From the NCBI RefSeq assembly GCF_023923225.1, contig NZ_CP099489.1, positions 682,001-746,000 of the forward strand: DNA of 64,000 bases, written 5' to 3'. Within the stretch, counting starts at the first letter, position 1. Each line of letters opens with the position of its first letter. Source of the DNA: Ornithinimicrobium faecis (GTDB lineage: Bacteria; Actinomycetota; Actinomycetes; Actinomycetales; Dermatophilaceae). The position numbers and the translations under genes are program-made. Of the stretch, positions 1 to 64,000 are shown piece after piece. The notes under the pieces are model-generated. The model was given only the letters and a program-made list of their open reading frames with translations, was not told the origin of the DNA and did not search any database.

Positions 1-1200
1 GTCAAGGGGCAGAAGGTGCCCGGCATCTTCTCTTGGTTGATCTCGATGGGGTGGGAGACCTTCCTGGCGATCATGGCCGTGCTGGCCACTGCGACCGTCT
101 TCAACGAGCTCGGCTGGAGCAGCGGCACCACGACCAAGGTGATCGCCTGCGCCGTCATCGCGGCCCTGATCGTGCTCGGCTCGGTCGCCGGCTATCACAC
201 GATCATGCGGATGCAGTCGGTGCTGACCTGGGTCACCGGGCTGGTCACCATCGGCTATATCGCGATCACCTTCCGGGACATCGACCTCTCGGCGGCGACC
301 GCGCTGCCGGCCGGGTCCAACCAGGCCCTCATCGGCGCGCTGGTGATGGTGATGACCGGCTTCGGGCTGGGCTGGATCAACATCGCCGCCGACTGGTCGC
401 GCTATCAGAAGCGCGACGCCTCCGGCTCCAAGATCGTCTTCTGGAACACCTTCGGCGGAGCCCTCGCCCCGGTCCTGCTGGTCTGCTATGGCCTGGCGCT
501 GGCCGGCTCCAACCCCGATCTGACCGATGCCATCGCCAACGACCCGGTGGGCACCCTGGCCACGATCCTGCCGACCTGGTTCCTCATCCCGTTCTGGATC
601 GCCGCGGTGCTGGCCCTGGTCAGCGGCGCGATCCTGGGCATCTATTCCTCGGGCCTGACCCTGCTCAGCCTGGGCATCAACATCCCGCGCCCGGCAGCCG
701 CGCTCATCGACGGCACCATCCTGACCCTTGGCACGATCTATGTCGTCTTCTTTGCCGAGTCCTTCCTCGCTCCCTTCCAGAGCTTCCTGATCACTCTCGG
801 TGTGCCGATCGCGGCCTGGGCCGGCATCCTCATCGCCGACACCATGCTGCGGCGCAAGAACTATGACGAGACCGCTCTGTTCGACGGCCGGGGCCGCTAC
901 GGCAACTGGAACTGGACCTCGATCGCGATCATGGCGGTCGCCTCCATCGCCGGTTGGGGCCTGGTCATCAACAACTTCGCCGACGACGCGTCCTGGAACA
1001 ACTGGCAGGGCTATCTGCTCGGCCCGCTGGGGCTGGGCGGGCGCGAGGGCGACTGGGCCTGGGCCAACCTGGGCGTGCTCGTCGCGCTGGTGATCGGCTT
1101 CGTCGGCTATGCCGCCCTCCAGGCCCACGCGGTCCGTCGCCAGGAGGCCACCCCCGTGGCCCCGGGCGACCGGGCGGGCGTCGACCGGCCAGTGGCGTGA
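1..1200 (+). CDS. NCS1-family purine/cytosine permease, C-terminal part (5' end outside window)
   Basis: The reading frame is open from base 1, so the start lies upstream of the window; about 399 residues are present. The product is a very hydrophobic polytopic membrane protein with roughly nine or ten predicted membrane segments and a GWINIAADWSRY stretch typical of the NCS1 nucleobase:cation symporters (cytosine, purine, allantoin). It would import a nucleobase or related compound using a cation gradient. The substrate cannot be set from sequence, but a purine and allantoin degradation cluster lies 19 kb downstream. The hydrolase gene that follows overlaps its stop codon by 4 bases, so the two are probably co-transcribed. 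The family call is firm; the substrate is open. Confidence 0.85.
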   Translation, partial: VKGQKVPGIFSWLISMGWETFLAIMAVLATATVFNELGWSSGTTTKVIACAVIAALIVLGSVAGYHTIMRMQSVLTWVTGLVTIGYIAITFRDIDLSAATALPAGSNQALIGALVMVMTGFGLGWINIAADWSRYQKRDASGSKIVFWNTFGGALAPVLLVCYGLALAGSNPDLTDAIANDPVGTLATILPTWFLIPFWIAAVLALVSGAILGIYSSGLTLLSLGINIPRPAAALIDGTILTLGTIYVVFFAESFLAPFQSFLITLGVPIAAWAGILIADTMLRRKNYDETALFDGRGRYGNWNWTSIAIMAVASIAGWGLVINNFADDASWNNWQGYLLGPLGLGGREGDWAWANLGVLVALVIGFVGYAALQAHAVRRQEATPVAPGDRAGVDRPVA

Positions 1201-1832
1201 GCCGTATGCCGACACCTGGCTCAGCCGCGGACCTCCAGTCCGCGGGGGATCAGCAGGGTCCCTGGCTGGTCGTCATCGACCCGCAGGTGATCTTTGCCGA
1301 CCCGTCCTCACAGTGGTGCGCCCCGAAGTTTGAGGGCATCGTCGAGCCCGTGCGCCAGCTCGCCGAGGCATTCGGCGAGCGGGTGATTGTCACCCGCTGG
1401 GTCCCGCCGGCGCAGAAGGCGGGCTCCTGGGTGCCGTACTTCGAGCAGTTTCCCTTTGCCGATGAGCCCGCTGACCACCACCTCTTCGATCTGGTGCCGG
1501 CCGCTGCGGAGCTGGCCGCTCGGCATACGGTCTCCGAGCCGACGTTCGGCAAGTGGGGCGAGCAGTTGCGCGCCATCACCGGGCCCACCCCGCACCTGGT
1601 CTTGACCGGAGTGGCGACCGACTGCTGCGTGATCTCCACCGCCCTGCCGGCGGTCGACGCCGGTGCCCAGGTGACGGTCGTCTCCGACGGGTGCGCCGGC
1701 TCTGACGACACCAATCACCAGCGCGCCCTGGACGTGATGGCGCTCTATGCGCCCCAGCTGTTCGTGGTGACCAGCCAGGAGTTCCTGGACAACCCCGACA
1801 CAGCCGGCGCCCCGAGCCGGCCGCAGGGCTAG
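1197..1832 (+). CDS. Isochorismatase-family cysteine hydrolase
   Basis: A 211-residue protein of the isochorismatase-like hydrolase fold. The Asp of VVIDPQ near the N-terminus and the Cys in TGVATDCCV near residue 140 fit the Asp-Lys-Cys catalytic set of nicotinamidases, N-carbamoylsarcosine amidases and ureidoacrylate or biuret hydrolases. The GTG start overlaps the permease stop as GTGA, which favours translational coupling; an ATG at 1206 is the alternative. Pairing with a nucleobase-type permease suggests it cleaves an amide in an imported nitrogen compound (inference). The exact substrate is unknown. Ordinary length for the family, nothing broken. Confidence 0.82.
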   Translation: MSRMPTPGSAADLQSAGDQQGPWLVVIDPQVIFADPSSQWCAPKFEGIVEPVRQLAEAFGERVIVTRWVPPAQKAGSWVPYFEQFPFADEPADHHLFDLVPAAAELAARHTVSEPTFGKWGEQLRAITGPTPHLVLTGVATDCCVISTALPAVDAGAQVTVVSDGCAGSDDTNHQRALDVMALYAPQLFVVTSQEFLDNPDTAGAPSRPQG

Positions 1833-1834
1833 TT

Positions 1835-3145
1835 TTAGTCGGCCGGCTGGATGGACAGGCCGAGTTCGGCGAACTGTTCGGCCGGGCGGTGATAGCCGCG
1901 CACCAGGTGCTGGATGCCGCCGATGCGGGACGGGCCGTCGGCGATGGCGGCCGCAATCACTGAGGAGAAGCCGGCACGGACGTCGGGGACCTCGACCTGG
2001 GCGCCGCGCAACTGGGAGACGCCCTTGACGACGGCGGAGTGGACCGCGTTGGTGTCGTGAAACCGGCAGGACTCACCGCCCAGGCAGGTCGCGAACAGCT
2101 CGATCTCGGCGCCCATCTGCTGCAGCGCGGGCACATAGACCAACCGGTCCTCATAGACCGTCTCATGCAGGACCGACATGCCGTTGGCCTGAGTGAACAG
2201 GACCATGAGCGGCGTCTGCCAGTCGGTCATGAACCCCGGGTGGGTGTCGGTCTGGACGGCTGCCGGTCGCAGCCCCTGCGGTGCGGTGGCGCTGACGTAA
2301 TCGTCGGTGATGTCGAACTGCGCGCCCATGGAGTGCAGGGTGCTGATCGCTGTGACGAGCCGGTCCTGGGCACAGCCGTGGACCCGCACCTGGCCACCGG
2401 TGGCCAGACCCGCCATCACATAACTGAACGCCTCATTGCGATCGCCCTCGAGAGCCACCTGCCCCGCCCGCAACCGGTCGACACCATCGATGGTCCACTT
2501 CCGACCTGGCGACAGGAAGATCCGTGCCCCCATGCGCTGGAGAAACAGGGCCAGCTCGATGACCTCCGGCTCGGTGGCGGCATTGCGCAGCACGGTGCGT
2601 CCCTCGGCCAGCGCAGCGGTGAGCAGCACCGTCTCGGTCGCCCCCACACTCGGATAGGGCAGCTCGAGGCGGGTGCCGCGCAGACGAGTGGCTCGAGCCA
2701 CGATGCCATCCTCACGGTGCTCGATCTCCGCGCCGAACGCGGCGAGTGCCTCGACATGGAAGTCGACGGGGCGACGCCCGATGGGGTCGCCGCCCACCAG
2801 GGGGACGAAGGCCTCACCCGTGAGGTGCAGGAGCGGGCCGAGCAGCAGGATCGGGATGCGGTTGAGCCCGCTGAACGACAGTGGGACGTCGGCCGTCACC
2901 CCTGCGTGGGGCTCCACGGTGATGACACCCTGCTCCCGGTCGTAGTCCACGCCCACGCCCAGCGACTGCAGGATGTCCGCGGTGATCGCCACGTCGCCCA
3001 CCTGCGGAACGTTGCTGATCCGGCTCGGGCCATCGCCCAGGATGGCAGCCACCATGTGCTTGGTGGCAGCGTTCTTGGACCCGCGCACGTGCACGTCGCC
3101 GCGCAGGGGGCCGGTCGGGGTCACGGACCATGCCGTTGCAGCCAT
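1835..3145 (-). CDS. murA: UDP-N-acetylglucosamine 1-carboxyvinyltransferase (MurA), Cys-to-Asp active site
   Basis: 436 residues, normal MurA length. It transfers enolpyruvate from PEP to UDP-GlcNAc, the first committed step of peptidoglycan synthesis, in the cytosol. Lys24-Asn25 in RGSKNAATKH match the conserved Lys22-Asn23 of the E. coli enzyme, and the TDWQ motif carries the catalytic base Asp (E. coli Asp305). The mobile loop reads GGDPIGRRPVD: Asp120 stands where most enzymes have the Cys attacked by fosfomycin. This Asp form is known from mycobacteria and gives intrinsic fosfomycin resistance. The ATG is preceded by TAGCCT six bases upstream and no ribosome binding site, suggesting a leaderless mRNA. 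It ends two bases from the hydrolase stop in convergent orientation. Confidence 0.93.
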   Translation of the reverse strand: MAATAWSVTPTGPLRGDVHVRGSKNAATKHMVAAILGDGPSRISNVPQVGDVAITADILQSLGVGVDYDREQGVITVEPHAGVTADVPLSFSGLNRIPILLLGPLLHLTGEAFVPLVGGDPIGRRPVDFHVEALAAFGAEIEHREDGIVARATRLRGTRLELPYPSVGATETVLLTAALAEGRTVLRNAATEPEVIELALFLQRMGARIFLSPGRKWTIDGVDRLRAGQVALEGDRNEAFSYVMAGLATGGQVRVHGCAQDRLVTAISTLHSMGAQFDITDDYVSATAPQGLRPAAVQTDTHPGFMTDWQTPLMVLFTQANGMSVLHETVYEDRLVYVPALQQMGAEIELFATCLGGESCRFHDTNAVHSAVVKGVSQLRGAQVEVPDVRAGFSSVIAAAIADGPSRIGGIQHLVRGYHRPAEQFAELGLSIQPAD

Positions 3146-3231
3146 GCGGCCAGGCTACGCAGGACCGGCCATCGCCGCGCGAGGGCGCGGGTGGGCGCTG
3201 CGCGCCACCCTTGCGCTCATGCTGAGCTGCG

Positions 3232-3303
3232 GCCGTGCTGCTGGTGCCTCCTGCGGCGGTGCTGCTGGTGCCTCCTGCGGCCGTGCTGCTGCTGCCTCCT
3301 GCG
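3232..3303. repeat. Three 24-bp tandem repeats upstream of murA
   Basis: Three adjacent 24-bp units (3232-3255, 3256-3279, 3280-3303) share the core GTGCTGCTGGTGCCTCCTGC, differing at one or two bases. They lie in the 349-bp stretch 3146-3494 between murA and a small membrane protein gene, and run straight into the inverted repeat at 3304. Apart from these two elements I see no gene in this stretch. Function unknown. Confidence 0.8.
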
Positions 3304-3379
3304 ACCGTCTTGGAGCCTCCAACGGTTCTTGGAGCCTGCTATCTCACGCTGTAAGAACCGTTTGGTGCTCCAAGACGGT
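3304..3379. repeat. Long imperfect inverted repeat (27-bp arms, 22-bp loop)
   Basis: The left arm 3304-3330 begins ACCGTCTTGGAGC and the right arm 3353-3379 ends GCTCCAAGACGGT; the arms also pair through AACGGTTCTT and AAGAACCGTT, with only a few mismatches in 27 bp. As RNA it would form a long hairpin on either strand. It sits about 160 bp upstream of the murA start and directly after a tandem repeat. It could be a small mobile-element remnant, a structured RNA or a terminator for readthrough; it has no T-run. No coding function seen. Confidence 0.75.
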
Positions 3380-3494
3380 GTCTGCGCAGGCGAGGCAGTG
3401 CTGTCCGATTTGCCGCACTGAGCCTGGCCGCGCGCCCATGCCGCCTTCCGGGCCTGAGCGGATGAGCCCGTGCCTTGATGCAACGGCGGATCAG

Positions 3495-3722
3495 ATGCGG
3501 GTGGTTCGGCACAAGCCTTCGCGCAGGGGGGACCTCGTTGGCTCCGCGCCGCTGGTCATCGCGATCCTGGTTGGGGGAATCGCCGCGTTCATCCTGGACC
3601 CTTCCTGGTGGGTTGCCGGCCTCATCGCCCTGGCGATCTACTGCGTGCTGCTGGTGGTGACGCGGCTCATCACACCCAGTCACGGGCTACGGTCTCACCG
3701 GCGCGCCGGCCGCATGACCTAG
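3495..3722 (+). CDS. Small two-helix membrane protein, function unknown
   Basis: A 75-residue protein: a basic N-terminus (MRVVRHKPSRRGDLVG), two hydrophobic segments of about 20 residues separated by a short DPSWWV turn, and a basic tail. This composition looks like a real actinobacterial inner-membrane peptide rather than a chance frame. The start is uncertain: ATG codons at 3462 and 3495 are in frame and neither has a strong ribosome binding site. Its last 36 bases overlap the 3' end of the convergent amylase gene. I do not recognise a family, and no function can be given. Confidence 0.5.
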   Translation: MRVVRHKPSRRGDLVGSAPLVIAILVGGIAAFILDPSWWVAGLIALAIYCVLLVVTRLITPSHGLRSHRRAGRMT

Positions 3723-5030
3723 CGACGCGACGACCGCCCAGCCGTGCGGCCCGACCGAGAGCGTCGGTCCGTCCAGTCCGGCGTCGCGCCCCGTCAGCCA
3801 CTCGCCGGGTGCGGGGTCGGACACGCGCAACTCGCTGTCGCCGAGGTTGAGCGCCACGACCAGGGCCTCGGCCGGTCCGTCGCCGGTGACCTCGAGCACG
3901 AGCGATTCGTTGGTGACTGAGACGGTGCGGCTGCAGGCGGTGTGCAGCCACGGGTTCCTGCGCCGGACGCCGATCAGCTGTTGGTGCAGGGGGAAAGCGT
4001 CCGGCGCGCCAGCCCACGGTGCCTCGGCAGGCGTCGGCGGGAACGCAGGTCGCACGGCGTCGTCGCCACCGACCCGCGCCTCCTTGACCGCCCGCAGCCC
4101 GAACTCGTCGCCGTAGTAGACCGACGGCGTGCCGCCCAGCACGAAGAGCGGGACGATCGCGTGGGCGTGGTGCCGCTCGTCGTGGATCTGGCTGGCGATG
4201 CGGGTGACGTCGTGGTTGCCGACGAAGGTGAACGGCACGAACGCGTCAAGGAACTCATTGTGCCGGGTCAACGCCCAGTCGAGCTCGAAAAAGTTGACCT
4301 CGTCCACTGCATGCCAGATGCCCTGCCACAGCTCATACTGCGTGACGCTGTCGAGCCCGCCGTCCCGGACCGCCGCAACGTAGTCGCCGTGCAGTACTTC
4401 GCCCACGACGTACACGTCAGGGTGCCGATGGCGCAGGGGTGGCAGCACGGTTGCCCAGAACGCCGAAGGCACTGCGTATGCCGCATCGAGGCGCCAGGCG
4501 TCGGCGCCTCGGTCGCTCCAGTACGTGAGGACGTCGGTCACGCGGCGGGCGACTTCGGGCGACGCATGGTCGAGCGCGATCAGGCCGCCGTGGCCCTCGA
4601 AGGTGGCGAAGGCGTCGGTGCCCGACCCGCGGCGGAAGAGCTCGGTGGCTGCCGATGCGGGCTCGCGACGCGCCTCGACCAGCTCGGGGAACTCGGGGCC
4701 GACGTGGTTGAACACCCCGTCGAGCATGACTTTTATGCCCTTGGAGTGGGCAGTCTCGATCAGTGTGACGAGGTCGGACTCGGTTCCGAGACGCGGGTCG
4801 ACTGAGAACCAGTCGATCGTGTCGTAGCCGTGGGTTGATGACGCGAAGACCGGCCCGAGGGCGAGCCCGTTGGCGCCGAGCGCTAGCAGGTGGTCGAGCC
4901 ATGGCACGAGGTCGAGGAGGCGCGGCGCCGGGGATCGGTCTGCTCCCGTGGTGTCCGCCCCGACGAATCCAAGGGGGTAGACATGCCACCACACGACGTG
5001 CTCGGTCCACGATGGTGCTCTCGGTGCCAT
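3687..5030 (-). CDS. Glycoside hydrolase family 13 alpha-amylase-like enzyme
   Basis: 447 residues, a compact single-domain GH13 enzyme without signal peptide, so cytoplasmic. The four family motifs are present: GVFNH, WRLDAAY with the nucleophile Asp, VVGEVLHG with the acid/base Glu, and FVGNHD with the third Asp. Such enzymes cut or transfer alpha-1,4-glucosyl bonds in maltodextrins or glycogen-derived oligosaccharides. Exact specificity (amylase, maltogenic, cyclomaltodextrinase) is not visible. The ATG at 5030 was chosen because TAGAGT lies 7 bases upstream (5038-5043), a leaderless arrangement; an upstream in-frame start at 5060 is less likely. Its 3' end overlaps the small membrane protein gene on the other strand. 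Confidence 0.88.
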   Translation of the reverse strand: MAPRAPSWTEHVVWWHVYPLGFVGADTTGADRSPAPRLLDLVPWLDHLLALGANGLALGPVFASSTHGYDTIDWFSVDPRLGTESDLVTLIETAHSKGIKVMLDGVFNHVGPEFPELVEARREPASAATELFRRGSGTDAFATFEGHGGLIALDHASPEVARRVTDVLTYWSDRGADAWRLDAAYAVPSAFWATVLPPLRHRHPDVYVVGEVLHGDYVAAVRDGGLDSVTQYELWQGIWHAVDEVNFFELDWALTRHNEFLDAFVPFTFVGNHDVTRIASQIHDERHHAHAIVPLFVLGGTPSVYYGDEFGLRAVKEARVGGDDAVRPAFPPTPAEAPWAGAPDAFPLHQQLIGVRRRNPWLHTACSRTVSVTNESLVLEVTGDGPAEALVVALNLGDSELRVSDPAPGEWLTGRDAGLDGPTLSVGPHGWAVVASLGHAAGAPVRP

Positions 5031-5121
5031 CCGCGTCACTCTACGGTCTCGGTCTGCCACTGATGATCACGTCGAGAAAAAGGGGGTTCGCTGGTGTCAG
5101 TAGGGGTGGCACGCTTGGTTC

Positions 5122-5715
5122 ATGAAGGAACCGGATGACAAGGCGACCCTGCACCGCTATCTCAAGAGCGCCCGCGAGGCCCTGCTGTGGAAGCTGGACG
5201 GGCTGAGTGACTATGACATCCGCCGGCCGATGACGCCCACCGGCACCAACCTGCTCGGGCTGGTCAAGCACGTGGCGAGCGTGACCGACGGATACTTCGG
5301 TGCGGTGATGGGGCGACCGTCGGGCATCGCGCTGCCGTGGTTCCCGAGGGATCCGGCTGACGAGGTGCCCAATGCCGACCTGTGGGTGCCTGCCGACGAA
5401 TCCCGCGAGTTCATCGTCGACCTGCACCACAAGGTGGCGGTCAACACCGACGCGACGATCGAAGCCCTCGACCTCGACGCCGTCGGGCACGTGCCCTGGT
5501 GGGGTGATCGCGGCGAGGTCACCCTGCAGTGGATCCTGGTGCACGTCACGTCCGAGACGCACCGGCACGCTGGGCACGCCGACATCATCCGCGAGCTGAT
5601 CGACGGCGCTGTCGGGGTGCGCGAGGGCATGGACAACATGTGGTCCGAGGACAGCGCGGACTACTGGGAGCGGCACCGCCAGCAGATCGAGGATGCCGCC
5701 CGCGCCTTCCGGTAG
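5122..5715 (+). CDS. DinB / DUF664 family protein (possible mycothiol-dependent metalloenzyme)
   Basis: 197 residues with the four-helix DinB-like layout: a first His in the GLVKHVASV helix and a later HVTSETHRHAGH motif, giving the three-His metal site seen in mycothiol-dependent DinB enzymes. MshD is encoded later in this window, so mycothiol would be available. Members include maleylpyruvate isomerase and S-transferases that detoxify electrophiles; the substrate here is unknown. The gene starts 91 bp from the divergent amylase start and ends 16 bp from the convergent regulator gene. A CACGCT hexamer ending six bases before the ATG could be a leaderless promoter element. Confidence 0.8.
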   Translation: MKEPDDKATLHRYLKSAREALLWKLDGLSDYDIRRPMTPTGTNLLGLVKHVASVTDGYFGAVMGRPSGIALPWFPRDPADEVPNADLWVPADESREFIVDLHHKVAVNTDATIEALDLDAVGHVPWWGDRGEVTLQWILVHVTSETHRHAGHADIIRELIDGAVGVREGMDNMWSEDSADYWERHRQQIEDAARAFR

Positions 5716-5731
5716 ACCAGCCCGGGCCGAG

Positions 5732-6790
5732 TCAGTTTCCCCCATTTCCTGGGGAGGCTTTGACCGGGTTCAGCGCCTTCTTGGGGAGGTTCGGACCGGC
5801 CTGGTTCGTCTCGGCGAGCCATCCGCGGCGCTCGGCCTGGAGGCCGAGTTGAATGCGGGTATGCACGTCACAGGCACCCATCAGGGTCGCGACCCGACGT
5901 TGCACGGTGCGCACCGACAGCCCCAGCTGGCTCCCGACGGCTTGGTCCGTGAGCCCAGACAGCAGCAGCTGCAGCACGCGCAGATCCACCTCGTCCAGGC
6001 CGTCGAACTCCGCGGCCTGCGTGGCGCTGGTGTCGAGGGGGTGAGCTGTCGCCCAGCAGTGATCAAACAGGGCGAGCAGTCCGTCGAGGAGCCCGCTGGG
6101 GTGCACCAGCAGGGCGCCCACCGGCCCGCGTGACTCCTCCTGGGCCGGGGCCATCGGGACCAGCGCCAGCTCGCGGTCGACGATGATCAGTCGCAGCGCG
6201 AGGTGCTCCGCCACCCGCACCCGCTCTCCCCGGGACATCGCCTCCTGAGCGTTCTGGAAGACCCCCGGCCCCTCAAGGGCCTCGCGCTCCATGACGATCC
6301 GATAGTTCACGCCCCGCTCAGCGGCAAGGTCCTCCTCGACATTCTCAGCAGCGGAGACGACGGCGACACCGCTGCGAATCAGGCCCTGCACGTCGGTGCG
6401 TGCGGATCGCTGCATCTGCGCGAACCGCTGGGCGACGGCCTCCGCCCCGGTGACCACGTCGATCACGTCCGTGACCGTGCGCTGGGCTGCAGCACCGCGG
6501 TACTGCTCGGTCAGGGCCTCCAGCTCTGAGCGAGCCCGGTTGATGTCATCCTGCCGTTCGCGGACCAGCGACCCCAGGGCAACCATCGGCGGGGAGGCGA
6601 CGAACTGATCGGACCCTGTGGTGGAGGTCGCCACGAGTCCCTTCGCGCTGAGGGCGGCCAGGGCAGGGCGGACCACGGCGACATCGAGGTCCAACTGGTG
6701 GGCCAGTTCAGCCGAGTTTGCGGACGGCACCCCGACCAGGCGTCGGTAGGCGGCCTCTTCGACCGGATCGAGTCCTAACACGTCGAGCAT
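5732..6790 (-). CDS. Transcriptional regulator: N-terminal TrmB-like and C-terminal LuxR-type HTH
   Basis: 352 residues. Residues about 8-70 resemble a TrmB-type winged helix (EEAAYRRLVG ... SAELAHQL), the middle resembles the TrmB ligand region, and residues about 275-330 are a LuxR/GerE-type helix-turn-helix (LLSGLTDQAVGSQLGLSVRT). Regulators of this layout recur beside secreted subtilases in actinobacteria, and here the gene is divergent from the large S8 protease with 135 bp between the start codons. It therefore probably controls the protease in response to a ligand (inference). No receiver domain, so it is not a classical two-component regulator. The start has no clear alternative; a CCTCC stretch upstream on the + strand supplies an AGGAGG-like site 5 bases before the ATG. 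Confidence 0.85.
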   Translation of the reverse strand: MLDVLGLDPVEEAAYRRLVGVPSANSAELAHQLDLDVAVVRPALAALSAKGLVATSTTGSDQFVASPPMVALGSLVRERQDDINRARSELEALTEQYRGAAAQRTVTDVIDVVTGAEAVAQRFAQMQRSARTDVQGLIRSGVAVVSAAENVEEDLAAERGVNYRIVMEREALEGPGVFQNAQEAMSRGERVRVAEHLALRLIIVDRELALVPMAPAQEESRGPVGALLVHPSGLLDGLLALFDHCWATAHPLDTSATQAAEFDGLDEVDLRVLQLLLSGLTDQAVGSQLGLSVRTVQRRVATLMGACDVHTRIQLGLQAERRGWLAETNQAGPNLPKKALNPVKASPGNGGN

Positions 6791-6925
6791 CTTGTCCTCC
6801 TTTCGACACCGGTGGGGGCCGATCCTACGGCGGGTTCATGTCATGGCGTATACCCGTCGTTGTGATTGCCTTCAAGGGGTGGCAGATTTATGACGTCACT
6901 TTCCTGCTACAAGCGAGGACCTTTC

Positions 6926-9900
6926 ATGACCCACCGACCACGCGCGAGGACAGCGCTGTCCGGCGTCGTCGCCGCCGCCCTGGTGGCGACGGCTGCCGCC
7001 GGCGTCGCTTCTGCGGCGCCCGACCACGATGACCCCTCCGCGACCGCTGAGTCGTCGCCGGCCGGGACATCGAGCCTACGCAACGGCCCTGGCGCGCCGA
7101 CAACGGACCAGGCCAACGGCACGGTGCACCGGCTCACCCTGATCACCGGAGACGTCGTCACCGTCACCGAGCATGCCGACGGCACCACGACCGCTGACGT
7201 GAAGCAGCCGGCCGGCAGCGCCGGTGGCTTCCAGATGCTGACCGTGGACGGGCAGTTGCAGGTGCTGCCCGACGCCGCGCGGGCACTCGTGGCCGCTGGC
7301 TCCCTCGACGCCGACCTGTTCAACGTCACTGCCCTCATCGAGCAGGGCATCGGCGCGGACGGCCCCGGCACGACTCCGGTCATCGTGCAGTTCCGGGACG
7401 GCGCGTCTCCCGCGTCCGTCGGTCAGTCCCTGGGCACCCCCACCGCGCAACTGGAGAGCCTCAACGCCGTCGCGTTGCAGGCTGAGCCGGACGCGGCCCA
7501 GGAGCTGTGGCAGTCCCTCACGGCGGGTGAGGGTCAGTTGGCCCCGGGCATCAGCGCGGTCCACCTGGATGGTCAGGTCGAGGCATCCCTCGCCGACAGT
7601 GTCCCCCAGATCGGTACGCCAGAGGCCTGGGAGCGCGGCGTGGACGGCACCGGCGTCACCGTCTCTGTCCTGGACACTGGTGTCGACCTGAGCCACCCGG
7701 ACCTGGCTGATGTCGTCGTCGACACCGAGAGCTTCGTGCCGGGCGAGGACATCACCGACGTCCACGGCCACGGCACCCACGTCACCTCCACGGTGGCCGG
7801 CTCCGGTGCGCAGTCTGACGGTGCCCAGACCGGCGTCGCCCCAGGGGCCGACGTGATCGTCGGCAAGGTGCTCGGCAACGACGGCTTCGGACAGGAGTCG
7901 TGGGTCATTGACGGCATGGAGTGGGCTGCTGAGCACTCCGATGTGGTCAACATGAGCCTGGGGAGCCAGGAGCCCAGCGACGGCACGGACCCGATGGCGC
8001 TGGCCCTTGAGGCCATCTCCGAGGAGACCGACACGCTGTTCGTTGTCGCCGCAGGCAACCTCGGGCGGGTCGGTGGCATCGGCTCGCCCGCCGCTGCGGA
8101 GGCCGCCCTCACGGTCGGTGCCGTCGACGGCAACGACCTGCGCGCCGGCTTCCAGGACATGGGCCCACGCCTGGGCGATGCCCTGGTCAAGCCGGACCTC
8201 ACGGCCCCCGGTGTCGACGTGCTGGCGGCCCGCTCCCAGGACAGCGCCGGTGAGGGTTGGTACACCTCGATGAACGGCACGTCCATGGCAACCCCCCACG
8301 TGGCCGGCGCCGCGGCGATCGTGCTGCAGCAGTTCCCGGACCTGGGTGCTCCGCAGCTCAAGGAGACACTGATGTCCTCCGCGGTGGCTCTGGAGGGCGA
8401 GGGCCCGTTCCAGGTCGGCGCGGGCCGGGTCGACGTCCCGGCTGCGCTGGATGCCCAGGTCACTGCCACCGGATCGGTGTCCTTCGGCTACTTCGACTGG
8501 CCCCACGAGGGTGACGAGCCCGTCACGCGGGAGATCACCTACACCAACACCGGTGACGAGGACGCGACCCTGGGCCTGCGCGCGGACGGCAGTGACGCCA
8601 CCGGGGGCGACCTGCCCGCGGGTGTCCTGGAGCTCTCCACCACCGAGGTCACCGTCCCGGCCGGAGGCCAGGCGAGCATCGAGGCCACGGTCGACCCGGA
8701 GCTTGTCACTTCCGGCACCACCTTCTCCGGGTATGTCGTCGCCTCCGCCGGTGAGGAGGACGTCGTGCGCACGGGCTGGGGCGTCGTCAAGGAGGAGGAG
8801 CGCTATGACCTGACGTTGCGCGCCACCGACCTCGACGGCTCGCCCGGGACGGCCTACGTGATCCTGCAGGGCCGCGACACGGAATGGCCCTCGCAGATCG
8901 AGGTCCAGGGTGAGACCACCCTGCGTCTGCCGTCCGGCACCTACGCGGCGATGTCCTTCCTGGATGTCAGTGCCGCCCCGGACGAGCCCGGTGTCGCCCT
9001 CGTGGGTGACCCGCAGGTCGAGCTGACCGGTGACACAGTCCTCGAGCTGGATGCCCGCAATGCCTCCGAGATCACCGTCGACGTCCCCGAGGACGGCGTG
9101 GAGCCCGAGCACCTCCGTATGGAGTTCAGCATTGATGCCGGCACCACCCCGCTCGTGGGGTCCTACGACATCCCGACCTACGTCGACCACCTCTACGCCC
9201 AGCCGATGGAGGGCATCACCGACGGGGACTTCGAGTACCTCACCCGCTGGCGCCTGCGGACGCCGTTCATCAGCGTGACTGAGGGTGATCAGGCCCTCGA
9301 TGTCACCGGCCTGGGCGGTAGTGCCCTCCCCACCGAGGAGACGACTCTCGATGCCGTGTATGCGGGCACCGGGACCGCGAGCGAGCTGGAGGAGGTCGAC
9401 GCCGGGGGCAAGGCGGTGGTCATCACCCGGGACCAGTCACTGGACCCGGTGGAGATCGCCGCCGGCGTCGAGGCGGCCGGCGCCGCTGCGCTGGTGATCG
9501 TCAACGACGAGCCGGGCGAGTTCGCGGTCTCCGTGGGCTGGGACCCGACCCTGTCGATCCCCGCTGCGGGGATCAGCGGCGTCGAGGGCGAGGGCCTGAT
9601 CTCGCGCATCATCGAGGGCGGTGTCCAGCTGACCGTCGGCGGTGGCGCGGACAGCCCGGTCCTCTACGACCTGGTGGACCCCCATGTGGGCAGGATCCCC
9701 GCGGACCTGGCCTACGCCCCGACCGAGGACGACCTCGCGCGGATCGACTCGGAATACCACGGTGCCCAGGAGCGCGACGCGGGTGAGTTCCGCTACGACT
9801 TCCGGCCGCACACCTTCGCTGGTGTCGGGTTCCCCCAGGTCATGAACACATCCTTCGAGCGCACCGAGTGGGTCTCGGCCCAGGAGGGCACCTCGTGGTA

Positions 9901-11626
9901 CCAGGACGTGACGATCACTGAGGGCCAGTGGAACGAGCGGGGCATCAGGCAGGGATATGAGCCGGGCAGCAGCACCACCGAGTCCTGGTTCGCCGCCGTC
10001 GTCCAGCCCCGGCTGGGCGAGGGCTACTGGACCCCCAACCGGCAGGGCGACATGCTGCAGGTGAACCTGCCCAGCTGGGCCGGCGACGAGCCCACCCATA
10101 CGGGCGGGATGGGCGACTACACCGGTGATGACGATCAGACGATCCGCTGGTATCAGGGCGACACGCTCCTGGCGGAGTCCGTGGGGTGGCAGAGCTCCTG
10201 GATCGAGGGCGCCTCGAACGAGCGCACGCAGTACCGCGTCACCAACGACGTGGGGCGCGCCGCGTCGTGGGGCACCAGCCCCTCGAGCAGCACGGAGTGG
10301 ACGTTCTGGACCGAGTTCCCCGAGGACTGGAGCACGCTCCTGCCCTTCGTGCAGGTCGACTTCGTGGTCGAGACGGACCTGACGGGCACCACGGTGTCGG
10401 CCCCGCACGACACCATCGGGCTGACCGCCTGGCAGCTGCCAGACACTGCCCTGGCCGGAGAGATCACCGAGGGCACACTGGAGATCTCCTACGACCAGGG
10501 AGCCACCTGGACCGAGCTCGAGCTCACCGGAGAGGCTGGTGACTGGGCAGCTGAGGTCACCTACCCCGAGGGCGTCGAGACGGCATCCCTGCGGGCCACC
10601 GCGGTGGACTCCGAGGGCAACTCGGTGAGCCAGGAGGTCGTCGATGCCTATCTGATCCCCGAGTTCGAGCCGGAGCCCGAGCCCGGGCCGGTGGAGATCG
10701 AGCGGGTCGCCGGTGAGAACCGGTACGAGACAGCGGCGCTCATCGCCGGGGAGTACCCCGACGGTGTCAACACGGTCTACATCATGACCGGTCAGACCTT
10801 CGCCGACGCACTGACCGGTGCCGCCCCGGCCAGCGAGGGACGCATCCCCGGCACGGTGAACATGTTCACCGCCGACGGGTCCCCGGCGCCGGCCCTACTG
10901 GTCAAGGCCGACCAGGTGCCGTCCGCGACCCGTGCCGCACTGGAGGCGATCGACCCCGACCACCTGGTCATCCTCGGTGGCGAGGAGGCGATCTCGGCTG
11001 ACGTCGAGGACGAGCTCGCGACCTGGGGCGAGGTCGACCGCGTGGCCGGGCAGGACCGCTACGAGACGGCCACGCTGCTCTCGCAGATGTATCCGACCGG
11101 TCTGGACCGGGTCTATGTCGCCAGTGGTGAGGACGACTCCTTCGCCGACTCGCTGGCCGGCTCAGCACTGGCCGGGCACGAGGGTGTGCCGGTCCTGCTC
11201 ACCCAGAGCGATCATGTGCCTGCGACGCTCGCACAGGCGCTGGATCGCCTGGATGCCGGTGAGGTCGTGGTCCTGGGCGGCCCGCTCGCGGTCACCGACG
11301 AGGTCATGGACCAACTCGGTGCGGAGCGCCGGCTCGCTGGCGAGGACCGCTACGACACCGCAGCGGTGATCTCGGCGCAGCACCCGGCCGAGGCGCAGGG
11401 CACCTTCGTCGCGACGGGCGAGTTGTGGCCGGACGCCCTCACCGGGTCTGCACTGGCCGCCCACCGGGGTGTCCCGGTGAACCTGACCAAGAGCGCCCAC
11501 CTGCCGAACGTCACTGCCGACGAGCTCGAGCGGCTGACCCCCGGCAGCGTCACGGTCCTCGGCGGTCCGATCGCGGTCGCCGAGCAGGTGATCGAGGAGA
11601 TCACCGGGCTGCTCAACGGCGAGTAA
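6926..11626 (+). CDS. Secreted S8 subtilisin-like protease with PA domain and C-terminal cell-wall-binding repeats
   Basis: 1566 residues. The start at 6926 follows GAGGAC and opens a signal peptide (basic MTHRPRARTA, hydrophobic core, cut near ASAA). Then come a propeptide region and the subtilase domain with Asp250 (SVLDTGVD), His282 (HGTHV) and Ser453 (NGTSMATPH). A PA-type domain lies near residues 790-900, followed by beta-rich domains. The last 310 residues hold three cell-wall-binding type 2 repeats, each starting R-V/L-A-G-x-x-R-Y-x-T. The enzyme is probably secreted and held on the wall to digest external protein. Tyr is almost always TAC here, unlike most neighbours, suggesting high expression. 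A TGACGTCA palindrome at 6891-6898 lies just upstream and may be an operator. Confidence 0.93.
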   Translation: MTHRPRARTALSGVVAAALVATAAAGVASAAPDHDDPSATAESSPAGTSSLRNGPGAPTTDQANGTVHRLTLITGDVVTVTEHADGTTTADVKQPAGSAGGFQMLTVDGQLQVLPDAARALVAAGSLDADLFNVTALIEQGIGADGPGTTPVIVQFRDGASPASVGQSLGTPTAQLESLNAVALQAEPDAAQELWQSLTAGEGQLAPGISAVHLDGQVEASLADSVPQIGTPEAWERGVDGTGVTVSVLDTGVDLSHPDLADVVVDTESFVPGEDITDVHGHGTHVTSTVAGSGAQSDGAQTGVAPGADVIVGKVLGNDGFGQESWVIDGMEWAAEHSDVVNMSLGSQEPSDGTDPMALALEAISEETDTLFVVAAGNLGRVGGIGSPAAAEAALTVGAVDGNDLRAGFQDMGPRLGDALVKPDLTAPGVDVLAARSQDSAGEGWYTSMNGTSMATPHVAGAAAIVLQQFPDLGAPQLKETLMSSAVALEGEGPFQVGAGRVDVPAALDAQVTATGSVSFGYFDWPHEGDEPVTREITYTNTGDEDATLGLRADGSDATGGDLPAGVLELSTTEVTVPAGGQASIEATVDPELVTSGTTFSGYVVASAGEEDVVRTGWGVVKEEERYDLTLRATDLDGSPGTAYVILQGRDTEWPSQIEVQGETTLRLPSGTYAAMSFLDVSAAPDEPGVALVGDPQVELTGDTVLELDARNASEITVDVPEDGVEPEHLRMEFSIDAGTTPLVGSYDIPTYVDHLYAQPMEGITDGDFEYLTRWRLRTPFISVTEGDQALDVTGLGGSALPTEETTLDAVYAGTGTASELEEVDAGGKAVVITRDQSLDPVEIAAGVEAAGAAALVIVNDEPGEFAVSVGWDPTLSIPAAGISGVEGEGLISRIIEGGVQLTVGGGADSPVLYDLVDPHVGRIPADLAYAPTEDDLARIDSEYHGAQERDAGEFRYDFRPHTFAGVGFPQVMNTSFERTEWVSAQEGTSWYQDVTITEGQWNERGIRQGYEPGSSTTESWFAAVVQPRLGEGYWTPNRQGDMLQVNLPSWAGDEPTHTGGMGDYTGDDDQTIRWYQGDTLLAESVGWQSSWIEGASNERTQYRVTNDVGRAASWGTSPSSSTEWTFWTEFPEDWSTLLPFVQVDFVVETDLTGTTVSAPHDTIGLTAWQLPDTALAGEITEGTLEISYDQGATWTELELTGEAGDWAAEVTYPEGVETASLRATAVDSEGNSVSQEVVDAYLIPEFEPEPEPGPVEIERVAGENRYETAALIAGEYPDGVNTVYIMTGQTFADALTGAAPASEGRIPGTVNMFTADGSPAPALLVKADQVPSATRAALEAIDPDHLVILGGEEAISADVEDELATWGEVDRVAGQDRYETATLLSQMYPTGLDRVYVASGEDDSFADSLAGSALAGHEGVPVLLTQSDHVPATLAQALDRLDAGEVVVLGGPLAVTDEVMDQLGAERRLAGEDRYDTAAVISAQHPAEAQGTFVATGELWPDALTGSALAAHRGVPVNLTKSAHLPNVTADELERLTPGSVTVLGGPIAVAEQVIEEITGLLNGE

Positions 11627-11667
11627 CTCGCCGGACCTGATCGGCCGTGAGGCTGCTCTGACGGCGA

Positions 11668-11707
11668 CAGGAGGTCCCGTCCCCGCACCCGGGGGCGGGA
11701 CCTCCTG
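11668..11707 (+). terminator. Stem-loop after the protease gene
   Basis: CAGGAGGTCCCG at 11668 pairs with CGGGACCTCCTG ending at 11707, extended by a C-rich/G-rich inner stem with one bulge. There is no T-run after it. It lies 41 bp after the protease stop and 100 bp before putP, so a transcription end point is the natural reading. Confidence 0.6.
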
Positions 11708-11806
11708 CACATAACGAAGGGGTAACGACCCCGCCCCGGGGGCCTGTACTGCCCTACGCTGCAAAGACGTCCGACCCCTGGGACGCCCCACCGTGAGGGA
11801 GCAACC

Positions 11807-13333
11807 ATGTCCGAACAGACCTATCAGCTGATCGCGATCGGGGTGTACTTCGCCCTCATGCTCGGCATCGGCTTCTACGCCTACCGACAGACGAGCGACC
11901 TCGGCGACTACATGCTGGCCGGGCGCAATCTCCCACCGGGTGTCGCCGCCCTCTCCGCCGGAGCCTCGGACATGTCCGGCTGGCTGCTGATGGGCCTGCC
12001 CGGCGCCATCTATGCCACCGGCCTGGTGGAGGCGTGGATCGCCATCGGCCTGACGGTCGGTGCCTACCTGAACTGGAAGTTCGTCGCTCCGAGACTGCGC
12101 TCCTACACCGAGGTCTCCAACAACTCCATCACCGTGCCGAGCTTCCTGGAGAACAGGTTCAAGGACCACAGCCACGCCCTGCGACTCACGGCCGGCATCA
12201 TCATCCTGGTCTTCTTCACGTTCTATGTCTCCTCCGGCATGGTCGCCGGTGGCGTGTTCTTCGAGTCCTCCTTCAACAGCAACTATCTGACGGGCATGCT
12301 GCTCGTCGCGGGGGTCACCCTCCTCTACACCCTGTTCGGCGGATTCCTCGGGGCATCGCTCACCGACGTGGCCCAGGGCCTGCTGATGCTGGCAGCACTG
12401 ATCCTCGTGCCGATCGTCACGATCTTCTCGATGGGTGGCTTCGGCGAGGTCTTCTCCAGCATCGACGCGGCCGACGCGGCGTTCAACGCCACGGTCAGCG
12501 ACCCCGCCGACGAGCTCAACCGCACCTCGCTGCTGTTCGGCGGCACCCTGCTGGGCATCATCTCGGCTGCTGCGTGGGGTCTGGGATATTTTGGCCAGCC
12601 GCACATCATCGTGCGGTTCATGGCGCTGCGCTCGGCCGCGGACGCGAAGGCCGGACGCCGCATCGGCATCAGCTGGATGGTGCTGGTCGCCTGTGGTGCC
12701 ATCGTCACCGGCCTGATCGGTGTCGGCTACTTCTACACCTCTGGTGAGGAGCTGGCCAACCCCGAGACCGTCTTCCTGCGGCTGTCCCAGATCATGTTCC
12801 ATCCGATCATTGCCGGGTTCGTGCTGGCCGCGGTGCTCGCCGCCATCATGTCGACCCTGTCGTCCCAGCTGATCGTGTGCTCCTCGGCACTGGTCGAGGA
12901 CATCTGGAAGATCTTCGGCAAGGAGGCGACCGCCGCCCAGCAGGTCATGCTCGGCCGGCTCGGGGTGCTCGCCGTCGCGGTCATCGCCGGGTTGTTGGCA
13001 ATCGACCCACAGTCCAACATCCTGGGGTTGGTCGGGTTCGCCTGGGCCGGCTTCGGGGCCGCGTTCGGGCCGGTCATCCTGTTGTCGCTGTTCTGGCGCC
13101 GGCTCACCTCGATGGGTGCCCTGTGCGGCATGATCTCCGGTGCCGTGGTGGTCGGCGTCTGGGGCAACGTCGACGTCCTGAGCGACTTCCTCTACGAGAT
13201 CGTGCCGGGCTTCGTCGCGTGCCTGGCGGTTGCCTACGTCGTCTCCCTGATGGGTCCCCGCCCGGCCGCGGACGAGGCCATCCAGGCCGAGTTCGACGAG
13301 ATGTCGAAGTGGGCGGACACGCTGAAGGTCTGA
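11807..13333 (+). CDS. putP: Sodium/proline symporter PutP
   Basis: 508 residues with about 13 membrane segments, the length and layout of solute:sodium symporters. GRNLPPGVAALSAGASDMSG, the YTEVSNNSITVPSFLENRF loop and GWGLGYFGQPHI-like sequence (AWGLGYFGQP) match PutP. It would bring in proline with sodium, for nutrition or osmotic protection. The ATG has GAGGGAGC about 7 bases upstream. The gene stands alone after a stem-loop and before a helicase gene. No regulator is adjacent. The preceding protease could supply peptides and proline, but that link is only inference. Confidence 0.92.
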   Translation: MSEQTYQLIAIGVYFALMLGIGFYAYRQTSDLGDYMLAGRNLPPGVAALSAGASDMSGWLLMGLPGAIYATGLVEAWIAIGLTVGAYLNWKFVAPRLRSYTEVSNNSITVPSFLENRFKDHSHALRLTAGIIILVFFTFYVSSGMVAGGVFFESSFNSNYLTGMLLVAGVTLLYTLFGGFLGASLTDVAQGLLMLAALILVPIVTIFSMGGFGEVFSSIDAADAAFNATVSDPADELNRTSLLFGGTLLGIISAAAWGLGYFGQPHIIVRFMALRSAADAKAGRRIGISWMVLVACGAIVTGLIGVGYFYTSGEELANPETVFLRLSQIMFHPIIAGFVLAAVLAAIMSTLSSQLIVCSSALVEDIWKIFGKEATAAQQVMLGRLGVLAVAVIAGLLAIDPQSNILGLVGFAWAGFGAAFGPVILLSLFWRRLTSMGALCGMISGAVVVGVWGNVDVLSDFLYEIVPGFVACLAVAYVVSLMGPRPAADEAIQAEFDEMSKWADTLKV

Positions 13334-13410
13334 CCCGGCCCGCCCGGCCGACCCACGCTCGAGGGGGTCGGCCAGGGGCAGGTGCGCGACGGCATACGGG
13401 ATGATGGGTC

Positions 13411-16044
13411 GTGATGACCACTTCCAGCACCCTCACCGACCTGCTGCCCCCCGGGGGCACCCACCCCGACCCGGATGCGCTCTACGAGAGTTTCGCGGGG
13501 TGGGCGCAGGAGCGGGGGACCGCCCTCTATCCGCACCAGGAGGAGGCGGTCATCGAGCTGCTCTCCGGGGCGAATGTCATCCTCGCCACGCCGACCGGCT
13601 CGGGCAAGAGCCTGGTCGCCACGGCGGCGCACTTCCAGGCGCTCGCCGAGGACCGGGTGAGCTTCTACACCGCACCGATCAAGGCGCTGGTCAGCGAGAA
13701 GTTCTTCGCCCTCTGCCAGATCTTCGGCGCCGACAACGTCGGGATGCTCACCGGCGACGCGGCCGTCAACGCGGACGCTCCGATCATCTGCTGCACCGCC
13801 GAGATCCTCGCCAACATCGCTCTGCGAGAGGGTGACCAGGCCGATGTCGGGCTGGTCATCATGGACGAGTTCCACTTCTATGCCGAGCCGGACCGCGGCT
13901 GGGCCTGGCAGGTGCCGCTCCTGGAGTTTCCCAACGCTCAGTTCCTGCTGATGTCGGCCACGCTCGGTGACGTGACCCGGTTCGTCGACGACATCTCGCG
14001 GCGCACCGGTCGCGAGACCGCGCTCGTTGACGACGCCGAGCGGCCCGTGCCGCTGAGCTTCAGCTGGGCGATCACGCCGATCACCGAGACCATCACCGAG
14101 CTGCTCGAGACGCACCAGGCGCCGGTCTATATCGTCCACTTCACCCAGAAGGACGCCCTCGATCGCGCCCAGTCGCTGATGTCGCTGAAGATCGCCACGC
14201 GCGAGGAGAAGGACAAGATCGCCGAGCGGATCGGGGCCTTCCGATTCACGGCCGGCTTTGGGCGGACCCTGTCCAAACTGGTGCGCAACGGCATCGGGGT
14301 GCACCACGCCGGGATGCTCCCGCGCTATCGACGCCTCGTCGAGCAGCTCGCCCAGGACGGTCTGCTCAAGGTGATCTGTGGCACCGACACCCTCGGGGTC
14401 GGCATCAACGTGCCGATCCGCACCGTCCTGTTCACCGGCCTGACCAAGTTTGACGGGACCCGCCAGCGGGTCCTGCGCACCCGCGAGTTCCACCAGATCG
14501 CCGGTCGGGCGGGCCGAGCCGGCTTCGACACCAGCGGCTATGTCGTGGTGCAGGCACCGGAGCACCACATCGACAACCTGCGTGCTCTGGCCAAGGCCGG
14601 TGACGACCCGAAGAAGCAGCGCAAGGTGCAGCGCAAGAAGCCGCCGGAGGGTTTCGTCAGCTGGACCGAGGAGACCTACGACAAGCTCATGAACGGCGAG
14701 CCTGAGTCGCTCGTCTCGCGCATGCGCGTCGACCACTCGATGATCCTCAACGTGGTTGCCAGACAAGGGGACCCGTTCGTCAACCTGCGCAGGCTGCTGC
14801 GCGACAATCACGAGGACCCCCGCAACCAGGCCCGGTTGTCCCGCAAGGCGATCGTGCTGGCTCGCAGCCTGCTCGACAGCGGTGTGCTGGAACGACTTCC
14901 GGAGCCGCAGGACAGTGGCCGGCAGGTCATTCTCTCGGCCGGCGTGCAGGAGAACTTTGCCCTCAACCAACCCCTGGCCCCCTTTGCTGTCGCCGCCCTG
15001 GACGTGCTGGAGAAGGAGGATCCGGCATACGCCCTGGATGTTGTCTCGGTGATCGAGGCCGTCCTAGAGAACCCGCGTCAGGTGCTCTATGCCCAGCAGT
15101 CCAAGGCCAAGGGCGAGGCCATCGCGGAGATGAAGGCCGACGGCATCGAGTATGAGCAGCGGATGGAGGCCCTGGAGGACGTCACCTGGCCGATGCCCCT
15201 GGTCGAGCTGCTCGAGGGGACCCTGGAGATCTATCGCCAGTCGCACCCGTGGGTCAGCGAGGACGCGCTCAGCCCCAAGACCGTCGTGCGGGACATGTAT
15301 GAACGGGCGATGAGCTTCACCGAGTTCGTCGGTTTCTATCAGCTCACCCGATCCGAGGGGATTGTGCTGCGCTATCTCACCGACGCCTATCGCACGCTGC
15401 GCAACACCGTGCCGGACAGCGCCAAGACCGAGGAGCTGGAGGACCTGATCCACTGGCTCGGGGAGACCATCCGCCAGACCGACTCCAGCCTGCTCGATGA
15501 GTGGGAGGCGCTCACCGACCCCGACCAGGTTGCTGCTGCGGCGGCTCGGGTCGCTGCCGGTGTCCCGCTCGCACCGAGCCGTCCGATCACCGGCAACGAG
15601 CGGGCCTTCCGCGTCATGGTCCGCAACGCGATCTTCCGACGGGTCGAGCTGGCCGCGCGGGACGTCTTCATCGACCTCGCGGAGCTGGAGCGGGCCGTCG
15701 CCGAGCTCACCGAGCCGCCCCGTGAGCCGCTGATGAGCGCCGACGACTGGGACCGTGCCCTCGAGGCCTATTGGGACGAGCACGACGAGATCGGACTCGG
15801 TCCGGACGCCCGCGGCCCGGCGATGCTGTCCATCACGCCCGAGCGGGGGCCGCAGCCGGGCGTGCGCGAGGTCCCGGGTGTCGCCACGAGTGGACCCGAG
15901 GAAGTCCGGTTGTGGCAGGTGCGGCAGACCCTCGCCGACCCGGACGGCAACAACGACTGGATCATTGAGGCGGTCTGCGACCTGGACGCCTCCGACGAGG
16001 TGGGCGAGCCGGTGCTGCTCGCGTCGGCCATGCGCCGACTCTGA
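13411..16044 (+). CDS. Ski2-like DEAD/DEAH-box helicase with DUF3516 C-terminal region
   Basis: 877 residues. Helicase motifs are intact: motif I ATPTGSGKS (59-67), motif II DEFH (152-155), motif III SAT (182-184), and motif VI within HQIAGRAGRAGF near residue 365. The C-terminal half (about 400 to 877) is the long DUF3516 region found with this actinobacterial helicase subfamily. Such proteins resemble RNA-processing Ski2/Mtr4 helicases, but the bacterial role is not established; RNA turnover or repair are both possible. GTG at 13411 and ATG at 13414 are both usable starts; a GATGAT hexamer just upstream and no good ribosome binding site suggest leaderless translation. Ordinary codon use, no break. 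Confidence 0.9.
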   Translation: MMTTSSTLTDLLPPGGTHPDPDALYESFAGWAQERGTALYPHQEEAVIELLSGANVILATPTGSGKSLVATAAHFQALAEDRVSFYTAPIKALVSEKFFALCQIFGADNVGMLTGDAAVNADAPIICCTAEILANIALREGDQADVGLVIMDEFHFYAEPDRGWAWQVPLLEFPNAQFLLMSATLGDVTRFVDDISRRTGRETALVDDAERPVPLSFSWAITPITETITELLETHQAPVYIVHFTQKDALDRAQSLMSLKIATREEKDKIAERIGAFRFTAGFGRTLSKLVRNGIGVHHAGMLPRYRRLVEQLAQDGLLKVICGTDTLGVGINVPIRTVLFTGLTKFDGTRQRVLRTREFHQIAGRAGRAGFDTSGYVVVQAPEHHIDNLRALAKAGDDPKKQRKVQRKKPPEGFVSWTEETYDKLMNGEPESLVSRMRVDHSMILNVVARQGDPFVNLRRLLRDNHEDPRNQARLSRKAIVLARSLLDSGVLERLPEPQDSGRQVILSAGVQENFALNQPLAPFAVAALDVLEKEDPAYALDVVSVIEAVLENPRQVLYAQQSKAKGEAIAEMKADGIEYEQRMEALEDVTWPMPLVELLEGTLEIYRQSHPWVSEDALSPKTVVRDMYERAMSFTEFVGFYQLTRSEGIVLRYLTDAYRTLRNTVPDSAKTEELEDLIHWLGETIRQTDSSLLDEWEALTDPDQVAAAAARVAAGVPLAPSRPITGNERAFRVMVRNAIFRRVELAARDVFIDLAELERAVAELTEPPREPLMSADDWDRALEAYWDEHDEIGLGPDARGPAMLSITPERGPQPGVREVPGVATSGPEEVRLWQVRQTLADPDGNNDWIIEAVCDLDASDEVGEPVLLASAMRRL

Positions 16045-16056
16045 GTCAGCGGCTGG

Positions 16057-16878
16057 TCACGCGTCGCGGCGATCGGCCAGGGACGCCAGCACCTCGCGCC
16101 ACCCGCGCACGGGGTTCGTGGTGTCGACGGAGGCCGTGGCGAACTCGTGCACGAGCGTGACCAGGGTGCCGCCGTCATCCTCGGCAAATGTCACCGTCAC
16201 GATGTCCTCCGGTGCTGCGGGGCCGGGTGATTCCCAGCGCCAGGTCATCACGATGCGCGCGGCCTCGACCAGCTCGCGGTAGGTCCCGGTGGCGCCGAGC
16301 CCCGTCTCCCCCGAGCGGATCGCGAAACTGCCGCCGACCTGCGGGTCGACCGCATAGGTCGTGTCCATCCCGGGCCACCACCAGGTGGACAGCAGCTCGG
16401 GACTGAGCCACGCGGCATACGCCTGCCCGGGGTCGGCGGGCACCAGCTGGGTGAGGGTGATCGATGACTGCGGCAGCCGCTGGAGGTTGCCCAGCACATA
16501 CTCCCAGCCCTGGCGGTAGGACTCGACCCCGTCCGGGTCGGCCACCAGGTGGGTCACCGTGACCAGAGTGCCGCCGCCCTGCTCGGTGAGGTCAACGCGC
16601 ACCGACTCCTCCGGGCCCGCGGTGTCCCCATCCAGCCAGGTCCAGGTGAGCTCCAGGAGCGTGGGTGCCTCGAGTCGGGTGAACGTCCCCCTGACCCCTA
16701 TGCCGGCGCCCTGCGACTCGACGAGGTAACTGCCCCCGACTCGGCCGTCCACCGCGTACGTGGTGTCGCCGATCTTGACCCACCACCACCGGGACATGCC
16801 CTCGGGAGTCAGCCATGCGGCATACACCTCGTGGGGCTGGGCCGGGACGTGTTGGGTGATCACGAGTTCCTGCGTCAT
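16057..16878 (-). CDS. Tandem AHSA1/SRPBCC-domain protein
   Basis: 273 residues made of two similar halves (about 1-135 and 138-273), each an AHSA1-type helix-grip domain: VYAAWLTPEGMSRWW pairs with AYAAWLSPELLSTWW, and both contain TTYAVD and VGGS motifs. The fold binds hydrophobic ligands; the molecular role of these bacterial proteins is unknown. The start ATG overlaps the stop of the upstream arsR-type gene as ATGA, an arrangement common for ArsR/SRPBCC pairs, so the two form one operon and are probably repressed together. The internal duplication is the unusual point. Confidence 0.87.
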   Translation of the reverse strand: MTQELVITQHVPAQPHEVYAAWLTPEGMSRWWWVKIGDTTYAVDGRVGGSYLVESQGAGIGVRGTFTRLEAPTLLELTWTWLDGDTAGPEESVRVDLTEQGGGTLVTVTHLVADPDGVESYRQGWEYVLGNLQRLPQSSITLTQLVPADPGQAYAAWLSPELLSTWWWPGMDTTYAVDPQVGGSFAIRSGETGLGATGTYRELVEAARIVMTWRWESPGPAAPEDIVTVTFAEDDGGTLVTLVHEFATASVDTTNPVRGWREVLASLADRRDA

Positions 16879-17225
16879 GGCGTCTCCTTGGGTGGGGTCG
16901 GGGAGGGCTCCGGCGCAAAGGAATTGGCCAGGTTGCCCAGTTGTGCGGCCCAGAAGGTGCGCGTGCGGTGCAGCCAGTCCTCGGCGGACTGCAGGGGTGC
17001 GCGCTGCAGGTGCACCGTGACCGTCCGCCCCGCCTTGGTGCGGCTCACCAGCCCGGCGGACTCGAGGACGGCGAGGTGTTTGAGGGTGCCCGGCAGTGAG
17101 ATCGGCAGCTGGGCAGCGAGCTCGGACACGGTGCGGTCGCGTTGCGCGAGGAGGTCGACGATGAGTGCCCGCCGCGGGTCGCCGAGCGCCGCGAAGACGG
17201 TCGTGTCGACCTGTTGGTTAACCAT
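16875..17225 (-). CDS. ArsR-family winged-helix repressor
   Basis: 116 residues starting MVNQQVDTTVFAALGDPRR. The winged helix spans about residues 8-85, with the family-typical FAALGDPRRALIVDLL opening and TLKHLAVLESAGLVSRTKAGR recognition region. No metal-binding Cys cluster, so it is of the SRPBCC-linked type, not a metal sensor. It is translated with the downstream AHSA1 gene by an ATGA overlap. The ATG lies inside a perfect 18-bp palindrome, and TACCGT lies 7 bases upstream (17233-17238), so a leaderless, self-repressed transcript is likely. An in-frame upstream extension to 17330 is possible but reads like non-coding sequence. Confidence 0.85.
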   Translation of the reverse strand: MVNQQVDTTVFAALGDPRRALIVDLLAQRDRTVSELAAQLPISLPGTLKHLAVLESAGLVSRTKAGRTVTVHLQRAPLQSAEDWLHRTRTFWAAQLGNLANSFAPEPSPTPPKETP

Positions 17226-17234
17226 ATGGTTAAC
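17217..17234. promoter_or_regulatory. 18-bp perfect palindrome over the arsR start codon (probable operator)
   Basis: GTTAACCATATGGTTAAC reads identically on both strands and centres on the arsR ATG. With a TACCGT -10 element ending 7 bases before the ATG and TTGCGC 18 bp further upstream, the palindrome would cover the transcription start. Binding there by the ArsR protein would block its own operon. AT-rich sequence stands out against the GC-rich surroundings. Confidence 0.7.
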
Positions 17235-17278
17235 GGTATGCCGAGGGGGCGGCTCCGCGCAAGGGGTGGGCTTGTGCG

Positions 17279-18955
17279 TCAGGTCGGTGAGGCGTCGAGC
17301 TCGGTCAGCTGCCCCTGCTCCATGCGCCACCGGCGGGTCGCGCGGACGGTGTCCAGCATCCGGCGGTCGTGCGTCACCAGCAGCAGCGTGCCGTCAAAGG
17401 ACTCGACCGCCTGCTCCAGCTGCTCGATGGCCGGCAGGTCGAGGTGGTTTGTTGGCTCGTCGAGGACCAGCAGGTTGACGCCGCGGGCCTGCAGGAGGGC
17501 CAGGGTGGCGCGGGTCCGCTCACCGGGGGACAGCGAGTCCGCCGACCGCGTGGCGTGCTCGCCGCCCAGCCCGAACTTGGCGAGCAGGGTGCGCACGTCG
17601 GCCTCGGACAAGTCCGGCACCAGCCTGCCGAACGCCCGCGGCAGCGGGTCGGGCACCTCGAAGAGTGTCCGGGCCTGGTCCACCTCGCCGATCTCGACGC
17701 CCGACCCCAGGGACGCGCGACCTCCGGCCGGTGGCGTGCGGCCGAGGAGGAGCCCCAGCAGCGTGGTCTTGCCGGAGCCGTTGGCGCCGGTGATCACGAT
17801 CCGGTCGCCGGCATCGACCTGCGCCGTGACCGGCCCGAGCGTGAAGTCACCGTGGTGCACGGTCGCCGCGTCGAGGGTGGCCACCACCGTGCCCGACCGC
17901 GGAGCCTGGGCGATCGACAGCTGCAGCTGCCACTCCTTGCGGGGCTCCTCGACGACCTCCAGTCGCTCGATGGCGCGCTCGCTCTGGCTGACCTTCGCCG
18001 CCTGCTTCTCCGAGCGCGCGGCCTTGGCTGCGATGATCGACTTGTCGCTGTCGCGCGCCTTCTTGCGGGCGTTGCGCACGCCCTTGTCCACCCACTGTTT
18101 CTGCATCTGGGCGCGCTGTTGCAGGGCCCCCAGCCGGTCGGCATACGCGTCATAGGCCCCTCGTGCGCGGCTGCGCGCGATCGCCCGCTCCGCCAGGAAG
18201 GCCTCGTAGCCTCCGTCGAAGACGCTGATCTGCCGCTGGGCCAGGTCGAGCTCGATGATGCCGGTGACGCACCGCGCCAGGAACTCGCGGTCGTGACTGA
18301 CGATCACCAACGGCGAGCGGGACTGGTGCACAAAGGTCTCCAGCCGCTCGAGGCCAGCCAGGTCGAGGTCGTTGGTCGGCTCGTCGAGCAGCACGACGTC
18401 ATAACGCTGCAGGAGCAGCGCGAGCAGGCCGACCCGCGCAGCCTCACCGCCGGACAGCGTCGTCAGGTGTGCGTCGAGTGGCACCTGCAGTCCGAGGTCG
18501 GCTGCCGCTGCGGGCAGGCGGTCATCGAGGTCGCCGCCGCCCAGGGCGAGCCAGCGGTCGAGCGCGGCGGTGTAACGGTCCGCGACGCTGGGCCCGCCCG
18601 CGGCGGAGCCGGGGTCGGACGCCATCGCCTCGGCGGCGGACTCCATCTCGGTTGCCGCTGCAGCCACGCCCGTGCGGCGGTGCACGAAGGTGCGGACGTC
18701 CTCGCCGGCGAGCCGCTCGGGCTCCTGCGCGAGATGGCCGACGGTGGCGTCGGGCGGGGACAGGATCGTGCGGCCACTCATCTCTGCCGACCCCGGCTGC
18801 CCGGCGAGGGCCGCCAGGAGCGTCGACTTGCCGGCTCCGTTGGCTCCGACGAGCCCCCAGACATCACCGGGTGCAATCGTGACGGACAGGTCCGTGAACA
18901 GTTGTCGGGCGCCGTGGGCTGCGCCGACGTCGACGACCTGCAGGGTGGCCGGCAC
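17279..18955 (-). CDS. ABC-F subfamily ATPase (ribosome-associated type)
   Basis: 558 residues with two nucleotide-binding domains and no membrane segments. Domain 1 has Walker A GANGAGKST, signature LSGGE and Walker B LLDEPTNDLD; domain 2 has GANGSGKTT, LSPGERTRA and LVLDEPTNHLD. Between them lies a long basic, charged linker (residues about 230-310) as in ABC-F proteins, which act on ribosomes in translation rescue or antibiotic protection. The GTG start at 18955 has AGGAG seven bases upstream. The gene is single. Which ABC-F branch it belongs to (EttA-like or resistance type) cannot be told by eye; the rather short linker gives no clear resistance signature. Confidence 0.9.
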   Translation of the reverse strand: MPATLQVVDVGAAHGARQLFTDLSVTIAPGDVWGLVGANGAGKSTLLAALAGQPGSAEMSGRTILSPPDATVGHLAQEPERLAGEDVRTFVHRRTGVAAAATEMESAAEAMASDPGSAAGGPSVADRYTAALDRWLALGGGDLDDRLPAAAADLGLQVPLDAHLTTLSGGEAARVGLLALLLQRYDVVLLDEPTNDLDLAGLERLETFVHQSRSPLVIVSHDREFLARCVTGIIELDLAQRQISVFDGGYEAFLAERAIARSRARGAYDAYADRLGALQQRAQMQKQWVDKGVRNARKKARDSDKSIIAAKAARSEKQAAKVSQSERAIERLEVVEEPRKEWQLQLSIAQAPRSGTVVATLDAATVHHGDFTLGPVTAQVDAGDRIVITGANGSGKTTLLGLLLGRTPPAGGRASLGSGVEIGEVDQARTLFEVPDPLPRAFGRLVPDLSEADVRTLLAKFGLGGEHATRSADSLSPGERTRATLALLQARGVNLLVLDEPTNHLDLPAIEQLEQAVESFDGTLLLVTHDRRMLDTVRATRRWRMEQGQLTELDASPT

Positions 18956-19119
18956 GAGGGCTCCTGATCTGTGGGTGGGCGGTGCGACGAGGCGCCGGAG
19001 AGGATGGACGCAGGATACGGTCCTGGTCTGGGGACGCTGTGACACCTGGCCAACTCGGCTGTCCCTCAGGGGAACCCGTCCTCGGGGGCTGCCCCACGGC
19101 ATACGGTTGGTGGGGTGAC

Positions 19120-20487
19120 TCAGCCCGCGACCAGGGTGCGGGCGAGCGCACTGTGCTCGGCGATCAGGGCTGGCACGTCCAGGTCCGCGATGGCGCCATC
19201 GATGACCCGCCATGCCCCGCCGACCATCACCCGGTCGGCCCGGTGCGCCCCGCACAGCAGCAGCGCGGCGAGGGGGTCATGGCTGCCGGAGAACTGCAGG
19301 CCGTCGAGCCGGAACATGGCCAGGTCCGCCTGCTGGCCGACGGCCAGGTCACCCACGTCACTGCGGCCCAGCGCCCGTGCCGAGCCCCTGGTGGCCCAGG
19401 TCAGGGCCCGCTCGGTGGTGACCTGTTCCGCGCCATAGCGCAGGCGCTGCAGATACATCGCCTGGCGCACCTCGAGGATCATGTTGGAGGCATCGTTGGA
19501 GGCCGAGCCGTCCACGCCGAGTCCCACGGGAGCGCCGGCGGCCTCGAGCTCCACGGCTCGGCAGATCCCGGAGGCAAGACGCATGTTGGAGGTTGGGCAG
19601 TGGGTCACCGCCGTGCCGGCCGCTCCGAGGCGGGCCACCTCCTCGTCGTTGAAGTGGATCCCGTGACCCAGCCAGGTCCGGTCGCTGAGCCAGCCCACCG
19701 AGTCCAGATAGTCGACCGTGCGCAGCCCGAAGCGCTCCAGGCAGAAGTCCTCCTCATCGATCGTCTCGGCGAGGTGGGTGTGCAGGCGCACGTCGTTGGT
19801 GGCAGCCAGTTGGGCCGTCTCGGACATGATCGAGGTGGTCACCGAGAAGGGGGAGCACGGGGCCAACGCGATCTGGATCATCGCTCCGGCTCCCCGCTCG
19901 TGATAGGTGTCGATGAGGCGCTGACAGTCGGCGAGGATGACGTCCGGGTCCTGCACGGTGGACTGTGGGGGGAGCCCGCCATCGGCCTCGCCAAGGGTCA
20001 TCGATCCACGGGTGAGGGTGGCGCGCATCCCCAGTGAGCGGGCCGCCTCGACCTGGATGTCGATCGAGTCCTCCATCCCGTCGGGGAACAGGTAGTGGTG
20101 GTCGGCGGCCGTGGTGCATCCGGAGAGCAGCAGCTCGGCCATCGCGACCTTCGTCGCGAGCTCCAGCGCGCGAGGAGTGAGTCGAGCCCACACGGGATAG
20201 AGGTTCACCAGCCACGGGAACAGGGGCACGTTGACGACGGGGGCCCAGGCCCTGGTGAGGGTTTGGTAGAAGTGGTGGTGGGTGTTGATGAGCCCGGGGA
20301 TGACCACGTGCTCGGAGGCGTCGAGCGTCGCGTCCGGGGTCGTGCCGGGCCGGGCGCCGGTGGGCACGAGCTCCAGGACGGTGCCGGTGTCAGTGTCGAC
20401 GACGACGCCGCCGGCAGCGCCGCCGTCGAGGTCGGCTGCTGTGCCGGTGAAGATGGCCTGCGGGTGGGAGAGCCAGAGAGAAGCCAC
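19120..20487 (-). CDS. Amidohydrolase, probable 8-oxoguanine deaminase
   Basis: 455 residues of the amidohydrolase superfamily. Metal-site residues are in NTHHHF, HTHLAET and GHGIHF, with the catalytic Asp in VDGSASND; the last motif with the long THHHF opening fits 8-oxoguanine deaminase and hydroxyatrazine-type ethylaminohydrolases. Conversion of 8-oxoguanine to urate would feed the urate oxidase encoded 3 kb away, which strengthens this reading. GTG at 20487 has GAAAGG seven bases upstream. The gene is divergent from malate synthase, sharing a 302-bp control region. Cytosolic, no signal peptide. Guanine or atrazine-type substrates remain possible. Confidence 0.8.
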   Translation of the reverse strand: MASLWLSHPQAIFTGTAADLDGGAAGGVVVDTDTGTVLELVPTGARPGTTPDATLDASEHVVIPGLINTHHHFYQTLTRAWAPVVNVPLFPWLVNLYPVWARLTPRALELATKVAMAELLLSGCTTAADHHYLFPDGMEDSIDIQVEAARSLGMRATLTRGSMTLGEADGGLPPQSTVQDPDVILADCQRLIDTYHERGAGAMIQIALAPCSPFSVTTSIMSETAQLAATNDVRLHTHLAETIDEEDFCLERFGLRTVDYLDSVGWLSDRTWLGHGIHFNDEEVARLGAAGTAVTHCPTSNMRLASGICRAVELEAAGAPVGLGVDGSASNDASNMILEVRQAMYLQRLRYGAEQVTTERALTWATRGSARALGRSDVGDLAVGQQADLAMFRLDGLQFSGSHDPLAALLLCGAHRADRVMVGGAWRVIDGAIADLDVPALIAEHSALARTLVAG

Positions 20488-20650
20488 GAGAGCGCCTTTC
20501 GTCCTGCGAAACGTCGGCGGTCACCGGGGCAGCGACCAGGCCGCCAGCTCAGTGAGGTCCTGTCTGCTGATCCAGGAGCCTGTCGCGCAGTCCGCGGACG
20601 GATGCGACAGGTGGCAGGAACCGTAGCACCGCGGTGCGGGCCGTGGCCAT

Positions 20651-20690
20651 GGTTGACGGCGATCGGTTGACGGCGATGGTTGACGGCGAT
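20651..20690. repeat. Three direct repeats of GGTTGACGGCGAT in the deaminase/malate synthase gap
   Basis: Copies at 20651-20663, 20665-20677 and 20678-20690, spaced 14 and 13 bp. Each contains TTGACG, which resembles a -35 element. They lie in the 302-bp region 20488-20789 between two divergent genes, about 100 bp upstream of malate synthase. The spacing is not one full helical turn multiple. They could be regulator-binding iterons or a slippage product. The rest of the gap holds the 15-bp inverted repeat at 20740 and nothing else I can name. Confidence 0.6.
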
Positions 20691-20739
20691 CTGTCGCTGG
20701 TGCAACGATGGTTCGAGATCCCATCATGAGGAATATGAA

Positions 20740-20754
20740 TTTCGCCAGATGGAA
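20740..20754. promoter_or_regulatory. 15-bp inverted repeat upstream of aceB (probable AllR-like operator, copy 1)
   Basis: TTTCGCCAGATGGAA has the form TTYC-N7-GRAA. The same form occurs at 22502 and 26872, all in promoters of this purine cluster. A weak -10 (TATGAA, 20734-20739) ends directly before it, so it would cover the transcription start of malate synthase, which is typical of repression. The IclR-type regulator encoded at 25998-26789 is the natural binder (inference). Confidence 0.6.
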
Positions 20755-20789
20755 TCAAGTCACTGATTGCCCTCGACGAAGGAGTCCCT

Positions 20790-22376
20790 ATGAGTGTCGT
20801 GTCCGGAGTTGAGATCACCGGTGACCTCCCCGACCGTGCCGAACGGGTGCTGACCGCGGCCGCGCTGGAACTGATCGCCAACCTGCACCGCCAGCTCGGT
20901 GCCCGTCGTCTGGAGCTCCTGGCCGCGCGCGCAGACCGGGTTCGCGCTCTCGAGGCGGGCGGCACGCTCGACTTCCTGCCGGAGACCGCCCACATCCGGG
21001 CCGACGAGTCCTGGCGAGTGGCCCCACCTGCCCCTGGTCTGCTGGACCGTCGGGTGGAGATCACTGGCCCCACGGACCAGAAGATGACGATCAACGCCCT
21101 GAACTCTGGCGCCAAGGTGTGGTTGGCCGATCAGGAGGATGCCAACACGCCGCACTGGGCATCCGTGATCGGCGGTCAGCTCAACCTGCTGGACGCGATC
21201 GAGCGCACCATCGACTACACGGCCGAGACCGGCAAGTCCTATGCCCTCAAACCGGATGACGAGCTGGCCACGATCGTTGTGCGCCCACGCGGCTGGCACC
21301 TGCCGGAGAAGCACATCACGGTCGATGGCGAGATCGTGTCCGGATCGTTGGTGGACTTTGCGCTCTATCTGGCGACGGCCGGGCTGCGGCAGATCGACAA
21401 GGGCCTCGGGCCCTACTTCTATCTGCCCAAGATGGAGTCGCACCTCGAGGCGCGTCTGTGGAATGACGCGTTCGTCATCGCCCAGGACGCACTGGGCATC
21501 CCCCAGGGGACCATCCGCGCCACCGTGCTCATCGAGACCTATCCCGCGGCGTTTGAGATGGAGGAGATCCTCTATGAGCTCCGCGAGCACTCGGCCGGTC
21601 TGAATGCCGGGCGCTGGGACTACATGTTCTCGGTCATCAAGTCGTTCCGGACGCGGGGTGCGGAGTTCCTGCTCCCTGACCGCAACTCGGTGACGATGAC
21701 CGTGCCCTTCATGCAGGCCTACTCCGAGCTGTTGGTGCAGACCTGCCACCGGCGTGGGGCGCACGCCATCGGCGGGATGGCCGCCTTCATCCCCTCGCGC
21801 GACCCGGAGGTCAACGAGGCGGCGTTCGAGAAGGTCCGCGCGGACAAGGCGCGCGAGGTGAACCAGGGTTTTGATGGGTCGTGGGTGGCCCACCCCGGCA
21901 TGGTGGAGCTGTGCGCGGAGGTCTTCACTGGTGTCCTCGGCGATGCTCCACACCAGATCGAGGTCACTCGGGACGACGTGGACGTCAGCGCGGCCGACCT
22001 GCTGAACGTTTCTGCGACACCGGGGGACGTCACGGAGCAGGGGCTGCGCTCAAACATCTCGGTGGGCATCCAGTATCTGCAGTCGTGGCTTGCCGGGGTG
22101 GGAGCAGTGGCGATCAATGACCTCATGGAGGATGCGGCCACTGCCGAGATCTCCCGATCCCAGGTGTGGCAGTGGTTGCACAACGACATCACCCTGGCTG
22201 ACACCGGTGAGCGCGTCACCCGTGACCTGATTGACCGTCTCGTGACGGAGGAGGTCGCCGCGCTCGACGGTGATCCGGACGATTATGCGGAGGCGCGCCG
22301 GACCTTTCTGGACGTGGCTGTCGCCGACGACTACGCCGACTTCCTCACCCTGCCCGCCTACGAGCGCATGCCCTGA
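20790..22376 (+). CDS. aceB: Malate synthase A
   Basis: 528 residues, the length of the A isoform. The malate synthase signature is seen as LNAGRWDYMFSVIK near residue 272, with Glu and Asp ligands of Mg in the following TIM-barrel strands. It condenses glyoxylate with acetyl-CoA to malate. In this setting the glyoxylate would come from ureidoglycolate made by allantoinase and allantoicase downstream, rather than from isocitrate lyase. GAAGGAG lies 5-6 bases before the ATG. A TTYC-N7-GRAA operator-like site is 35 bp upstream. In Streptomyces coelicolor an equivalent aceB1 is known to be controlled by AllR together with the allantoin genes, matching this arrangement. Confidence 0.95.
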   Translation: MSVVSGVEITGDLPDRAERVLTAAALELIANLHRQLGARRLELLAARADRVRALEAGGTLDFLPETAHIRADESWRVAPPAPGLLDRRVEITGPTDQKMTINALNSGAKVWLADQEDANTPHWASVIGGQLNLLDAIERTIDYTAETGKSYALKPDDELATIVVRPRGWHLPEKHITVDGEIVSGSLVDFALYLATAGLRQIDKGLGPYFYLPKMESHLEARLWNDAFVIAQDALGIPQGTIRATVLIETYPAAFEMEEILYELREHSAGLNAGRWDYMFSVIKSFRTRGAEFLLPDRNSVTMTVPFMQAYSELLVQTCHRRGAHAIGGMAAFIPSRDPEVNEAAFEKVRADKAREVNQGFDGSWVAHPGMVELCAEVFTGVLGDAPHQIEVTRDDVDVSAADLLNVSATPGDVTEQGLRSNISVGIQYLQSWLAGVGAVAINDLMEDAATAEISRSQVWQWLHNDITLADTGERVTRDLIDRLVTEEVAALDGDPDDYAEARRTFLDVAVADDYADFLTLPAYERMP

Positions 22377-22453
22377 CGATGCGGCCGCACATGCCCTTCG
22401 TGGCGAACCGCGCCCTGGGGTCGGCCCCGGAGGGCTGCTGCCCCCCGGAGTGC

Positions 22454-22482
22454 TTGACAGCCTCCGGGTCGGCTAGTAACTT
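22454..22482 (+). promoter_or_regulatory. Sigma70-type promoter of the uraD-uraH-uricase-permease operon
   Basis: TTGACA at 22454-22459, 17-bp spacer, TAACTT at 22477-22482. This is the best-matching housekeeping promoter in the window. Transcription would start near 22489, about 57 bases before the uraD ATG, and the operator-like repeat at 22502-22516 lies just downstream of the start. Confidence 0.65.
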
Positions 22483-22501
22483 GCGTTCAGCAAAAGTTGG
22501 A

Positions 22502-22516
22502 TTCCGACATGTGGAA
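22502..22516. promoter_or_regulatory. 15-bp inverted repeat in the uraD leader (probable AllR-like operator, copy 2)
   Basis: TTCCGACATGTGGAA follows the TTYC-N7-GRAA pattern shared with the sites at 20740 and 26872. It begins about 13 bases after the expected transcription start, a position fitting a roadblock-type repressor. Confidence 0.6.
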
Positions 22517-22545
22517 GTTCACCGAGAAGAATCAGGCACACAGCA

Positions 22546-23046
22546 ATGACGCTTGCCGAGTTCAATGAGGCGCCGCACGAGCAGGCACTGGCCCAGTTGC
22601 GTGCCTGCGCGGACGTGGAGCGTTGGGCCGTGGCTGTGACGGAGGGGCGGCCCTACGGCAGCGTGGCGGAGGCGCTCGAGGCCGCCCGCACCGGCGCCAA
22701 CCCCTGGACCGATGAGGAGATCGACGCGGCCCTCGCTCGCCACCCGAGGATCGGTGAGCGGGCCCACGGTCCCGGGGCCGACGCCTCCATGTCCCGCCGG
22801 GAGCAGTCCGGGCTGGACCCCGATGCCCAGGTGCAGGAGCGTCTGCGCGCGGGCAACGTGGCCTATGAGGAGCGGTTCGGGCACGTGTTCCTGATCCGGG
22901 CTGCTGGCCGGAGCGCCGACCAGATCCTCGCGGCCCTCGACGAGCGACTCACCCACACCCCCGAGACCGAGCGGCGCATTGCCGCAGAGCAGCTCCGCGA
23001 GATCGCTGTGCTGCGCCTGGAAGCCATCCTGGAGGGAACATCCTGA
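22546..23046 (+). CDS. uraD: OHCU decarboxylase (2-oxo-4-hydroxy-4-carboxy-5-ureidoimidazoline decarboxylase)
   Basis: 166 residues. The HPRIGE motif holds the catalytic His, and MSRREQSGLD is the second conserved element of the family. The enzyme decarboxylates OHCU to S-allantoin, the last of the three steps from urate to allantoin. The stop TGA overlaps the start of the hydroxyisourate hydrolase gene (TGATG), so the two are translationally coupled, and the urate oxidase gene follows after one more base: all three urate-to-allantoin enzymes are in one operon, written in reverse order of the pathway. A strong promoter and operator-like site lie upstream. Confidence 0.93.
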   Translation: MTLAEFNEAPHEQALAQLRACADVERWAVAVTEGRPYGSVAEALEAARTGANPWTDEEIDAALARHPRIGERAHGPGADASMSRREQSGLDPDAQVQERLRAGNVAYEERFGHVFLIRAAGRSADQILAALDERLTHTPETERRIAAEQLREIAVLRLEAILEGTS

Positions 23047-23396
23047 TGTCCCACATCACCACCCACGTCCTCGACACTGCAGTCGGCCGCCCTGCCGCGG
23101 GTCTTGACGTGGTCCTGCAAGTCGAGTCCTCCGGGGAGCCGGCCGGGCCCCGGTGGGTTGAGGTTGCCACCGGCACCACCGACGCCGACGGCCGCATCAC
23201 CGACCTGGGGCCGGATTCCCTGTCCGAGGGCACCTACCGACTCACCTTTGCCACCGCGGACTATTTCGATGCCCAGGGCGTCGACGCGTTCTATCCGGAG
23301 GTCACCGTGGCCTTCCGAGTGACCAGTGCCGATCAGCACTACCACGTGCCGGTGTTGCTGAGTCCATTCGCCTACTCCACCTACCGAGGGAGCTGA
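23046..23396 (+). CDS. uraH: 5-hydroxyisourate hydrolase (transthyretin-like)
   Basis: 116 residues, the standard length. HVLDTAVGRPAAGLDV at the N-terminus and the C-terminal YSTYRGS signature identify the family. It opens 5-hydroxyisourate, the unstable product of urate oxidase, to OHCU, the substrate of the preceding gene's enzyme. Conserved His in HVLD and the terminal YRGS make up the active site between subunits of the tetramer. Coupled at both ends: the start overlaps the uraD stop and the stop is one base from the urate oxidase ATG. Confidence 0.95.
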   Translation: MSHITTHVLDTAVGRPAAGLDVVLQVESSGEPAGPRWVEVATGTTDADGRITDLGPDSLSEGTYRLTFATADYFDAQGVDAFYPEVTVAFRVTSADQHYHVPVLLSPFAYSTYRGS

Positions 23397-23397
23397 C

Positions 23398-24312
23398 ATG
23401 CCCACCACCAGCACGACCAGTGACATCGCCATCCTGGGCGAGAATCAGTATGGCAAGGCCGAGGTCCGACTGGTCCGCATCGAGCGGGAGACCCCGCGTC
23501 ACGAGATCACCGACCTCAACGTGTCCTCGCAGTTGCGGGGCGACCTCGACGCCATCCACACCGAGGGTGACAACGCGCACTGTGTGGCCACCGACTCCCA
23601 GAAGAACACCGTCTACTCCCTGGCCCGAGACGGCGTCGGCACCCCGGAGGAGTTCGCGCTCCGACTGGGCGAGCACTTCACCTCCACCTACGGCTGGATC
23701 ACTGGTGGGCGCTGGGAGATCGAGAAATACACCTGGGTGCGGATCCCCACCTCAGACGGCGAGCACGACCACTCGTTCGTGCGCGGTGGCACCGAGGTCC
23801 GCACCGCGGTCGTGCAGCGCGACGGGGACGAGGTCTTCGTCGTGGCCGGACTGCAGGACCTCACCGTGCTGAAGTCCACTGCGTCCGAGTTTGTCGGCTT
23901 CACCCGCGACTCCTACACCACCCTGCCGGAGGCGACGGACCGGATCCTGGCCACCGACGTGAAGGCGCGGTGGCGCTACACCCGCACGGACCTGGACTTC
24001 GACGCCGTCTTTGACGATGTCCGTCGCATCATGCTGGAACAGTTCGCCACGCAGCACTCATATGCGCTGCAGCAGACGCTCTATCAGATGGGGGTGGCGG
24101 TCCTGGAAGAACACCCAGAGATCGCCGAGCTCAAGTTCTCGATGCCCAACAAGCACCACTTCCTGGTCGATCTGAGCCCCTTCGGTCAGGACAACCCGAA
24201 CGTCGTCTTCTTTGCAGCAGACCGCCCGTACGGGCTGATCGAGGCCACCGTCCAGCGCAAGGACGCACAGCCCGAACCGCGCGCCTGGGCCACGGTCACC
24301 GGCTTCTGCTGA
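23398..24312 (+). CDS. Urate oxidase (uricase)
   Basis: 304 residues, typical cofactor-free uricase. Conserved elements: YGKAEVRLVRIER at the start with the catalytic Lys, the TEGDNAHCVATDSQKNT region with the catalytic Thr, and the C-terminal NKHHFLVDLSPFGQDNPN with the active-site His. It oxidises urate to 5-hydroxyisourate with O2, giving H2O2. It has no peroxisomal or secretion signal and acts in the cytosol. The nearest relatives by motif are bacterial uricases used with UraH and UraD, which are co-transcribed here. A small GC hairpin (24338-24353) lies between its stop and the permease gene and may lower downstream expression. Confidence 0.95.
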   Translation: MPTTSTTSDIAILGENQYGKAEVRLVRIERETPRHEITDLNVSSQLRGDLDAIHTEGDNAHCVATDSQKNTVYSLARDGVGTPEEFALRLGEHFTSTYGWITGGRWEIEKYTWVRIPTSDGEHDHSFVRGGTEVRTAVVQRDGDEVFVVAGLQDLTVLKSTASEFVGFTRDSYTTLPEATDRILATDVKARWRYTRTDLDFDAVFDDVRRIMLEQFATQHSYALQQTLYQMGVAVLEEHPEIAELKFSMPNKHHFLVDLSPFGQDNPNVVFFAADRPYGLIEATVQRKDAQPEPRAWATVTGFC

Positions 24313-24418
24313 GGGGCACTTCACAGGACCGCAACAAGCCCCCCGCCCGGGGCGCGAAGGACCACATCTCGGCAACGGCCCACCAGGGCCCCCCAACTCA
24401 AAGGTGAGTGTGAACGTC

Positions 24419-25984
24419 ATGGCGGCAAGCGACTCCACCAGATCCACCAACCCCGCTCGGCCCGAGGACGAACGTCTGCCGATTGGCACGTCATTCGCCT
24501 ATGGCCTCCAACACGTCCTGACCATGTATGGCGGCATCATCGCGGTGCCCCTCATCATTGGGGGCGCGGCCGGGGTGACGCCCGAGGAGATCGGGCTCCT
24601 GATCGCCTCCTGCCTGTTCATCGGTGGTTTGGCGACCATCCTGCAGTCCTTCGGCGTCCCCTTCTTCGGGTCTCAGTTGCCCCTTGTGCAGGGCGTCTCC
24701 TTCGCGGGTGTGGCCACCATGTTGGCGATCCTGGACAGCGGCGGCGGCCTGACCGACGTCTTCGGTGCCGTGATCGTCGCCTCGCTGATCGGACTGCTGA
24801 TCGCGCCCTTCTTCGCTCAGATCATTCGATTCTTCCCACCGGTGGTGACCGGCGTGGTGATCACGACCATCGGCCTCACGCTGATGCCGGTCGCCGCTAA
24901 CTGGGCGATGGGTGGCAACAACACCGCGGACGACTACGGCAGCATGGCCAACGTCGGACTGGCCGGGCTCACTCTCGCCATCGTGCTCGTGCTGTCCAAG
25001 GTGAACAGTGCCGCCATCTCCCGGCTGTCCATCCTGCTCGCCATCGTGCTGGGCACCATCGTGGCTGCGGTGCTCGGCATGGCGGACTTCTCGCAGGTGA
25101 CCGAGGGCTCGTTGGTCGCCTTCCCGACGCCGTTCGCGTTCGGTTGGCCCACCTTCGACGTTGCGGCCATCGTGTCCATGTTCATCGTGATCATCGTGAC
25201 GATGACGGAGACGACCGCGGACATTCTCGCCGTCGGTGAGATCGTCAAGACCAAGGTGAAGTCCCGCCGGATCGCGGACGGCCTCCGGGCGGACATGCTG
25301 TCCTCCGCGGTGGCTCCGGTGTTCAACTCGTTCCCACAGACGGCCTTTGCCCAGAACGTGGGCCTGGTCGCGATCACCGGTGTGAAGAGCCGGTTCGTGG
25401 TCTCCGCCGGTGGCGTGATCCTCGTGGTGCTCGGGCTGTTCCCTGTGGTCGGCCGACTCGTCGCGGCGATCCCGACCCCGGTGCTCGGTGGCGCTGGAGT
25501 GGTGCTGTTCGGCACAGTGGCTGCGGCGGGAATCCGCACCCTGGCGAAGGTCAAGTACGAGAACAACATGAACCTGATCATCGTGGCCGTGTCCCTGGGG
25601 TTCGGGCTCGTTCCCGTGGTCCAGCCGACCTTCTATGACGCGTTCCCGGACTGGTTCACGATCATCTTCCACTCCGGGATCAGCTCGGCCGCCCTCATGG
25701 CCGTGGTGTTGAACATCGTGTTCAACCACATCCAGGCGGGCAACACCGAGCAGTCCTCGGTGTTCGTGGAGGGCACCGAGCTGCGCCTGTTGAAGCGCGT
25801 CGAGCTCGAGGCGCTGCATGACGGCGACACGATGGTGGACGGCAAGCTCATCGACGCGGACGGTGAGGAGGTTCCCGTGGTCGACGATGGCGACTACGAC
25901 GATGTGGTGCGCAAGGTCGAGGCCGGCGAGATCACGAGCCGGGACGAGCTCAAGAGGTCCTATGGAGCGAACGGTCAGGACTGA
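24419..25984 (+). CDS. NCS2-family uracil/xanthine (urate) permease
   Basis: 521 residues with about 12-14 membrane segments. The NCS2 signature QTAFAQNVGLVAITGVKSR occurs near residue 305, and the acidic residue in TMTETTADILAVGE matches the substrate-binding helix. It probably takes up xanthine or urate by proton symport, since the gene follows urate oxidase. ATG at 24419 was chosen because AAGGTGAG is positioned 9 bases upstream; a GTG at 24404 would add five residues. The hydrophilic acidic C-terminus (about 85 residues) is longer than in many relatives. It ends 13 bp from the convergent iclR gene. Confidence 0.92.
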   Translation: MAASDSTRSTNPARPEDERLPIGTSFAYGLQHVLTMYGGIIAVPLIIGGAAGVTPEEIGLLIASCLFIGGLATILQSFGVPFFGSQLPLVQGVSFAGVATMLAILDSGGGLTDVFGAVIVASLIGLLIAPFFAQIIRFFPPVVTGVVITTIGLTLMPVAANWAMGGNNTADDYGSMANVGLAGLTLAIVLVLSKVNSAAISRLSILLAIVLGTIVAAVLGMADFSQVTEGSLVAFPTPFAFGWPTFDVAAIVSMFIVIIVTMTETTADILAVGEIVKTKVKSRRIADGLRADMLSSAVAPVFNSFPQTAFAQNVGLVAITGVKSRFVVSAGGVILVVLGLFPVVGRLVAAIPTPVLGGAGVVLFGTVAAAGIRTLAKVKYENNMNLIIVAVSLGFGLVPVVQPTFYDAFPDWFTIIFHSGISSAALMAVVLNIVFNHIQAGNTEQSSVFVEGTELRLLKRVELEALHDGDTMVDGKLIDADGEEVPVVDDGDYDDVVRKVEAGEITSRDELKRSYGANGQD

Positions 25985-25997
25985 TCCGGTCCTCAGA

Positions 25998-26789
25998 TCA
26001 GACGAGTTCCTTGGCGAGCTCCGCCGCGGTCCGGTGCAGCACGGGCACAGCGGTCTCGGCGAAGTCGTGACCCACCCGGGCCGACGGGCCGGAGATGGAC
26101 AGCGCCGTGGGCGTGGGTGCGCCCGGCACAGCGACGGCAAAGCAGCGCACGCCGAGCTCCTGCTCGCCGTCATCAACGGCATAGCCACGCTCGCGGACGG
26201 CAGCCAACTCGGCCAGCAGCAGGTCGGAGTCGGTCATCGTCTGTGGCGTGATGGCCGGCATCCCCACCCGCGCCACGATCTCCAGGACGGTGGCATCGGG
26301 GAGCTGGGCCAGGACCGCCTTGCCCACACCGGTGGCGTGGGTGTAGACGCGCCGGCCCACTTCGGTGAAGGTGCGCATGGAGTGCCGCGAGGCTGCCTGT
26401 GCCACGTAGACAGCCATGTCCCGGTCGATCATCGCCAGGTTTGCGGTCTCGCCGAGCTCGGCTGCCAGCGCCGTGAGATAGGGGCGGGCACCAGCTCCGA
26501 GCTGTCGTCCCGCGCTCTCGCCGAGCCTGATCAGGCGCGGCCCCAGGGTGTAGCGGCGGGACGGAAGTTGGCGCACATAGCCGCGGGAGAGCAGCGTGCG
26601 CATCAGGCGGTGGATCGTGGGCAACGGCAGGTTGGTGCTGGCAGCGAGCTCAGAGAGAGCCGACTCACCACCGGCGTCGGCCATCAACTCCAGCAACTCG
26701 ATCGCGCGGTCCACCGACTGCACCTGATTGCTCGCCGGCTTGTCAGGCGGAGCCATCGATGGCGTCTTCGGCGTTGCCGGCGTGCTCAC
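25998..26789 (-). CDS. IclR-family regulator of purine/allantoin catabolism (AllR-like)
   Basis: 263 residues. The N-terminal winged helix (about 25-85) shows SVDRAIELLELMADAGGESAL and LPTIHRLMRTLLSRGYVRQ; the C-terminal effector domain carries ATGVGKAVLAQLP and the ERGYAVDDGEQELGVRCFAVAV stretch characteristic of IclR proteins. GTG at 26789 has AGGAGG six bases upstream; longer in-frame starts look non-coding. Position between permease and aldolase in the cluster, and synteny with Streptomyces coelicolor allR, suggest it represses the cluster and is released by a ureide such as allantoate or a glyoxylate derivative (inference). Three TTYC-N7-GRAA repeats in the cluster are its likely sites, including one in its own upstream region. 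Confidence 0.85.
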   Translation of the reverse strand: MSTPATPKTPSMAPPDKPASNQVQSVDRAIELLELMADAGGESALSELAASTNLPLPTIHRLMRTLLSRGYVRQLPSRRYTLGPRLIRLGESAGRQLGAGARPYLTALAAELGETANLAMIDRDMAVYVAQAASRHSMRTFTEVGRRVYTHATGVGKAVLAQLPDATVLEIVARVGMPAITPQTMTDSDLLLAELAAVRERGYAVDDGEQELGVRCFAVAVPGAPTPTALSISGPSARVGHDFAETAVPVLHRTAAELAKELV

Positions 26790-26843
26790 GTGCTGCCTCC
26801 TGTGAGGTGCGTTAGGGCGCTTCTGTGCCACGAGACAGAGGGC

Positions 26844-26872
26844 TTCCAACGGTCAACTTTATCATCTATGCT
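26844..26872 (+). promoter_or_regulatory. Candidate promoter of the aldolase-allB-alc genes
   Basis: TTCCAA (26844-26849), 17-bp spacer, TATGCT (26867-26872). The -10 abuts the operator-like repeat at 26872-26886, so a bound repressor would block start-site melting. The match to consensus is moderate. Confidence 0.45.
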
Positions 26873-26886
26873 TCCGCTCAGTGAAA
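26872..26886. promoter_or_regulatory. 15-bp inverted repeat between iclR and aldolase genes (probable operator, copy 3)
   Basis: TTCCGCTCAGTGAAA fits TTYC-N7-GRAA, as do the sites at 20740 and 22502. It lies in the 119-bp divergent region and could control both the regulator gene and the aldolase-allantoinase-allantoicase genes. Confidence 0.6.
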
Positions 26887-26908
26887 GCGCTAATCCGGAT
26901 AGCGAGAG

Positions 26909-28228
26909 ATGGGATCCCTGATGGCCCGGTCCAGAGACAGTGCGGGGCAGACTCTCTCCGCCGCCACGGCGCAGGCGATCGAGGACCTGCTCGCCGGACC
27001 GGATGCCGAGTCCGCCGAGCGCTATCCGGGAGACTCCGGAGCACGTCAACCGGTGCACACGGTCTATGTTCCGGGGGATCGCTACACCCAGGACCTGCCC
27101 GTCCGGTGGGGAGAGGCCGCGAAGGCGGCGCTTGAGGCGGCCGGTGGCATCGACCACCTGCTCGAGCTGCACGCCAGCGTTGGGTCCGCGCCCACGCTGG
27201 ATGGCGAGGTCAGCTCTGCCTCCCGCGAGCGTGCCCTGATCGCCGAACTGGTCCTTGCCAAGCTCGACGCCGAGCCGATCGAGGACCTCCGGATCGACTT
27301 TGAGGACGGCTACGGCGACCGTGGCGACGAGGAGGACGGCCACGTCCGGGCCGCGGCCCGCGCCGTCGCTGCTGCCGCGGAGCAGGGGCAGTTGCCGCCG
27401 TTCATCGGGATCCGGTTCAAGTGCCTCGAGCCCCGCACCCGGGTCCGGGGACTGCGCACCCTGGCCCTGTTTCTGGGGGAGCTGGCCAGCGCCGGGCCGT
27501 TGCCCGACGGGCTCGTCCTCACCCTCCCAAAGGTCACCACGGTGGCTCAGGTGCAGGCGATGGTGCTGGCCTGCGCCGACCTGGAGACCCAGCTCGGACT
27601 GCCCGAGGGGCGGCTGCGGTTCGAGATCCAGGTGGAGACGCCGCAAGCCGTGCTCGGCGCAGACGGCACTGCCCTGATCGCGCCGATGCTGCACGCAGGG
27701 CAGGGGCGGGTCAGCGGGCTGCACTACGGCACCTATGACTACTCGGCCTCCCTCGGCATCGCCGCTGCGGATCAGAGCATGGAGCATCCCGCGGCCGATC
27801 ACGCCAAGGCCGTGATGCAGCTCGCCGCCGCTGACACCGGCGTGCGCCTCAGCGATGGATCCACCAACGTGCTGCCGGTGGGGGACCCCGCGGGCGTGGA
27901 TGCGGCGTGGGCCCTGCACGGTCGGCTGGTGGCACGTTCCCTGCACCGTGGCTATTACCAGGGCTGGGACCTGCACCCGGCGCAGTTGCCGAGCCGGTTC
28001 GCGGCCACCTATGCCTACTTCCGGGAGTCCGCGCCCGCCGCCGTGGCTCGCCTGGGCGCCTATCTCGGTCATCAGGAGGGCGCCGTCCTCGACGAACCAG
28101 CCACCGCCAAGGCACTCGCTGGGTTCGTGCTCCGAGGCCTGGACTGTGGAGCGCTGGCTCCCGCCGACCTCGACGGACTCGACCGGGCACAGTTGGCGCA
28201 CCTGGCCCATCCCGGAGGAGCCGTATGA
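26909..28228 (+). CDS. CitE/HpcH-like aldolase family protein (DUF6986 type)
   Basis: 439 residues with a phosphoenolpyruvate-binding TIM-barrel pattern: LRIDFEDGYGDRGDEEDGH with acidic metal ligands near residue 130, and RFEIQVETPQAVLG near residue 240, both as in CitE/malyl-CoA lyase relatives. Longer than classical CitE proteins. The reaction is unknown. Its place between the regulator and allantoinase, in a cluster lacking a visible ureidoglycolate lyase, suggests it handles a C2-C4 keto acid or ureide near glyoxylate (inference). ATG 26909 or 26921 could be the start; no strong ribosome binding site favours either. An operator-like repeat lies 22 bp upstream. Confidence 0.8.
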   Translation: MGSLMARSRDSAGQTLSAATAQAIEDLLAGPDAESAERYPGDSGARQPVHTVYVPGDRYTQDLPVRWGEAAKAALEAAGGIDHLLELHASVGSAPTLDGEVSSASRERALIAELVLAKLDAEPIEDLRIDFEDGYGDRGDEEDGHVRAAARAVAAAAEQGQLPPFIGIRFKCLEPRTRVRGLRTLALFLGELASAGPLPDGLVLTLPKVTTVAQVQAMVLACADLETQLGLPEGRLRFEIQVETPQAVLGADGTALIAPMLHAGQGRVSGLHYGTYDYSASLGIAAADQSMEHPAADHAKAVMQLAAADTGVRLSDGSTNVLPVGDPAGVDAAWALHGRLVARSLHRGYYQGWDLHPAQLPSRFAATYAYFRESAPAAVARLGAYLGHQEGAVLDEPATAKALAGFVLRGLDCGALAPADLDGLDRAQLAHLAHPGGAV

Positions 28229-28315
28229 CGTCAGGTCAGCCAGTGCACCACCTCGGCGGAGCGCTTCGGCACCGGTGGGATGGGTGGGCCCGGATGGAGG
28301 GTCGGAGGCTCCCTC

Positions 28316-29674
28316 ATGGCTGAGCGTCATGACCTGGTGGTCTGCGCCGAGCGGGTGCTCGCCGAGGGAGTCTCGCGCGAGAGCGACGGCTTCGTCCCAC
28401 TGGAGATTGGCATCCGCGACGGCGTGATCACCACGCTGGCCCCGTTGGGGGCAGGTCTCGCTGGCGCTCAGGTCCGCACCCTGGCCGCAGACGAGGTGCT
28501 GCTCCCGGGACTGGTGGACTCCCACGTGCACATCAACGAGCCGGGGCGCACCGACTGGGAGGGATTCGACTCCGCGACCCGCGCGGCCGCGGCCGGTGGG
28601 GTCACCACGGTCATCGACATGCCCCTGAACTCGATCCCGCCCACGGTCACCACCGCCGCGTTGGCGACGAAGATCGCCGCCAGTGACGGCATACGGCATG
28701 TGGACGTGGGCTTCTGGGGCGGAGCGGTGCCCGGCAACACCGCGGACCTGGCGCCGTTGCACGAGGCCGGCGTCTTCGGCTTCAAGTCCTTCCTGCTGCC
28801 CTCCGGCGTCGATGAGTTCCCCGCCCTGGACGCCGACGAGCTCGAGGTCGACCTGCACGAGCTCGCCGGCCTCGACGCGCTGATGGTCGTGCACGCGGAG
28901 GATGCCGAGGTGATCGAGCATGCCCCGCCCGCACACGGGCCGGACTACGCAGACTTCCTGGCCTCCCGCCCGCGTGCCGCAGAGAACCGCGCCATCGCCG
29001 TGGTGATCGAGGCGGCCCGGCGCACCGGTGCTCGGGTGCACATCCTGCACCTGAGCTCCTCGGATGCCCTGGGCCTCATCGCCGACGCCCGGCGCGACGG
29101 CGTGCACCTGAGCGTGGAGACCTGCCCGCACTACCTCACCCTCACAGCGGAGGACGTTCCGGCCGGAGCCACCACCTACAAGTGCTGTCCACCCATCCGG
29201 GAGCGTGCCAACCAGGACCTCCTGTGGGCGGCGCTCGCCGAGGGCACCATCGATGCTGTCGTGTCCGACCACTCGCCGTCCACCGCGGATCTCAAGCAGT
29301 TGGACACCGGCGACTTCGGGCAGGCGTGGGGCGGTGTGGCCTCGCTCCAGCTGGGGCTCCCGGTCATGTGGACGGCTGCCCGCGAGCGGGGCATCGGCCT
29401 CGACCAGGTGGTGCGCTGGCTGTCCGCTGGCCCCGCGCATGTTGCGGGCCTTGCGCGCAAGGGCAGGATCGCTGTGGGCGCGGATGCCGACCTGGTCGTC
29501 TTTGCACCGGAGCAGACGTTTGTGGTGGATCCGGCCACCCTGGAGCACAAGAACCACCTCACCGCCTACGCCGGCCGCACGCTCGCTGGGGTCGTGCGCA
29601 CCACTGTGCTGCGCGGCACCGAGGTGGACTTCCGCACACCGCGAGGAGCACTGCTCCGGAGAGGACACGCATGA
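28316..29674 (+). CDS. allB: Allantoinase
   Basis: 452 residues of the cyclic amidohydrolase family. Metal-binding motifs: [12 protein letters not shown] (His-x-His), the carboxylated Lys in FGFKSFL, His in HAED and ILHLSS, and the catalytic Asp in VVSDHSPS. The [11 protein letters not shown] motif is typical of allantoinases, as against DGETH-type dihydropyrimidinases. It opens the hydantoin ring of allantoin to allantoate. ATG 28316 follows GGAGG by 8 bases; an ATG at 28280 in frame is less well placed. The stop overlaps the start of the allantoicase gene (ATGA), so the two consecutive steps are coupled. Confidence 0.94.
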
Positions 29675-30738
29675 CCAACCACCCAGACCGGCCCGAGGAC
29701 TCCTCGGACACACCTGAGTTCCTCACCTATCCCGACCTGGCGTCCCGGGCCCTGGCCGGGTCCGTCGTCGCGGCCAATGACGAGCTGTTCGCCCAGCGGG
29801 AAAACCTGATCAGTGCGCACCAACCAGCGTTTGACCCGGCAGACTTCGGCCACAAGGGCAAGGTCTATGACGGGTGGGAGACCCGGCGTCGACGTGACGA
29901 TGGCAATGACTGGGCCATCGTGCGACTCGGCGTGCCAGGCGTGGTCCATGGCCTGGTCGTGGACACGGCCTGGTTCCGTGGGAACTATCCGCCGTTCGTG
30001 TCGGTGGAGGCCGTCGCCATGGACGGCTATCCCAGCGTGCCCGAGCTGCTCGAGGCAGACTGGCACACGCTGCTGCCGCGCAGTGACGCCCGCGGAGACG
30101 CCCCGAACTACTACGCGGTGGACTCCGACCGACGCTGGACGCACGTGCGCCTGTCGATCTATCCCGACGGCGGTGTGGCCCGCTTCCGCGTGCACGGTGA
30201 GGCCGTCCCGGACCCAGACTTCCTGGTCGGCACCATCGACCTCGCCGCGGCCGAGAACGGCGGTCGTCTCGCCTTCGCGTCGGACGCCTTTTACTCCTCG
30301 CCAGCCGCAATCATCCTGCCGGGGCGTGCGCGGAACATGGGGGAGGGGTGGGAAAACGCCCGGCGTCGAGGCCCCGGGAACGACTACGCCATCTTCACGC
30401 TCGCCCACCGCGGCGCCATCAGGCACGTTGAGGTGGACACCAGTTACTACGTGGGCAACGCCCCCGGCTGGGTCCGGCTCAGTGCCGTCGATCTTCCCTC
30501 CGGCGCGGACCTGGACACCGGTGCTGACTCCGGGCCCGGGTGGACCGACCTGCTCGCCCGGACCGCCGTGCAGCCCGACACCCGGCACCGGTTTCTGGTG
30601 GACGCGGCGGTCCCGGCCACGCACCTGCGTCTGGACGTCTATCCAGATGGTGGCCTGAGCCGACTGCGTGCGTGGGGAGAGCTCTCAGCGGAGGACCTGG
30701 AGAGCGCCCGCCTGCGCTATGACCAGACACGGCCCTGA
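29671..30738 (+). CDS. alc: Allantoicase
   Basis: 355 residues consisting of two allantoicase repeats: [13 protein letters not shown]...NDWAIVRLG in the first half and [20 protein letters not shown] in the second, each followed by a VDT motif (VVDTAWF, EVDTSYY). It hydrolyses allantoate to ureidoglycolate and urea. Use of allantoicase instead of the ammonia-releasing allantoate amidohydrolase means urea is made, so a urease elsewhere in the genome would be expected. The start overlaps the allB stop by 4 bases. Cytosolic, no signal. It is the last gene of the cluster; 40 bp separate it from the acyl-CoA ligase. Confidence 0.94.
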
Positions 30739-30778
30739 AAGGCTAGCCTCGCGGACGAGGTGCCAGTAGGTTTTCGGC

Positions 30779-32338
30779 ATGTCGAACCTCTCCGCTCTGC
30801 TCGAAGGCTCAGCCGCCCAGTATCCGACCCGTGATGCCCTCGTGCTGGGGGACACCCGCCTCAGTTATGCGCAGGTGAATGGTGCCGCCAATCAGGTGGC
30901 GAACTACCTGGTCGCGCAGGGGATCGGCCCCGGGGACAAGGTGGCCCTGACCTGCCCGAACCTGCCGTTCTTTCCGATCGTCTACTACGGCATCCTCAAG
31001 GCTGGTGCAACCGTCGTCCCGCTCAACGTCCTGCTCAAGGCGCGGGAGGTGGCCTATCACCTGGCGGACTCGGACGCGCAGGCCTATTTTTGCTTCGAGG
31101 GCACCCCGGACCTGCCGATGGCTCAGGAGGGAGCGGCCGCCTTCGAGCAGACCCCGGGCTGTGAGCACCTCATCGTGATCACCGCAGACCCGGCCGCGCC
31201 GTCGCCGGTCGAGGGTGCGAGCACCCTGGGCGCCGCGATGACGGATCAGCTCCCGACCTTTGACACCCACCAGGCCTCCGACGACGACACGGCCGTCATC
31301 CTCTACACCTCGGGCACGACCGGCCAGCCCAAGGGCGCCGAGCTCACACACGCCAACATGACGTCCAATGCACTGGTCGGCAAGGCCCTCTTCAAAGCGG
31401 ATGCGGAGAGCCCGGACACCTATCTGTGTGTTCTGCCGTTGTTCCACTCCTTCGGGCAGACCGTCATCCAGAACGGCGCCTTCGCCTTCGGGGGCACCGT
31501 CGTGCTGCTCCCGCGCTTCGAGGCGCAGGCGGCGCTCGGGCTCATGCTCAAGGAGCAGGTGACCTTCTTCGCCGGCGTCCCGACGATGTATTGGGCGCTG
31601 CTCGGCTCGCTCGACGACTCCGTCGATGTCGGCTCGATCGCCAAGAACCTGCGCGTCGCCGCGGCGGGCGGGTCAGCCCTGCCCGGTGAGGTGCACAAGG
31701 CGTTCGCCGAGCGGTTCGGTGTCACGATCCTGGAGGGCTACGGGCTCTCTGAGACCTCGCCGGTCGCCTCCTTCTCCGTCTTCGGCGAGGAACCGCGGGT
31801 CGGGTCGGTCGGAGTGCCGATCCCGGACGTGCAGATGCGCCTCATCAACTCCGACTGGTCCGAGGTGGACCGGTCCTCGGACCCGGACGCGGTGGGTGAG
31901 ATCGCGATCAAGGGGCCGAACATCATGAAGGGTTACTACGACCGCCCTGAGGCAACCACGGAGGCCATCCACGATGGGTGGTTCCGCAGCGGGGACCTGG
32001 GCCGCAAGGACGCCGATGGTTACTACTTCATCGTCGACCGGTCCAAGGACATGATCATCCGCGGCGGCTACAACGTCTATCCGCGCGAGATCGAGGAGAT
32101 TCTGATGACGCACCCGGCCGTCTCGCTGGCGGCAGTGATCGGCGTGCCGCACGAGAGCCTCGGCGAGGAGATCAAGGCGTTCGTAATCCCGGAGAAGGGC
32201 GCCCAGGTGACCAGCGAGGAGCTCGTGGCCTGGGGCAAGGAGCAGTTCGCCGCGTTCAAGTATCCGCGCCAGGTCGAGATCGTGCCGGACCTGCCGATGA
32301 CCGCGACGGGCAAGATCCTCAAGCGCGAGCTCGACTGA
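30779..32338 (+). CDS. AMP-forming acyl-CoA ligase (long-chain fatty acid type)
   Basis: 519 residues of the ANL superfamily. P-loop motif YTSGTTGQPKG, the EGYGLSETSP A5 motif, GWFRSGDLGRKDADGY and the catalytic-Lys tail TATGKILKREL are complete. It adenylates a carboxylate and transfers it to CoA; long-chain fatty acids are the best guess from the overall pattern. TAGGTT lies 6 bases before the ATG (30767-30772), suggesting a leaderless start independent of the ureide operon. It faces the pit gene convergently across a 333-bp spacer with repeats. It may have no link to purine breakdown. Confidence 0.88.
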   Translation: MSNLSALLEGSAAQYPTRDALVLGDTRLSYAQVNGAANQVANYLVAQGIGPGDKVALTCPNLPFFPIVYYGILKAGATVVPLNVLLKAREVAYHLADSDAQAYFCFEGTPDLPMAQEGAAAFEQTPGCEHLIVITADPAAPSPVEGASTLGAAMTDQLPTFDTHQASDDDTAVILYTSGTTGQPKGAELTHANMTSNALVGKALFKADAESPDTYLCVLPLFHSFGQTVIQNGAFAFGGTVVLLPRFEAQAALGLMLKEQVTFFAGVPTMYWALLGSLDDSVDVGSIAKNLRVAAAGGSALPGEVHKAFAERFGVTILEGYGLSETSPVASFSVFGEEPRVGSVGVPIPDVQMRLINSDWSEVDRSSDPDAVGEIAIKGPNIMKGYYDRPEATTEAIHDGWFRSGDLGRKDADGYYFIVDRSKDMIIRGGYNVYPREIEEILMTHPAVSLAAVIGVPHESLGEEIKAFVIPEKGAQVTSEELVAWGKEQFAAFKYPRQVEIVPDLPMTATGKILKRELD

Positions 32339-32548
32339 GCGCTGGGTGCTGGCGCGGCGCCCGGCCGGCTCGCGCAGACCCGGCCGGCTCGCGCTGCACC
32401 GTCCTCCGGGTGCCGTCACCCGCATCGGGTGTGCACAGCAACAGGCAACGTGGACGCTGGCGGGCACGTGCGGCGCCGTGACCTGCACCGATGCGCACGG
32501 GTCTGTGACGTCGCCGGTCTGGGTGCTCGCTGCCGCCCAGGCGCTGGT

Positions 32549-32673
32549 CGGGGTGGGCGTGCGAGACCTCTATGAAGTTGCGGGACCGCGTACGAAACCT
32601 CTATGAAGTTTCGGGTGGGCGTACGAAACCTCTATGAAGTTTCGGGTGGGCGTGCGAGACCTTTATTAATTTC
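32549..32673. repeat. Four 31-bp tandem repeats, each a small hairpin
   Basis: Units at about 32549-32580, 32581-32611, 32612-32642 and 32643-32673. Each contains CGAAACCTCTATGAAGTTTC or a close variant, in which CGAAAC pairs with GTTTCG across a 9-base loop. The last unit touches the 3' end of the pit gene. The array fills the right half of the 333-bp gap 32339-32671 between convergent genes; the left half holds a 16-bp direct repeat (CCCGGCCGGCTCGCGC at 32360 and 32379). A role in stopping transcription from both sides is plausible. Confidence 0.75.
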
Positions 32674-33667
32674 AGAGGAAGAGCGCGATGATCCAGTAGG
32701 TCACGGCGGCGACGATGCCGGCGCCGGGGAAGGTGAGCACCCACGCGCCGACGATGTTGCCGGCCACGCCCCAGCGCACGGCGGAGAGCCGGCGGGTCGC
32801 GCCGACGCCCATGATGGCCGAGGTGATCGTGTGGGTCGTCGAGATCGGTGCATGGAAGCCCATGCCCGCGATATAGAGCACCGAGGCGGCGACGCTCTCA
32901 GCGGCAAACCCCTGCGGTGGGTCGAGGTGGATGATCCGGCGTCCGAGGGTGCGCATGATCCGCCACCCGCCGGCATAGGTCCCTGCCGAGATGACCAGTG
33001 CTGAGCTGATCGTCACCCACAACGGGATGCTGTCGCCCTCGTGATAGCCGCCGACGACCAGCGCCAGGACCACGATGCCCATCGTCTTGGCGGCGTCCTG
33101 CAGGCCGTGACCCAGCGCCATCGCGGCGGCTGAGACCGTCTGCGCGTGGCGGAACCTGCGGGACATCTTGCCCGGGTGGCCGTGGCGGAAGATCCACAGG
33201 ATCGCGGTCATCGCCAAGAATCCCAAGATCATGCCAGCGATCGGCGAGACGAGCATCGGGATGACGATCTTGAACAGGATGCCGTCCCAGAGCACGGAGG
33301 TGCCCGCAGCCAGTGAGGCCCCCGCCATGCCGCCGATGAGGGCGTGCGAGGACGACGATGGCAGGCCATACCACCAGGTCAGCAGGTTCCAGCCGATCGC
33401 GCCAACCAGGGCGGCAGCGACGATGGCCAGGCCGGTCATGCCCTGGGGTGGGTCGATGATGCCCGAGCCGACTGTCTGGGCGACCCCGGTGCCCAGGAAG
33501 GCGCCGATCAGGTTGAAGACCGCGGCCATGGCCAGCGCCACACGCGGGGTGAGTGCCCGGGTCGACACCGAGGTGGCGATCGCGTTGGCGGCATCGTGGA
33601 ACCCGTTGGTGTAGTTGAATCCCATCGCCAGGAGGACGACAAGAACAACGGGAAGCAGTCCCTCCAC
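32672..33667 (-). CDS. Low-affinity inorganic phosphate transporter, Pit family (copy 1)
   Basis: 331 residues, about ten membrane segments. Both Pit signature halves are present: [21 protein letters not shown] at the N-terminus and [19 protein letters not shown] near the C-terminus; the [13 protein letters not shown] loop and [12 protein letters not shown] are also conserved. It takes up phosphate as a metal-phosphate complex with protons. GTG at 33667 begins 4 bases after the stop of the DUF47 gene and lies downstream of the end-overlap AAGGAG, so the two are one operon. A second pair (53535-55150) has the same organisation on the other strand. Confidence 0.92.
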
Positions 33668-33671
33668 CGGC

Positions 33672-34292
33672 TCAGGACTCCTTGGCTGCGATGCTCTCGA
33701 CCGTGTTGGCCACGGTCTCGAAGGAGTCGGCCGCAGCCTCAAGCTCGTCGAAGAGTTCCTTGAACTTGATGATGTCCACGGCATCGCGGTCGCCGTCGAA
33801 CAGCGCGGCGATCATCTGCCGATAGTTCCGGTCCGCCTCGTTCTCCAGGCTGTTGATCGCGATCCAGAACTCCTGCAGATCATGCATCTTCTCCAGCCCG
33901 GGCATGGCCTTCAGTGTCAGGTCGGCCATCTCGACCAGGACGTCCACCTGCGCGGTCACCGCCGCGGGGAGCTCGCCCACGCGATAGAGCACCATGATCT
34001 CGGCGCTCGCCTCGATGTGGTCGAGGCAGTCGTCCAGGCGGGCGGCCAGCCGATAGATGTCGTCGCGGTCGAACGGGGTGATGAACGAGCTGTTGACCGC
34101 CGACAGGATCGCGTGGGTCGCCTCGTCGCCCTCGTGCTCGATCTGCTTGAGCGCCTTGGCGGCGGCCGCCCACTCGCCCGGCGGCCCCTCGATGGTCGCC
34201 TTCAGCAGGTGAGCACCGTCCCGGATGTGGGTCGCCAGGTCAGCGAACTGGCCGTAGAAGCTCGTGTTCTGGGGAGTCAGCTTGAAGCGCAC
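33672..34292 (-). CDS. DUF47/PhoU-like partner of Pit transporter (copy 1)
   Basis: 206 residues, all-helical PhoU-related DUF47 protein starting [19 protein letters not shown]. Conserved [18 protein letters not shown] and the acidic [13 protein letters not shown] motif belong to the family's metal-binding helices. Proteins of this family sit beside Pit transporters and are thought to gate or tune them. GTG 34292 was chosen by family alignment and because TAGCAT lies 7 bases upstream (34300-34305), a leaderless pattern; ATG 34313 would add seven residues. PHO-box-like direct repeats overlap the expected -35 region. Confidence 0.88.
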
Positions 34293-34329
34293 GGCCTGAA
34301 TGCTACGGGACATCTGGTGGTTGGTTCAG

Positions 34330-34357
34330 CGTCACGTCACAGTCACCCTCTGTTCAC
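34330..34357 (+). promoter_or_regulatory. PHO-box-like direct repeats between the DUF47-pit operon and phosphoketolase
   Basis: CGTCAC, AGTCAC and GTTCAC start at 34330, 34341 and 34352, exactly 11 bp apart, the spacing of actinobacterial PhoP-binding repeats; a GTTCAG lies at 34324. The array lies in the divergent region, overlapping the -35 zone of the DUF47 promoter and 95 bp upstream of the phosphoketolase ATG. The repeat sense is that of the + strand gene. Confidence 0.5.
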
Positions 34358-34451
34358 TCGAGCAGGGCCCCGCCGTATGCCGAGGGGTGGCGCGGCGGAC
34401 GGGCGCCTGACAGGCTCGGGTTGGCCCAGGTCCACGAGCGGGAGGTCCACC

Positions 34452-36899
34452 ATGAGTGCAGCAGCCAAGACCACGAACGCACCCCTCGATGGCGCGCAGC
34501 TCGAGGCGATCGACACCTGGTGGCGGGCCTCCAACTATCTCGCCGTGGGACAGATCTATCTGATGGACAACGCGCTGCTGGAGCGGCCACTCGCGGAGCA
34601 GGACATCAAGCCCCGGCTGCTCGGTCACTGGGGCACCAGCCCGGGGCAGAACTTCCTCTATGCCCACCTGAATCACCAGATCATCGAGCGCGACCTGGAC
34701 ATGATCTACCTGTCCGGTCCCGGTCATGGCGGGCCGTCGCTGGTCGCGGCCGCCTGGCTCGAGGGGACCTACTCGGAGGTCTACTCCCACGTCGGCCCGG
34801 ACGCCCGTGGGCTCAACGCGTTGTTCCGCCAGTTCTCCTTCCCCGGCGGCATCCCCAGCCACGTCGCGCCGGAGACACCGGGCTCGATCCACGAGGGTGG
34901 CGAGCTCGGTTATGTCCTCTCGCATGCCTACGGCGCCGTCTTTGACAATCCCGACCTGATCGCGGTCGCCGTGATCGGTGACGGGGAGGCGGAGACCGGG
35001 CCCCTGGCGACGGCCTGGCACAGCAACAAGTTCCTCAACCCCACCGTCGACGGGACGGTCCTGCCGATCCTGCACCTCAATGGTTACAAGATTGCCAACC
35101 CCACTGTGCTGGACCGGATTCCACAAGACGAGCTCGAGTCGTTGCTGGTCGGCTACGGCCACCGGCCCTACTTCTTTGAGGGCGGTTTCGACGATGAGGA
35201 CCCCGCCGAGATCCACCAGCGCTTCGCCGCCCTCCTCGCCGAGGTGCTCGAGGAGATCGGGAGGATCAGGAGGGAGGCGAGCGACGGCATACGGGAAGGT
35301 CGCCCACGCTGGCCGATGATCGTCTTTCGCACGCCGAAGGGCTGGACCGGGCCGAAAGAGGTCGACGGTCTGCCGGTCGAGGGCACGTGGCGCAGCCACC
35401 AGGTGCCCATGGCCGCGGTGCGCGGCAATGCGGAATACACCCGGCTGCTCGAGGACTGGATGCGCAGCTATCGGCCCGAGGAGCTGTTCGGGCCGGATGG
35501 TCGCGTGGTGGAGACGATCGCGCGCAACAACCCCAGCGGCACCCGCCGGATGAGTGCCAACCCGCACGCCAACGGCGGCACCCTCACCCGTGACCTGGAC
35601 CTGCCCGACTGGCGGGAGTGTGCCGTTGACGTGCCCAGTCCCGGCGGCGCCACCGCGGAGGCCACCCGGGTGCTGGGCGAGTGGGTGGCGCAGGTGCTGG
35701 ACCACAACCGGGACAACTTCCGCATCTTCGGCCCCGATGAGACCCACTCCAACCGGCTGGGGGCCGCCGTGGAGGAGGGCGGCAAAACCTGGGTGGCCGA
35801 GGTCGTGGACACCGACGTCGACCTGTCGCGGACCGGCCGGGTGATGGAGGTGCTGTCCGAGCACCAGTGTCAGGGCTGGCTCGAGGGCTATCTGTTGACC
35901 GGGAGGCACGGCATCCTCAACAGCTATGAGGCGTTCGTGCACATCGTCGACTCGATGTTCAACCAGCACGCCAAGTGGCTGGACGCGACGCGTGACATCC
36001 CGTGGCGGGTGCCGATGCCGTCGCTGAACTATCTGCTCTCCTCCCACGTGTGGCGCCAGGACCACAACGGTTTCTCGCACCAGGATCCGGGCTTCCTCGA
36101 CGTGGTGATGAACAAGACGGCCGACGTGATCCGGATCTATCTGCCCCCGGACGCCAACACGCTGCTGTCGACCTATGACCACGTGCTGCGCAGCAAGAAC
36201 TACGTCAACGTCGTGGTCGCCGGCAAGCAGCCCGGACCGCAGTGGCTCTCGACGCAGGAGGCCGCGCTGCACTGTGCCCGAGGCATCGGCATCTGGGAGT
36301 GGGCCGGCTCGGAGGTGGCCGGCGACAAGCCCGATGTGGTGCTGGGCTGCGCTGGTGACATCCCCACCCTGGAGGCGGTTGCTGCGGCGAAGCTGCTCCG
36401 CGAGCACCTGCCCGAGCTGCGGGTGCGCGTCGTCAACGTCGTCGACCTGATGCGGCTGCAGGACGAGCGCGAGCACCCGCACGGCCTGAGCCACCGCGAC
36501 TTCGACGCGCTGTTCACCACGGACCGGCCGGTGATCTTCGCCTTCCACGGCTATCCGGCCCTGGTGCACAAGCTGACCTATCGCCGCACCAACCATGCCA
36601 ACATCCACGTGCGCGGGTTCAAGGAGGAGGGCACCACGACCACGCCCTTCGACATGTTGATGATGAACGACCTGGACCGCTATCGGTTGGTCTGTGACGT
36701 GATCGACCGGGTCCCCGGGCTGGCCGAGCGCGCCGCCGGGCTGCGTCAGCAGATGCAGGACAAGCGCGAGCTGGCCCGGACCCACACCCGCGAGCACGGC
36801 GAGGATCTGCCGGAGATCACACAGTGGGTGTTCAACGATGACGACAACACGCAGGGCTCGGGGGCGCCCGGCGCCGACACCGGCGGCGACAACGATTGA
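34452..36899 (+). CDS. xfp: Xylulose-5-phosphate/fructose-6-phosphate phosphoketolase
   Basis: 815 residues, full length. Thiamine-diphosphate features: [12 protein letters not shown] and SGPGHGGPS near the start, [14 protein letters not shown] with the metal-binding acid near residue 180, and NPHANGG and [10 protein letters not shown] in the middle. It splits xylulose-5-P or fructose-6-P with inorganic phosphate, giving acetyl phosphate and a shorter sugar phosphate. ATG 34452 follows GGGAGGT by 6-7 bases; upstream in-frame extension runs into the pit operon and is rejected. No acetate kinase or phosphotransacetylase gene is next to it. PHO-box-like repeats upstream hint at control by phosphate, a substrate of the reaction. 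Confidence 0.95.
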
Positions 36900-36908
36900 T
36901 CAGGAGGG

Positions 36909-36976
36909 CTCGCCAGAACGGCTGATCAGCTCGCCAGAACGCCTGATCAGGACGACTCGCCAGAACGACTGATCAG
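36909..36976. repeat. Three 21-bp repeats between convergent xfp and lysR-type genes
   Basis: CTCGCCAGAACG-N-CTGATCAG at 36909-36929, 36930-36950 and 36956-36976, differing only at the central N (G, C, A). Each ends in the palindrome TGATCA. The last copy runs into the 3' end of the LysR-type gene. No gene in this short gap. Confidence 0.75.
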
Positions 36977-37860
36977 GACGCCGCGCAGTCCCGGAGCAGC
37001 TCCACCGCGCGGCGTGCCGCCGGTGCGCCAGCCACGGTGTCGCGCACCAGGACCCGGATCTCGCGCACCGGGGTGGGGTCGACCAGGGGCATGGCCACCA
37101 CGTCGCCCGGCAGCTGCCGACAGGCGAGCTCGGGCATGACGGTGATGCCCAGACCGTGACCCACGAAGGCGAGGGCGGTGTGGAAGTCGTGGGTGTCGAC
37201 CGTGAACCGCGGAGAGAAACCGCAGGCGGCCGCCGCATCGATGGCCAGTGATCGGCAGGGTGCGCCGGGGATGTCGTTGTCCACCCAGGACTCGTCGGCA
37301 AGCTCGGCCATCGCGACCCGGTCGCGTCCGGCGAGCGGGTGGCCCGCCGGCACGACGAGGAGATAGGGGTCCTCGAGCAGGGTGTGGGCGGTGTGGCCCA
37401 GCGGCGGGAAGGGGTGCAGTCGGGCGACGGAGACGTCCAGGTCCGCCGCCGGGGTGTCCGCCGCAGGAGCCAACTCGGCGTGCTGCAGGACGAGACGCAC
37501 GTCCGGGAACTCCTCCTGGAGGGCCGCCACGACGCGCGGCATCCAGGCCGCCCCCACCGACGCGAAATAGCGCATCACCAGGGTCCCGCTGCGTCCGGCC
37601 CGCAGGTCGTCCACGACGTCCTGCACGCCGGACAGCGCACCCAGCACCAGGTCACTCGCCGAGGCCAGGGTGCGGCCCGCAGCCGTCGGCTCGATCCCCC
37701 GCCCGACCCGGTCCACCAGGGTCAGCCCGGTCTCGCGGGAGAGCGCAGACAGGTGCTGGCTGACTGCGGAGGGTGTGTAGCCCAGCAGGGTCGCCGCACC
37801 GCTCACCGAGCCGGTGGAGACCACGGAGCGCAGGACCCTGAGACGGTGCGCGTCAAGCAT
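36973..37860 (-). CDS. LysR-family transcriptional regulator
   Basis: 295 residues from the ATG at 37860 (an ATG at 37878 would add six). The N-terminal helix-turn-helix (about 2-60) shows LDAHRLRVLRSVVSTGSVSGAATLLGYTPSAVSQHLSALSRE in pieces typical of LysR proteins; the remainder is the periplasmic-binding-like effector domain. It is divergent from an EamA-type exporter gene with 74 bp between the starts, the usual arrangement in which a LysR protein controls its neighbour. The 3' end carries one copy of a 21-bp repeat, so its last residues are shaped by that repeat. Effector unknown. Confidence 0.88.
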   Translation of the reverse strand: MLDAHRLRVLRSVVSTGSVSGAATLLGYTPSAVSQHLSALSRETGLTLVDRVGRGIEPTAAGRTLASASDLVLGALSGVQDVVDDLRAGRSGTLVMRYFASVGAAWMPRVVAALQEEFPDVRLVLQHAELAPAADTPAADLDVSVARLHPFPPLGHTAHTLLEDPYLLVVPAGHPLAGRDRVAMAELADESWVDNDIPGAPCRSLAIDAAAACGFSPRFTVDTHDFHTALAFVGHGLGITVMPELACRQLPGDVVAMPLVDPTPVREIRVLVRDTVAGAPAARRAVELLRDCAAS

Positions 37861-37934
37861 CCCCCCACCATATAGCAACGCTTAACTCTTGTGAAGGAAG
37901 ATTCGCTTGTGCTGATGTGTGTGGGAGGCACACC

Positions 37935-38897
37935 ATGGTCGGTATGACCACGACTCAGCCTCGGCTCGGACCCCGCGCAGTTCGATCTCGTGCAGTTCGA
38001 CCCCGAGCAGTTCGACCCCGTGCAGTTCGACCTCGTGCCGGTCTGCTGGCGGGTCTTGCGGTGGTCGTCACCATGGTGTTGTGGGCCTCGGCCTTCGTGG
38101 CCATCCGCTTCGTGGGGGAGGATCTCTCGCCCGGGCCCTTGGCGCTGATCCGGGTGCTGGTCGCGACGGCGGTGCTCACGCCGTTCGCGCTCCGGGCCGG
38201 GCTGCAGATCCCGCGCGGGCGTGCCTGGTGGTTGGTGGTGGCCTACGCCGTGCTCTGGATGGGCGTGTACTCCGTCGTGGTCAATGCCGCCGAGCAGCAC
38301 CTGGATGCTGGCACCACCTCGATGCTGGTGAACATCGCCCCGATCCTGGTGACGGTGTGGGTGGGCCTCGTGCAGCAGGGTGGCTTCGCCCGGCCCCTCG
38401 TGATCGGACTCGTGGTGGCGTTCACGGGGGTCAGCGTGATCGCGCTGGGCAACGACGGGGCCGAGCGGGACGTGGTGGGCATCGCCCTCGCGGTGCTGGC
38501 CGCCGTGCTCTATGCAGCCGGGGTGCTGCTGCAGAAGGGCGCACTGCGCACGATCGACTCGCTCTCGGTCACCTGGTGGGGCACCGCGCTCGGTGCCGTG
38601 GCGCTGCTTCCCTTCCTGCCGACGGCGTGGGCGCAGGCTGGTGCGGCACCGACCTCGGTGCTGCTCAGCGCGCTCTATCTGGGGGTCTTCCCGACGGCAT
38701 TGGCCTTCAGCCTGTGGGCCTATGCGCTGCGCAGGGTCGACGCGGCACGCCTGAGCCTGAGCAGCTATCTGGTCCCGGCCTTTGCCGTGCTGCTGTCCTG
38801 GATCCTGCTGGCCGAGGTGCCCACGGTGGCTGCGCTGGTGGGCGGGACGTTGTGCCTGGCCGGAGTGGCCATCAGTCGGATCCGCAGTCGTGCGTGA
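37935..38897 (+). CDS. EamA-family (DMT superfamily) transporter with repetitive basic N-terminus
   Basis: 320 residues with ten membrane segments in two EamA halves (about 40-165 and 180-315), as in drug/metabolite exporters. The WASAFVAIRF and PLALIRVLVA motifs of helices 1-2 are typical. Residues about 15-35 are four to five RAVRP-type pentapeptides, encoded by a 15-bp tandem repeat, adding strong positive charge on the cytoplasmic side. ATG 37935 follows GGGAGGC by 6 bases. Probably controlled by the divergent LysR protein. Export of an amino acid or drug is likely for this family, but the substrate is unknown. Confidence 0.88.
   Translation: MVGMTTTQPRLGPRAVRSRAVRPRAVRPRAVRPRAGLLAGLAVVVTMVLWASAFVAIRFVGEDLSPGPLALIRVLVATAVLTPFALRAGLQIPRGRAWWLVVAYAVLWMGVYSVVVNAAEQHLDAGTTSMLVNIAPILVTVWVGLVQQGGFARPLVIGLVVAFTGVSVIALGNDGAERDVVGIALAVLAAVLYAAGVLLQKGALRTIDSLSVTWWGTALGAVALLPFLPTAWAQAGAAPTSVLLSALYLGVFPTALAFSLWAYALRRVDAARLSLSSYLVPAFAVLLSWILLAEVPTVAALVGGTLCLAGVAISRIRSRA
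37980..38039 (+). repeat. In-frame 15-bp tandem repeat in the EamA gene
   Basis: Four units of GTTCGAYCYCGWGCM (37980, 37995, 38010, 38025) in frame with the protein, giving RAVRP-like pentapeptides. Such arrays change copy number by slippage without breaking the frame. Confidence 0.8.
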
Positions 38898-38991
38898 GGG
38901 GCTGGCGGCCAATAAGTGCTTGCTGCCGCTAGCAGGCGGTGCCACGGTGGAGGGACGGAATGACACAGACGTCCATCCGAAATGGGGAATC

Positions 38992-39999
38992 ATGCGCACT
39001 ATCGTCCTGGCCTTCGCGGCCATCGCCGCACTGCTGCTGGCTCCGACCGCAGCGAGCTCGCTCGAGCCCGGTCACGGGGGCCCACCGGGTCGCGTGCCGG
39101 TCTGTCTGGTGACCGAGGGAGCGCCCGACCTGGAGCACACCATCGAGGTGCCGCCCGTCGTGGCCAGGGTCCTGACGCAGGTCACGCTGTCCTACCCGGG
39201 GGCGTGCGCCGAGTATGGCGAGTCGGCACCACGGGGAGACGGGACGCTCACGGCATACAGCCAGGTCTGGCAGGACGAGCCGCAGGCCGTCGGCCTGGTC
39301 TTCCCCTCCGAGACCCTCGAGGGGCTGCCCCATGACCCGCCGACCGCGGGCCTGTGGTGCTTCGACAAGGACGGCAACGGTGAGGTCGACCCGATGATGG
39401 AGTGCGCGGGTGGTTATGAGGACGCGCTGCAGCTCGGTGAGGAGTTCCGCACGCAGGTCGACTCGCCGTTCACCTACGTGCTCAACAACTGGAACCCGCA
39501 CGGGCACATGCCACCCGGCATCTATGACAAGCCGCACTTTGACGTGCACTTCTACATGAACCCCAACGAGGAGCGCCTGGCGATCCGGCCCGGACCGTGC
39601 GACGCCCTCGTCAATTGCGACGACTACGTGCTGGGCAAGAACCTGCCGGACGAGCAGTTTCTGCACCCGGACTTCGAGGACCTCAACGCGATCGAGCCGG
39701 CGATGGGCAACCACCTGGCCGACCTCACCTCACCGGAGCACAACGGCGAGCCGTTCACGCACACCTTCATCTATGGCACGTGGGACGGCGAGGTCACCTT
39801 CTATGAGCCGATGGTCACGCACGACTGGTATGCCGATCTGGCCAGCGGGAGCATCGGTGACAGTTGCTTCCCGATCGAGCAACCTGAGGCGTTCGCCGAG
39901 TCGGGCTGGTTCCCGACGGAGTATTGCCTGCGCTATCGCGAGAACCGCGACGAGCTGACCACCTCGCTGGAGTCCTTCGAGTTCCACGAGGCCAGCTGA
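38992..39999 (+). CDS. Secreted protein of unknown function, resembles TTHB210-like/DUF5602 proteins
   Basis: 335 residues. An N-terminal signal peptide (MRTIVLAFAAIAALLLAPTA, cleavage near TAASS) indicates export. The mature part has NWNPHGHMPPGIYDKPHFDVHFYM near residue 165 in pieces (the HGHMPPGIYD and PHFDVHFY motifs), which resemble the His-rich core of the TTHB210-like family; the many His and Asp residues suggest a metal site. Six or more Cys outside the signal, including CFDKDGNGEVD, an EF-hand-like calcium loop, could form disulfides. No biochemical function is known for this type. It is a single gene, followed by palindromic repeats and the convergent metH. Confidence 0.75.
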   Translation: MRTIVLAFAAIAALLLAPTAASSLEPGHGGPPGRVPVCLVTEGAPDLEHTIEVPPVVARVLTQVTLSYPGACAEYGESAPRGDGTLTAYSQVWQDEPQAVGLVFPSETLEGLPHDPPTAGLWCFDKDGNGEVDPMMECAGGYEDALQLGEEFRTQVDSPFTYVLNNWNPHGHMPPGIYDKPHFDVHFYMNPNEERLAIRPGPCDALVNCDDYVLGKNLPDEQFLHPDFEDLNAIEPAMGNHLADLTSPEHNGEPFTHTFIYGTWDGEVTFYEPMVTHDWYADLASGSIGDSCFPIEQPEAFAESGWFPTEYCLRYRENRDELTTSLESFEFHEAS

Positions 40000-40021
40000 G
40001 GGCCGGTCCAGGCGCGCGGCG

Positions 40022-40153
40022 CTCGTGAGTGCGGGGAGCGACCCTGGAGGGGCGTTGAGCGCGCTCGTCAGCCGCCGTGGGTCAGGGTCTCGGGGCCCAC
40101 GAACTCGTGAGTGCGGGTAGCGACCCGGGAGGGGCGTTGAGTGCACTCACGAG
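40022..40153. repeat. Two copies of a palindrome-ended intergenic repeat
   Basis: Copy 2 (40104-40153) starts CTCGTGAGTGC and ends GCACTCACGAG, a perfect 11-bp inverted repeat around a 28-bp centre. Copy 1 (40022-40068) has the same left end and centre (AGCGACCC, GGAGGGGCGTTGAG) but a decayed right end. They lie between convergent genes. Further on, CGAAACCCCTG occurs twice (40168, 40200), and AACCCC/GGGGTT at 40203-40227 could form the metH terminator stem. Confidence 0.75.
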
Positions 40154-40225
40154 ACCGGCGGGAGCTACGAAACCCCTGAAAAAAGACGGAATCGGGCAGC
40201 GAAACCCCTGCAAAAATTGGTGGGG

Positions 40226-43885
<3,660 letters not shown>

Positions 43886-43973
43886 GCTCACCTCTCATGC
43901 CACGGCTGTGGACTTCCAGCCTGCTCGGCTGGGCCTTGGGGACGGCATCACCGAGGATAGATCAGATGCGCGT

Positions 43974-44002
43974 GCAACATTTCCCCCTGGTGCGTGCGTC
44001 AT
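43974..44002 (+). promoter_or_regulatory. ECF-type promoter candidate upstream of the sigma factor gene
   Basis: GCAACA (43974-43979), 17-bp spacer, CGTCAT (43997-44002). An AAC -35 with a CGTC -10 is the usual form for ECF sigma promoters, so the sigma factor may transcribe its own operon. It ends 27 bp before the ATG at 44030. Confidence 0.4.
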
Positions 44003-44029
44003 TGCGGGTGTGAGGAACAGGAGACCTGG

Positions 44030-44563
44030 ATGAGACTCTTCGGCCGCTCGGCCGAGCAGGGCGAGATCGAGGCCTACGTCGAGGGCGCCATGCCCCGGCT
44101 GGTGGGCCTCGCCTACGCCATGACCGGGTCCAAACCGGATGCCGAGGACCTCGTCCAGGACACCCTGGCGACGGTGATCACCAAGTGGTCACGCGTCTCC
44201 GGGGCAGAAAATGTGGACGCCTATGTGCGGCGCACCATGGTCAACACGCTGATCTCCAAGAAGCGGCGCAAGTGGACCACGGAGGTCGTCTCGCACGAGG
44301 CGGTCACGGCAGACCGGGCACAACCTGTCGGCGCAGGGGTCGCGCAGCAGGTGACTGACCGAGATGCCGTGCTGGGGCTGTTGCGCCAGCTGCCGGACCG
44401 GCAGCGGGCCGTGATGGCGCTCCGTTTTTATGAGGACCTGCCTGATGCACAGATCGCCCAGGCCCTCGACTGCTCTGAGCAGGCCGTGCGCAGCGCGGCG
44501 CACAACGCAATGAAGACGCTCCGCCGGCTGCTGCCGGCACACCAGGATCAGGGGGTTGGCTGA
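44030..44563 (+). CDS. SigE-family ECF RNA polymerase sigma factor
   Basis: 177 residues. Region 2 (about 12-80) includes LVGLAYAMTGSKPDAEDLVQDTLA and VDAYVRRTMVN; region 4 (about 115-170) includes LLRQLPDRQRAVMALRFYEDLPDAQIA and the CSEQAVRSAAHNAMKTLRR helix-turn-helix. This is the actinobacterial SigE-type ECF group, which usually lacks a classical zinc anti-sigma factor. ATG 44030 follows GGAGA. The stop overlaps the ATG of the first membrane-protein paralog (TGATG), so partner status is likely. An ECF-like promoter lies upstream, suggesting autoregulation. Confidence 0.92.
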   Translation: MRLFGRSAEQGEIEAYVEGAMPRLVGLAYAMTGSKPDAEDLVQDTLATVITKWSRVSGAENVDAYVRRTMVNTLISKKRRKWTTEVVSHEAVTADRAQPVGAGVAQQVTDRDAVLGLLRQLPDRQRAVMALRFYEDLPDAQIAQALDCSEQAVRSAAHNAMKTLRRLLPAHQDQGVG

Positions 44564-45489
44564 TGGCCCAGCACGATGACAGCCGACGCACCGATGACGA
44601 CATCTCGGCGATGTTGCGCGGAGCGCTAGGCAATACAGACTTTGATTACGAGTCGCTGGTGGGTGGGGTCCACCGGCGGGCCGGTCGCATCCGACGCCGC
44701 CGGGCGATCGCCACTGGTGCCGCCGTGGCTGTGCTGGGGCCGGCGCTCGTGGGGGGCGCCGCCCTGGTGCTGCCCGACATGCTGGGTGATGAGGGCACGG
44801 TCGTCGGTCCCGCTGCATCGACGGATGTCGCGGTGGAGACGACTCAGGAGCCGACCGATCAGGCGGAGCAGACGGGCGAGCAGACACCCGACGCGCCGCC
44901 GTGGCAGGACGCGGAGCCGCCGCTGCCCGAGGGTGGTGCCGAGCCTGAGAATGAGGACCTCCCCAACGCCTGGGAGATCCCGGACGCCCGGCCCACCGGG
45001 GTGAGCGTGCTCGAGGGGTTCGGGGTGCCGCAGACATTCTCGAACTATCCACGGACTGTGCCTGTGATGGGTCTGATGACCTGTGACCCGGGCAACGCAG
45101 GCGGGGTGGAGCCGCTCGCCGGCCAGAGCGTGACGTACTACGAGGAAGGTATGGACGGGCTGAGCATCGACATCCACGTGACCGGCTGGGAGGACAGCGC
45201 CGCGGCCCTGGACGGCCTGGTGAACGACGACTACACCTCGTGTGTCTGGGATGACCGGGCCGGCGAGGTCGAGCCGTGGCCCGGCCACGAGGGCGACGAG
45301 GACTACCTGCTCTTCCCGGGCACGGAGCCGGGCCTGGATGCAGCGGTCGTGCGCCAGGGTGACTATCTGATTGCGGTCACCGTCCGGGACGGCTCTGACA
45401 CCGGATCGGAGACCGAGATCGCCACCGAGATCGCCAGCAAGCAGGCGGACAACCTCGAGGCACTCGACCCGGACCACGGGCGGGACTGA
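44563..45489 (+). CDS. Sigma-linked single-pass membrane protein, paralog 1
   Basis: 308 residues. A cytosolic N-terminus (about 1-48) carries DDDISAMLRGALGNTDFDYE and ends RRRR; one membrane segment (about 49-72) follows; then a Glu/Thr/Pro-rich linker and a C-terminal extracytoplasmic domain (about 110-308). By the positive-inside rule the C-terminus is outside. Translation is coupled to the sigma factor gene. The domain shares NAW-x-IPDARPTGV, PLAGQ, VTGWEDS, RQGDYLI-x-VTV and EIASK-x-ADN-x-x-ALDP with two following genes. It may hold the sigma factor at the membrane as an atypical anti-sigma factor (inference). I recognise no named family. Confidence 0.75.
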   Translation: MAQHDDSRRTDDDISAMLRGALGNTDFDYESLVGGVHRRAGRIRRRRAIATGAAVAVLGPALVGGAALVLPDMLGDEGTVVGPAASTDVAVETTQEPTDQAEQTGEQTPDAPPWQDAEPPLPEGGAEPENEDLPNAWEIPDARPTGVSVLEGFGVPQTFSNYPRTVPVMGLMTCDPGNAGGVEPLAGQSVTYYEEGMDGLSIDIHVTGWEDSAAALDGLVNDDYTSCVWDDRAGEVEPWPGHEGDEDYLLFPGTEPGLDAAVVRQGDYLIAVTVRDGSDTGSETEIATEIASKQADNLEALDPDHGRD

Positions 45490-45502
45490 GGGAGGTCTGG
45501 CA

Positions 45503-46486
45503 ATGAACCCTGAGTTCAGTGGCCCACCAGGCCGAGGCGACGACGACCGCATCAGCGCACAGCTGTGCCGAGCCGTCGGTGCTGCCGACTTTGACTACGC
45601 GACGCTGGTCGACGGTGTGCACCAGCGGGCCGGCCGCATCCGGCGCCGCCGAGCGCTGACGACCGGAGCCGTCGTGGCCGTCTTTGGCCCGGCGCTGCTC
45701 GGTGGGTCGGCGATGGTGCTGCCCGGTCTGCTCCCGGGTGGTGTTGAGGGCACCGTGACTCCGGCCGAGACACCGCTCGCGGCCCTGACCGAGGAGGCCG
45801 AGCCCACGCCGGAGGCTGGCGCTGACACCGAGACTGCCGGAGACGCGAATGGGCGAACCGCCGAGGCGGAGCCTGGACAGGTCCAGGACCCGCCCTGGCA
45901 GGAGACGGCTCCACCGCTGCCAGAGGGTGGGCTGGACGATGCCAACTCGGGCAACGCCTGGGAGATCCCGGATGCACGCCCGACCGGGGTGGCCCATCTG
46001 GAAGGCTTCGGAGCGCCGCAACAGGCCCTGATCACCCGCAGGGCCATGCCGGTGATGGGCGCCATGGTCGGCAACACCGGGGTGGAGGACATGGCGCCGG
46101 TGGCTGGGCAGAGCTGGTTCTACTATCACGAGGACAACGGCTCCTCCGGCGGCAACGTTCAACTCCAGGTCACGGGGTGGGACGACAGCAGGGCAGCCCG
46201 CGACGCCATCCGGGACGACACGCTGATGAACTTTGTCCGGGACACGGACGACGAGTGGCAGCGGCTCGACTGGAGCGAGCACATGGCCGATGACGATTAC
46301 CTGCTCTATCGCGCGACCGCTGGAGGACGCCACCTCGGGTTCGCGGTGGTGCGGCAGGGGGACTACCTCATCGGGGTCACGGTGACCGACACCGAGGGGG
46401 AGATCAACGCCGAGGTTGCTGGGGAGATCGCGAGCAAGACGGCAGACAACATGCAGGCCCTGGACCCGGTCCACGGCCGCGACTAA
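45503..46486 (+). CDS. Sigma-linked single-pass membrane protein, paralog 2
   Basis: 327 residues, same layout as paralog 1: N-terminal DDRISAQLCRAVGAADFDYA, basic RIRRRR, a membrane segment (about 50-75), an acidic and Thr/Ala-rich linker, and a C-terminal domain with GNAWEIPDARPTGV, VAGQSWFYYH, VTGWDDSRAARDAIRDD and the terminal ALDPVHGRD. The ATG at 45503 has GGGAGGT 7 bases upstream; 13 bp separate it from paralog 1. The tail motif lacks the Cys present in paralogs 1 and 3 after the PVM segment. Probably an additional sensor or regulator in the sigma operon; function unknown. Confidence 0.75.
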   Translation: MNPEFSGPPGRGDDDRISAQLCRAVGAADFDYATLVDGVHQRAGRIRRRRALTTGAVVAVFGPALLGGSAMVLPGLLPGGVEGTVTPAETPLAALTEEAEPTPEAGADTETAGDANGRTAEAEPGQVQDPPWQETAPPLPEGGLDDANSGNAWEIPDARPTGVAHLEGFGAPQQALITRRAMPVMGAMVGNTGVEDMAPVAGQSWFYYHEDNGSSGGNVQLQVTGWDDSRAARDAIRDDTLMNFVRDTDDEWQRLDWSEHMADDDYLLYRATAGGRHLGFAVVRQGDYLIGVTVTDTEGEINAEVAGEIASKTADNMQALDPVHGRD

Positions 46487-46495
46487 GGGGGACAC

Positions 46496-47419
46496 ATGAG
46501 GAACACACAGGGGGACACCATGAACGAACAGACCACCAGCCTGGCGCAGGGAGGCCACGCGCGGCGCCGACGAGCACTCGTGACCGGGGCTGCGGTGGCG
46601 GCGCTCGGCACCGCGCTGATCGGGGGCTCGACACTCGTCGGCGGCGAGGAGGAACCCGGCGACACCGCCGAGATCGTGCTCACCCCCGCTGCTGGTGGGA
46701 GCAGCACGGAGCCAGCCTCGGCACAGCCGGCCAGCCTGGGCACGGGCCAGGCCCTCGGCGGGGATCAGGTCAGTGCCGCCGACCTGGCGGCGGTCGAGGG
46801 CGACGCAGCACCGCCGTGGCAGGACAGTCAACCGCCGCTGCCTGAGGGCGGGATGTTGCCGGAGAACCCGGACCTGCCGAACGCCTGGCAGATCCCGGAC
46901 GCCCGGCCGACCGGCGTGGACTATCTGGACGTCTTCGGCGCTCCGAGGATGGGGATGAACTATCCCAGGATGGTGCCGGTCTTCGATGCCATGGTGTGCA
47001 ACACGGGTGCCGACGACGTCGAGCCGCTGGCCGGGCAGAACTGGATGTATTACCTGGGCGACGGCACCGACCTGGACGCGGACTCGGTCGACATCGTGGT
47101 CACCGGCTGGGAGGACAGCACTGCGGCGCGTGACGCCCTCCGCGATGACACCATGACCTTCTGTGTCCGGGACACCGCAGGCGATTGGCAACAGCTGGAG
47201 TGGGCCGAGCACGAGGGTGATGACGACTACCTGCTCTATCAGGCCGGGTCAGGGACCGGGCTGGACCACAGCTTTGCCATCGTGCGCCAGGGCGACTATC
47301 TGGTCGGCGTCACCGTGACCGGCACACGCGGTGAGGCCAAGGTCGGCGGCGCGGCGGAGATCGCGAGCAAGATGGCCGACAACCTCGAGGTGCTGGACCC
47401 CGTCCACGGCCGCGACTGA
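46496..47419 (+). CDS. Sigma-linked single-pass membrane protein, paralog 3 (N-terminal motif lost)
   Basis: 307 residues from ATG 46496, or 299 from ATG 46520. Both starts are preceded by a GGGGGACAC block, which is a local duplication. The C-terminal domain is close to paralog 1 (PPWQDSQPPLPEGG, NAWQIPDARPTGV, PLAGQNWMYY, VTGWEDSTAARDALRDD, LDPVHGRD), and the RRRR plus membrane segment (about 18-45) are kept. The conserved cytosolic motif of paralogs 1 and 2 (DISxxL...DFDY) is missing, so this copy probably cannot bind whatever the others bind inside the cell. It ends 26 bp before treY. Confidence 0.75.
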   Translation: MRNTQGDTMNEQTTSLAQGGHARRRRALVTGAAVAALGTALIGGSTLVGGEEEPGDTAEIVLTPAAGGSSTEPASAQPASLGTGQALGGDQVSAADLAAVEGDAAPPWQDSQPPLPEGGMLPENPDLPNAWQIPDARPTGVDYLDVFGAPRMGMNYPRMVPVFDAMVCNTGADDVEPLAGQNWMYYLGDGTDLDADSVDIVVTGWEDSTAARDALRDDTMTFCVRDTAGDWQQLEWAEHEGDDDYLLYQAGSGTGLDHSFAIVRQGDYLVGVTVTGTRGEAKVGGAAEIASKMADNLEVLDPVHGRD

Positions 47420-47445
47420 CACCCGCGACTGACAGACTCGGGGGC

Positions 47446-49884
47446 GTGAGCCCCTCTGATGTCACCGCGACCTACCGGCTGCAGCTGCACGCCGGGTTCA
47501 CGTTCGAGCACGCCCGCCAGGTGGTTGCCTACCTGGCGGGCCTCGGCGTCTCCCACGTCTATCTCTCGCCGGTCCTGACAGCAGTCCCTGGCAGCCAGCA
47601 CGGTTATGACGTGCTGGACCACGGGTCCATCGACCCGGAGTTGGGCGGCCGAGAGGGACTCGAGGCCCTGGCCGCCGACTGCCACGAGGCCGGGCTCGGC
47701 GTGATCGTGGACGTCGTCCCCAACCACATGGCGCTCACGGCGCCGGAGTGGGCCAACGCCCAGGTCTGGGCCCTGCTGCGAGGCGGCCGTCAGTCAACGA
47801 CAGCGCACTGGTTCGACATCGACTGGGACGCCCTCGGCAGCCGGGTCGGTCTGCCCATCCTCGGGGCGCCGCTGGAGCAGGTGCTGGCGGAGGGGCAGCT
47901 CACCCTCGACACCGGACGCCCCGACGAGGGGCTGGCCGCGGGTCAGCCGGTCATCCGTTACTACGAGCACGTCCTCCCGGTGGCCGAGGGCACGGCTGGT
48001 CCGGTGGCCGGCGGCACGACACCGCCGTATGCCGAGGCGCACCCCGGCGCAGACGTCGCCGAGGTGCTGGAGCGGCAGCACTATCTGCTCGCCCACTGGC
48101 AGGACGCGGAGGCAGCCCTGAACTATCGCCGGTTCTTTGAGGTCGACTCGCTGATCGCGGTGCGCGTCGAGGAGCCGGACGTCTTCGAGGACACCCACCG
48201 GCTGCTGCTGGATCTGCACCACGCGGGCGTCATCGACGGCTTCCGCATCGACCATCCCGACGGGCTGGCCGACCCGGAGGACTATCTGCGTCGACTCACC
48301 CGTCAGTGTCGCCCCGGCACGCCGATCTGGGTCGAGAAGATCCTGGAGGACTCCGAGCGACTGCCGCGCAACTGGGAGTGTGCCGGCACGACCGGCTATG
48401 ACGGCCAGGCGGTGCTCGCGCAGGCGCTCGTCCCGGAGGCCACCATCGAGACGATTGACACCACCTGGGCCGCGACGGGCGGTGAACCCTCACTGGACGT
48501 CGTGGTCGACGCCACCAAGCGCGGCGCCGTGGACACCCTGCTGACGCCGGAGACGGCCCGCCTCGGTCGCCGGGCCCAGCAGGCCCTGCCCGATGAGGAG
48601 CCCGACGCGCTCGCGGCCGCCCTGCGGGAGCTCCTGGTGGCCGTCGATGTCTATCGCGCTTATGTCCAACCGGGGCAGGAACCCGCCCCGGAGGCGCAGG
48701 CCCGCCTGCGCGGCGCGATCGAGCGGGCCGCCGGAGCCAGTGACCGGCCTGAGGTCGTGCAGCGCGTCGGTGAGGTGCTCCTGCACCCCGACGGCACCGC
48801 CGACCCCGCGGCCGCCCGCGACCTGGCCGTGCGCTTCCAGCAGGTCACCGGGCCGGTGATGGCCAAGGGCATCGAGGACACGGCGTTCTATCGCTGGCAC
48901 CGTCTCGTCGCCCTCAACGAGGTCGGCGCAGACCCCGCCGCACAGCCGGGCACGAAGGACCTGATCGCCTGGGCGCAACACCAGGTCGAGCACTGGCCCC
49001 TGTCGATGACCACGCTGTCCACCCACGACACCAAGCGCAGCGAGGACGTGCGAGCCCGGATCCTGGCCGTGGCGGCCGACGCCGACGCCTGGCGGGCCTG
49101 CTCCGAGGCGTTCGGCCGGGCAGCAGCTGAGCACGGCGTGGACGGCCCCACGGCCCACCTGCTCTGGCAGACCGTGGTGGGGGCTGACGGCGACCAGCAG
49201 GCGAGCCTCGGGCTGGATGAGGAGCGCCTGACGTCCTATCTGGTCAAGGCCATGCGTGAGAGCAAGGAGCACACCCACTGGACCGCCGTCGACGAGGCCT
49301 ATGAGGAGCGGGTGCTGTCCCTGGCACGCGAGACGCTCGCCGACGGCCCGTTGCGCGAGGTCATCGCCCGGGCAGTCACCGACAACACTCGCCGCGTGCG
49401 CGCCGTGACCCTCGCCCAGAAGCTGCTCCAGCTCACCCTCCCCGGCGTGCCCGACACCTATCAGGGCGCCGAGCTGGTCGACCTGTCCCTGGTCGACCCG
49501 GACAACCGCCGGACCGTCGACTTCGCCGAGCGGACGCAACGCCTGGCCCGGCTGGACGGCGGCGGAGCCCCACAGGACCTTTCCGACGAGAAGTTGCTGG
49601 TCACCGCCGCGACGCTGCGACTGCGCACGGAGCGGCCGGGCTCGTTCGCCGCTGGGTTCAGGCCACTGGACACTGGGGCCAACGTGCTCGGCTATCTGCG
49701 CGGTGACGACGTGCTCGTGCTCGCGGTGCGTCAACCGGATGCCGAGGGGACTGTCGCGGCCACTGACGTCGAGTTGCCAGCGGGTGCCTGGGTCGACCGG
49801 CTCACGGGTGCTCGACACCAGGGCACCGTGGACACGGGCTCGATCTTCGCCGAACTGCCCATAGCGCTCCTGGCCCGGGAGTAG
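47446..49884 (+). CDS. treY: Malto-oligosyltrehalose synthase
   Basis: 812 residues, GH13 fold. Catalytic motifs: DVVPNHM, GFRIDHPDGL with the nucleophile Asp, WVEKILE with the Glu, and LSTHDTKR with the third Asp. It converts the reducing-end alpha-1,4 bond of a maltodextrin to alpha,alpha-1,1, giving maltooligosyl trehalose for TreZ (encoded at 50419). The GTG start at 47446 lies 7 bases after CAGACT with no ribosome binding site, a leaderless pattern, so transcription may be independent of the membrane-protein genes. No treX debranching enzyme gene is adjacent. Most Tyr codons are TAT. Confidence 0.95.
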   Translation: MSPSDVTATYRLQLHAGFTFEHARQVVAYLAGLGVSHVYLSPVLTAVPGSQHGYDVLDHGSIDPELGGREGLEALAADCHEAGLGVIVDVVPNHMALTAPEWANAQVWALLRGGRQSTTAHWFDIDWDALGSRVGLPILGAPLEQVLAEGQLTLDTGRPDEGLAAGQPVIRYYEHVLPVAEGTAGPVAGGTTPPYAEAHPGADVAEVLERQHYLLAHWQDAEAALNYRRFFEVDSLIAVRVEEPDVFEDTHRLLLDLHHAGVIDGFRIDHPDGLADPEDYLRRLTRQCRPGTPIWVEKILEDSERLPRNWECAGTTGYDGQAVLAQALVPEATIETIDTTWAATGGEPSLDVVVDATKRGAVDTLLTPETARLGRRAQQALPDEEPDALAAALRELLVAVDVYRAYVQPGQEPAPEAQARLRGAIERAAGASDRPEVVQRVGEVLLHPDGTADPAAARDLAVRFQQVTGPVMAKGIEDTAFYRWHRLVALNEVGADPAAQPGTKDLIAWAQHQVEHWPLSMTTLSTHDTKRSEDVRARILAVAADADAWRACSEAFGRAAAEHGVDGPTAHLLWQTVVGADGDQQASLGLDEERLTSYLVKAMRESKEHTHWTAVDEAYEERVLSLARETLADGPLREVIARAVTDNTRRVRAVTLAQKLLQLTLPGVPDTYQGAELVDLSLVDPDNRRTVDFAERTQRLARLDGGGAPQDLSDEKLLVTAATLRLRTERPGSFAAGFRPLDTGANVLGYLRGDDVLVLAVRQPDAEGTVAATDVELPAGAWVDRLTGARHQGTVDTGSIFAELPIALLARE

Positions 49885-49928
49885 GACGATGGAGGCCTGC
49901 AGCTGCGTGTGTTGACAGGAGAGGGCCG

Positions 49929-50399
49929 ATGGCCAGCGACGACGTCGTGACGGAGGGCTTCAGGGCCTATCTGAAGCAGGTGCGCGCCCACCGCGCCGAG
50001 TTGCGCGACGCCGTGCGCCGCGTGGAGGACACGCTGGCCTCCCCGATCGCCCGCGGCACGGCCTGGCGCACCCGGGTCGCGGTCGCGCTGGCCAACCTCT
50101 CGCGCGACTTCGAGGATCACATCCACCTCACCGAGCGCCCCGGCGGCCTGTATGACAGCGCCCGGTCGGCGCAGCCCCGCCTCGCCGCGACGGCTGAGTC
50201 GTTGGTGGCCGAGCACACGGGGCTGCGGGCGGCCATCGAGGCGTGCCTGAGCGATTTCACCGAGGGCGCGGACGACGCTGATCTGGAGCGTCTGCGGGAG
50301 AGCGGCACCCACCTGATCGGTCAACTGGTGCGGCACCGGCAGCGCGGTGGCGACCTGGTCTATGAGGCCTATGCCGTCGACATCGGCGGCGAGGGCTGA
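49929..50399 (+). CDS. Small helical protein with hemerythrin-like His pattern
   Basis: 156 residues, predicted all-alpha. His and acidic residues fall in positions like a hemerythrin/HHE four-helix bundle: FEDHIHLTE near residue 60, LVAEHTGLR near residue 97 and RHRQRGGDLVYEAY near residue 138. The match is partial, so metal binding is only a suggestion. The gene lies between treY and treZ with 44 bp and 19 bp gaps; GGAGAGG precedes the ATG. Its location suggests co-expression with trehalose synthesis, perhaps under stress. I cannot name a function. Confidence 0.6.
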   Translation: MASDDVVTEGFRAYLKQVRAHRAELRDAVRRVEDTLASPIARGTAWRTRVAVALANLSRDFEDHIHLTERPGGLYDSARSAQPRLAATAESLVAEHTGLRAAIEACLSDFTEGADDADLERLRESGTHLIGQLVRHRQRGGDLVYEAYAVDIGGEG

Positions 50400-50418
50400 G
50401 TCTGGCATCATCGGCCCC

Positions 50419-52245
50419 GTGAGCCAGGAGCCGTCCCAGCCAACGACATCCCAGCAACAGAGGCAGTATGCCGTGTGGGCACCCGACGCCGGCCGCGTCC
50501 ACGTGGTGGTCGGTCACCTCGACCGAGCGCATGGTGTGGCGACATCTGACCCCCACCGAGCGCGCCGGATGACGCCAGGGGACCGGCCGGGCTGGTGGGT
50601 CGCGCCGATCGAGCCCGACGACGACGGCCGCTATGCCTTCCGCATCGACGGTGGCGACCCGCGGCCCGACCCGCGCTCGCTGTCCCAGCCCGACGGGGTC
50701 CACGAGGCCTCCGCCCTGCTCGACCTCACGGCATACGAGTGGGGTGACGCAGACTGGACCGGACGGGAACTGCGCGGGGCGGTGCTCTATGAGCTCCACA
50801 TCGGGACGTTCACGGAGGCGGGCACGCTCGGGGCGGCGATCGAGCACCTCGACCACCTGGCCGACCTCGGCGTCACGATGGTCTCACTGCTGCCGGTCGC
50901 GGCCTTCCCCGGACGGCATGGCTGGGGTTATGACGGGGTGGCGCTGTTCGCGGTGCACGAGCCCTATGGAGGGCCCAGCGCCCTGCAGGCGTTTGTCGAC
51001 GCGGCGCACCAGCGGGGTCTGGCCGTGTGCCTTGATGTCGTCTACAACCACCTCGGGCCGAGCGGCAACTATCTGGCGCAGTTCGGGCCCTACTTCACCG
51101 ACCGGCACCAGACACCGTGGGGATCGGCGGTCAACCTGGATGGGCCGGGCAGCGACGAGGTGCGCCGGTTTGTGCTGGACAACGCCCGGATGTGGCTGGA
51201 GGACTTCCACCTCGACGGGCTGCGCCTCGACGCTGTGCACGCGCTGCACGATGAGCGCGCGGAGCACATCCTGGAGTCGCTGGCGACGGTGGCCGACGAG
51301 GTGGCCGAGCAGACCGGGGTGCCCCGCAGCCTGATCGCCGAGTCCGACCGCAACGACCCCGCGACCGTCAGCCCGCGCGGGCTGGGCGGAGCCGGTGGGT
51401 TGGGGCTGACGGGGCAGTGGGCCGACGACATCCACCACGCGCTGCACGTGGCGTTGACGGGCGAGGCCCAGGGCTATTACGCCGACTTTGCCGACCCCGA
51501 GGCCCTGGGCAAGGTGCTGACCCGCACCCCGTTCTTCCACGACGGCACGTACTCGAGCTTCCGCGGTCGCGGACACGGGCGGCCGGTCGACCTGGAGACA
51601 ACACCCCCGTGGCGGTTCGTCGCCTCCCTCCAGACTCATGACCAGGTCGGCAACCGCGCGACCGGAGATCGCCTGTGCCACAGCCTGACTCCCGGGCAGG
51701 CCGCGATCGGCGCGGCGTTGCTGTTGACCGCGCCCTACACCCCGATGTTGTTCATGGGCGAAGAGTGGGGAGCGAGCACGCCGTGGCAGTTCTTCACGGA
51801 CCACTCCGAGCCCGAGCTGGTCGAGGGCATCCGCACCGGCCGCGCGCGCGAGTTTGCCGAGCACGGGTGGGCGGCGCAGGTCCCGGACCCGCAGGACGAG
51901 GGGACCGTGGCAGCCTCCCGACTCAACTGGTCCGAGGTCTCGCAGGGGCCGCACGCCGAGTTGCTCGAGTGGCACCGCACGCTGCTGGGCCTGCGCCGCG
52001 ATCTTCCAGACCTGGTGGAGACCCCGCTGACGGACTCCTCCCTGAGGCGCGAGGACGCCGTGCTGGTGCTGACCCGCGGGCGGGTCCAGGTGATGGCCAA
52101 CCTCTCTGGTGACCCCGCCGAGGTGAGCCTGCAGGGGGAGCCAGGCACTCGGCATACGGCTGCACAGTTCGGTGGTGCCCGGGCCGAAGGGGAGACGCTC
52201 ATCCTGCCGGGCCACTCGGTGATCGTGCTGACCGCTGTCGAGTGA
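50419..52245 (+). CDS. treZ: Malto-oligosyltrehalose trehalohydrolase
   Basis: 608 residues. An N-terminal carbohydrate-binding beta domain (about 15-95, YAVWAPDAGRVHVVV) precedes the GH13 barrel with DVVYNHLGP, GLRLDAVHAL (nucleophile), LIAESDRND (acid/base) and LQTHDQVGN. It releases trehalose from the product of TreY, completing the glycogen-to-trehalose route; trehalose is a stress protectant and mycolate-type precursor in actinobacteria. GTG 50419 is 7 bases after CATCAT with no ribosome binding site, suggesting leaderless translation. Full length, catalytic residues intact. Confidence 0.95.
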   Translation: MSQEPSQPTTSQQQRQYAVWAPDAGRVHVVVGHLDRAHGVATSDPHRARRMTPGDRPGWWVAPIEPDDDGRYAFRIDGGDPRPDPRSLSQPDGVHEASALLDLTAYEWGDADWTGRELRGAVLYELHIGTFTEAGTLGAAIEHLDHLADLGVTMVSLLPVAAFPGRHGWGYDGVALFAVHEPYGGPSALQAFVDAAHQRGLAVCLDVVYNHLGPSGNYLAQFGPYFTDRHQTPWGSAVNLDGPGSDEVRRFVLDNARMWLEDFHLDGLRLDAVHALHDERAEHILESLATVADEVAEQTGVPRSLIAESDRNDPATVSPRGLGGAGGLGLTGQWADDIHHALHVALTGEAQGYYADFADPEALGKVLTRTPFFHDGTYSSFRGRGHGRPVDLETTPPWRFVASLQTHDQVGNRATGDRLCHSLTPGQAAIGAALLLTAPYTPMLFMGEEWGASTPWQFFTDHSEPELVEGIRTGRAREFAEHGWAAQVPDPQDEGTVAASRLNWSEVSQGPHAELLEWHRTLLGLRRDLPDLVETPLTDSSLRREDAVLVLTRGRVQVMANLSGDPAEVSLQGEPGTRHTAAQFGGARAEGETLILPGHSVIVLTAVE

Positions 52246-52321
52246 GCGACCCAGGGTTGATCGGGCCGTCGGGCCCGGTGGATTGCTGGTCGCTGAGCGG
52301 TCGCCGCGTACGCTGGGGCCC

Positions 52322-52933
52322 GTGAGGTTCCACAAACCGATCCCCCTGCCGCCCGACTCGATCGACGCCACCACCCCGGCCCCCGACCAGCTCGAGGCGG
52401 CAGAGATGGCCCACCGCAGCGCCGCCGTCCTGGTGGACCGCGGCCGAGCCAGCGACGACCCCGAGTTGCTCCAGCGCCTGATGGACCTGCCCCGCACCGT
52501 CGGTCTGCAGACGCTCGCCGAGGTGTGGTCCGCCCGCCCCGCACGCACGCTGCCTGGTGCCCTGTGGCGGCTCTATGTCCTCGACGAGTGGGTGCAGCGC
52601 GCGCCCGAGGTGGTGGCCGAGGCCTTCACCGCGGGCGCGTCCCGTGCCGAGGTCTATCGGGTGATCTCGGGCGTCGTTGAGCCGCCGCGACCGGAGGACC
52701 TGCGCGAGCTCACCCACCAGATCCTCAGCGGTGTCTATGAGGGCGACCTCGACGTGGCCCTGGAGCGGGCGGCCGCCTTCTGCCATGTGACGGCGACCGG
52801 CCTGGCTGTGCTGCACGAGGACGACGGTGAGTCCTCCCGCTCCGAGCAGCTGCGACGTGCCGCCCGCCTGCAGGAGACCGCGACGGACCTGCAGGCCTGC
52901 GCCAAACTCTGGCTGCGCGGCGACCTGCACTGA
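52322..52933 (+). CDS. Conserved-looking helical protein of unknown function
   Basis: 203 residues beginning VRFHKPIPLPPDSID. Predicted mostly alpha-helical and acidic, with no membrane segment, signal peptide or catalytic motif that I recognise. Codon pattern (strong third-base GC, balanced amino acids) supports a real gene. The GTG start has TACGCT exactly 7 bases upstream (52309-52314), so a leaderless transcript is likely. It follows treZ by 76 bp on the same strand. The pattern of paired helices could suit a nucleic-acid or protein-binding role, but no function should be assigned. Confidence 0.72.
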   Translation: MRFHKPIPLPPDSIDATTPAPDQLEAAEMAHRSAAVLVDRGRASDDPELLQRLMDLPRTVGLQTLAEVWSARPARTLPGALWRLYVLDEWVQRAPEVVAEAFTAGASRAEVYRVISGVVEPPRPEDLRELTHQILSGVYEGDLDVALERAAAFCHVTATGLAVLHEDDGESSRSEQLRRAARLQETATDLQACAKLWLRGDLH

Positions 52934-53534
52934 ATCTGCGCCGGCTCTGAATCTGCACCTGCTCCCGGCGTGTCGTGCACCGTGCGGCCATCGTTGTGGC
53001 GTGTCGCGTGCTGGAGCCCCGATGTGGCAACGCCGATGACGCACCACCAAACGCTGCCCACGAAACGTGGGACACCCCACCAGGGTGGGCCGCGTGGTGT
53101 GCCAACCCCAACCGGGTGGGCCGTGTGGTGTGCCAACCTCACCCGTCTGACCTGCGACGCTGCACGGCCCTCCACAGCCGGGAACACATCTGGGGGTGCA
53201 AGCCGTTAGCCTTGACGATGTGCCGGGCCGCGGCAGCCCCGGGCTCCAACATTTGCCGCCACGAGCGGCCACACGCCGAGAGGCGCTCCCGGTCCGGCAC
53301 ATTAAACTTTGATCGGCTCCTCGCGCCTCGCACCAGCGGGCGTCGGCGTGCGGAGCGAGGGGGTTTCAGCAGGCTGAGCCGGGAGGCGTCGGCGTGCGGA
53401 GCCGGCGGGTGTCGGCGGGTGACGCATGGGGTGTCATGCGGTGGAACGTGAGGTTTCGAATCGGTGCCGCCCCTGCGTAGCATGTGCCGTGCGGCGGCGT
53501 CCCGTCGCGCCAGCCAGACAATGGGAGCAGACGA
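52934..53534. other. 601-bp region without a convincing gene, rich in repeats
   Basis: Contains CCCACGAAACGTGGG (perfect inverted repeat near 53058-53072), two 31-bp tandem units (53083-53113 and 53114-53144) sharing GTGTGCCAAC, and two copies of GGCGTCGGCGTGCGGAGC near 53339 and 53385. Frames that stay open here have skewed composition and no start signals. It lies between an unknown gene and the second DUF47/Pit operon; a promoter for the latter should be at its right end (TAGCAT near 53480 is one candidate). Confidence 0.6.
53083..53144. repeat. Two 31-bp tandem repeats
   Basis: Units 53083-53113 and 53114-53144 share GGGTGGGCCG and GTGGTGTGCCAAC with few differences. Together with the inverted repeats just before them they could form a multi-stem RNA or be the decayed ends of a small mobile repeat. 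Confidence 0.7.
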
Positions 53535-54155
53535 GTGCGCCTTCGCTTGACCCCCAGGACAGCGCCCTTCGTCGATGCGCTCGCCGGGCTGGCGGTCCTG
53601 GTCCACAAGGGCACCCTCACCGTCCGTGACACCCTGGGCGTCGGCATGCTCGAGCGTGGGGGCGAGTTGGAGCGACTGCGGGTCCTGCATCGCGAGGCTG
53701 AGCGGGGGCGCACCGAGCTGCTCGACCTGGCGAGGGAGTCCTTCGTGACCCCGTTTGACCGCGGGGACATCCACCAGCTCACGGTGGCGCTCGCCGAGGT
53801 GCTGACCCACCTGGAACGGGCGGTCGACGGTGGCATCCGACAGCGCATCGACGACCCGCCCGAGGGCACCGCCAAACTGATCGACGCGCTGATCCAGATG
53901 GCCGAGCTGACCGCACAGACCCTCCCCAAGCTGCATGTCCTGGCGGATGTGGCCAGCTATCCGGTGGAGATGCGGCGACTGGGGGTCCGTGCGGACCAGG
54001 CCCGGCGAGAACTGCTGACCGACGCGCTCTCCAGACGGGCGGACCCGCTGGGCGCCCTCCGGGTCACCCTGGTGATCGAGGAGTTGACCGCAGCGATCCA
54101 CGATCTTGAGCGGGTCGCCACGGTTGTCGAGGGCATCGTCGTCAAGGAGTCCTGA
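53535..54155 (+). CDS. DUF47/PhoU-like partner of Pit transporter (copy 2)
   Basis: 206 residues, starting VRLRLTPRTAPFVDALAGL. It keeps the VTPFDRGDIHQLTVAL family motif but is clearly diverged from copy 1 at 33672: the acidic EHEGDEATH metal motif is replaced (LHREAERGRTELL), so metal binding may be changed. GTG 53535 has GGGAG 8 bases upstream. It ends 2 bases before the pit start. The role is presumably regulation of the adjacent Pit protein. Same strand as, and just upstream of, the pst operon. Confidence 0.85.
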   Translation: MRLRLTPRTAPFVDALAGLAVLVHKGTLTVRDTLGVGMLERGGELERLRVLHREAERGRTELLDLARESFVTPFDRGDIHQLTVALAEVLTHLERAVDGGIRQRIDDPPEGTAKLIDALIQMAELTAQTLPKLHVLADVASYPVEMRRLGVRADQARRELLTDALSRRADPLGALRVTLVIEELTAAIHDLERVATVVEGIVVKES

Positions 54156-54157
54156 CG

Positions 54158-55150
54158 GTGGACTGGCTGCCGGTCGCCCTGGTCATCGGGCTGGCTCTCA
54201 TCTTCGCCTTCACCAACGGGTTTCACGACGCGTCCAACTCCGTCGCGACCGCGATCGCCACGCGTGCCCTCAGCCCGCGCATCGCCATCACGATGGCCGC
54301 TGGCCTCAACCTGGTGGGAGCCTTCCTCGGCGAGGGCATTGCCCGCACGATCGGCGAGAACATCATCGTCCCGCCGGACGGCACGGAGGGGCTGATCCTG
54401 ATCACCGCGGCCCTGCTCGGTGCGGTGGCCTGGAACCTGATCACCTGGTGGTGGGGCATGCCCTCCTCCTCCACCCACGCCCTCATCGGGGGCCTGGCCG
54501 GGGCCTCCCTGGCTGCAGGGTCGACGGTTCTGTGGTCCGGCATCTGGACTGACGTGGTCCTGCCCATGTTCGTGTCGCCGCTGGCCGGCCTGGTGGTCGC
54601 CTACCTGGGGATGCGGGTGCTCGTCCGGGTCGTGGGCAACCACCGGCGGCAAGGCGTTGACCGGGACCTGCGCCGTGCCCAGGTGGCCTCGGCCGCCGCC
54701 ATGGCCCTGGGACACGGGCTCCAGGACGCTGCGAAGACGATGGGGGTGGTGGTCCTGGCCCTGTCCGTCACGGGCCATGGGGGAGGGGATGGCGTGCCGT
54801 GGCCCGTCATGGTGTCCGCTGCGGTGGCCCTGGCTGCCGGGACGTATGCCGGGGGCTGGCGGATCATGCGCACCCTGGGTCGGCGGATCATCAGTCCCGC
54901 ACCGGAGCCTGCCCAGGGCATGGTTGCCGAGGCCTCCGCCGCTGCCGTGCTCTATCTCGCCGCCGTCGCGCACGCGCCGGTCTCCACGACGCACACGATC
55001 ACCTCAGCCATTCTCGGGACAGGCCTGACCGGTCGATCCTCCGCCATCCGGTGGGGTGTGATCCGCCGGATTCTGCTCACCTGGGTGCTCACCTTCCCGG
55101 CTGCAGCGGGGCTGGCCGCGCTCCTGTGCGCGGTCGTGCTGGCTCTCTGA
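54158..55150 (+). CDS. Low-affinity inorganic phosphate transporter, Pit family (copy 2)
   Basis: 330 residues, about ten membrane segments. Signatures FTNGFHDASNSVATAIATRA and [19 protein letters not shown] mark the two Pit repeats; GMPSSSTHALIGG and [12 protein letters not shown] are conserved. Compared with copy 1 it has a Trp-rich TWWWGMP loop and a HGGGDG insertion. The GTG start lies 2 bases after the DUF47 stop, so the pair is coupled. The PHO box 53 bp after its stop belongs to pstS. Having two Pit systems beside a Pst system suggests use at different phosphate levels or with different metals. Confidence 0.92.
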   Translation: MDWLPVALVIGLALIFAFTNGFHDASNSVATAIATRALSPRIAITMAAGLNLVGAFLGEGIARTIGENIIVPPDGTEGLILITAALLGAVAWNLITWWWGMPSSSTHALIGGLAGASLAAGSTVLWSGIWTDVVLPMFVSPLAGLVVAYLGMRVLVRVVGNHRRQGVDRDLRRAQVASAAAMALGHGLQDAAKTMGVVVLALSVTGHGGGDGVPWPVMVSAAVALAAGTYAGGWRIMRTLGRRIISPAPEPAQGMVAEASAAAVLYLAAVAHAPVSTTHTITSAILGTGLTGRSSAIRWGVIRRILLTWVLTFPAAAGLAALLCAVVLAL

Positions 55151-55202
55151 CCTCGCACGACGTGAGCGACGCCACACCAGAAGTGTTGCGGATTCAAATG
55201 TC

Positions 55203-55224
55203 GTTCACGCCGTGTTCACCCAGC
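55203..55224 (+). promoter_or_regulatory. PHO box upstream of pstS
   Basis: GTTCACGCCGT (55203-55213) and GTTCACCCAGC (55214-55224) are adjacent 11-bp direct repeats matching the actinobacterial PhoP-binding consensus GTTCACC. A TAACCT -10 candidate follows at 55252-55257 with no good -35, as expected for an activator-dependent promoter. Phosphate starvation control of pstSCAB follows. Confidence 0.8.
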
Positions 55225-55350
55225 ACGCCCGATCGGGTCACGTCCCCTCCCTAACCTTCAGCGAGGTTGGCAACGCCGCCAGCACGCAGACTGCGCACCA
55301 CGCAGCAGGTCGCGTGCCACCCCACCCCTGACTGCAAGAGAGGCAACACC

Positions 55351-56589
55351 GTGAAGCTGAACCGCCTGGGTTCCACCCTCGCCATCGCGATGGCCGCGTC
55401 GCTGGTCCTCACCGCCTGTGGCGATGACAACCCCACCGCGTCCGACGAGACCACCACCGAGGAAGAGGCCGCCGACGACGGGGCTGCCGACGACGGCGCC
55501 ACCGATGACGCTGCTGACGACTCTGCCGACGAGAGCGCAGCCGGCGAGGGCGAGGACTCCACTGCCGAGACCGGTGGGGCCGGCGAGGGCGACGCCCCCG
55601 CCGCTGAGCTGTCCGGCACCCTGTCCGGTGCTGGTGCATCGTCGCAGGACTCCGCCATGGCGGCCTGGATCGCCGGTTACAACCAGGGCCAGCCCGGCGT
55701 CACCGTGAACTACGACGGAGTTGGCTCCGGCGGTGGCCGTGAGCAGCTCGTCGCGGGTGCGGTGGACTTCGCTGGTTCGGACGCCTACCTCGACGAGGAA
55801 GAGGCCACGGCAGCCCAGGAGGTGTGCGGCCCGGACGGTGCGATGAACATCCCGGTCTACATCTCCCCGGTGGCCATCCCCTACAACGTGCCCGGTGTGG
55901 ACACCCTGAACCTCACCCCGAGCGTTCTGGCCCAGATCTTCAACCAGCAGATCACCACCTGGAACGACCCGGCCATCGCTGCGGACAACCCGGACGCCGA
56001 CCTTCCCGAGGCCGACATCACCGTGGTCAACCGTTCCGACGAGTCCGGCACCACCGAGAACTTCATGGAGTACCTCTCCGCGGTGGCCGCTGAGGACTGG
56101 GAGCACGAGGCCGACAAGGTGTGGCCGGTCGCCGGTGGCGAGGCAGCCCAGGGCACGTCCGGTGTCATCCAGGTCGTCGGCGCGACCGAGAACGCGATCG
56201 GCTATGCGGACGCCTCCGCCGTCGGGTCCCTCAGCACCGCCCTGATCGGTGTGGGCGACGAGTTCGTCGAGTTCTCCCCGGAGGCCGCGGCCAAGGTCGT
56301 CGACGCCTCCGAGCCGGCCGAGACCGGTGTCGAGGGTGACCTCGCCCTGGAGCTGGCCCGCGACACCACCGAGTCGGGTGCCTACCCGATCGTCCTGGTC
56401 TCCTACCACATCGTCTGCAGCAACTACTCCAACGCTGCTCAGGGCGACATGGTCAAGGACTTCATCGGTTACGTCATCTCCGAGGAGGGTCAGGCCGCCT
56501 CCGCCGAGGCCGCTGGCTCCGCCCCGATCTCCGAGGACCTGCGGACTGCCGCCACGGAGTCCCTCGACTCCATCACCACCGGCGAGTGA
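55351..56589 (+). CDS. pstS: Phosphate-binding lipoprotein PstS
   Basis: 412 residues. A lipoprotein signal ends SLVLTAC with the lipidated Cys23; an acidic Asp/Glu/Ala/Thr-rich linker (about 25-85) spaces the protein from the membrane. The phosphate-binding domain begins LSGTLSGAGASSQDSAM and contains YDGVGSGGGREQL and NRSDESGTTENF, the loops that bind phosphate. It captures phosphate outside the membrane and delivers it to PstCA. GTG 55351 follows GAGAGG. Tyr is TAC in ten of eleven cases, suggesting strong expression. A long stem-loop after the gene may keep its transcript more abundant than the downstream genes. Confidence 0.96.
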   Translation: MKLNRLGSTLAIAMAASLVLTACGDDNPTASDETTTEEEAADDGAADDGATDDAADDSADESAAGEGEDSTAETGGAGEGDAPAAELSGTLSGAGASSQDSAMAAWIAGYNQGQPGVTVNYDGVGSGGGREQLVAGAVDFAGSDAYLDEEEATAAQEVCGPDGAMNIPVYISPVAIPYNVPGVDTLNLTPSVLAQIFNQQITTWNDPAIAADNPDADLPEADITVVNRSDESGTTENFMEYLSAVAAEDWEHEADKVWPVAGGEAAQGTSGVIQVVGATENAIGYADASAVGSLSTALIGVGDEFVEFSPEAAAKVVDASEPAETGVEGDLALELARDTTESGAYPIVLVSYHIVCSNYSNAAQGDMVKDFIGYVISEEGQAASAEAAGSAPISEDLRTAATESLDSITTGE

Positions 56590-56619
56590 GCTGACCGCAT
56601 CCTTCACAGAGCTCGCACC

Positions 56620-56659
56620 GACGCGACGGTTGCCGCCAACAGGCGGTGGCCGTCGCGTC
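56620..56659 (+). terminator. Strong stem-loop between pstS and pstC
   Basis: GACGCGACGG (from 56620) pairs perfectly with CCGTCGCGTC (to 56659), and an inner GCCGCC/GGCGGT stem encloses a short loop. No T-run follows. It can act as partial terminator or as a 3' barrier to exonucleases, giving more PstS than PstCAB. Confidence 0.65.
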
Positions 56660-56738
56660 ATGCCCGTTCTGGCACCATCGTTGTGACCGTGGTCCGCGGC
56701 ACCTGCCGGGCCACGTCCGACCAGCACTGAGGAATGAG

Positions 56739-57674
56739 ATGAGCGAAACCACCACCCGCGAACGCCGCGGCGGCACAGTCCGTCGTCCTGGCGACCTCGC
56801 CTTCAGCGGTGCATCGGTGGGGTCGGCGCTGCTGATCCTGTTGATTCTGGCCGGCGTGGCCGTCTTCCTGACCACTGAGGCACTCCCGGTCTTCAGCGCG
56901 GACCCCGCAGACATCACCGAGGGCGAGGGTTTCTTCGCCTATGTCTGGCCCCTCGTCGCGGGCACGGTGATCGCCTCGCTCATCGCGATGGCCATCGCCA
57001 CGCCCATCGCGGTGGGGATCGCGCTGTTCATCTCGCACTACGCGGGCGGGCGACTCGGCGGGATCATCGGCTTCGTGATCGACCTGCTGGCGGCAGTGCC
57101 CAGTGTCGTCTTCGGCATGTGGGGCATGCAGGTCTTTGCCGTCAAGCTGGCACCGTTCTATCAGTGGCTCGAGGAGAACCTCGGCTTCATCCCGTTCTTT
57201 GCCGACGGCTCCGCCACGGGGCGCACCCTGCTGACGGCGTCCCTGGTGCTGGCCGTCATGATCCTGCCGATCATCACCTCCGTCTCCCGCGAGGTCTTCC
57301 TGCAGACGCCCAAACTGCACGAGGAGGCAGCCCTGGCGCTCGGCGCCACCAAGTGGGAGATGATCAAGACCGCCGTCCTGCCGTTCGGTGCCCCGGGCGT
57401 CATCGGTGGCACGATGCTCGGCCTGGGCCGGGCACTCGGCGAGACGATGGCCGTGGCCATCATCCTCTCGCCCGGAGCCTTCACCTGGAACATGATCGGC
57501 ACCGGCAACAAGACGATCCCCGCCGAGATCGCCCTGAACTTCCCTGAGGCCGCGGGTCTGCGGCTGTCCGAGTTGATCGCCATCGGCCTGGTCCTGTTCG
57601 TGATCACCTTTGGCGTCAACCTCTTCGCCCGGTGGATCGTCAACCGCCGTTCCGAGTTCTCTGGAGCCAACTGA
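56739..57674 (+). CDS. pstC: Phosphate ABC transporter permease PstC
   Basis: 311 residues with six membrane segments. The ABC permease coupling motif is EEAALALGATKWEMIKTAVLPFG near residue 205 (the EAA loop), and LGRALGETMAVAIILS follows, typical of PstC. With PstA it forms the phosphate channel in the inner membrane. ATG 56739 is preceded by GAGGAATG. The stop overlaps the pstA ATG by one base (TGATG). Confidence 0.96.
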   Translation: MSETTTRERRGGTVRRPGDLAFSGASVGSALLILLILAGVAVFLTTEALPVFSADPADITEGEGFFAYVWPLVAGTVIASLIAMAIATPIAVGIALFISHYAGGRLGGIIGFVIDLLAAVPSVVFGMWGMQVFAVKLAPFYQWLEENLGFIPFFADGSATGRTLLTASLVLAVMILPIITSVSREVFLQTPKLHEEAALALGATKWEMIKTAVLPFGAPGVIGGTMLGLGRALGETMAVAIILSPGAFTWNMIGTGNKTIPAEIALNFPEAAGLRLSELIAIGLVLFVITFGVNLFARWIVNRRSEFSGAN

Positions 57675-58822
57675 TGAGCACACAGACCGAGCAGCCCGTG
57701 GATGGCCCCACGGAGCACGAACTCGACCACATCTCCGGGGTCGTCCCCTCTCCGGTGCGCCCCACCACCTCCCTGCCGGGCTGGATCTCCCTCGGCGGCG
57801 GCGTGCTGATCGCGTTGGCGCTGTGGGTCCTGCTGGACGCGAACCTGGCCGTCGCGCTGGTCGGCGGCTACGTCGTCTATGTGGTGTCCGTGCACCTCGC
57901 CTACCGCTCCGCCGGTGGCTCCCGCGTCGCCGTGGACCACACGATGAAGGCGCTGATCTACGGGGCGTTCGTGTTGGCGCTGATCCCCCTGGTCTCGCTG
58001 ATCTGGACGGTCATGGAGAACGGTGCCCTGCGCGCGTTCAACCTCGACTTCCTGCAACAGAGCATGAACGGTGTGACCGGGGTCCACGACAAGGCCTACT
58101 TCGAGGACGGCGCCCCCATGGTCGGCGGTGCCTATCACGCGATCATCGGCACGTTGATCATCACCGGACTGGCGACACTCATCTCGGTGCCGATCGGCCT
58201 GTTCACCGCCATCTACCTCGTGGAGTACGGCGGCAAGGGTCGCCTGGCCCGCTGGGTGCGGTTCATGGTCGACGTGATGACCGGCATCCCCTCCATCGTC
58301 GCCGGGCTGTTTGCCTTCGCGCTGTTCGGGGTGATCTTCGGCGTCGGCACCAAGAACGGTCTGGCCGGTGCGATCGCGCTGTCGGTGCTGATGATCCCGA
58401 CCGTGGTCCGCAACAGCGAGGAGATGCTGCGGATCGTGCCCAACGAGCTGCGGGAGGCCTCGCTGGCGCTCGGTGTGCCCAAGTGGGCCACCATCGCCAA
58501 GGTGGTGCTGCCGACCGCTGCGTCGGGGCTGGCCTCGGGCATCACCCTGGCCATCGCCCGGGTCATCGGTGAGACCGCTCCGCTGCTGGTCGCGGTGGGC
58601 TTCACCCGCGCCATGAACGTCAACCCCACCGAGGGGCCGATGATGAACCTGGCGCTCTACGCCTACTACATGTTCACCCGACCGCTGAACCCCGGATTCC
58701 GTGATCCCAGCATTGAGCGGGCCTGGGCCGCCGCCGTGCTGCTGATCCTGATCGTGGTCATCCTCAACCTCACCGCCCGTGCCATCGCCAAGGTCTTCGC
58801 CCCGAAGACCTCCGGCCGCTGA
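57674..58822 (+). CDS. pstA: Phosphate ABC transporter permease PstA
   Basis: 382 residues, longer than the roughly 300 of most PstA proteins because of an N-terminal extension with two additional membrane segments (about 38-95), a form seen in actinobacteria. The core carries [20 protein letters not shown] (EAA loop) and [16 protein letters not shown]. It pairs with PstC. Coupled to pstC by a one-base overlap; 17 bp separate it from pstB, with GGAGAGC before that gene. Confidence 0.95.
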
Positions 58823-58839
58823 CCCCTGGAGAGCAACTC

Positions 58840-59619
58840 ATGTCCAAACGCATCGACGTCAACCACCTGAACATCTTCTACGGCAAGTTCCAGGCCGTGA
58901 AGGATGTCAGCATGGTGATCGAGCCCAAGTCGGTCACCGCCTTCATCGGCCCGTCCGGTTGTGGCAAGTCAACGTTCATCCGCACCCTCAACCGCATGCA
59001 CGAGGTCATCCCCGGCGCCCGCGTCGAGGGAGAGGTCAGCATCGACGGCAAGAACCTGTATGGCCGCGGCGTCGACCCGGTGGACGTGCGCCGCGAGGTC
59101 GGCATGGTCTTCCAGCGACCCAACCCCTTCCCCACGATGTCCATCCGCGACAACGTGCTGGCCGGGGTCAAGCTCAACAGCAAGCGACTGTCCAGGAAGG
59201 CCGGCGACGAGCTCGCCGAGCGGTCCCTGCGGGGCGCCAACCTGTGGAACGAGGTCAAGGACCGGCTCGACAAGCCCGGCTCGGGCCTGTCCGGTGGCCA
59301 GCAGCAGCGACTGTGCATCGCCCGGGCGATCGCGGTCCAGCCGCAGGTGATTCTGATGGACGAGCCCTGCTCGGCCCTGGACCCGATCTCCACGCTGGCC
59401 ATCGAGGACCTGATCAACGAGCTCAAGTCCGACTACACCGTCGTCATCGTCACCCACAACATGCAGCAGGCGGCCCGCGTCTCGGACCGGACCGGCTTCT
59501 TCAACCTGGAGGCGACCGGCCAGCCCGGCCAGCTGGTCGAGTTTGACGACACCCAGAAGATCTTCAACAACCCGACCCAGAAGGCCACCGAGGACTACAT
59601 CTCCGGTCGCTTCGGCTGA
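58840..59619 (+). CDS. pstB: Phosphate ABC transporter ATPase PstB
   Basis: 259 residues. Walker [10 protein letters not shown] (38-46), Q-loop [12 protein letters not shown], signature [16 protein letters not shown], Walker [13 protein letters not shown] and switch His in [13 protein letters not shown] are all intact. It powers phosphate import through PstCA. It is the last gene of the operon; no phoU gene follows it, unlike many pst operons. A hairpin at 59652 separates it from the convergent mutT1. Confidence 0.97.
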
Positions 59620-59651
59620 TCGGCTGATCCCGACTCGATTCGGATGGGTCG

Positions 59652-59690
59652 GCGCCACCACCGCTCGGTCAGGACGAGGGGCGGTGGCGC
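59652..59690. terminator. Bidirectional stem-loop between pstB and mutT1
   Basis: GCGCCACC (59652-59659) pairs with GGTGGCGC (59683-59690), with partial further pairing inside. It covers the stop region of mutT1 and lies 32 bp after the pstB stop, so it can serve both convergent transcripts. Confidence 0.55.
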
Positions 59691-60628
59691 TCGACGTCCA
59701 CGACGCGTGCCCCGTCACCGGTGCCGGCGATTTGGACGGCCAGGACCTCACCCTTGTCCAGCCCGTTCCTGGCCAACCGGGTCAGCATCCGTGCGCCGTG
59801 CCCGTCCGGGGCCTGCCCGGCGAGGTGGCCGAGCAGGTCTGGCAGCACCGGGCCATGTGTGCACAGAGCCGTCCCCTCGCCTCGCTCAACCACCTTGCGC
59901 AGGTGCTTGACCGCCTTGGCCGGCCCCTCGGCATACCCCTCCTCGGACAGTCCCCTGCGCTCGGTGAGGGGCAACCCTGAGTATGCCGAGTAGTGAGCCA
60001 GCGTGTCCGTGCACCGTAGCGATGGTGAGGTCAGCAGGTGCTGGGGGCGGTAGGCGTGCAACAGGGCGACCAGCCGATCGGCCCGCCGTGCCCCGACCGG
60101 TGTCAGGGGCCGCTGCGGGTCCGGACCCTTCCAGGAGCCGCGACCGACCGCCACGGCATGGCGGACGATGAGCAGGGTCCAGGTGTCGAGCAGTCCCTCG
60201 GAATGGGCCTCGGTCGCGGCGTCGAGCTGCTCCCGGTCGCGCCGATAGGACAACCGCTCCCGGGCCTGCGCGGCGTCGAGCCAGGTGACCTCGTCGATCT
60301 CGTGCTCCAGGGCGCCGCTGCCGCCGCAGACCGTCCCCGCCCAGTAGCGCACCTGCTTCAGCTGCGGGCGGCCGTCCTTGGTGCCCAGGCCATACCAGGA
60401 GGTGGGCAGGGGAGGCCCGAGGCGCACCTCCAGACCGGTCTCCTCGAGCGTCTCTCGGGTTGCCGCGAGGGCCCACTCCTCGCCGCGCTCGAGCTTGCCC
60501 TTGGGCCAGGACCAGTCGTTGTAGCGCGGGCGGTGAACGAGGGCGAACTGGAGCCGGCCGTCCTGCACCCGCCACGGCAGGACGCCGGCGGCGCGCACGA
60601 GGACGGCGCGTTCGGTCTGGGTGGCCAC
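59669..60628 (-). CDS. mutT1: MutT1-type NUDIX hydrolase fused to a histidine phosphatase domain
   Basis: 319 residues. The N-terminal NUDIX domain (about 5-140) has the box GKLERGEEWALAATRETLEE plus TG; the C-terminal SixA/phosphoglycerate-mutase-like domain (about 155-319) has the LIVRHAVAV catalytic His motif and a second His in CTHGP. In mycobacteria MutT1 hydrolyses 8-oxo-dGTP and diadenosine polyphosphates and its gene sits beside ppk, as here. GTG 60628 follows the ppk stop by 17 bp with AGGA upstream, so the two are one operon. The fusion is normal for this branch. Confidence 0.9.
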   Translation of the reverse strand: MATQTERAVLVRAAGVLPWRVQDGRLQFALVHRPRYNDWSWPKGKLERGEEWALAATRETLEETGLEVRLGPPLPTSWYGLGTKDGRPQLKQVRYWAGTVCGGSGALEHEIDEVTWLDAAQARERLSYRRDREQLDAATEAHSEGLLDTWTLLIVRHAVAVGRGSWKGPDPQRPLTPVGARRADRLVALLHAYRPQHLLTSPSLRCTDTLAHYSAYSGLPLTERRGLSEEGYAEGPAKAVKHLRKVVERGEGTALCTHGPVLPDLLGHLAGQAPDGHGARMLTRLARNGLDKGEVLAVQIAGTGDGARVVDVERHRPSS

Positions 60629-60645
60629 CGGTGGGGTCCTGGCTG

Positions 60646-62877
60646 TCAGCGGCGGCGGCCCGGCCGGCGACGGGTGCCGTAGGCCGCGATCAACTCGGTG
60701 TGGATGTCGGTCAGTGGCAGGCCGTCGGAGGACAGGTGGTGGCGGTGCCACTGGCCGTTGCCGTCCAGGTGCCAGCTGGCCACCTCATCGGACATGCCAC
60801 GGTCCAGCAGGGAGCCGAGGGTCTTGACCTGGTCACGGTCGGTGATCTGCACCAGCGCCTCGACCCGGCGGTCCAGGTTGCGGTGCATCATGTCGGCGGA
60901 CCCGATGTAGATCTTGGCGCTCTTGCCGGTGCCGAAGGCAAAGACCCGGGAGTGCTCGAGGAAGCGCCCGAGGACAGAGCGGACCCGCATCGTCTCGGAC
61001 AGGCCCGGGACCTCGGGTCGCAGCGCGGAGATCCCGCGGACCCACACGTCCACGGACGCACCGGCCATCGAGGCGCGATAGAGCGCGTCGATGATGGCCT
61101 CGTCCACGATGGAGTTCACCTTGATCCGGATGCACCCGTCGGGACCCTTGGCGGCCTCCTCCTCGATCAGGGACACCAGCCCGGAGCGGACCGAGCGCGG
61201 GGCGACCAGCAGGCGCTTGAACTTGGACTTCGGGGCCATCCCAGAGAGCTGGTTGAACAGTCGGGTCAGGTCCTCACCGATGGTTTCGTCGGTGGTCAGC
61301 AGGCCCAGATCCTCATAGAGACGCGCGGTCTTGGGGTTGTAGTTGCCGGTGCCGATGTGGCAGTAGCGTCGCAGCGCCCCCTTCTCCTCGCGCACCACCA
61401 GGCAGAGCTTGGCGTGTGTCTTCAGGCCGACCATGCCGTAGACCACGTGCACGCCGGCGTGCTCGAGCTTGCGCGCCCACGTGATGTTGTTCTCCTCATC
61501 GAAGCGCGCCTTGATCTCCACGACCGCCAGCACCTGCTTGCCGCTGGCGGCGGCGTCGATGAGGGCGTCGATGATCGGGCTGTCACCGCTGGTGCGATAG
61601 AGCGTCTGCTTGATGGCCAGCACCTGGGGATCGTTGGCCGCCTGCTCGATGAAGGCCTGCACCGAGGTGGAGAACGAGTCATAGGGGTGGTGCAGCAGCA
61701 CCTCCCCGCCGCGCATGGCCGCGAGGATGTCGGACGGTGCCGCTCGCTCCACGGGGGCGAGGGCGGGGTGGGTCGAGGGCACGAAGTTGGGATAGCGCAG
61801 TTCGGTGCGATCGAGGTCTGCCACCGTGTTGAGCGCCGTGAGGTCCAGGGGCGAGGGCAGCCGATAGACCTCTGAGTGGTGCACCCGCAGCTCGCGGGTG
61901 AGCAGGTCCAGGACGTGGTCGTCCATGTCCTCCTCCACCTCGAGGCGGACCGGCGGTCCGAACCGGCGTCGGGTCAGTTCCTTCTCCAGGGCCGTGAGCA
62001 GGTTCTCGGCGTCGTCCTCCTCCACCTCAACGTCCTCGTTGCGGGTCACCCGGAAGGTGAAGGTCTCGTGCACCTCCATGCCGGGGAAGAGGAACTCCAG
62101 GTGGGCCGCGATGAGTTCCTCGAGCAGGACATAGCGGTTGAGATAGAGGTCGTCGTCGTCGGACAGCTCGATGAACCGGGGGAGCAGTGGCGGCACCTTG
62201 ACGCGGGCGAAGTGCTCGTGCCCGGTCTGCGGGTTGATCAGGATGACCGCCAGGTTCAGGGACAGGCCACTGATATAGGGGAACGGGTGGGCGGGGTCCA
62301 CGGCCAGCGGCGTCAGCACGGGATAGACCGTGCTGCGGAACATGTCCCCGAGGCGTTCCTGCTCCTCCTTGGTCAGTTCGTCCCAACGGACCAGGCTGAT
62401 GCCCTCGTTGCTCAGGGCCGGCCCCACGACATCGCGGAACAGCATCGAGTGGCGCCCCATCAGCTCGTGGGCGCCGACCGAGATCTCGTCGAGCACCTCG
62501 CGGGGCTCCAGCCCGGAGGCGGACCGGGTCGCGATGCCGGTGGCGATGCGGCGCTTGAGTCCGGCCACCCGCACCATGAAGAACTCATCGAGGTTGCTGG
62601 CGAAGATCGCCAGGAAGCGAGCTCGCTCGAGCAACGGGAGGTCGGCGTCGCCGGCGAGCTGCAGCACCCGCTCGTTGAACTGCAGCCAGGAGACCTCGCG
62701 GTCCAGGAACCGGTCCTCGGGCAGGCTCTGTGGGTCCCCCGGGAAGTCCCCGTCAGAGGGGACGGCGCTGATGAACCGGCCGTTGGAGGCCCGGGGTCGC
62801 TGCGCACGGATCGTGGGCAGCGGCACGACGGAGGAGGACTCCACGATGTCCGGAACCGGCCGGGGATTGGAGGTCAT
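60646..62877 (-). CDS. ppk: Polyphosphate kinase 1
   Basis: 743 residues. The N-terminal domain begins [34 protein letters not shown] follows; the autophosphorylated His lies in [13 protein letters not shown] near residue 470, and [11 protein letters not shown] is the second catalytic motif. It polymerises ATP phosphate into polyphosphate and can act in reverse. A charged N-terminal extension of about 55 residues precedes the conserved domain. The ATG is 7 bases after CACACT (62885-62890) with no ribosome binding site, so an internal leaderless promoter is possible although mshD lies 32 bp upstream. Suits the phosphate-uptake setting. Confidence 0.95.
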
Positions 62878-62909
62878 GAGGACCAGTGTGCCACCAGGAA
62901 GGGTGCTGC

Positions 62910-63851
62910 TCAGGTGGTGGCGGGGGCGGCATACATTACGTCGATCGCGGAGCGCTCGAAGCCCAGCCGGTGGTAGGTCGCCAGCGCCGGATCGTTGTCC
63001 CCCTCGACGTAGAGCGTGGCGCTGCCCAGCCCACGGTTGCGCAGGTGGTGCAGGCCGACGAGGGTGGTCACCTTGCCCAGGCCACGGCCCTGGTATGCCG
63101 GGTCGACCCCGACGACGTAGACCTCACCCGACGTGGGGACACTGTGTCCCGGCTCGGCCGGCTCGACCTTGGTCCAGTGGAAGGCCGCCAGGTCCTCGCC
63201 CTCCTCGATGAGCAGGAAGCCCTGGGGGTCGAACCACGGCTCGGACGTGCGCTCCTGCAGGTCGGCGAGCGTCATCCGACCCTGCTCCGGGTGATCGGCG
63301 AAGGACCGTGCGTTGACGTCCAGCCACCGCTGCTCGTCGCGGCCGATCTCGAAGGGACGCACGGTGAAGCCCTCTGGCAGGTCCACCTCCGGCAGCTCGG
63401 ACCACTCTCCGCGCAACGGCCGGGTCATCTGCCACAGGTCGCGCACCGAGTCCAGGCCCAGGCTCTTGAACAGTGCCTTGGCTGCCGGCAGGTCGCCGTG
63501 GGCCCAGAACCGGGTGCCCGGCCAACGCTCGAGCACCTCGGTGGCCAGGGCCCGACCGTGACCATCGTGTCGGTGGTCGGGGTCCACGACGATCTCCGCC
63601 GCGGGCGGGTCGGAGTGCTCGACATGGGCATAGGCGATCACACCGGGGCGCGGTGTGTCGGGGTTCTGCTCGACCACCAGGTGCGTCGTGTGGGCCTCGC
63701 CGGACGGGGAGCCGGGCAGGCGGCGCACGTCGAGCACCGTCTGCTCGGACAGTGGCCGGACCCCGTCGTGGGTCGCTGCGCGCACGGCCAGGGCCAGCAC
63801 GTCTGCGGACTGGGTCGGCTCGAGGTGATCATCAGTCGCCGTCGGCTGCAT
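62910..63851 (-). CDS. mshD: Mycothiol synthase MshD
   Basis: 313 residues with two GNAT acetyltransferase domains (about 20-150 and 160-310). The active C-terminal domain has [17 protein letters not shown], the acetyl-CoA pyrophosphate-binding loop, and ends with DVMYA as in MshD. It acetylates Cys-GlcN-Ins to give mycothiol, the main low-molecular-weight thiol of actinobacteria; this gene is strong evidence for the phylum. It starts 4 bp after the stop of a response-regulator gene. In Mycobacterium tuberculosis mshD likewise follows the glnR-like gene. Confidence 0.93.
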
Positions 63852-63855
63852 CGGG

Positions 63856-64000
63856 CTATTCCACCACGTCCCGGTCAGCAGTCGAGCGAGCTGGTCCGGA
63901 AAGGCGGTAACCGACGTTGCGGATCGTGCCGATCAGGGACTCGCGCTCGGGGCCGAGTTTGGCGCGCAGACGCCGGATGTGGACGTCCACCGTGCGGGTG
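63856..64000 (-). CDS. Winged-helix response regulator, C-terminal end (GlnR-like), truncated by the window
   Basis: Only the last 47 or so codons are inside the window. They read [18 protein letters not shown], then [13 protein letters not shown] and a short tail, which is the recognition helix and wing of an OmpR/PhoB-type DNA-binding domain. The position directly upstream of mshD matches glnR of mycobacteria, the nitrogen regulator, so a GlnR orthologue is likely; another OmpR-family regulator cannot be excluded without the receiver domain. It heads the glnR-mshD-ppk-mutT1 gene row. Confidence 0.75.

Follow-up and report, generated by a model that had tools for sequence, protein, structure and literature searches.

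A SigE-family ECF sigma factor gene of Ornithinimicrobium faecis followed by paralogous membrane proteins with a proposed anti-sigma role

The ECF sigma factor sigma-E of S. coelicolor has, according to the sections of the source drawn on here, no anti-sigma factor, its control lying with the two-component system CseBC; its target promoters take the form GGCAAC-N17-CGTC, and among the genes that it controls are those for L,D-transpeptidases (YkuD) and for an LCP-family protein (PMC6767563). The corynebacterial sigma-D/RsdA system, as presented in the consulted part of its description, has one anti-sigma factor with proteolytic activation and a long disordered outer part (PMC11175481). Class I anti-sigma domains average approximately 101 residues, and the HxxxCxxC zinc motif is present in only part of the class I anti-sigma factors, as stated in the excerpt used (PMC7406223). 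A survey, cited here in part, counts 102 of 157 ECF groups without a studied member (PMC8103513).

The locus analyzed here lies in a 64,000-nucleotide stretch of contig NZ_CP099489.1 (the window), and its features are as follows, in window positions.

43974..44001, + strand: predicted ECF-type operon promoter, GCAACNT-N16-CGTCW, conserved in 12 of 12 genomes
44030..44563, + strand: SigE-family ECF sigma factor gene (P0001, 177 aa), matching TIGR02983, Sigma70_r2 and Sigma70_r4_2
44563..45489, + strand: gene 1 (P0002, 308 aa), single-pass membrane protein with module and outer domain, proposed anti-sigma factor; overlaps the sigma stop, with orthologs behind sigma in the genus
44563..44703, + strand: cytosolic module of gene 1, RRRR at its end (dN/dS; association with sigma adjacency)
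44974..45486, + strand: outer domain of gene 1, two conserved cysteines kept (domain alignment)
45503..46486, + strand: gene 2 (P0003, 327 aa), paralog with module and outer domain (sequence comparison)
45503..45652, + strand: cytosolic module of gene 2, RRRR at its end (alignment; dN/dS)
45962..46483, + strand: outer domain of gene 2, two conserved cysteines both missing (domain alignment)
46496..47419, + strand: gene 3 (P0004, 307 aa), paralog without the cytosolic module (second in-frame ATG; matching O. murale truncation)
46889..47416, + strand: outer domain of gene 3, two conserved cysteines kept (domain alignment; dN/dS)
47446..49884, + strand: treY, malto-oligosyltrehalose synthase, possible transcript end (TIGR02401, 774.7 bits)

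The sigma protein scores 144.1 bits against TIGR02983, a narrow margin over the cut-off of 141.55, and contains regions 2 and 4 (PF04542 and PF08281, both above cut-off). Its gene, described in the first-pass annotation as translationally coupled to gene 1, overlaps gene 1 by one base (TGATG), as the open reading frames and coordinates show. Genes 1, 2 and 3 are all on the strand of the sigma gene, with intergenic gaps of 13 and 9 bases; metH is divergent and upstream of the sigma gene, and the downstream order is three sensors and then treY.

Gene 1 shares 54% identity with gene 2 and 52% with gene 3 (51% each in a second alignment). The first-pass annotation ascribed one architecture to all three genes, which is correct for the RRRR immediately N-terminal to the most hydrophobic stretch, the helix, the low-complexity linker that follows and the LDP-x-HGRD ending, but gene 3 lacks the cytosolic module. 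In genes 1 and 2 this module of approximately 45 residues includes DFDYxxLVxGVHxRAGRIRRRR, and it is under purifying selection, with dN/dS values of 0.19 for gene 1 (versus O. murale) and 0.37 for gene 2. Approximately 47 (gene 1) and 50 (gene 2) residues precede the end of RRRR, short of the approximately 100 of class I. No HxxxCxxC motif is present in the cytosolic segments of the three translations, in agreement with the earlier remark that none looks like a zinc anti-sigma factor; this identity is ruled out by the missing motif and the absence of a family match. Searches with family profiles and solved structures reveal no sequence similarity of the membrane proteins to known anti-sigma families, and the sequence search found no solved relative of the cytosolic segment. 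The outer domain also occurs free and in tandem pairs; its profile gives a best E value of 0.045 against solved structures, and these matches, short and to unrelated proteins, were taken as chance.

Within the genus, 12 of 31 genomes, among them that of the window, have an ortholog of the sigma factor, and in all 12 it is linked to sensors, with three in two genomes, two in four and one in six. The triplication emphasized in the first-pass annotation is thus an exception. The arrangement is not due to chance because it recurs in these 12 of 31 genomes and beyond the genus. A treY tree of 28 genomes requires at least six changes in the presence of sigma, and the sigma-bearing and sigma-less genomes are therefore not one clade set against another. 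In an order-wide survey of 396 genomes, 40 genes with the outer domain were found, three of which were left out because they lie at contig ends (G291, G258 and G184). The domain is not found mostly away from sigma genes: of the 37 decidable genes, 24 have a SigE-like sigma gene as neighbour, and 20 of 33 do when the genus is excluded (adjacency and distances were counted by hand from listed coordinates). The module profile, which was built by iteration over the very proteins scored with it afterwards (a first round, restricted to the genus, found 8), detects the module in 20 of 26 sigma-adjacent domain proteins, with no match in 4 of the 26, versus 6 of 21 non-adjacent ones.

The sequence GCAAC-N18-CGTC sits 55-56 bases upstream of the sigma start in all 12 sigma-bearing genomes, with 10 invariant bases and a variable spacer; its rate in shuffled upstream regions is 0.001. 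From this invariant ECF-type promoter, the sigma factor is predicted to transcribe its own operon. The strict motif has 38 matches in the 12 sigma-bearing genomes versus 5 for a reversed control, of which 12 are the own promoters and 12 lie upstream of CWB2, YkuD or LCP genes. The 19 sigma-less congeners also yield 38 strict matches (control, 16) and were judged equally rich per genome, and the per-genome motif count was rejected as stand-alone evidence for this reason.

The motif lies upstream of the CWB2 ortholog in 7 of 9 genomes that carry sigma and in 0 of 13 that lack it (Fisher 2e-4, kinship ignored). It is missing in the other two of the nine. In G165, the contig ends 354 bases upstream of CWB2, and no motif is found there. 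Nine of the 31 genomes were left out of this count, G155 and G166 having no match and G162, G170, G159, G156, G157, G104 and G164 partial paralog matches only; a partial match in G119 was retained. Upstream of YkuD, the motif is found in 10 of 11 sigma-bearing and 8 of 19 sigma-less genomes (no locus from G150). Because YkuD keeps the motif in these 8 genomes, another factor can use it, and YkuD was rejected as a clean regulon marker. The LCP gene carries the motif in only 3 of 12 (no locus from G161). The predicted regulon comprises CWB2 surface proteins, to which some species add a YkuD L,D-transpeptidase and a protein of the LCP family; the cell-wall genes among the targets are seen by promoter prediction only.

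These results point, with moderate confidence, to an autoregulated, membrane-tethered envelope-stress ECF sigma system with proposed anti-sigma control. The module of genes 1 and 2 would hold the sigma factor at the membrane, and a disturbance of the cell wall or surface, acting on the outer domain of these proteins, would set it free. Free sigma would then transcribe its own operon and CWB2, in addition to the LCP and YkuD genes in some species, and where treY follows at a short distance, read-through may extend to it.

In gene 3, only 22 residues precede RRRR, or 14 if translation begins at the second ATG (46520); a longer start is impossible because the gene 2 stop lies in the same frame just upstream. 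The O. murale counterpart (L036:7940-8848) has the same truncation. Without the module in gene 3, three sigma-binding sensors at the locus are unlikely. A mere decaying duplicate heading for loss would fit the missing module, the unconstrained N-terminal part (dN/dS 0.78 over 16 codons), the third copy known in only 2 of the 12 genomes and the fluid copy number (F0845 holds a broken stub of another copy). However, the reading frame is intact in both species, and the outer domain (PPWQ to the end) has a dN/dS of 0.23, near that of gene 1 (0.24) and below that of gene 2 (0.44), and we consider decay rather unlikely. Since the module is lost while the outer domain is still constrained, gene 3 probably does not bind sigma but works alongside genes 1 and 2 on the outer side of the membrane, either as a co-sensor or by competing for the signal. 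More tentatively, the locus may represent a multi-sensor ECF system in which a sensor-only copy tunes the response outside the cell, by ligand competition or through association with the tethering copies, and the unnamed outer domain may serve SigE-type sigma factors widely as an envelope-sensing module.

Two other explanations concern the system as a whole. The membrane proteins might be other operon members or targets, with sigma controlled only via its own transcription. Such control has a precedent in S. coelicolor sigma-E, described in the cited portion as lacking an anti-sigma factor (PMC6767563); it would also suit the absence of similarity to anti-sigma families and one genus in which six genomes encode all three of module, helix and domain but no sigma gene was seen in the neighbourhood. 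It is nevertheless improbable given the one-base overlap of gene 1 with sigma, the repeated occurrence next to SigE-like sigma genes across several families and the conserved module on the suitable side, immediately before the membrane helix. Alternatively, the main role could be to protect against osmotic stress or desiccation by way of the downstream trehalose genes, with the cell-wall promoters served by a different sigma factor whose specificity is similar. In the window, treY starts 26 bases behind gene 3 with no terminator-like site on the + strand between them, in six close-clade genomes it starts approximately 12-44 bases behind the last sensor-related frame, and the YkuD motif retained in sigma-less genomes would be compatible with such a factor. 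However, the gap widens in other sigma-bearing genomes to approximately 0.28 kb (three genomes), 0.8 kb (G170) and 4.1 kb (G162), and treY is present in 31 of 31 genomes versus 12 of 31 for sigma. Additionally, no motif lies directly upstream of treY in the 28 usable loci of 30 scanned (the contig of G163 begins at treY, and the G164 match begins inside it), and the CWB2 motif disappears where sigma is absent. A main role in such protection is likewise improbable.

The term "undescribed signalling system", used in the first-pass annotation, is too strong because control of an ECF sigma factor by a membrane protein encoded next to it is already familiar. Within a design that is known in general, the sensor family and a sensor copy without the presumed sigma-holding part seem undescribed. 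The group is directly testable, since an unnamed but conserved outer domain is encoded next to SigE-type sigma genes in several families and both a promoter and cell-wall targets are predicted; the pattern of gene 3, with the tether lost and the sensor under selection, offers a natural test of accessory sensors in ECF systems.

The outer domain resembles the PknH_C-like domain (PF14032) in being a small actinobacterial extracellular domain with the last 34-37 aligned residues in register. However, the profile match is not significant (probability 5.6% and 16%), the best Pfam score of a relative is 14.3 bits versus a cut-off of 27, and this identity, suggested by appearance, is unsupported by Pfam scans and profile comparison. 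As far as the cited passages describe them, class I and II anti-sigma domains likewise combine a short cytosolic segment by a membrane helix with a gene beside an ECF sigma gene (PMC7406223), whereas the module here has approximately 45-50 residues and no zinc motif and thus differs from class I; a resemblance to the short class II domains (CnrY) is no more than a lead. Sigma-D/RsdA, in the part of its description used, is also an actinobacterial envelope-stress ECF sigma factor with a membrane-anchored anti-sigma factor (here proposed) (PMC11175481), but the present system has one to three paralogs and a conserved outer domain. With S. coelicolor sigma-E, again within the cited sections, the ECF sigma factor shares a similar promoter form and overlapping predicted targets (YkuD and LCP), a likeness in promoters and targets (PMC6767563). 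Where sigE is followed by cseA, cseB and cseC, the sigma gene here is followed by three sensors and then treY; two of these paralogous membrane proteins bear the module, and CWB2 is the most consistent predicted target.

Genome comparison demonstrates, at the level of sequence, that the linkage of the sigma gene to its membrane sensors is conserved, that the promoter-like motif before it is invariant, that the cytosolic module and the outer domain are constrained, and that cell-wall genes bear the motif. The locus lies in a genome of 4.62 Mb, and its nearest named relatives are Ornithinimicrobium species. The sigma gene overlaps gene 1 by one base, and gaps of 13 and 9 bases separate genes 1 and 2 and genes 2 and 3, respectively; metH is divergent, upstream of the sigma gene. 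The features are as follows.

43974-44001 (+), strict motif GCAACNT-N16-CGTCW, predicted ECF-type promoter of the operon
44030-44563 (+), ECF sigma factor, 177 aa (TIGR02983, 144.1 bits; cut-off, 141.55)
44563-45489 (+), gene 1, putative membrane sensor
45503-46486 (+), gene 2, putative membrane sensor
46496-47419 (+), gene 3, putative membrane sensor
26 bases 3' of gene 3, treY (TIGR02401)
49929-50399, small hemerythrin-like gene between treY and treZ (PF01814, 28.6 bits; cut-off, 25.3), retained with both in O. murale, O. cavernae and O. sp. F0845
downstream of treY, beyond the hemerythrin-like gene, treZ (TIGR02402)

Genes 1-3 have no above-cut-off match in Pfam or NCBIfam, nor do 15 full-length relatives in Pfam or 19 outer domains in NCBIfam, where every match is weak (E 0.034 at best). 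The outer-domain profile yields 45 matches (E <= 1e-5), counted as 40 genes, in 34 of the 396 genomes searched from the order. A location mostly away from sigma factors, which the first-pass annotation had named as refuting its reading, is not seen in this survey: 24 of the 40 genes abut or overlap a SigE-like sigma gene on the same strand (a phmmer match of the window's sigma factor, E <= 1e-6), against 13 with no such gene in the fetched surroundings, and three are cut by contig ends. Of 26 sigma-adjacent domain proteins, 20 match the module profile (E < 0.01), two match it weakly and four not at all; six of the 21 non-adjacent domain proteins match, and these belong to a single genus. Several other arrangements are observed: two outer domains in one sensor chain beside a sigma gene (L043, L046-L050, L052, L286); proteins combining module, helix and outer domain in six genomes of one genus, where a SigE-like sigma gene is absent within ~2 kb (L288-L293); and free one-domain proteins that begin with a signal-peptide-like segment and whose fetched surroundings of 10-11 kb contain no SigE-like sigma gene (L053-L059).

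The three sensors were initially described as sharing one architecture, which is correct for the RRRR and the helix, whereas the module is confined to genes 1 and 2, whose cytosolic start spans ~50 residues and ends in DFDYxxLVxGVHxRAGRIRRRR. Gene 3 lacks the module, and a longer start is excluded because the stop of gene 2 is in the same frame. O. murale shows the same truncation in its third copy (L036:7940-8848). Between window and O. murale copies, Nei-Gojobori dN/dS values of the N-terminal part are 0.19, 0.37 and 0.78 for copies 1, 2 and 3, the last from 16 codons only and thus weak evidence alone; from PPWQ to the end they are 0.24, 0.44 and 0.23, which indicates constraint on the outer domain of gene 3. 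In the outer-domain tree, the third copies of the two species pair with low support (0.40) and the first copies at 0.98. In one sigma operon outside the genus, a complete sensor is directly followed by an extra outer-domain frame without module (L284:1756-2421, genome G216), a possible parallel to gene 3. Both cysteines of the outer domain are present in 14 of 19 aligned domains and absent from five, and in the overlapping set of 20 sensors of the genus the counts are 13 and 7; just one cysteine occurs in neither set, which suggests a disulfide whose two cysteines disappear together. The pair is gone from gene 2 of the window.

Within the genus, a sigma ortholog is present in 12 of 31 genomes, the window's own included (E <= 1e-40); at E 1e-25 one more genome, G160, contributes a weak relative. 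All 12 carry at least one sensor: three in two genomes, two in four (one with its locus on a short contig) and one in six, among them O. sp. F0845, which also has a broken stub of a further copy. This stub (L038:6702-7124) is cut down to the module and a broken helix, and a related MAG (L039) has the full-length version. The sigma gene is faced by metH in seven of eight loci compared (exception, O. cavernae). Of the 19 sigma-less genomes, 10 have a divergent metH no more than 1.5 kb 5' of treY; the metH-treY junction is thus the place that the cassette occupies or from which it has been lost. Coordinates place the inferred treY start ~12-44 bases after the last sensor-related frame in six close-clade genomes (283 bases in F0845 when measured from its complete sensor), ~0.28 kb after it in G047, G119 and G158, and 0.8 kb and 4.1 kb after it in G170 and G162, respectively; the G163 contig ends there. 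A treY tree of 28 genomes implies at least six changes in sigma presence.

All 12 sigma genes have GCAAC-N18-CGTC 55-56 bases 5' of the start codon, with T at spacer position two, A or T after CGTC and most remaining spacer positions variable; the core pattern occurs at 0.001 per shuffled upstream region. The motif agrees with the AAC and CGT boxes described for ECF promoters in PMC8103513 and resembles the sigma-E target promoters in PMC6767563. Across the 12 sigma-bearing genomes the strict motif is found 38 times, and a backwards-read control five times. Twelve occurrences are the own promoters, which are not an independent test because the pattern was derived from them; 12 precede cell-wall genes, and the other 14 were inspected in part. 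The cell-wall proteins, eight identified by Pfam scan and four as matches in the same searches, are CWB2 in five genomes, YkuD with PG_binding_1 in four and LCP (LytR_cpsA_psr) in three. CWB2-type proteins are abundant, with 13 matches in the window's genome and 18 in G152.

Since the 19 sigma-less genomes also contain 38 strict matches (control, 16), motif counts alone do not discriminate. Orthologs were compared using the relaxed motif GCAAC-N17..19-CGTC (background ~0.02 per 340 bases in fetched loci, true sites included), with kinship ignored in all p values. The motif precedes CWB2 orthologs in 7/9 sigma-bearing versus 0/13 sigma-less genomes (Fisher 2e-4), LCP in 3/12 versus 0/18 (p 0.054) and YkuD, of which more than one subgroup was compared, in 10/11 versus 8/19 (p 0.018). 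The eight sigma-less YkuD cases mean that another factor must use the motif there. The strict motif lies 5' of YkuD genes in four genomes without this sigma factor (G168, G167, G160, G161; L151, L154, L160, L161), suggesting that a different sigma factor has a similar specificity.

In the proposed mechanism, the cytosolic module would bind the sigma factor, an envelope signal acting via the outer domain would free it, and transcription would read through into treY, with gene 3 in a putative accessory role. Release may possibly proceed by proteolysis, by analogy with sigma-D/RsdA as described in PMC11175481. By title and abstract opening, none of the three papers listed for Ornithinimicrobium and 'sigma factor', nor any of the 20 listed of 175 on several anti-sigma factors per sigma, concerns this system; the main ECF classification may already note the group. 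Membrane anti-sigma factors beside ECF sigma genes are a known kind. Class I anti-sigma factors lie near about one third of ECF sigma factors (PMC7406223), but the module here does not fit that class. Regulation by anti-sigma factors is considered possible for ECF17 proteins in PMC8869649. In its promoter and predicted targets the present system resembles Streptomyces sigma-E, which, according to PMC6767563, is itself without an anti-sigma factor and under CseBC control.
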